Below are positions 1 through 21,120 of a stretch of DNA of 21,120 nt, piece by piece. The first letter of the stretch is position 1. Each line of letters opens with the position of its first letter. A program made the translations under genes and the position numbers. This stretch comes from a virus: the IMG/VR virus record IMGVR_UViG_3300020438_000336, positions 1 through 21,120 of that record; one strand, 5' to 3'. Below the pieces are notes generated by a model, which was given only the letters and a program-made list of their open reading frames with translations, searched no databases and was not told where the DNA came from.

Positions 1-638
1 TTTGTTTTCTTGATATGAATAACACTTCCATTTCTAGCAATAGTAAATCCTGACAGTCCTGAGTTAAGACCTGATTGCAAATCGGATGCAACTTGTGAAG
101 TGCTTAGAGATGAGTCGCTAGTCGTGTCATCTGTTACTGTAACTCCATCAACTGTTACTGAGTAAACAGTATCATTAGAAACCTGCTCTACAAATATTAT
201 TGCTTGAGTAATATTGCCACTTGATAAAGTTGTGTCCATAGCAGCAACTACACTTGTATTAACAACAAATGTATAGTCAGCAATAGTAACAGTTTTTATT
301 TCATCTCTAGGAATAGATGTATTTAAGTAGGTAGTGCCATCAGGTTTGTTTACAGTCTTTTCATTCCCTGCTAAGTCATAGACTTTTACATTTCCATTAC
401 TAAAAATAGCTACATACTGTTCATTAGTATCTCTATTAATAGTTTGAATATGAACATTACCTAAAGTTGAAGTACTTAAGGCTGTAATAAATTGAATACC
501 AGATCTTTTAACTAGACCTACTACTGGATTACTGTCAGCATTGTCTTGAATATCAGCATGGTCTGATTGTTTAGATGAATCAGAAGACTGAGATACACCT
601 CTCAATAAAGTAGGTATAGCTCTTGATACAATTCCCAT
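1..638 (-). CDS. Tail tubular protein B (T7 gp12-like), partial
   Basis: The gene begins at an ATG at 636-638, two bases after the stop of tail tubular protein A, and runs off the low end of the window, leaving about 212 codons. The visible N-terminal part matches T7 gp12 from memory: a start like GIVSRAIPTLLRGVSQ, an 'INRDTNEQYVAIFSNG' block, then 'VYDLAGNEKTVNKPDGTTYL' and 'VTIADYTFVVNTSVVA', all in gp12 order. In T7 this protein forms the nozzle end of the short tail and holds the tail fibres. Its place after the gp11-like gene supports the call. The C-terminal part, usually several hundred residues, is outside the window. Confidence 0.95.
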   Translation of the reverse strand, partial: MGIVSRAIPTLLRGVSQSSDSSKQSDHADIQDNADSNPVVGLVKRSGIQFITALSTSTLGNVHIQTINRDTNEQYVAIFSNGNVKVYDLAGNEKTVNKPDGTTYLNTSIPRDEIKTVTIADYTFVVNTSVVAAMDTTLSSGNITQAIIFVEQVSNDTVYSVTVDGVTVTDDTTSDSSLSTSQVASDLQSGLNSGLSGFTIARNGSVIHIKKT

Positions 639-640
639 AG

Positions 641-1249
641 TTATCTGTTAAGAACATCAGCAGGAGTAAACGTATTAATAGGATTATTTAAATTTGGATC
701 GCCTGTTAATACATTATGATCTGCATTTGATAAGTCTGTGTCCATTAGAATTGATCTTGCTCTAGCTTCATCTTGTGCTGTATAAGTTCTTAGTCCATCA
801 TCTCCTACAGTTCTATCAACAAATATTCTTGCAGCTTTTATATTTATATATCTTCTTGCAGGTTCAGGGATCTCATCAAAATTTCTAAAGTAGGTAACAT
901 GACAAGTTAAGTCTTCATCAAACACATAAGTATTATTTTTCCTGTCGTATAATTTTAAACCTCTTTGTATTACATCAAGAGTTGAGTGGTCATATATATT
1001 GGTATCTATTTTTAAAATGTCAGTTGCTATTGCTACTTGATTACTTCCATCTCTAGTAAATACAACATTAAATTCTTGATTAAAAGACCAGCCTTCTGTT
1101 TGTACTTCTTTATTTACTTCAGTTAAAGTTCTTTGTGCAATCTTAGCGTCAACTGGTAACGTACCTGTCAACGTGTTAATAGGTGCTTCGCCTATAGCAG
1201 CGAGCATTATATTAATACATTCAAGTTCGGTGGTTGCAGCTACAGCCAT
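641..1249 (-). CDS. Tail tubular protein A (T7 gp11-like)
   Basis: This 202-residue protein is close in length to T7 gp11 (196). The N-terminus (TTELECINIMLAAIGEAPIN), followed by 'DAKIAQRTLTEVNKEVQTEGWSFN', is the typical gp11 opening. The middle has the family 'RNFDEIPEPARRYINIKAARIF' type of segment. In T7 twelve copies form the ring joining the portal to the nozzle, so the protein acts in the tail of the virion. It sits between the 39-residue basic gene and tail tubular protein B, with only two bases to the latter, so the two are probably translated together. Confidence 0.95.
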   Translation of the reverse strand: MAVAATTELECINIMLAAIGEAPINTLTGTLPVDAKIAQRTLTEVNKEVQTEGWSFNQEFNVVFTRDGSNQVAIATDILKIDTNIYDHSTLDVIQRGLKLYDRKNNTYVFDEDLTCHVTYFRNFDEIPEPARRYINIKAARIFVDRTVGDDGLRTYTAQDEARARSILMDTDLSNADHNVLTGDPNLNNPINTFTPADVLNR

Positions 1250-1255
1250 TGTTCT

Positions 1256-1375
1256 TTACTTTTTTTTTGATAGTTTTAAAGCCATAAGCTTACTAGCCTT
1301 ACTAGATTTTTTCTTATCTGATTTTTTAGGTCTTCCTACTTTGCTTCCGTAAGTGCCTTTGCCCATCGGTGACAT
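1256..1375 (-). CDS. Small basic protein, 39 aa, between capsid and tail genes
   Basis: Reading from an ATG at 1373-1375 to a TAA at 1256-1258 gives 39 residues. The sequence is rich in Lys and Ser, starts MSPMGKGTYGSKVGRPKKSD and ends in KKK. The 'MGKGTYGSKVGRPKK' pattern is common in small podovirus proteins of this neighbourhood, so I think it is real although very short. A second ATG (residue 4) is an equally plausible start. Neither start has a Shine-Dalgarno site, because the preceding bases are the T-tract of the post-capsid terminator; translation must therefore use readthrough transcripts. The role is unknown. The charge suggests nucleic acid or capsid-interior contact, but that is a guess. 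Confidence 0.7.
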   Translation of the reverse strand: MSPMGKGTYGSKVGRPKKSDKKKSSKASKLMALKLSKKK

Positions 1376-1408
1376 AAAAAAAAGGGGTATCTAATAATAG
1401 AATACCCC
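1376..1408 (-). terminator. Rho-independent-type terminator after the capsid gene
   Basis: On the minus strand GGGGTAT (1402-1408) pairs with ATACCCC (1384-1390) around an 11-base AT-rich loop, followed at once by eight T residues (1376-1383). This is a textbook intrinsic terminator shape. It lies just past the capsid stop, the position of T-phi after gene 10 in T7, where partial termination keeps capsid expression above that of the tail genes. Partial rather than full termination is inferred, because the tail genes follow with no visible strong promoter. Confidence 0.85.
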
Positions 1409-1428
1409 ATTTTAACCATTTAGGTAGA

Positions 1429-2415
1429 TTATGAAGCAGACAATTTAATTGTTGCTGCACATTCTGGTCTTAGGATTCCATGACCAAGAGCATACTTCGC
1501 TAAAAGTAATGTTGATTGATACATCATACCGTAGTCTGCACCTGAGATCTCAGTTGTCATGTCCTGTAGTTTTACAGTTCCGACTGCTGATTTGTGGAAG
1601 ACCAATCCAATAGTTTTGCTATCGTCACCTGAGTAAGTGTTGTTAGCTCCACTTGGGTTAGATCCCACGTTTGATTGAGGTACGTTGTTAGACATCATTA
1701 CAGGAATACCAGCAACTTGTGTAACATTACCAGCAGCTACAGATCCATTACCTTGTGGGTTGAAATCTGTATTCATTACTCTGGTAGCAGACTCAGGAAT
1801 CTTGTAGTATTCCGCAGGTGGTAACACACAGAATCTATCAGTAGTTGGAATATCTCTAGAGTCAAACTCTTGAGCTATATCATAGATAGCAGCAACAAGT
1901 TCATCACCTGTTACGTTTGCTGTAGCAGTATTACCATTAGCAAGTGTTAATACAAGACCGCCATCTCCACCTGTAAGAGTAGTAGATGCACGACTCGCAT
2001 TAGCGATTACCTTCGCTACGTTTTGATCATACGTTTTTGCTAAAGCCTTTCCTAATTCCGCACTATAGGTCGCTCTTACGTCATAATGATTTTTTAATTC
2101 ATCGAGCTTGGCGATTACTGCTTGAGCTATGAGCATATCATCTATGTTGATGATCTTTTCATTAGCTAAGATTTGGTTTGCTCCTACGAGAGGTGTGCCA
2201 ATCGTATGATAAGCCGCAGTTGCAGTTCCTAAAACTGGAAAACTGGCTGATTTTCCGCTTGTGATCGTGCGAACAGAGTGGAGTTGCTCAGTAAAAATGT
2301 TGTTTTGAGCAAACGCTGTAAGAACTTCGCCACTAAAAATTTTAAGGAAAAGTTCGTTAAAGTTTGTACCACTATTGTTTACAAGACCCAAACGAGAAGA
2401 GGTTTGGTTAGCCAT
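1429..2415 (-). CDS. Major capsid protein (T7 gp10-like)
   Basis: This 328-residue protein is close to T7 gp10A (345). The N-terminus (NNSGTNFNELFLKIFSGEVLTAF), then 'ITSGKSASFPVLGTATAAYHTIGTP' and 'IINIDDMLIAQAVIAKLDELKNHYDVR', follows the family HK97-fold order. A segment with 'FCVLPPAEYYKIPESATRVMN' and the ending with 'LLAKYALGHGILRPECAATIKL' are also typical. It builds the icosahedral shell around the scaffold. The gene follows the scaffold cluster and is followed by an intrinsic terminator. A 122-base leader with no clear Shine-Dalgarno precedes it; that leader holds a candidate late promoter (see findings). I see no gp10B-type frameshift extension, since the terminator closely follows the stop. 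Confidence 0.95.
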   Translation of the reverse strand: MANQTSSRLGLVNNSGTNFNELFLKIFSGEVLTAFAQNNIFTEQLHSVRTITSGKSASFPVLGTATAAYHTIGTPLVGANQILANEKIINIDDMLIAQAVIAKLDELKNHYDVRATYSAELGKALAKTYDQNVAKVIANASRASTTLTGGDGGLVLTLANGNTATANVTGDELVAAIYDIAQEFDSRDIPTTDRFCVLPPAEYYKIPESATRVMNTDFNPQGNGSVAAGNVTQVAGIPVMMSNNVPQSNVGSNPSGANNTYSGDDSKTIGLVFHKSAVGTVKLQDMTTEISGADYGMMYQSTLLLAKYALGHGILRPECAATIKLSAS

Positions 2416-2537
2416 AATTAATGCTAATAATGTAAATAATTTGTTTGTACTTACTCTGTCCTACTTACCTTGTTTTAAAGCGTTATCTGCAACATGGTTG
2501 TCAGGCACTTTAATATGTAGATTTGTATTATGAGAGC

Positions 2538-2804
2538 CTAGCAATTCCACTTGCGTAGAGCAAGAGCCTTCCTAGTTGGCTTACCATTTGGTTTCTTCAT
2601 GGCTCCTTTGTTACCTTTCATCCTCGCACAAAAAGATTTTTTCCTACCTTTTTCACGTTTAGAAAGTCCACTTGTTTTAGTGACAGGTCGTTGCAACTTA
2701 GAACCTGTAGCAGCATTAATCCTTCGTCTTCCACTTTCTGATAATCCTCCTGTTGGATTCTTGTCAGACTTTCTGAGAGATAAAGTTTTTCTGCGAGAAG
2801 ACAT
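2538..2804 (-). CDS. Small basic phage protein, DUF6321-like
   Basis: An 88-residue, Arg/Lys-rich protein. The motif series 'SLRKSDKNPTGGLSESGRRRINAATGSKLQRPVT', then 'GRKKSFCARMKG', then 'MKKPNGKPTRKALALRKW' matches the small phage family I know as DUF6321, which sits among head genes in many podoviruses. Its function is not established. The pattern of Cys and basic residues suggests a nucleic-acid-associated or capsid accessory role, but nothing here proves it. It lies between the 50-residue basic gene and the capsid gene. The family name is recalled from memory and would be confirmed by a profile search. Confidence 0.85.
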   Translation of the reverse strand: MSSRRKTLSLRKSDKNPTGGLSESGRRRINAATGSKLQRPVTKTSGLSKREKGRKKSFCARMKGNKGAMKKPNGKPTRKALALRKWNC

Positions 2805-2851
2805 GAACTACAGCAAATAGTAGCTTAATAAAAATATAACATTAACTTAAA

Positions 2852-3004
2852 TTATTTGCTCATTTTTAATTTCTTTTTATTCTTAGGAAACCCTGCTTGC
2901 ATATTCTTATATGCCTTATCACTTATAGTACTATCCTTTTTTGATCTGCTAGTACCAGACTTCTTTCGTTTGTTGATGTTGTAGTAAAGTCCTTTTTTAG
3001 CCAT
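2852..3004 (-). CDS. Small basic protein, 50 aa, after scaffold
   Basis: Reading from an ATG at 3002-3004 to a TAA at 2852-2854 gives 50 residues: it begins MAKKGLYYNINKRKKSGTSR and ends in a Lys-rich tail. The 'MAKKGLYxNINxRRKxGTS' opening recurs in small proteins of T7-like and other phages, beside the head genes, which is why I accept it despite its size. Its start overlaps the scaffold stop by 8 bases, so translation is probably coupled. The role is unknown. With the 88- and 39-residue neighbours it is one of three small basic proteins flanking the capsid gene. Confidence 0.8.
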   Translation of the reverse strand: MAKKGLYYNINKRKKSGTSRSKKDSTISDKAYKNMQAGFPKNKKKLKMSK

Positions 3005-3800
3005 TGTTTAATACAGTACTGTCCTTTAATCTATTATATACAGATTGTGTATAAGCTTCATCTCTATTATATCTTGGGTCACTCATAGCAGTTTGTATTT
3101 CTGCTGCTGTTTTGAATGTATTAGTTGCAGAAGTTGGACTTCTACCATTAATTAAAGATGGTTCATATCCTTCGGCTTCTCTCATCTGTGCTGCAAAACC
3201 TTGAACTGCAATTTTAATTATAGCAGGATCTTGTGTATCTAAAATCTTATCGAATGATTGTAAAGTTTCAGCAGGTAAGTTGTTCTGTGTCCAGTTTTTA
3301 AGTTCTTCATAGCCTTGTTCCCCACCTACAACTGACTGTATATCTTCTAACTGTGATTGTTTTATATCTTCAGTAGAACTAGCACTACCTTTAATACCAT
3401 CTAAATAAGTATCAATTACTTGCTTAGAAAATCCTGCTTCTTCTAACTTTGAATAGTGATCTTCTGTGATCTTACCTGTGTCTGTAAATGTGTCTGTAAT
3501 TTCTTTTGTATCTATACCAACTTCTTCTAATACTGAAGCTAATCCTTCTCCATAAATTTCTTTAGGATTCCATTCTTCTTGTGTCTCTTCTGTTTCAGCT
3601 TTAGGTGTCTCTTCTGTAGATTCTTCAGGCTTACTATCTTCAATACCACCTAGCTTACCTTCGAGTTCTTTATAACTATTAACCATATCTTCTACAGTTT
3701 TAAACTTTCCTGCAATTAAACCATTGTCATCTTTCAGGCCTTCTATATCCTGTGCAGACATTGGTGGGGTTTCGTTTACTTGTACTTGTGATGAAGTCAT
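2997..3800 (-). CDS. Capsid assembly scaffold (T7 gp9-like)
   Basis: A 267-residue acidic protein (T7 gp9 is 307). Residues 10-50 contain 'DIEGLKDDNGLIAGKFKTVEDMVNSYKELEGKLG', the usual opening of gp9-type scaffolds. A long Glu-rich low-complexity stretch follows, then a helical region. The C-terminus (near 'AAEIQTAMSDPRYNRDEAY' to 'YNRLKDS') resembles the capsid-binding end of the family. In T7 it directs procapsid assembly and is lost on maturation. It lies between the portal group and the capsid gene, as in T7. A CACTATAG promoter candidate sits about 20 bases upstream of the start codon. The leader is A-rich (AAAAGAAAAAACCACA) without a Shine-Dalgarno site. Confidence 0.92.
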   Translation of the reverse strand: MTSSQVQVNETPPMSAQDIEGLKDDNGLIAGKFKTVEDMVNSYKELEGKLGGIEDSKPEESTEETPKAETEETQEEWNPKEIYGEGLASVLEEVGIDTKEITDTFTDTGKITEDHYSKLEEAGFSKQVIDTYLDGIKGSASSTEDIKQSQLEDIQSVVGGEQGYEELKNWTQNNLPAETLQSFDKILDTQDPAIIKIAVQGFAAQMREAEGYEPSLINGRSPTSATNTFKTAAEIQTAMSDPRYNRDEAYTQSVYNRLKDSTVLNNG

Positions 3801-3813
3801 TGTGGTTTTTTCT

Positions 3814-3836
3814 TTTAACTATAGTGAATTGTGCTG
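3814..3836 (-). promoter_or_regulatory. Candidate phage RNA polymerase promoter before the scaffold gene
   Basis: The minus strand reads ATTCACTATAG with the G at 3819 as predicted +1. The nine bases TCACTATAG equal the -8 to +1 core of the T7 promoter class, and T7 itself has promoter phi-9 at this very place. Bases after +1 (TTAAAAG) differ from T7. Because the core overlaps codons of the upstream gene, chance is not excluded. The same CACTATAG octamer occurs at the terminase stop. Confidence 0.45.
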
Positions 3837-4021
3837 CCATGTCTAGTAGTAACATCCTTTGTTCCTTTTGGAATTACTGCTTCTTTGTTTCCACCTAATC
3901 TACTTACTACAGCAGTTTCAGGAGCGACATAATCTCCATTATTGTCATTAGGCTTTTCAGTTTTTACAGTTTTTACAGTTTTTTTAGACTGACTGTTCTT
4001 GTTGCGGGCTGGCATTGGCAT
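3815..4021 (-). CDS. Hypothetical protein, 68 aa, between portal and scaffold
   Basis: Not recognised. The product starts MPMPARNKNSQSKKTVKTVKTEKP, a basic repeat-like stretch (TVK twice, from three copies of ACAGTTTTT on the plus strand), followed by a more folded-looking half with 'VAPETAVVSRLGGNKEAVIPKGTKDVTTRHG'. The start overlaps the portal stop by 38 bases, and residue 3 is an alternative Met start. Small proteins occupy this position in several T7-like genomes. The last codons (HYS then stop) contain the CACTATAG promoter candidate, so the gene end and a promoter may overlap. Confidence 0.75.
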   Translation of the reverse strand: MPMPARNKNSQSKKTVKTVKTEKPNDNNGDYVAPETAVVSRLGGNKEAVIPKGTKDVTTRHGSTIHYS

Positions 4022-5594
4022 CCATTTGTTGTGAAATCAGACCTGCTTCAGCTTGTTTCTTGGGATCAAGTAAAGGTGAGCCTACAGCAGCACTACCAAG
4101 ACTTCTAACAAGTTCTTGTTGTTGTGCTTGTTGTTGTTCGGCAGCAATCTGTTCTCCTGATTTTATCAAAGTTTCAGTTTCTATGCCAATACTGGTAGCT
4201 AACCTCTTAATAGCTTCGTCAAGATTAACGTACTGTCTCATCACATCAGCACCTAAAGCCTGTGCTATGACTGTAATAAATTCAAGTAGCTTCTCTTTAT
4301 CCTGTCCTCTTCCGAGACCTTGAAGACCTGTAATTATTGAGATACCTACTATATCATCAGGTAGTTTTGGTACTTTACCTGACTTAACTAACAGGTGCAT
4401 ACGTCTTCTTAAATAAGGTAGCTGTAACTCAGAACTCAGGATAGAGTAGATTCCCCCAAGTGTTGACTCTAGTTCTTGTGTAAGAATTTTTAACTCTGTA
4501 CTTGTTACTCTTTCTGCGTCACGTTGTACTGCTTTAGCCATAAGGAAAGCATATTGTAATCTCTGTTCTATTCTTTGAATAGCAGTAAAACTAACTTGCA
4601 AGTCTGCTCCCTTACCTACTTGTAAGACAGAAACATCTTGTGCATTTCCTTCTCTGATCGCTCCATTAGGAGCCTTTGCTAAAGTAGCTGCTCGTGTTGT
4701 GCCATTGGGATTTACGAGAAAAACTGTACGTGCAGACGCAGCAGCATTTTCAATTATTGCTTTCATCAATCCTTCTAAAGAAACCAAGTCTCCTCGGTAC
4801 TCTTCAACATATCCCCTTCCGTAATGTTCTCCTGAAATTCGGGTAAACCTGAGATTTAAAAAAGGCGATACATCTTTTTTAGCTCTACCTTCTGTGTTAG
4901 GTATCAATTCATTCTTACATTCTTGATGGTAATTAAAATAATCTCCATCTCTTTTAACGTGTGTATAGATATCTAGATCTTCTTCCATTGTATCTTCTGT
5001 GTATTCTGCTTTCTGTTGTAGATTTTTTAAGAAAGACTCAGGTAAAGCTTTAGCATTTATAGTTTCTTTAATAATAATTTCTAACGTATTACCATTAGGG
5101 TCACGCTTACAAACATATTTTTCTAATGGGTAAACTTGTAACCCTTCATCTGTTAGATACAGTAAAACATTCCCACCAACTACTAAATGTTTTAGTGCTT
5201 CAAACATAGCAACTCTATCGTTAGATACTTCTATCTCTCTCATCAAAGCATTTTCTACTTTACGTAAAGCTTTATCTATTTCTGTTATAGCTTCTTTACC
5301 ACCTTCTTCTTGAGATAGTTTAATTTGATCTAGTACAAGTTTAAAGAAAGGTATGTTAGTAGGGAAAAGTCCTGTCAAAAGTTTTGAAGCAAGACTGTTT
5401 GTACCTGCTGCACCTATACCTTGATAAGGTGTTTTGATCCTAGTTCTTCTTCCACTACTAACAGCAGTCTCAGGTATAAGGTATGGCAAGGTGTACTTGC
5501 TAGACTCTTGGCCTTCTCTTAGATAAGTAGATCTTTCAGAAGCATACTGTTCATACAGTCCTGCTGCTGTAACTTGCTTCGAGGAATACTCCAT
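3984..5594 (-). CDS. Portal / head-tail connector (T7 gp8-like)
   Basis: At 536 residues this equals T7 gp8 as I recall its length. Early residues include 'REGQESSKYTLPYLIPE', then 'TPYQGIGAAGTNSLASKLLTGLFPTNIPFFKL', the portal hallmark of this family. 'PLEKYVCKRDPNGNTLEIIIKE', 'RFTRISGEHYGRGYVEEYRGDLVSLE' and 'RDAERVTSTELKILTQELESTLGGIYSILSSELQLPY' follow in family order. Twelve copies form the DNA channel at one capsid vertex and contact terminase and tail tubular protein A. The C-terminal 50 residues are Gln- and Ala-rich (AAEQQQAQQQEL), as is usual. The start is one base after the preceding stop. Confidence 0.97.
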   Translation of the reverse strand: MEYSSKQVTAAGLYEQYASERSTYLREGQESSKYTLPYLIPETAVSSGRRTRIKTPYQGIGAAGTNSLASKLLTGLFPTNIPFFKLVLDQIKLSQEEGGKEAITEIDKALRKVENALMREIEVSNDRVAMFEALKHLVVGGNVLLYLTDEGLQVYPLEKYVCKRDPNGNTLEIIIKETINAKALPESFLKNLQQKAEYTEDTMEEDLDIYTHVKRDGDYFNYHQECKNELIPNTEGRAKKDVSPFLNLRFTRISGEHYGRGYVEEYRGDLVSLEGLMKAIIENAAASARTVFLVNPNGTTRAATLAKAPNGAIREGNAQDVSVLQVGKGADLQVSFTAIQRIEQRLQYAFLMAKAVQRDAERVTSTELKILTQELESTLGGIYSILSSELQLPYLRRRMHLLVKSGKVPKLPDDIVGISIITGLQGLGRGQDKEKLLEFITVIAQALGADVMRQYVNLDEAIKRLATSIGIETETLIKSGEQIAAEQQQAQQQELVRSLGSAAVGSPLLDPKKQAEAGLISQQMDANASPQQEQSV

Positions 5595-5595
5595 A

Positions 5596-5838
5596 CTATA
5601 AAGGTGTACTTAGATTATTTGATTGTGAAGTGGTATCAGATAACAAAGGGATTCTTAAAGATGCAGTACCAGTTCTGCCAGCTTCCCTTCTCTTAGTTCT
5701 GCCAGCTTTCTTACCACCTTTCTTAGCTACTTCTCTTTGTTGTCCAGTTACAATTTGTTCAGCAGTCTTCTCAGCTTTAGGTGCTACTGGTTCTGGATCA
5801 GGTAATGGAGGTGGTGGGGGAGGACTTCTAAAACACAT
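5596..5838 (-). CDS. Small Pro- and Lys-rich protein, 80 aa, before portal
   Basis: The start MCFRSPPPPPPLPDPEP gives a poly-Pro segment, then a basic 'KKGGKKAGRTKRREAGRTGTASLRIPL' and a Ser/Thr tail. In layout (disordered N-terminus, KK/GR-rich stretch, short hydrophobic 'SLRIPL') it recalls T7 gp7.3-type proteins, virion proteins encoded just before the portal in T7; this is positional and compositional inference only. The Cys at residue 2 has no signal peptide, so lipidation is unlikely. It lies one base from the portal gene and two bases from the upstream gene, which also starts MCF. Confidence 0.8.
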   Translation of the reverse strand: MCFRSPPPPPPLPDPEPVAPKAEKTAEQIVTGQQREVAKKGGKKAGRTKRREAGRTGTASLRIPLLSDTTSQSNNLSTPL

Positions 5839-5840
5839 AA

Positions 5841-6161
5841 TTAAACTCTGGTTCCTGACCTATTGTAGGATGTTTTTGTTTTTCCTCTAAGTTTAGCACT
5901 ACGTTTATTTCGTGCTACTACTCCACCTCGACCACCGCCAGTTTTTAATAGTGATTCAGTTCTATCTAAATTTGTATTAACAGTCGGGTCAACATAAGTT
6001 CCTTCTTCTTTCTTTCTACTCATCTTTAATTTTTCTGTTGCCTTCGCTGTATCTTTAGGATCATCAACACCTGTTTGTTTACCTGTGACAACAGGAGGAG
6101 CGTCATCAAACTCTGCCTTCTTAGGAGCAGGAGCAGCAGTAGCACCACCAAAGAAACACAT
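5841..6161 (-). CDS. Small basic protein, 106 aa, MCF start
   Basis: Begins MCFFGGATAAPAPKKAEFDD, has a mixed middle (VTGKQTGVDDPKDTAKATEKLKMSRKK) and ends in a Gly/Arg/Lys-rich tail (TGGGRGGVVARNKRSAKLRGKTKTS). It has no signal peptide or TM segment. It shares the MCF opening, a Pro/Ala-rich stretch and a basic tail with the next gene (80 aa), which suggests either old duplication or a shared N-terminal signal. The position before the portal matches the T7 gp6.7/gp7.3 region, so a minor virion protein is my best guess, not a demonstrated function. Confidence 0.8.
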   Translation of the reverse strand: MCFFGGATAAPAPKKAEFDDAPPVVTGKQTGVDDPKDTAKATEKLKMSRKKEEGTYVDPTVNTNLDRTESLLKTGGGRGGVVARNKRSAKLRGKTKTSYNRSGTRV

Positions 6162-6163
6162 AA

Positions 6164-6355
6164 CTAATTACTCAAAACTTTTTGGTTTAACATAGTCTCA
6201 CGTTGTCGCTTCTGTTGCTCAATAAAATAATCAACAACAGATCGTTGTCCTGACCTATACCATATCTCTCTATCAGATAAAGACAAGTCGGGATGACGAT
6301 TAGGATATGCAACATCTAATGCTTCTATTAGCTCATCAGTAATAGGTGGTAGCAA
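6164..6355 (-). CDS. Hypothetical protein, 63 aa, TTG start
   Basis: Not recognised. The product (LPPITDELIEALDVAYPN, then 'PDLSLSDREIWYRSGQRSVVDYFIEQQKRQRE') looks helical and well ordered, with a clear 'WYRSGQRSVVDYF' core. No ATG is available in frame: the next Met is at residue 55, and a stop lies just upstream. TTG at 6353-6355 is therefore the only sensible start among usual codons. It is the first gene of the virion block. A 7-bp hairpin (6368-6386) lies directly upstream and may shape the leader. Confidence 0.75.
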   Translation of the reverse strand: MLPPITDELIEALDVAYPNRHPDLSLSDREIWYRSGQRSVVDYFIEQQKRQRETMLNQKVLSN

Positions 6356-6367
6356 AACTATAAATGA

Positions 6368-6386
6368 AACTACTTTTATAGTAGTT
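6368..6386 (-). promoter_or_regulatory. Leader hairpin before the first virion-block gene
   Basis: AACTACT pairs with AGTAGTT over 7 bp with a 5-base loop, ending about 12 bases before the TTG start. On the minus strand the arm and loop read ACTACTATAAAAG, which also resembles the ACTATA core of T7-type promoters. Either a leader structure or a weak late promoter is possible. Confidence 0.35.
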
Positions 6387-6440
6387 CATAAATAGAGAAT
6401 ATAAATACCTTTGTGTAGATTTCTATGCTATCTTAAAACT

Positions 6441-6505
6441 AATGGGGGTGGTTTCCCATTGGTAAAGCAACAAGGAACCCTGAGACTGTGGCTCGTCTTA
6501 GGGTT
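6441..6505. other. Double hairpin between exonuclease and virion block
   Basis: An 11-bp stem (6476-6486 with 6495-6505, one G-T pair, 8-base loop) abuts the exonuclease stop. A second stem, AATGGG with CCCATT (6441-6446, 6455-6460), follows in the minus direction and is followed by TAGTTTTAAG. On the plus strand the larger stem is followed by TTTTCTTT. It could be a terminator, an RNase processing site like those of T7, or a small structured RNA; the sequence alone does not decide. Confidence 0.5.
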
Positions 6506-6509
6506 TTCT

Positions 6510-7244
6510 TTATGGCTGCCAAAGTTTTACTTCACCTGTCTGAAAGTTATAATCTCCATCTCTTAATATCCTTGTCAATCTTGCATTGAGAATAGCATCA
6601 GCGATAGTGTAGCCCTTCTTTGTGTATGTCTCCTGAACCTTAGACCATAGTGCATCTGTAGTATCAGGTGTATCAGCTAATGTTTTGGAAGCAGTAACCA
6701 TACCCATACCTTTAAGACCTGCAATACCATCTCCTGAATCACCAGCTAGTGACATCTCAAACCAATGTCTGTTAGCTTTCTTCTCTGTTATATGTAGGAT
6801 CTCATCAGAAGCTATCAGCTTACAAGGTATAGTCTTCATGTCTTTATCTACTGAGACTATGATTGGATTTTTATACTGACCGTTCGTGGCTAGTAATCCT
6901 AGTACGTCATCACCTTCTAAATTTTCGTAGGCAGCACATTCATAAGTCTGTTTAATTTTATTTATTACATCTCTAAGTGCTAGTGGTTTTCGTTTACCTA
7001 TCCTATTCATTTTGTATTCAGGGAATATCTCATGTCGAAATGTAGGGTAAGAAGTAAAGCACATAACTATGTCATGATTATCTTCGGCTATACCTCTGTA
7101 AACATCTAACCTACTTTCAATTAGATTTAATATATCTTTCTCATTAGAGTGAAGAGTATGCTCCCACTCATTCCATCTTGTATCTTCTTCGCAAGCACAG
7201 CAAGAAGAATAGACTAGCCAATCAGCATCAATTAATAAAGTCAT
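6510..7244 (-). CDS. 5'-3' exonuclease (T7 gp6-like, FEN family)
   Basis: A 244-residue FEN-type nuclease, shorter than T7 gp6 (300). Metal ligands are visible in order: D6 and D8 (LLIDADWL), E110 with D112 and D113 (EGDDVLG), D133 and D135 (SVDKDMK), and D169 with D172 (AGDSGDGIAG), followed by a helix-hairpin-helix-like 'GLKGMGMVTASKTL'. The 'TFRHEIFPEYKMNR' segment is the usual arch region. In T7 it removes RNA primers and degrades host DNA. The start overlaps the primase-helicase stop by 4 bases; T7-like genomes usually have DNA polymerase between these genes. It is followed by the double hairpin that closes the replication block. Confidence 0.93.
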   Translation of the reverse strand: MTLLIDADWLVYSSCCACEEDTRWNEWEHTLHSNEKDILNLIESRLDVYRGIAEDNHDIVMCFTSYPTFRHEIFPEYKMNRIGKRKPLALRDVINKIKQTYECAAYENLEGDDVLGLLATNGQYKNPIIVSVDKDMKTIPCKLIASDEILHITEKKANRHWFEMSLAGDSGDGIAGLKGMGMVTASKTLADTPDTTDALWSKVQETYTKKGYTIADAILNARLTRILRDGDYNFQTGEVKLWQP

Positions 7245-8854
7245 AAGTCACCAAAAGAATTTTCATATACAATTAACCGACCTGTTTTTTGGTCGTATAA
7301 TAATTTATCTACTTCACCTGTCATCCCTGTATGTCTAGACTTGAGTACCTTTAGCTGTAATCGCTGTCTCTCACTAGCATCCCCTGTCTGGTTTCTGGAA
7401 GCCGAGAGTACAACATCACTTAATTGAAGTAGTGAATGAGATCCTCTCAAGTCTGAAGTATCAACCTCCCTGCCTGACTCATGTGATTGTCCTTGTGGTC
7501 TACGTAGATGGCTGACTAATACAAGAGCTATACCAGTAGCTTCACATAAACTTCTTAGCTTAGTCATTATTACATCTATTGCTTTACGCTCATTGTCTAA
7601 CTCAAGACCAGATAAAACTATACTAATGTGATCAAGGATTACTACCTGCACTCCATCAACTGTAGCTAAGTATCTGATCTGTTCTAGCAGTACATCAGGT
7701 TCAAGACTTCCGAAATGATTGTATAAAAAAAGACTGCGACTTGACGTTAGTTTGTCAAATGCAGTCTTCAGACTAATTTCATCTATGCCATCTTCATTTA
7801 AATGCAAAGGTACATTCAAGTCAATACCTACTAAACCTTGAAGTGTTCTTTGTACTGATTCTTCTAGTCCTATATAACCTACCTTCAATCCTTTCTTGAG
7901 GAAGTGATAGCAAAATTCTCTACAGATTGTGGACTTACCAGCACCACTAGCACTAGCTACTGTGAATAGCTGACTAGGAAATAATCCCTTGGTAAATTCA
8001 TTTAGTTTAGGGAAAGGAAAATCTGTTACAGCTTTACTTGTTTCTTTAGTAAAGAGATCCCAAGCATCCGCAGCATTGATAAGGGAATCAGGTCTTACTG
8101 GTCTAGCTTTCCATAACCTATCTCTTACTAAGTCTTCTTCATTTAATACAAGGTGATCGTTAACATCATTACGATCTAGTCTTGCTATTGCAACCTTACC
8201 TTTGGGTAAAATTTCCATACACTTCTCTGCTGCTTTATTCCCTGCATCATCATTATCAAAGCAAAGAACTATACGACAATAAGTATCTAACCATTTGTAG
8301 TTGGCTGCTAAATACTTAGCTGCTGACTGTACTCCTGATGGTATTGATACACAGGGAAACTTGTTGCCTTGTATTTGAGATCCACTCATGCAATCAATCT
8401 CACCTTCAAAGCAGCTAACAAATATAGATCCGTTACTACCATGCTGTCTCCAAAGATGTTGACCCCATAGTTGTACGTTAGATATATCTCCTATCCAAAC
8501 AAACTTCTTATCTTGAAAGCGTATATGTTGTGCAACATCTCTACCTTTCTGATCTTTATAAGTAGCAACTTGAACAGGTTGTCCTCTATATTCTGCTTGC
8601 CCATATCCAAATAGTTCGCAAGTCTCCTTAGTGATTCCACGTTTAGCTAAAGCTATAGGTGTTACCTTCAATAGTTTTGGATTTGTTTTCTTTAGTGGAA
8701 TAACATTTGTCACTTTCTTTTCCTTGTTTTGATTTGGGTAGTAGGTGTATTCGCAGTCCATAGTGAAGCAATGTTCATGGCCATCATCAAAGACTGCACA
8801 GTTCTTCTTGCCACATTCAGGACAAACTTTCTTATTCTTGTATTGGCTCTTCAT
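7241..8854 (-). CDS. Primase-helicase (T7 gp4-like)
   Basis: 537 residues (T7 gp4: 566). A zinc-binding domain is present with C11, C14, C29 and C34. The TOPRIM primase part shows 'CFEGEIDCMSG' with E150 and 'CFDNDDAGNKAAEKC' with D200 and D202/D203. The helicase part has a Walker A 'SASGAGKST' (301-309, K307) and Walker B-like 'VVILDHISIVLSG', as in T7, then 'LVLVSHLRRP'. It unwinds DNA at the fork and makes primers. The C-terminus ends 'LIVYENSFGDL' with no long acidic tail, although in T7 that tail binds DNA polymerase. The start overlaps the small upstream gene by 23 bases, and the stop overlaps the exonuclease start by 4. Confidence 0.96.
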   Translation of the reverse strand: MKSQYKNKKVCPECGKKNCAVFDDGHEHCFTMDCEYTYYPNQNKEKKVTNVIPLKKTNPKLLKVTPIALAKRGITKETCELFGYGQAEYRGQPVQVATYKDQKGRDVAQHIRFQDKKFVWIGDISNVQLWGQHLWRQHGSNGSIFVSCFEGEIDCMSGSQIQGNKFPCVSIPSGVQSAAKYLAANYKWLDTYCRIVLCFDNDDAGNKAAEKCMEILPKGKVAIARLDRNDVNDHLVLNEEDLVRDRLWKARPVRPDSLINAADAWDLFTKETSKAVTDFPFPKLNEFTKGLFPSQLFTVASASGAGKSTICREFCYHFLKKGLKVGYIGLEESVQRTLQGLVGIDLNVPLHLNEDGIDEISLKTAFDKLTSSRSLFLYNHFGSLEPDVLLEQIRYLATVDGVQVVILDHISIVLSGLELDNERKAIDVIMTKLRSLCEATGIALVLVSHLRRPQGQSHESGREVDTSDLRGSHSLLQLSDVVLSASRNQTGDASERQRLQLKVLKSRHTGMTGEVDKLLYDQKTGRLIVYENSFGDL

Positions 8855-8987
8855 TAAGATTGCACTTGTGTTCTTTAAGGTTTACGTCAACCCATTCTTT
8901 GCCATTGAATACTATCCACATATTTCTGTGGTCATCAAATACTACACAACCTATGTCTGGGTTAGGTGGTAAAGGATAGCTAGGCAT
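8832..8987 (-). CDS. Hypothetical protein, 51 aa, between endonuclease and primase
   Basis: Not recognised. I prefer the ATG at 8985-8987, which overlaps the endonuclease stop (ATGCCTAG), giving a 51-residue product beginning MPSYPLPPNPDIGCVVFDDH. A longer reading from 9050 (72 aa) would overlap the endonuclease by 71 bases. The core 'VVFDDHRNMWIVFNGKEWVDV' looks like a short beta-rich domain with conserved-looking Trp residues. T7 has lysozyme (gp3.5) here, but this protein is far too short and carries no amidase motif, so the position is shared but the gene is not. Confidence 0.65.
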   Translation of the reverse strand: MPSYPLPPNPDIGCVVFDDHRNMWIVFNGKEWVDVNLKEHKCNLNEEPIQE

Positions 8988-9393
8988 ACCATTCGTTAGG
9001 AATAAATTTATCGCAGTAGAGAAACCCATGTCTCTCACACCATTTGGCATAAGAGATAGAGTTCTTTGCTTTAGTTAGTTTGGTCTTGCTATTTTGAAAA
9101 CAAAACCTGATGTCTAGTTCGGGTCTAGTCTTCTTAATAACAAGATGTTTTCTTCTGTCCTCAGATGAAAAATAACCTTTTGTTTCACAATAGAAATCAT
9201 TAAGGATAAAGTCTGGTCTGTAGCTGTAGCTAATTGTGTAGTCAATGCTGATAGTTTCATAAGTAAATTTTATTTTCTTTTTGTGTAAACTGTCGGCAAA
9301 GGTAGCTTCAAACTTACTCTTGTATTTAGAAGTCGGCTGCGGTTGCAGTCGTGGCCTTCTCTTCGTAGCTTGATGTCTCGGCTTCAAAGTCAT
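8980..9393 (-). CDS. Endonuclease I / Holliday junction resolvase (T7 gp3-like)
   Basis: 137 residues from the ATG at 9391-9393 (T7 gp3: 149). I chose this over the longer frame from 9432 because a strong AGGAGG stretch precedes it and the overlap with SSB shrinks. Catalytic features of the T7 family are all seen: the Glu in 'SKFEATFADSLHKKKIKFTYE', 'YRPDFIL' with the Asp, and 'CETKGYF' with Glu and Lys, followed by 'RRKHLVIKKTRPELDIRFCF'. The ending 'DKFIPNEWYA' matches the T7 'ADKLIPAEW'. It resolves branched DNA and helps break down host DNA. The N-terminal 20 residues are basic and probably bind DNA. Confidence 0.95.
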   Translation of the reverse strand: MTLKPRHQATKRRPRLQPQPTSKYKSKFEATFADSLHKKKIKFTYETISIDYTISYSYRPDFILNDFYCETKGYFSSEDRRKHLVIKKTRPELDIRFCFQNSKTKLTKAKNSISYAKWCERHGFLYCDKFIPNEWYA

Positions 9394-9985
9394 TGGCTCC
9401 CCCTCCTGTCCAAGGTACAAATTTACGTACACAAATACTTACAGGTTGGCATCTGATACCAATACCATTAGCACCTGCGTCATAACCCATACACTTCATA
9501 GCCATCTGGCCTTCAGTTTCAGGGCTAATCTTTTCATACTCTTTACGTTCTTCTTCACTCATTAAACGAACAGGGTTTTCATTAGCAAAGAAAGATACAG
9601 GAGTGTTAGTCCATGTGTCACCATTCTGTTTGATACCACCTGCTTTCTTAGATACTTTAATAACTAAGTTGTCACCTTCATAGCTCCAAGGAAATGAGGG
9701 TTCACCAAATTTATTCTTGGTATAAGTAAAGCTTCGTTGTGGGTATGCTTCTTTCAAAGCTATCTTCCATCTTTCAAGTAGTCCTTCTAACAGTTCAACG
9801 ATATGTTCAACTGCATCTACTTCTCTACCTTTGTCATCCTTCATCATAGTTCCCTTTTGAACTAGGACTTCTCCTTTAAATTTCTTTACTCCTTTGTACT
9901 CATCAGGTGTGATGTAGTAAGAGTAACGAAAGTTACTAGGATTTGGAGTGACTATCTTAATAGTCTCTGGCTTGAGATCTTCCAT
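9326..9985 (-). CDS. Single-stranded DNA-binding protein (T7 gp2.5-like)
   Basis: 219 residues (T7 gp2.5: 232). The N-terminus 'PETIKIVTPNPSNFRYSYYITPDEYKGVKKFKGEVLVQKG' and the 'AYPQRSFTYTKNKFGEPSFPWSYEGDNLVIKVSKKAGG' segment follow the cyanophage/T7 gp2.5 pattern, and 'GANGIGIRCQPVSICVRKFVPW' is the last strand region. The C-terminus is moderately acidic (EAETSSYEEK) and ends in Phe, the residue used in T7 to contact other replisome proteins. An AAGG stretch lies nine bases before the start. A cluster of inverted half-sites and a candidate promoter lie in the upstream gap (9986-10057). Its 3' end overlaps the endonuclease by 68 bases. Confidence 0.93.
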   Translation of the reverse strand: MEDLKPETIKIVTPNPSNFRYSYYITPDEYKGVKKFKGEVLVQKGTMMKDDKGREVDAVEHIVELLEGLLERWKIALKEAYPQRSFTYTKNKFGEPSFPWSYEGDNLVIKVSKKAGGIKQNGDTWTNTPVSFFANENPVRLMSEEERKEYEKISPETEGQMAMKCMGYDAGANGIGIRCQPVSICVRKFVPWTGGGANDFEAETSSYEEKATTATAADF

Positions 9986-10010
9986 GTTTTTACCTTGGCT
10001 TGGTTTCTTT

Positions 10011-10031
10011 TTAGATCGTCTAAGTTAGACG
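10011..10031. promoter_or_regulatory. Inverted-repeat cluster upstream of SSB
   Basis: CGTCTAA and TTAGACG (10017-10031) form a perfect 7+1+7 palindrome. A further TTAGA at 10011-10015 pairs with the TCTAA of the first arm, so three alternating half-sites are packed in 21 bases. It lies between RNA polymerase and SSB, about 25-45 bases before the SSB start. An operator or a short RNA hairpin are the options; no regulator is known. Confidence 0.4.
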
Positions 10032-10057
10032 TTTGTTTATTGTACCCTAGTTATTTG

Positions 10058-12460
10058 TTATGTAAATATATATGGGGCAGTCAAGACATCTGTTATGTTG
10101 AAGTCACCCATCATCATAGCTTCAGGTAAGCCTTTGCTATCACTTAGTTGTTGTGCTGCTTGATGATGTAAGTTATCTAAATTGTTATCGCTATAAATCG
10201 TAAAGAAAGTTTGCTTTACTGATTGAATCAAACTATCTAACTCACCAGCAGGTGAACCAAAGCAATCATGGATCAGGCAGAATTGCTCGTGTCCTTTTTT
10301 AGCAGCTTCAACCACACTAAGATGTAGGTGTGCTGCATCAAAAGAATGAATGTAGTTACTAGGAAAACCTTGAGCCTGTTTTCTTTTATCAACCTGCTTA
10401 TCATTAGGTATCGCTAGGCTTAGATATATTGTTGAGTTACTTAGCTTAGTCTTTATTCTTTTTGTATTGTTTGTGTAATACTTTTGCTGCACTAAGAATC
10501 CTGATGGGGTATGCCATGAGATACTCTTGTTCTCTTTGTTAAAACATATAGCAATCTTTTGTAAGTAATTTAAAACCTTATAACTTTCAGGGCATACATC
10601 TCTTACTGCTTCTTCTATCAAGGTAGCTAAGTAAAAATTATTCTTAAAATTTTTTGCCATCGAAATGTTTTCATGTACAAAATATCTCTCGATATAGGTA
10701 GCAATACCAAAGGTAGTTGAGTTGTAAGGTATCATTAGTACAGGTTTCTTTATAAACTTTCTAGTTAATTTATCTTGTAGTCTATACCATTCTTTACCTT
10801 GTTCTGTTGTATCATTCTCTAGTAATGCCAACAGTTTATCTAGTATATCTTTATATAAATCCTGTGGTTTGTTTACATTTTGTAGGTTAACTTTATTAGC
10901 TAAAGTCTGTGAAGATATAAGACCTGCTATATGTTGATAGCCATTGTTAGTACCATCAAGGCAGCAGCAAAAACGTGATACAAATTTCCCTTCTAAACCT
11001 ACAGCACAAAACGCATACCACTCTCTACACCATGCCAAGAATTGCCAAGGATCTTTTGCATTACCCCAGATATCTAAGTTGTCTAAAGGATTTAATGAAA
11101 CCTGTTCAGCAAAGTCTTGTCCTTCTATGTATGCCCACTCTAATCTTTCTTCATAGCTGCACTTGTTCATACCCCAAGCGTTAGCTCCTGCTATTGCCAA
11201 CCAATCAGCATCCTTCTTGGTCTTAATCTCTGCACCTTTATTGAACTGATGTAATGCTCTGGCTATATCAGTACCTTGAGGATGGAAGTGTGCAGTAACA
11301 GGGTAAAGTCTGGAAGTAAAATCCATTTGATAGACATGAAAAAATTTTTCTCCAAGATAATTTTTTGCAGTATCAATCATAGATAATATTTGAAATCGTT
11401 TTACTTTATTAGCGTGGTTAGTATCATGTATTAAACCAGCATGGTAACTCCATTCTTTTGTTACCTGTTTATCTATACCTAAACCTTCAGGCTTTGCAGG
11501 TAATTCAAGTGGTTCTCTATCAATCAACCCACCAACTTCTATTCTTTCTTCCCAACAATATACAAGAATATCAAACACAAATTTATTCACCTGCCATGCA
11601 GTATGTGACGCATGGGTTAGAGCCTTTAGACATACTTCTAAGTTTTGTTCTTGTAATTTTTTTAGTGAGTCAGGATTAGTAGTCTTGATAGCACAAACCT
11701 GTAGTCTCTCGGTGTAATATCCACAGTTGAATAGTGTTGTATATGGTTTGGGTTTGTCATAGCAAGGAAGATATAAAGGGTAGGCAGCTATGCGATTTGC
11801 TCTACCTTTTCTTATCCATTTGTCAGCAACATCAGTAAAGATTACACATGAAGTTGTAGTCTTACCAACTCTTTTGTTGACTAGCTTTATCATGCCAACA
11901 TGATTAGTAACAAGGTCAATTAACTTAAGACCAATTCTTAATTTGTTTTCTTTAGTCCACGTTTTAAACTCGTGACCTTTTCTACTCATGTGATGCCTAA
12001 TCATTTTCTTTTTATACCCCTGATTATTAGTGTCTCTTGTATGTCTCTTGATATATTTAAAATGTTTAGGGTCTAACTGTTCAAAGATTGTATAACGCAT
12101 TTCATCTTCTAACATTTGTCCTATGTTTATAGCTATCTGAGTTGTAGTTTTTTCAAGTGCAGTATTATCAATGATCACTTTAAAAGCTATGAAAGAAACT
12201 ACATCCATATCAGGAAACTGACTAAGATATACAGCAGCTAAAGCTTTGACTCCTGCTTTACCACTCATGGATTCTTGAATATATTTTTGTGTTTCTTCTG
12301 TAAGTTTTTCTAGTCCTGCTTCAATCATGTTGCGAGCATAGTAAGTCTCAGACTCCCTGCCCTGCTCCCTAAGTTTGTTGTTCCTAGATAACTTGTTATA
12401 CCCTGAGATACTAAAGATACTTTGCTCTAGCTCTAGTTGTTTCTTACTTGGTTCAGACAT
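10058..12460 (-). CDS. T7-type single-subunit RNA polymerase
   Basis: 800 residues (T7 gp1: 883). The palm carries 'HFHPQGTDIARAL' (391-403) and the first catalytic Asp, D502, in 'CLDGTNNGYQHIAGL'. The fingers carry 'TRKFIKKPVLMIPYNSTTFG' with the conserved Lys and Y579. The third motif is 'YIHSFDAAHL' (H705) and 'LIHDCFGSP' with D732. The ending 'APYIFT' parallels the T7 'DFAFA' foot. The specificity-loop region (about 660-685, KYYTNNTKRIKTKLSNSTIY) differs clearly from T7, so its promoter should differ in part. It transcribes middle and late genes. The start overlaps the integrase stop by 8 bases. Confidence 0.97.
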   Translation of the reverse strand: MSEPSKKQLELEQSIFSISGYNKLSRNNKLREQGRESETYYARNMIEAGLEKLTEETQKYIQESMSGKAGVKALAAVYLSQFPDMDVVSFIAFKVIIDNTALEKTTTQIAINIGQMLEDEMRYTIFEQLDPKHFKYIKRHTRDTNNQGYKKKMIRHHMSRKGHEFKTWTKENKLRIGLKLIDLVTNHVGMIKLVNKRVGKTTTSCVIFTDVADKWIRKGRANRIAAYPLYLPCYDKPKPYTTLFNCGYYTERLQVCAIKTTNPDSLKKLQEQNLEVCLKALTHASHTAWQVNKFVFDILVYCWEERIEVGGLIDREPLELPAKPEGLGIDKQVTKEWSYHAGLIHDTNHANKVKRFQILSMIDTAKNYLGEKFFHVYQMDFTSRLYPVTAHFHPQGTDIARALHQFNKGAEIKTKKDADWLAIAGANAWGMNKCSYEERLEWAYIEGQDFAEQVSLNPLDNLDIWGNAKDPWQFLAWCREWYAFCAVGLEGKFVSRFCCCLDGTNNGYQHIAGLISSQTLANKVNLQNVNKPQDLYKDILDKLLALLENDTTEQGKEWYRLQDKLTRKFIKKPVLMIPYNSTTFGIATYIERYFVHENISMAKNFKNNFYLATLIEEAVRDVCPESYKVLNYLQKIAICFNKENKSISWHTPSGFLVQQKYYTNNTKRIKTKLSNSTIYLSLAIPNDKQVDKRKQAQGFPSNYIHSFDAAHLHLSVVEAAKKGHEQFCLIHDCFGSPAGELDSLIQSVKQTFFTIYSDNNLDNLHHQAAQQLSDSKGLPEAMMMGDFNITDVLTAPYIFT

Positions 12461-13295
12461 TCAACACCTCGACTACTTGGTGCATAGAGTTAGGTGCTAG
12501 GTGAGCATACTTCTCTGTCATCTTTACATCTTCATGCCCTAACCAATCTCTTACTATCAATAGATGTACTCCACGTTGTACTAATCTAGATCCGCAAGTG
12601 TCTCTAAACAAATGAATCCTATACCATTTATGTTTTTGATAACCTAGTTCTGTCTTAGCTTTTTGGAATACAGTATTAGCCCAGTTATAATCATGGTCGA
12701 ATAATAATTCCAGCGTCTTACACCTGTCATAGTATGGCTTGATAATAGATTGAACAGCGTTACTCATTGGTACAGTATTAGGTCTTCCGTTCTTTCTGTA
12801 TTGAAAAGTTATTTGATTCTTTTTAAAATCAACAAACCTTTTTTCAAGAGATAATATTTCTGATACCCTACACCCTAAATCAATCAGACATTTAAATACA
12901 TCTCTATGTTCGTGGTAGTTAAAGCAAGTAAGGTAAGACATAAGTTCTCTTTCCATATCATCAGTTAAGAACTCAGTCTTTTTATTCTTCTTTACTGGTC
13001 GAGGTTTAGGAAAGTCAGGCATAGTTATATACCCATCATCTTTCATATCATCAAGTACTAATTTAAGATGACCCATCTTCTTATTAACTACCTCGTTAAT
13101 GTTAGGTCTTGACTTGTTATAGTCATTCATTTTATTGATGAGACTTGTAGTAATTTTATTTACTGGTATGTCTCCAAGTGCTTGAACATTATGCTTCATG
13201 CTAGTAAGAAAATCTTTAGCACTTACCATTCCGTTCTTCCTTCTCTTGTAGGTGACAGTTGTTGCCTGTCTTAGTGTTGGTACTTTCTTTTTCAT
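12453..13295 (-). CDS. int: Tyrosine recombinase integrase
   Basis: 280 residues with all main catalytic residues of phage integrases: R143 in 'LIDLGCRVSEILSL', H228 and R231 in 'IHLFRDT', H254 in 'WLGHEDVKMT', and Y263 in 'EKYAHL'. An N-terminal core-binding part spans roughly 25-95. The start has GGAG six bases upstream. Integrases next to RNA polymerase are a known trait of marine T7-like cyanophages and pelagiphages, where they can recombine into host tRNA genes. I found no tRNA-like attachment site nearby, so the site is unknown. The gene is intact. Whether it supports true lysogeny cannot be told. Confidence 0.95.
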   Translation of the reverse strand: MKKKVPTLRQATTVTYKRRKNGMVSAKDFLTSMKHNVQALGDIPVNKITTSLINKMNDYNKSRPNINEVVNKKMGHLKLVLDDMKDDGYITMPDFPKPRPVKKNKKTEFLTDDMERELMSYLTCFNYHEHRDVFKCLIDLGCRVSEILSLEKRFVDFKKNQITFQYRKNGRPNTVPMSNAVQSIIKPYYDRCKTLELLFDHDYNWANTVFQKAKTELGYQKHKWYRIHLFRDTCGSRLVQRGVHLLIVRDWLGHEDVKMTEKYAHLAPNSMHQVVEVLNV

Positions 13296-13374
13296 CGTGG
13301 CTCCAATGGTTAATTAAGGTGGTTAGTTCTTTGATCCGTTGTTTCGCTGCTATAATTTTTTGTTCTGGGGTCAT
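13216..13374 (-). CDS. Small ORF, 52 aa, overlapping integrase start
   Basis: ATG at 13372-13374 directly follows the TAA of the zinc-ribbon gene (TAAATG), so translation could reinitiate. The product begins MTPEQKIIAAKQRIKELTTL, a good amphipathic helix, then 'NHWSHDEKESTNTKTGNN' and ends at TAA 13216-13218. The last 80 bases overlap the integrase in another frame, so its C-terminal half may be incidental. Not recognised. It may mainly serve to couple translation into the integrase. Confidence 0.5.
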   Translation of the reverse strand: MTPEQKIIAAKQRIKELTTLINHWSHDEKESTNTKTGNNCHLQEKEERNGKC

Positions 13375-13611
13375 TTAACTAGGCATAAGATCATCAACTC
13401 TTTTAAGTAAGGGCAGCTTTGCAAACTTAAGAAGATCAGGGATTGTATATTCTCTGGTAGTGTATCTCTTACCGCAGTCAATGCACTCTCTTCTTCTTGA
13501 GGTGTAAGGAATGTTAGCCTTGTTCTTATTAACAGGGTTAGGCTTGCCACTCCTGAAACGAGTCTCAAGATTTTTAGTATTACGACCCCGACAGTTAGGA
13601 CATATACTCAT
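13375..13611 (-). CDS. NrdR-type zinc-ribbon protein without ATP-cone
   Basis: 78 residues. Four Cys (C4, C7, C43, C46) form a zinc ribbon, and the second pair lies in 'SRRRECIDCGKRYTTREY', which matches the NrdR signature RRRxCxxCGxRFTTxE very closely. NrdR is the bacterial repressor of ribonucleotide reductase genes: its zinc ribbon binds NrdR boxes and its ATP-cone senses nucleotides. Here the spacer between Cys pairs is about 11 residues longer than usual and the ATP-cone is missing; only about 20 residues follow. AGGAGG lies upstream within the preceding gene, and stop and start overlap (TAATG). Acting on host or phage nucleotide-gene promoters is inference; another small zinc-ribbon regulator is possible. 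Confidence 0.75.
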   Translation of the reverse strand: MSICPNCRGRNTKNLETRFRSGKPNPVNKNKANIPYTSRRRECIDCGKRYTTREYTIPDLLKFAKLPLLKRVDDLMPS

Positions 13612-13925
13612 TAAGTTTCCTCCTGTGGTTTTAAAAGTTTATCAATTTTATTTCTTATCTTTCGTAAGTTATCTATGGTTTCAACACCTGCCTTGTTACC
13701 ATGTTCTGATTCTCTCAAGACGTTATCAATCTCTAAGAATTGTGCAAAGCATTTGACCATAGTTGATGACTTCATATTAGGTAGATGTGCTTCATCTCCT
13801 TCGTTATCTGTAGCTGATAAATAACCTACTGATGTATCATCAAATGTTCCTGATTTAAAAGAGATAAATTCCATCTCTTGATAGTGACCGTCAGGCCAGA
13901 TGTGTTCGATCTTTGAAGTTTTCAT
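13611..13925 (-). CDS. Hypothetical early protein, 104 aa
   Basis: Not recognised. The N-terminal half looks beta-rich (IWPDGHYQEMEFISFKSG, then 'SVGYLSATDNEGDEAHLP'), and the C-terminal half is helical with heptad-like spacing (TIDNLRKIRNKIDKLLK), suggesting self-association. No signal peptide or TM segment is present. The start ATG follows the CTAACC leader motif, and a second leader element (CTTTACCAA) lies 16-24 bases upstream. Its end holds the Shine-Dalgarno site of the zinc-ribbon gene, so the two are one translational unit. Confidence 0.8.
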   Translation of the reverse strand: MKTSKIEHIWPDGHYQEMEFISFKSGTFDDTSVGYLSATDNEGDEAHLPNMKSSTMVKCFAQFLEIDNVLRESEHGNKAGVETIDNLRKIRNKIDKLLKPQEET

Positions 13926-13927
13926 GG

Positions 13928-14026
13928 TTAGTACTTTCTGTTGGTAAAGTGTTTGGTTAATTTTTCGTTAGCTTCTCCGATAAGAACTAACGTGGTAGTG
14001 ATGATAATTATGTTTATAAAAATCAT
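13928..14026 (-). CDS. Tiny membrane protein, 32 aa
   Basis: ATG at 14024-14026 immediately follows the stop of the upstream 56-residue gene (TAAATG). The product starts MIFINIIIITTTLVLIGE, a single strongly hydrophobic helix of about 17 residues, followed by a short polar tail (ANEKLTKHFTNRKY). The clean TM pattern and direct coupling argue that it is real. Single-span peptides in phage early regions may target host membrane functions, but no role can be assigned. Confidence 0.55.
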   Translation of the reverse strand: MIFINIIIITTTLVLIGEANEKLTKHFTNRKY

Positions 14027-14197
14027 TTAAATAGATAAGATTGTTTTTACTAATTCTCTTTTGAGAATGACGATAGCTTCTTTAGCATCAAGGTCTTGAT
14101 AAGCTATCAGGTTTGGTTGGATGCCTGTAATCCTACAGGCTCGGTAGTACATGGACTCAAGTTCCCAGTACGTTTGATAAGTCTTACGTTTAATCAT
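14027..14197 (-). CDS. Small early protein, 56 aa
   Basis: Reading from ATG 14195-14197, inside the end of the upstream gene, to TAA 14027-14029 gives a 56-residue product: MIKRKTYQTYWELESMYYRA, then 'CRITGIQPNLIAYQDLDAKEAIVILKREL'. It is basic at the start and helical, with no known motif. The start overlaps the upstream stop region by 8 bases, and the stop touches the next ATG, so it is embedded in a coupled chain of three genes. Not recognised. Confidence 0.65.
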   Translation of the reverse strand: MIKRKTYQTYWELESMYYRACRITGIQPNLIAYQDLDAKEAIVILKRELVKTILSI

Positions 14198-14600
14198 GGA
14201 AGTTAGGAATGAATGTACCTTCCATAGTCACAGGTCTTGTATAAGTTTTACCTAGTGGTTCTCTCCATAGTTCAGGATGTTGAATACGTTTAAACTGTAC
14301 GTGTTCTAACCCTGCTTGATTAACTATTTCACAGGCACAGTCAGTCCAGTATGTCTCAGAGTTGTGACCTAGATTTTCTATCTCATCATTCCAATATGGG
14401 ATAGGTATTGCTAGACCTCTAAGCCAGTTCTCAATATCATCTTGACCTAAGTTTGAATACCATAGGTTGTAACACCATTGGAATTTTTCTTTGTCATTCC
14501 AGCTTTGCCAGTTGCTATTGTCTAGTCCGTTAGAGTATTCGTTTGAATCTAACTCGAACTCGATAGCATCTAAGATTAAAGTTGTTAGTGAAGTTTTCAT
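14190..14600 (-). CDS. Hypothetical early protein, 136 aa
   Basis: I place the start at ATG 14598-14600 rather than the TTG at 14672, because the CTAACCA leader motif used by neighbouring genes lies 14-20 bases upstream, and the bases between 14601 and 14672 hold a hairpin and a promoter-like sequence. The protein is acidic and Trp-rich: 'NSNWQSWNDKEKFQWCYNLWYSNLG', 'DIENWLRGLAIPIPYWNDEIENLGHNSETYWTDCACEIV'. The pattern recalls uncharacterised proteins of other phage early regions, but I cannot name a family with confidence. No signal peptide is present. Confidence 0.75.
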   Translation of the reverse strand: MKTSLTTLILDAIEFELDSNEYSNGLDNSNWQSWNDKEKFQWCYNLWYSNLGQDDIENWLRGLAIPIPYWNDEIENLGHNSETYWTDCACEIVNQAGLEHVQFKRIQHPELWREPLGKTYTRPVTMEGTFIPNFHD

Positions 14601-14643
14601 GTGGCTTTTAGTTTGGTTAGTAGGGTAGGCATACCCTTTATTG

Positions 14644-14672
14644 AGTATGCCCGAATGTTTATTTGTTGTCAA
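14644..14672 (-). promoter_or_regulatory. Candidate sigma70-type promoter within the early block
   Basis: On the minus strand TTGACA (14667-14672) is followed after 17 bases by CATACT (14644-14649). The -35 is perfect and the -10 matches four of six. It directly follows the stop of the 123-residue gene and would feed the 136-residue gene. A 7-bp hairpin (14628-14634 with 14645-14651) overlaps the -10, so a structural role competes with this reading. Confidence 0.45.
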
Positions 14673-15044
14673 CTAAAGAACAACTTCTAAAGTCTCAATC
14701 TTTTTTAAGGATGGGCAACCTCTATATCTATCATAGATATCACCTTCTTTATAAGACTTAGATTCTTTATCTACTATGTCAGGATTGACAACTCTGTATC
14801 CATCACACGCCCAGTTGTGGCAGTCATGTATATCAAAGATAGTTACTGGCATAATCTGCCAACCTTTTAAGTTGTTGTCACGTTTGGCTTTCCTTGCTGC
14901 CTTGGTTGCATGAATAATGTTAGGTTCAAAACCTATAGACCATGCCATGCTACTGCCCCCATGACCGAAGACACATAGTGCAAGTACTTCTCTGTCTTGT
15001 TTTGGGTGTTGGATTTTTTTAGTTTTAGACTTGGTTGTAGTCAT
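14673..15044 (-). CDS. Hypothetical early protein, 123 aa
   Basis: Not recognised. A basic N-terminus (TTTKSKTKKIQHPKQDRE) precedes 'VLALCVFGHGGSSMAWSIGFEPNIIHATKAARKAKRDNNLKGWQIMPVTIFDIHDCHNWACDGYRVV'. Several Cys, His and Trp residues (HDCHNWACDGY) could bind metal, but their spacing fits no family I know. The gene lies downstream of a perfect sigma70-like promoter and a leader with two hairpins; CTTTACTAA ends four bases before the ATG. Expression early in infection by host polymerase is inferred from this promoter. Confidence 0.75.
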   Translation of the reverse strand: MTTTKSKTKKIQHPKQDREVLALCVFGHGGSSMAWSIGFEPNIIHATKAARKAKRDNNLKGWQIMPVTIFDIHDCHNWACDGYRVVNPDIVDKESKSYKEGDIYDRYRGCPSLKKIETLEVVL

Positions 15045-15064
15045 AATTTAGTAAAGCGTTTGTA

Positions 15065-15136
15065 AATAAGAGTGGCTCTTTGTGAGTCACTCATACTAGC
15101 CCCCTGTATCAAGGGCTAATAAGAGTGAGTCTTTGT
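15065..15136. repeat. Direct repeat pair enclosing two hairpins
   Basis: Two 19-base copies (15065-15083 and 15118-15136), both starting AATAAGAGTG and ending TCTTTGT, match at 17 positions and lie 53 bases apart. Between and within them are two stems: GAGTGGCT with AGTCACTC (15070-15077, 15085-15092, one G-T) and TAGCCC with GGGCTA (15097-15102, 15113-15118). The unit forms the leader of the 123-residue gene, downstream of the promoter at 15142. A regulatory leader or a remnant of duplication are the options. Confidence 0.6.
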
Positions 15137-15141
15137 AATAC

Positions 15142-15170
15142 ACTATATCAAGTGTTGTCAGACTTGTCAA
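15142..15170 (-). promoter_or_regulatory. Strong sigma70-type early promoter
   Basis: On the minus strand a perfect TTGACA (15165-15170) is followed by a 17-base spacer and TATAGT (15142-15147). It lies in the last codons of the antirestriction gene and points to the 123-residue gene. The 13 bases CACTTGATATAGT around the -10 are identical to those in the promoter at 17153, which strengthens both calls. Host polymerase use is implied. Confidence 0.75.
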
Positions 15171-16143
15171 GTTTGGGTGGATTAAGGATAAAGTTCTTAG
15201 CCTTGACCGCACTACCTAAGATAGTGTTTATAAACTTAGGATCTTTGCGTAGCTTAGAACACCAACTCTTAAGGTAGCTTGCGTGTTGTTCGTCAGTTGT
15301 ACTGATCTTTAATTCCCTAGCTAAGAGAAAGGCACTGCACTCTGTAATAATTTCTTCTTCAGCATATAGAGCCGAACCAAAACCACACGCTTTTACAATG
15401 CCATCTCGTTTGAGTCTCTCTTGAGACCCCGTACTATGACAGGCTTCATGTAGTACAACACTGTAATAATTTTCGTTTGATGAGAATCTAGAAATATCGG
15501 GAACAGTTATTGAGTCAAACATCACATCGTAGTAAGCTTGATTTCCTGTATTACTAAAGTCTCTGAGGTGCTTATCAATGTAGTTAGTAACTACAATCTC
15601 ATGTACTTTTTGTAAGCGTTTATCTAGTGGTTCAAAGTTAGTAGCTTCATGTTGTTTTTGTAAGCTTGCTATCTTATCGTCTAGTTTCTTTTGGTTCTCA
15701 GGTGTTGAGCCTGTAAAGCAAGCTATATTAAACACTCTTGTAGGCTTAAAGAGAGTAAAGGAACCTTTCTCTACTTGTAGCCCATCAGGCTTAGACTTTT
15801 CTAGTGGTTCAGTAGTCTTGATAGTTACAGGTCTAAGAATGATTGCACTCTTACTACCTTTTTTTATTTTAAGACCCCACTTTTGCCCTTGTTTAAAGCC
15901 ACACCAATAAGGATATTTAAATTCTTGAGCTAGCTTATCAATCTCAAGACATATTAAGTTTCCATTCTGGTAGTATTCCCCAGTTGTAAAGTTCATATGG
16001 TCAGCTTCAGGAGACCACTCTCTACGAAAAGGATTAATGTTTTTTTCCATTACAGAAATTAGTTTGTCAGCTAATTCTTGTATTCCCTTATCAGGATTGT
16101 AAGGTTCTTTTTTTGTTTGTTTTTTGACAGGTGTTAAGGTCAT
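15148..16143 (-). CDS. ArdC-type antirestriction protein with zincin metallopeptidase domain
   Basis: 331 residues in two parts. Residues about 14-105 match the ArdC N-terminal (DUF1738) ssDNA-binding domain: 'IQELADKLISVMEKNINPFRREW', 'NFTTGEYYQNGNLICLE', 'WCGFKQGQKWGLKIKKGSKSAIILRP'. The C-terminal part is zincin-like: HEACH (H232, E233, H236) in 'YYSVVLHEACHSTGSQERLKRDG', with the likely third ligand E268 in 'EEEIITECSAFLLARELKI'. ArdC proteins of plasmids protect incoming DNA from restriction. Expression from the early block would fit protection of entering phage DNA, but that use is inferred. The leader has both repeat motifs, CTAACCA and CTTTACCAA. A strong promoter for the next gene is embedded in its 3' end. 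Confidence 0.88.
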   Translation of the reverse strand: MTLTPVKKQTKKEPYNPDKGIQELADKLISVMEKNINPFRREWSPEADHMNFTTGEYYQNGNLICLEIDKLAQEFKYPYWCGFKQGQKWGLKIKKGSKSAIILRPVTIKTTEPLEKSKPDGLQVEKGSFTLFKPTRVFNIACFTGSTPENQKKLDDKIASLQKQHEATNFEPLDKRLQKVHEIVVTNYIDKHLRDFSNTGNQAYYDVMFDSITVPDISRFSSNENYYSVVLHEACHSTGSQERLKRDGIVKACGFGSALYAEEEIITECSAFLLARELKISTTDEQHASYLKSWCSKLRKDPKFINTILGSAVKAKNFILNPPKLDKSDNT

Positions 16144-16169
16144 TTTTTTGGTAAAGTTTTTGTGGTTAG

Positions 16170-16214
16170 AGAATCTTGTTAAGGATTCTTTAGAACCTAT
16201 TGGCTAGGCTCTAA
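16170..16214. other. Tandem hairpins in the antirestriction gene leader
   Basis: AGAATC (16170-16175) pairs with GATTCT (16184-16189). Next to it TTAGAACC (16190-16197) pairs with GGCTCTAA (16207-16214), complete on the minus strand with one G-T. They occupy the gap between the 52-residue gene and the CTAACCA leader of the antirestriction gene. No T-tract follows, so a processing or leader structure is likelier than a terminator. Confidence 0.45.
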
Positions 16215-16221
16215 GGAATCG

Positions 16222-16380
16222 TTAAGCAATTTCGATTTGATTATTAACGTATTCTTTGGTTCGCCTATAGACATTATCGTATTCAGCGTAGCCCCCAGAA
16301 TTAGCTTCCTCCATATCGAATTGTTCCCAGAAAAAATCCCAATATTCGACACTTGAAACTTTGCGTTTTTGATACTTCAT
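16222..16380 (-). CDS. Small acidic protein, 52 aa
   Basis: ATG at 16378-16380 lies two bases after the stop of the upstream 63-residue gene, and the stop TAA is at 16222-16224. The product begins MKYQKRKVSSVEYWDFFWEQ and continues 'FDMEEANSGGYAEYDNVYRRTKEYVNNQIEIA'. It is rich in aromatic and acidic residues, consistent with a small early phage inhibitor-type protein, but it is not recognised. Coding is supported by the tight coupling and by an open frame that fills the gap up to the hairpin region. Confidence 0.65.
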   Translation of the reverse strand: MKYQKRKVSSVEYWDFFWEQFDMEEANSGGYAEYDNVYRRTKEYVNNQIEIA

Positions 16381-16382
16381 AA

Positions 16383-16574
16383 TTAGAAATTAATGTCAGG
16401 TGCAGTTGTTTGAAGCTTGAAAGTAAATCCAAGAGATTTCAAAGAATCTATATTGTTTTGAGTTAGAGTTTTATTGCCTGTCAAAGATTGCAAAGGTACT
16501 CTTTGATCCTTGTTTACAACATCTACATAAGTGACGTTATAGGCAACCCTAGTGCTAATTAAAATTTCTTGCAT
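16383..16574 (-). CDS. Hypothetical early protein, 63 aa
   Basis: Not recognised. The product MQEILISTRVAYNVTYVDVV, then 'NKDQRVPLQSLTGNKTLTQNNIDSLKSLGFTFKLQT', appears to have a beta-rich first half and one helix. It has an extended leader with both shared motifs (CTTTACCAA at 16585-16593 and CTAACCA at 16597-16603) and no Shine-Dalgarno site. A pair of hairpins (16601-16638) lies between it and the upstream gene. The next gene starts two bases after its stop. Confidence 0.75.
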   Translation of the reverse strand: MQEILISTRVAYNVTYVDVVNKDQRVPLQSLTGNKTLTQNNIDSLKSLGFTFKLQTTAPDINF

Positions 16575-16600
16575 GGTTTTTGGTTTGGTAAAGGTTTGGT

Positions 16601-16638
16601 TAGAGTATTGAACTCTATCAAGGGAATTTAACCCTTGA
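16601..16638. other. Two hairpins between early genes
   Basis: TAGAGT (16601-16606) pairs with ACTCTA (16612-16617), and TCAAGGG (16618-16624) pairs with CCCTTGA (16632-16638), the latter partly in the last codons of the 75-residue gene. On the minus strand the sequence CCCTTGATAGAGT resembles the CACTTGATATAGT of the two strong early promoters, so a decayed promoter is also possible. Confidence 0.45.
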
Positions 16639-16855
16639 AAGAATCTAAGTACTTTTGTGTAACTGTTTTGTGGTCAAGACCTGAGAGCCATTTGTTGACC
16701 TGCCTAGTAGTAGTTTTACTATAGTTAGTTGCAGTTTTGACGTACCCATCTTTGGCTAGATTAGCTGCTACGACTGTATTGTATGACCAAAACAGTACGG
16801 AACCGTCAGGTAGTTTTGACTCATAGATGTTAGAGCCTATTTTGTTTTTGTTCAT
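16628..16855 (-). CDS. Small early protein, 75 aa, possibly DUF8033-like
   Basis: The core 'VLFWSYNTVVAANLAKDGYVKTATNYSKTTTRQVNKWL' resembles a small phage family (DUF8033 as I recall it) with a 'SYxTxVA ... S-TTS-H-N-W' pattern; the assignment is from memory and tentative. The family has no known function. The protein is basic and lacks TM segments. The start follows CTAACCACA directly, without Shine-Dalgarno, and lies nine bases after the stop of the 77-residue gene. Confidence 0.75.
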   Translation of the reverse strand: MNKNKIGSNIYESKLPDGSVLFWSYNTVVAANLAKDGYVKTATNYSKTTTRQVNKWLSGLDHKTVTQKYLDSFKG

Positions 16856-16864
16856 TGTGGTTAG

Positions 16865-17098
16865 TTAGTTTTTGATAAAGTCAGATTTACGGAATAGAGG
16901 TCTAGTAGTAGTTTCTACATTGCCTAGCTTGTTTTGTTCTTCTAGATATTCTCTAGCTGATTGAATAGCTAAGTTAACGTCAGGAATAAAGTTACGAAAA
17001 ATTTTGTAAATTAATTCTTCTTTTATGCCGTGATGAATCCAGTAAGGTTGTTGCAATAAGTTAGTTAAATAATTAATTGCTTTGTCTTTGTCTGTCAT
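16865..17098 (-). CDS. First early-block protein, 77 aa, function unknown
   Basis: Not recognised. Mostly helical: 'DKAINYLTNLLQQPYWIHHGIKEELIYKIFRNFIPDVNLAIQSAREYLEEQNKLG', then a polar tail. It is the first gene after the strong sigma70-type promoter at 17153-17182 and would be among the first products made on infection. Its leader holds CTTTACTAA (17117-17125) and CTAACCA (17106-17112). Genes in this spot in T7-like phages often act on host defence or host polymerase, but nothing in the sequence shows that here. Confidence 0.8.
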   Translation of the reverse strand: MTDKDKAINYLTNLLQQPYWIHHGIKEELIYKIFRNFIPDVNLAIQSAREYLEEQNKLGNVETTTRPLFRKSDFIKN

Positions 17099-17152
17099 GA
17101 ATTTGTGGTTAGTTGTTTAGTAAAGATCGAATCCGTTTGATCCGATGAACCT

Positions 17153-17182
17153 ACTATATCAAGTGCTTCCATAAACTGTCAA
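17153..17182 (-). promoter_or_regulatory. Strong sigma70-type early promoter at the start of the early block
   Basis: On the minus strand a perfect TTGACA (17177-17182), an 18-base spacer and TATAGT (17153-17158) lie about 55 bases before the first early gene. The -10 surroundings (CACTTGATATAGT) are shared with the promoter at 15142. Host polymerase would start near 17146. This is the equivalent of the A1-A3 early promoters of T7. Confidence 0.75.
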
Positions 17183-17528
17183 CACCCATTCCAATATTAC
17201 TCTGACTTCCCTTGCTATCACTATGTATATTCATTGTTTACATTTAGTAACAATAGCTTTATCTTAGTGTTTACTTGCCTTATCACTTGAACCTTATTAA
17301 CTCTCTTTACTAGCCCTAAGAACTAACCCATATATATATTATTTATTTACTTAGATCTAACCCCACCCCCCTACCGATTAAGGAAACAAATAAAAGCAAT
17401 CTATAGAAAATCATCCTAAAATCCTATAGAAAATAGTAGTAATATTCTTAGACTGCAGTCTACCACTAACTTTTTTTTATTTAAAGGAATAATTTTTTTA
17501 AAATCAAAGAAAAATCTTAAAATTGATA

Positions 17529-17563
17529 GGGGTAAAGACGTTATACGTATCTTCTATTACCCC
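17529..17563. terminator. Possible late terminator downstream of terminase
   Basis: GGGGTAA and TTACCCC form a 7-bp stem, extended by AGA/TCT with one bulge on the minus strand. The minus strand continues TATCAATTTTAAG, and the plus strand continues CTCAGATTTTTC. The T-tracts are imperfect, so termination in either direction is plausible but not certain. It lies about 135 bases after the terminase stop. Confidence 0.4.
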
Positions 17564-17681
17564 CTCAGATTTTTCTAATAAAACTTTTTTTATGACTAAG
17601 AGCAGAAGCAGAAGGAAAAGAACAAATAGAGGACACTAGGTGTACACTAAGTAGTTCTTAAGTGTGTGTGGTGGAGTTACT

Positions 17682-17702
17682 CTCTCCTATAGTGCAACCT
17701 AA
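17682..17702 (-). promoter_or_regulatory. SP6/T7-like phage promoter at the terminase stop
   Basis: On the minus strand the order is TTAGGT, two bases, CACTATAG, one base, AGAG. Against the SP6 promoter as I know it (TTAGGT, GA, CACTATAG, A, AGAG) 18 of 21 positions agree. The predicted +1 is the G at 17687. The location after terminase equals the T7 phi-OR promoter at the right genome end, which takes part in replication and concatemer processing. It is the best single candidate for the recognition sequence of the encoded RNA polymerase. Confidence 0.7.
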
Positions 17703-19420
17703 TAAGCGTCACTTATAAAACCTTGGGTGGAGGTATTAGAATTTCTTATCTGTTGAGGAGTCATACCCATAGCAGTTTGGGAGATAGTGTTATTAAGAAC
17801 AGACCCCCAGTTATCTAGGTGTATAGAGAGGAGTTCATCTTGTCTTTTAGCGATATTAAGGTCTTCATTTTGAGCCATATATTCAGTCCAGTAGGCTACG
17901 GCACCTGCTAGGGAATCAACGAGGTCATCGTGTACAAGGGAACCTTTATGACGAGATATACGAGATAGTTGATAGACAAGTTGTAGCTTTAATCTTCTTT
18001 CAGGAGTCTCTTGAGGATTGGATCTGAAGTCTTTTTCAATAACTTTCTGGTCGATAATTAGTCTATGAGAGTTCATAACAGGTTCTAAGGTATCAATTAT
18101 TCGCAATTCTTTAGTCTTATTGTTTCTTACGTCTTCTAATTGGCATGGGTGGAACCTCATAAGGAAAGGTTTTAGAAGTTCAGCGAACATACCTCCACCA
18201 AAGTTTTGTTCTACGAGGATGGTATTAATCTTATTCTCTCTAGCAATCTTACTAATTCTTTCCAGAACGCTATCTGAGTAACCCCCAGAGAGTCCTAAAC
18301 ACTCTGTGACGTATAAATTACCATTAAGCATCTTAACGCAGCTTATAGCGGTCTGGTCTTTACCTTTACCAGAAGGGTCAACGAACATAACTGACCCTGT
18401 ATATTCTATAAAGTCACCAAATTCTTGAGCAGGTCGGTAGAACCTGTCACCATTGAAGCCAACGCAAGGTAAATCTTGTATTACATATTCAGGATTATTA
18501 GACCAAATAACTTTTTCGGGAGCAAATTCTTTATTAACGGAACTAATTACTAGGTCGTTAATTTTTAAAGGGTATCTATCTTGATCTGAGAGTGTTGTAT
18601 CTAGCTGGAATTGTAAGTTAAAACCACTACGACCATAAGAAGCTTCTCTTTCCATAAGATCTATCGCAGAGAACCTAATAGGATCTACAGGATCTTTTGG
18701 TTGGGCATTACCTTCTGTTAATTCCTTGAGAATTTTAGGGGCAAGTCTATCTCCGTAGTTGTTTTTTAGTTCTGGGTAACGTGCAGTCCAGATTCTAGTT
18801 TCATATCCTCTTTCTTCTAGTGTTAGGTACACAGAGTTTTCTACTTGAGGAGTACCTAAGAAAGTAATCCGACCATTAGGTTTTAGTATCGCTTCAAATT
18901 CTTTTACAGCTTCAGATAGTTTGTCTCTCATGGGCTGTGTGTAGGAATTATTAGGAACTTCTACGTCATCTGCGATTACTTCGTCTGCTCTAGCCCCTGA
19001 CATCTGCCCTAAGACCCCTCTAGAGGAGCAGGAAGGGGCATGATCAGCTTGTGCTGGTCTTACATCAAAACTTACCTTACTGTTTCTCTGATCATCTCTA
19101 GGAATCAATCCAGATAGTATTGGCATCTCGTTGATAAGACGCATAGTAAAAGTTGTAAAGTTATCGGCTCTATCTTTACTGGCAGATACCACTAAGAATT
19201 TTAATTGTGGGTTCATACGTAGTCGCCACACCACGTAAGTAGAAGTAATCCAACTCTTACCTACACCTCTAAATCCCTGAATAATCTTACGTCTAGCACC
19301 ATATTGTAGATACTCAGCTATATCTAACTGAACAGGAGTAGGATCTGGTAGGTTTAGATGTCTCCACGTAACGATTAGAAAATATCTAAAGTCTTGTAAT
19401 TTTTCTGGTAATGGATGCAA
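17699..19420 (-). CDS. terL: Terminase large subunit (T7 gp19-like)
   Basis: 573 residues (T7 gp19: 586). The ATPase part has Walker A 'GFRGVGKS' (49-56), a Walker B region with 'DEVIADDVE' (146-154) and coupling motif 'FLGTPQ' (187-192). The nuclease part has D348 in 'VMFVDPSGKGKDQT', E404 in 'ILVEQNFGG', and D498, D499 and D502 in 'LVHDDLVDSLAGA'. It pumps DNA into the procapsid through the portal and cuts concatemers. It starts right after the small-subunit gene. The stop codon lies inside the SP6-like promoter. The last 60 residues are polar and may contact the portal. Confidence 0.97.
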   Translation of the reverse strand: MHPLPEKLQDFRYFLIVTWRHLNLPDPTPVQLDIAEYLQYGARRKIIQGFRGVGKSWITSTYVVWRLRMNPQLKFLVVSASKDRADNFTTFTMRLINEMPILSGLIPRDDQRNSKVSFDVRPAQADHAPSCSSRGVLGQMSGARADEVIADDVEVPNNSYTQPMRDKLSEAVKEFEAILKPNGRITFLGTPQVENSVYLTLEERGYETRIWTARYPELKNNYGDRLAPKILKELTEGNAQPKDPVDPIRFSAIDLMEREASYGRSGFNLQFQLDTTLSDQDRYPLKINDLVISSVNKEFAPEKVIWSNNPEYVIQDLPCVGFNGDRFYRPAQEFGDFIEYTGSVMFVDPSGKGKDQTAISCVKMLNGNLYVTECLGLSGGYSDSVLERISKIARENKINTILVEQNFGGGMFAELLKPFLMRFHPCQLEDVRNNKTKELRIIDTLEPVMNSHRLIIDQKVIEKDFRSNPQETPERRLKLQLVYQLSRISRHKGSLVHDDLVDSLAGAVAYWTEYMAQNEDLNIAKRQDELLSIHLDNWGSVLNNTISQTAMGMTPQQIRNSNTSTQGFISDAY

Positions 19421-19642
19421 TTATAATTCTACTAAAGGTACAGTTTCTAGGTCTGGTAAGTTGTTCATTAGGTCTTCCATTGGATTTTTTTCTACAGGAA
19501 CACACTCAACACCGTTATCTTTTAAGAATTGTCTAGCTACGTTTAGATCTCCTGCCTTTGCTTCACCACTTCGTACCTTATCTAATAAGTCTCTAGCTAA
19601 TTCATAGTGCAAACTTTCTAATAACTTTAAGTTTTTATCCAT
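19421..19642 (-). CDS. terS: Terminase small subunit (T7 gp18-like)
   Basis: 73 residues, a little shorter than T7 gp18 (89). The N-terminal 'LESLHYELARDLLDKVRSGEAKAGDLNVARQFLKDNGVECVPVEKNP' has the family pattern of DNA maturase A / terminase small subunit, and a short acidic C-terminus follows (MEDLMNNLPDLE). It recognises the phage DNA and regulates the large subunit. The stop adjoins the large subunit start, so the pair is translationally coupled. Assignment rests on order and pattern; the profile is short. Confidence 0.85.
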   Translation of the reverse strand: MDKNLKLLESLHYELARDLLDKVRSGEAKAGDLNVARQFLKDNGVECVPVEKNPMEDLMNNLPDLETVPLVEL

Positions 19643-19668
19643 GAGACTTACGTTTTAGATTAATATAA

Positions 19669-19977
19669 TCATTTTTTAGTTCTATTGCCAAACAAAACAT
19701 ACTTAAGTTTACCTATAAGACCTGATTTCTTTTGATTTTTGTAGTGTTGTAACCTACGTTCTAGTCTATAAAGTTCAGTTTCGGTTTCTGAAATACGAAC
19801 AAGAGCAGCTATTAATAACATATCTTGTAGTCTTACTTGTTTTACAAGGTCACAACAATAGTCTTTGATAACAAGATTAGGTAATTCTTTTACCTCTCTG
19901 CATTTTATTTCTATTTCAAGCTCTACTTCGGGAGGAGGATTACCAATAAGAATATCAAAAAATTCTTTATGGTTCAT
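19669..19977 (-). CDS. Hypothetical protein, 102 aa, before small terminase
   Basis: Not recognised. It is acidic in the first part ('PPPEVELEIEIKCREVKELPNLVIKDYC'), has a central helix of mixed polarity ('QVRLQDMLLIAALVRISETETELYRLERRLQHYKNQKK') with coiled-coil spacing, and a basic, hydrophobic end ('SGLIGKLKYVLFGNRTKK'). T7 has holin and Rz genes near the terminase genes, but no N-terminal TM segment is visible, so neither name is justified. Its start lies one base after the stop of the 54-residue gene. Confidence 0.75.
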   Translation of the reverse strand: MNHKEFFDILIGNPPPEVELEIEIKCREVKELPNLVIKDYCCDLVKQVRLQDMLLIAALVRISETETELYRLERRLQHYKNQKKSGLIGKLKYVLFGNRTKK

Positions 19978-19978
19978 A

Positions 19979-20143
19979 TTAGTTTAACTTTGGGAAAAGT
20001 TGCTGCTCCAACATATCTACAGCCTTGTCATCCAATGTATTTGAGGTCTGCTTACAAATTGCTCTAAGCAAGTCCACCACTAACCTCTTCACAGCAGTCG
20101 TAGTGAAGAACTTTAGTAATACTGGTTTTAGTATTTTTAGCAT
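19979..20143 (-). CDS. Small helical protein, 54 aa
   Basis: Reading from ATG 20141-20143 to TAA 19979-19981 gives MLKILKPVLLKFFTTTAVKR, then 'LVVDLLRAICKQTSNTLDDKAVDMLEQQLF'. An amphipathic basic/hydrophobic N-terminus is followed by a 'TSNTLDDKAV' turn. Short phage proteins with a 'T-N-T-x-DD-x-x-V' pattern are familiar near lysis and packaging genes; a membrane-associated lysis role is possible but unproven. One base separates it from the next ATG. A weak sigma70-like site (TTGTCT and TATGTT, 17 apart) lies upstream. Confidence 0.7.
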   Translation of the reverse strand: MLKILKPVLLKFFTTTAVKRLVVDLLRAICKQTSNTLDDKAVDMLEQQLFPKLN

Positions 20144-20208
20144 AGTTTTGTGTGTTACTTCCCAAACATAGCTAACTTGCTAGTATTAGACAAGAGTTTT
20201 ACGTTTTT

Positions 20209-20601
20209 ATGGCAGAACAACCAAAAGAAAATAAAAAAGGAGTCTGGTTTAAATTACAAGAAGCAGTACCAGATCGAGAGGAACAATTTGAATTTGTTTC
20301 TTTAGCTGTCAGATTAACGCTACTGCTTTGGGCTACTGCGATGTTGTCATTATCGTACTTAGATCTGTCAAAACTAGGAATACCACAACAAAAAATTGAC
20401 CCGACATTTATAGCTTCGGTTTTTGTAGGATTAGCTTCTAGCTTCGGGGCATCTATTACACAGAAAGGTAAAGAGAATGGTAATAGTAAAAATGGTAAGA
20501 GTGTAAAAGCTGAGTTGCAAGAAGTGTTAGGTAATACACAGTTAGTTAGAATAGATACACCTATAAGATTAATAGTAGATCCTAAACAGGAGAAAAAATG
20601 A
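20209..20601 (+). CDS. Two-TM protein, holin-like, on the opposite strand
   Basis: 130 residues. 'VPDREEQFEFVSLAVRLTLLLWATAMLSLSYL' contains the first membrane span (about 30-50), and 'IDPTFIASVFVGLASSFGASI' contains the second (about 62-82), followed by a long charged tail. Proteins with the 'VPDREEQFxF' and 'DPTFIASVF' pattern occur in marine cyanophages as I remember them and are usually unnamed. Size and topology fit a holin or other inner-membrane protein. It is the first gene of a plus-strand cassette and diverges from the packaging genes. The start ATG has no Shine-Dalgarno site. Confidence 0.8.
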   Translation: MAEQPKENKKGVWFKLQEAVPDREEQFEFVSLAVRLTLLLWATAMLSLSYLDLSKLGIPQQKIDPTFIASVFVGLASSFGASITQKGKENGNSKNGKSVKAELQEVLGNTQLVRIDTPIRLIVDPKQEKK

Positions 20602-20963
20602 AGAAACTTTTATTACTAGGTTTATTTATAGCTGCACCTTGTTATGCCAATGGAACTCCTACTTGGACTACTGGCTCATCTAATAGAACTGAAAATACTA
20701 CTCAGACCATAACTCGTAGCATAGTGACAGAAAAATATGGATCTGCTTTAAATACTTGGGAAGCATCTAACATTGCTGTTACAAGTGCTAATAGTGGTGG
20801 TATAGCTCATGCAGATGCAATCTTTACTCCTAAATCCGATACTGCTGATTGGTCATTATCTTTAACTACTAGAGCAGCCAGCCAAATGACTGAAAAGATT
20901 ACACAAACAGATGCGATTTCAACTACAAGCGTTATCACTAGCTTGTCTGTGTTTAGTCAGTAA
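20598..20963 (+). CDS. Secreted or periplasmic protein, 121 aa
   Basis: A clear signal peptide, MKKLLLLGLFIAAPCYANG with a cleavage site after CYA, leads a 100-residue Ser/Thr/Asn-rich mature part (TPTWTTGSSNRTENTTQTIT ... 'TTSVITSLSVFSQ'). The start has AGGAG six bases upstream and overlaps the previous stop (ATGA). Similar 'GTPTWTTGSSNRT ... SLSVFSQ' proteins sit after the two-TM protein in marine phages, from memory. Function is unknown: export to the periplasm or outer membrane is predicted, and it is not an obvious lysis enzyme. The next gene begins within its last 53 bases. Confidence 0.85.
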   Translation: MKKLLLLGLFIAAPCYANGTPTWTTGSSNRTENTTQTITRSIVTEKYGSALNTWEASNIAVTSANSGGIAHADAIFTPKSDTADWSLSLTTRAASQMTEKITQTDAISTTSVITSLSVFSQ

Positions 20964-21120
20964 TTCGGTAAAAGCCGAAGGCGATACAAACGTACAGGCT
21001 CAACCAAATGCGATTGGTAATTCTAGTATTATCAATCAGAATATGAATGTTAATAATGGAATGACAGGTAAGTTGCAGTTTGGAAATCTAGTTTGTAGTC
21101 AGCCTACTATGGCTTTCACA
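20911..21120 (+). CDS. Second secreted protein of the cassette, partial
   Basis: An ATG at 20911 in another frame opens MRFQLQALSLACLCLVSNSV with cleavage expected after VKA, then 'EGDTNVQAQPNAIGNSSIINQNMNVNNGMTGKLQFGNLVCSQ'. It runs to the window end (70 codons). The overlap of 53 bases with the previous gene and the shared signal peptide show a coupled pair of exported proteins. The mature part is Asn-rich with one Cys so far, near the truncated end. The remainder and function are unknown. Confidence 0.75.
   Translation, partial: MRFQLQALSLACLCLVSNSVKAEGDTNVQAQPNAIGNSSIINQNMNVNNGMTGKLQFGNLVCSQPTMAFT

Follow-up and report, generated by a model that had tools for sequence, protein, structure and literature searches.

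A T7-like phage fragment from a new member of the MPP-C lineage, which lacks a DNA polymerase gene

The window, which is the whole deposited record and consists of a linear fragment of 21,120 bases, carries every phage-encoded part of the T7 replisome except the DNA polymerase. Gene content, synteny and phylogeny support its assignment to a P-SCSP2-like phage, of which it covers 21 kb, and to the MPP-C clade as a new member. This clade comprises P-SCSP2 and the P-SCSP1 series and was described as "lacking a DNA polymerase gene" (Cai et al., 2022, PMC9860041). The polymerase loss itself is already known, having been published in 2022, and the finding in the window is sound. As a whole, the best explanation, and in our judgement a very probable one, is that the phage belongs to MPP-C, that the polymerase was lost once and that a host polymerase would elongate the phage DNA. 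What is new here are several sub-lineages of uncultured phages, a sister group that resembles Stopavirus (in one tree) and an endonuclease I in P-SCSP2.

The architecture of the window is T7-like, as judged from open reading frames (ORFs), profiles and synteny, and Pfam profiles recognise traits of the Autographivirales (T7-like phages), namely a single-subunit RNA polymerase and a T7-type terminase and portal. Among T7-type replisome traits, a gp2.5-type single-stranded DNA-binding protein (SSB) is present and the family A DNA polymerase between the gp4 and gp6 genes is absent. The preliminary description had reported that the primase-helicase and exonuclease genes overlap by four bases, that these two genes and those for the SSB and the resolvase are intact, and that no family A polymerase motif occurs in the window. 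ORF calling places the overlap at 7241-7244 (coding-strand ATGA), all four genes are open and full length, and the profile search described below agrees with the third point. The features of the window are as follows.

1429 to 2415, minus strand: major capsid protein (MCP), 86% identical to that of P-SCSP2
3984 to 5594, minus strand: portal protein (PF12236, E 3.3e-82)
6510 to 7244, minus strand: gp6-type 5'-3' exonuclease, 244 aa (PHROG 107, E 2.8e-49; PF02739, 5_3_exonuc_N, E 1.8e-14)
7241 to 7244, minus strand: ATGA overlap of helicase stop and exonuclease start (ORFs), the position of the DNA polymerase gene in T7-like phages
7241 to 8854, minus strand: T7 gp4-type primase-helicase, 537 aa (PHROG 239, E 1.8e-156; DnaB_C, Toprim_2 and Helic-prim_T7_N)
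8832 to 9050, minus strand: small ORF located between the genes for endonuclease I and helicase, with a conserved counterpart in P-SCSP2 (63%)
8980 to 9432, minus strand: endonuclease I (Holliday junction resolvase), overlapping the SSB gene (PF05367, E 1.9e-36)
9326 to 9985, minus strand: gp2.5-like SSB, C-terminus -ADF (hhalign against the gp2.5 family, 98.3%, E 1.1e-14); its own Pfam and PHROG searches gave no match, and the assignment is by profile-to-profile comparison
10058 to 12460, minus strand: T7-type RNA polymerase (RNAP), 800 aa (PHROG 414, E 1.5e-187; PF00940, E 3.7e-82)
12453 to 13295, minus strand: tyrosine integrase (PF00589, E 9.2e-22), 54% identical to that of P-SCSP2
17699 to 19420, minus strand: terminase large subunit (TerL; PF22530, E 3e-35), 91% identical to that of P-SCSP2

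The family A polymerase profile PF00476 has no match anywhere in the 21,120-base window. Absence from the window alone proves little because the record is a fragment, and complete or near-complete relatives were therefore used to settle the matter. Here, PF00476 was silent in all 32 relatives searched, that is in complete P-SCSP2, in complete P-SCSP1u and in 30 uncultured IMG/VR relatives of 23-41 kb. The profiles for family B, Pol III alpha and Prim-Pol (PF00136, PF07733 and PF09250) had no match in 15 records, the window included. In a control, PF00476 matched seven of seven polymerase-bearing phages with E values of 1e-33 to 1e-50. The larger unassigned proteins of P-SCSP2 yielded no polymerase match; they match tail-fibre, virion (gp13-/gp14-like) or ArdC families, or nothing. 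The absence of a DNA polymerase from the window is confirmed and is consistent with the relatives.

The closest isolate to the window is Prochlorococcus phage P-SCSP2 (OM416780), in which a gene-by-gene comparison finds a syntenic partner for nearly all structural and replication genes of the window, with identities of 91% for TerL, 86% for MCP, 81% for the helicase, 75% for the exonuclease, 65% for RNAP and 64% for the portal. The two share gene order, adjacent helicase and exonuclease genes, the lack of a polymerase, an integrase before the RNA polymerase and an ArdC-like gene. P-SCSP2 differs in having a 2-base spacer in place of the 4-base overlap, in the divergence of its integrase (54%), scaffold (39%) and ArdC-like protein (32%), and in several early genes that are not shared. 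From the similarity to P-SCSP2, the host of the window phage would be Prochlorococcus; matches in bacterial genomes are limited to two contigs of one metagenome-assembled genome, TMED161, and show nothing about the host. The uncultured MedDCM-OCT-S08-C159 (GU943031), the type of the genus Jalkavirus, resembles the window in its helicase (94%), its exonuclease (89%) and the ATGA overlap; it is only a 10.3-kb fragment, compared by protein identity only, with an RNAP 68% identical over the part present. P-SCSP1u (OM416779, MPP-C) likewise has no polymerase, the ATGA overlap, an endonuclease I and a gp2.5-like SSB, with helicase and exonuclease identities of 53% and 57%, but no integrase is annotated and its RNAP is only 25% identical. 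The contrast between this value and the 53-57% of the two replication proteins suggests fast change or exchange within MPP-C. The terminase genes of P-SCSP1u (34646-36699) lie on the strand opposite to that of its other genes, which is not the case in P-SCSP2 and the window. MPP-C genomes measure 37.3-37.9 kb, whereas the window is a 21.1-kb fragment whose relatives reach 35-41 kb.

Among polymerase-bearing systems, T7 itself arranges the genes for RNAP, SSB, endonuclease I, primase-helicase, exonuclease, portal and capsid as the window does, but its gp5 polymerase lies within a 4.3-kb interval that is absent from the window. The Stopavirus-type pelagiphages HTVC025P and HTVC041P have a similar genome size and a helicase without a terminal aromatic residue, yet in both a polymerase gene separates helicase and exonuclease.

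In the helicase tree and in the exonuclease tree the window, P-SCSP2 and P-SCSP1u form one clade with 100/100 support, and in a concatenated tree of the two proteins from 36 phages all 19 polymerase-less entries do so, again at 100/100. Since all tested polymerase-less phages fall into one such clade, one old loss is indicated, and the trees show an apparent single origin of the loss, at the base of the clade, for all tested members. The sister group in the concatenated tree is formed by HTVC025P and HTVC041P, which have kept the polymerase (95/94; some long branches meet there). The window and P-SCSP2 are grouped at 99-100 in every gene tree. The preliminary description had proposed placing RNA polymerase, portal and terminase in trees, with mixed outcome: terminase groups the window with the P-SCSP1/P-SCSP2 isolates of MPP-C (91/95), RNA polymerase does so weakly (67/72), as does MCP (60/10), and the portal tree leaves P-SCSP1u unjoined. 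Neither the portal nor the tail-tube A tree recovers MPP-C as one clade, with monophyly not rejected (AU p 0.072 and 0.116); the genomes may thus be mosaic, and structural genes may have been exchanged among these phages. Cyanopodoviruses as one clade receive 29/0 in the helicase tree, p 0.123 for the exonuclease and 98/96 in favour with the portal, and their monophyly is not rejected in the concatenated analysis (AU p 0.067). The clade extends well into uncultured sequences (L484-L515), whose helicases are 55-73% identical to that of P-SCSP1u and whose contigs, of up to 41 kb, lack PF00476; sub-lineages without an isolate known to the analysis are represented by L487, L497-L506, L514 and L515 (contigs of 26-41 kb, no PF00476).

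The junction of the two genes is conserved across these relatives. The distance from helicase stop to exonuclease start in 105 intact polymerase-less loci is -4 in 62 and +2 in 43, and in 40 further polymerase-less contigs the exonuclease starts at -4, -1, +2 or +6, which makes about 145 relatives with an adjacent junction in a range of -4 to +6 bases. Polymerase-bearing loci (n = 140) instead have a helicase-exonuclease interval of 1.8-4.2 kb, with a median of 2.6 kb.

Three other accounts of the missing gene can be set against a single loss in MPP-C. The record is a metagenomic fragment, and a segment between the helicase and exonuclease genes might have been dropped during assembly; an adjacent junction is found, however, in the isolates P-SCSP2 and P-SCSP1u and in about 145 contigs, and an artefact is therefore refuted, leaving the clean deletion of the preliminary description standing. 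That description had also left a choice between membership in a described polymerase-less cyanopodovirus lineage and an independent loss. For a loss separate from that lineage one could cite the RNA polymerase, which shares only 25% identity with its P-SCSP1u counterpart, and the unresolved trees of structural genes, but the helicase, exonuclease and concatenated trees join the window to P-SCSP2 and P-SCSP1u at 100/100, and TerL (91%) and synteny tie it to P-SCSP2, so that membership is upheld and a separate loss is extremely improbable. Cai et al. (PMC9860041) list the option of a polymerase that has diverged beyond the reach of profiles now available. It might lie within a large internal virion protein, and proteins of 876 and 1596 aa, encoded at 17962-20592 and 20594-25384 of P-SCSP2, have no confident family match. 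These two proteins, however, occupy the gp15/gp16 internal virion positions, the other unassigned non-virion ORFs are small, and four polymerase profiles are silent. A shared polymerase should moreover be conserved, whereas the candidates of P-SCSP1a and P-SCSP2 show no similarity (Cai et al., PMC9860041), and a hidden polymerase is accordingly rated as very improbable.

Under a single loss in MPP-C, the family A polymerase gene would have disappeared at the base of the clade together with small flanking genes, bringing helicase and exonuclease into adjacency. The phage would retain its own primase-helicase, gp2.5-like SSB, gp6-like exonuclease and endonuclease I, with which unwinding, priming, coating, primer removal and branch resolution could remain phage-encoded. 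MPP-C isolates replicate without an identifiable polymerase, and a host polymerase presumably elongates the phage DNA, as has also been inferred in PMC9860041. Chain elongation would most likely be left to the Pol III holoenzyme, otherwise to Pol I. Phages without a polymerase usually rely on Pol III, and if a host enzyme is used, the holoenzyme is the rather likely one. The phage SPP1 is an example that uses host Pol III without a polymerase of its own (PMC9860041). A search of the window's replication proteins for beta-clamp-binding motifs (Qxx[LM][FL] type) was negative, and there is thus no sequence pointer to Pol III.

Alternatively, host Pol I could be recruited for replication, working in a couple with the phage helicase, while a factor from phage or host supplies processivity. 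Pol I and the product of the lost gene are members of one family (PMC9860041), gp4-type helicases evolved in partnership with a family A enzyme, and the C-terminal phenylalanine of the SSB is kept in 79 of 79 polymerase-less relatives. The same residue occurs in 209 of 210 polymerase-bearing relatives, and its retention in both groups points to a use that outlasts the loss of the phage polymerase. In T7 the C-terminal phenylalanine of gp2.5 reportedly acts on the polymerase. Against Pol I, this residue may have other roles, the enzyme serves chiefly in repair and has low processivity, and its interaction with phage proteins is hypothetical; we consider its recruitment unlikely. Somewhat less probable still is a broader proposal, in which an old and diversified polymerase-less clade, reaching beyond the two isolated sub-lineages, perhaps has host Pol I as its replicative partner in a hybrid phage-host replisome of a kind not yet described.

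T7 gp4 docks the polymerase via an acidic C-terminal tail (PMC12593628, PMC8472574), and loss of this tail was considered as an accompaniment of polymerase loss. In the initial sampling a terminal aromatic residue of the helicase was present in 244 of 244 polymerase-bearing and in none of 105 polymerase-less loci. Wider sampling revealed Stopavirus helicases that end in -FDE despite the presence of a polymerase (63 loci without a terminal aromatic residue); it also revealed some polymerase-less helicases (L497-L500 and L502) that end in -NF, and the correlation was rejected. As the Stopavirus group is the sister clade in one tree, the change at the helicase C-terminus may predate the polymerase loss.

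The comparison with P-SCSP2 also touches the published annotation. No endonuclease gene was recognised in this phage by Cai et al. (PMC9860041), yet the ORF at 5209-5628 (plus strand) of OM416780 is an unannotated endonuclease I by its profile match (PF05367, E 6.2e-37), and it overlaps the SSB gene, an arrangement shared with the window; on this predicted gene the published statement is corrected. Viromes of the surface ocean contain MPP-C phages in abundance (PMC9860041), and polymerase-based surveys miss them. Besides the one origin found for all tested members, the analysis thus broadens the recorded diversity of the clade and amends one annotation.

Several further observations concern the remaining genes of the window. 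None of the auxiliary metabolic genes psbA, hli, mazG, rnr, talC and thyX, whose absence characterises MPP-C, is among the ORFs scanned, about 16 kb of the genome lying outside the window, and no structured RNA or tRNA-like attachment site is indicated by an Rfam match in the window. The ORF at 13375-13611 (minus strand) encodes a protein of 78 aa in which PF22811 (E 2.4e-7) recognises a zinc ribbon like that of NrdR; the protein is too short to hold the remainder of NrdR and is 86% identical to its counterpart in one relative (L025) and 42% to that in P-SCSP2; it could interfere with the control of host ribonucleotide reductase. An ArdC-like antirestriction protein with a zincin domain is encoded at 15148-16143 (minus strand), and its homologue in P-SCSP2 (35301-36251, 32% identical) is annotated there as hypothetical. 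Two near-consensus sigma-70 promoters precede early genes, at 17182-17153 and 15170-15142 (minus strand), with TTGACA, a spacing of 17-18 nt, TATAGT and an extended -10 element; the total of promoter-like sites in the window is in no excess over chance. Finally, the small proteins encoded at 19979-20143 (minus strand) and 20598-20963 (plus strand) are strongly conserved across MPP-C (74-93%), and their copies in P-SCSP1u, at 88% and 78%, exceed the conservation of the helicase.
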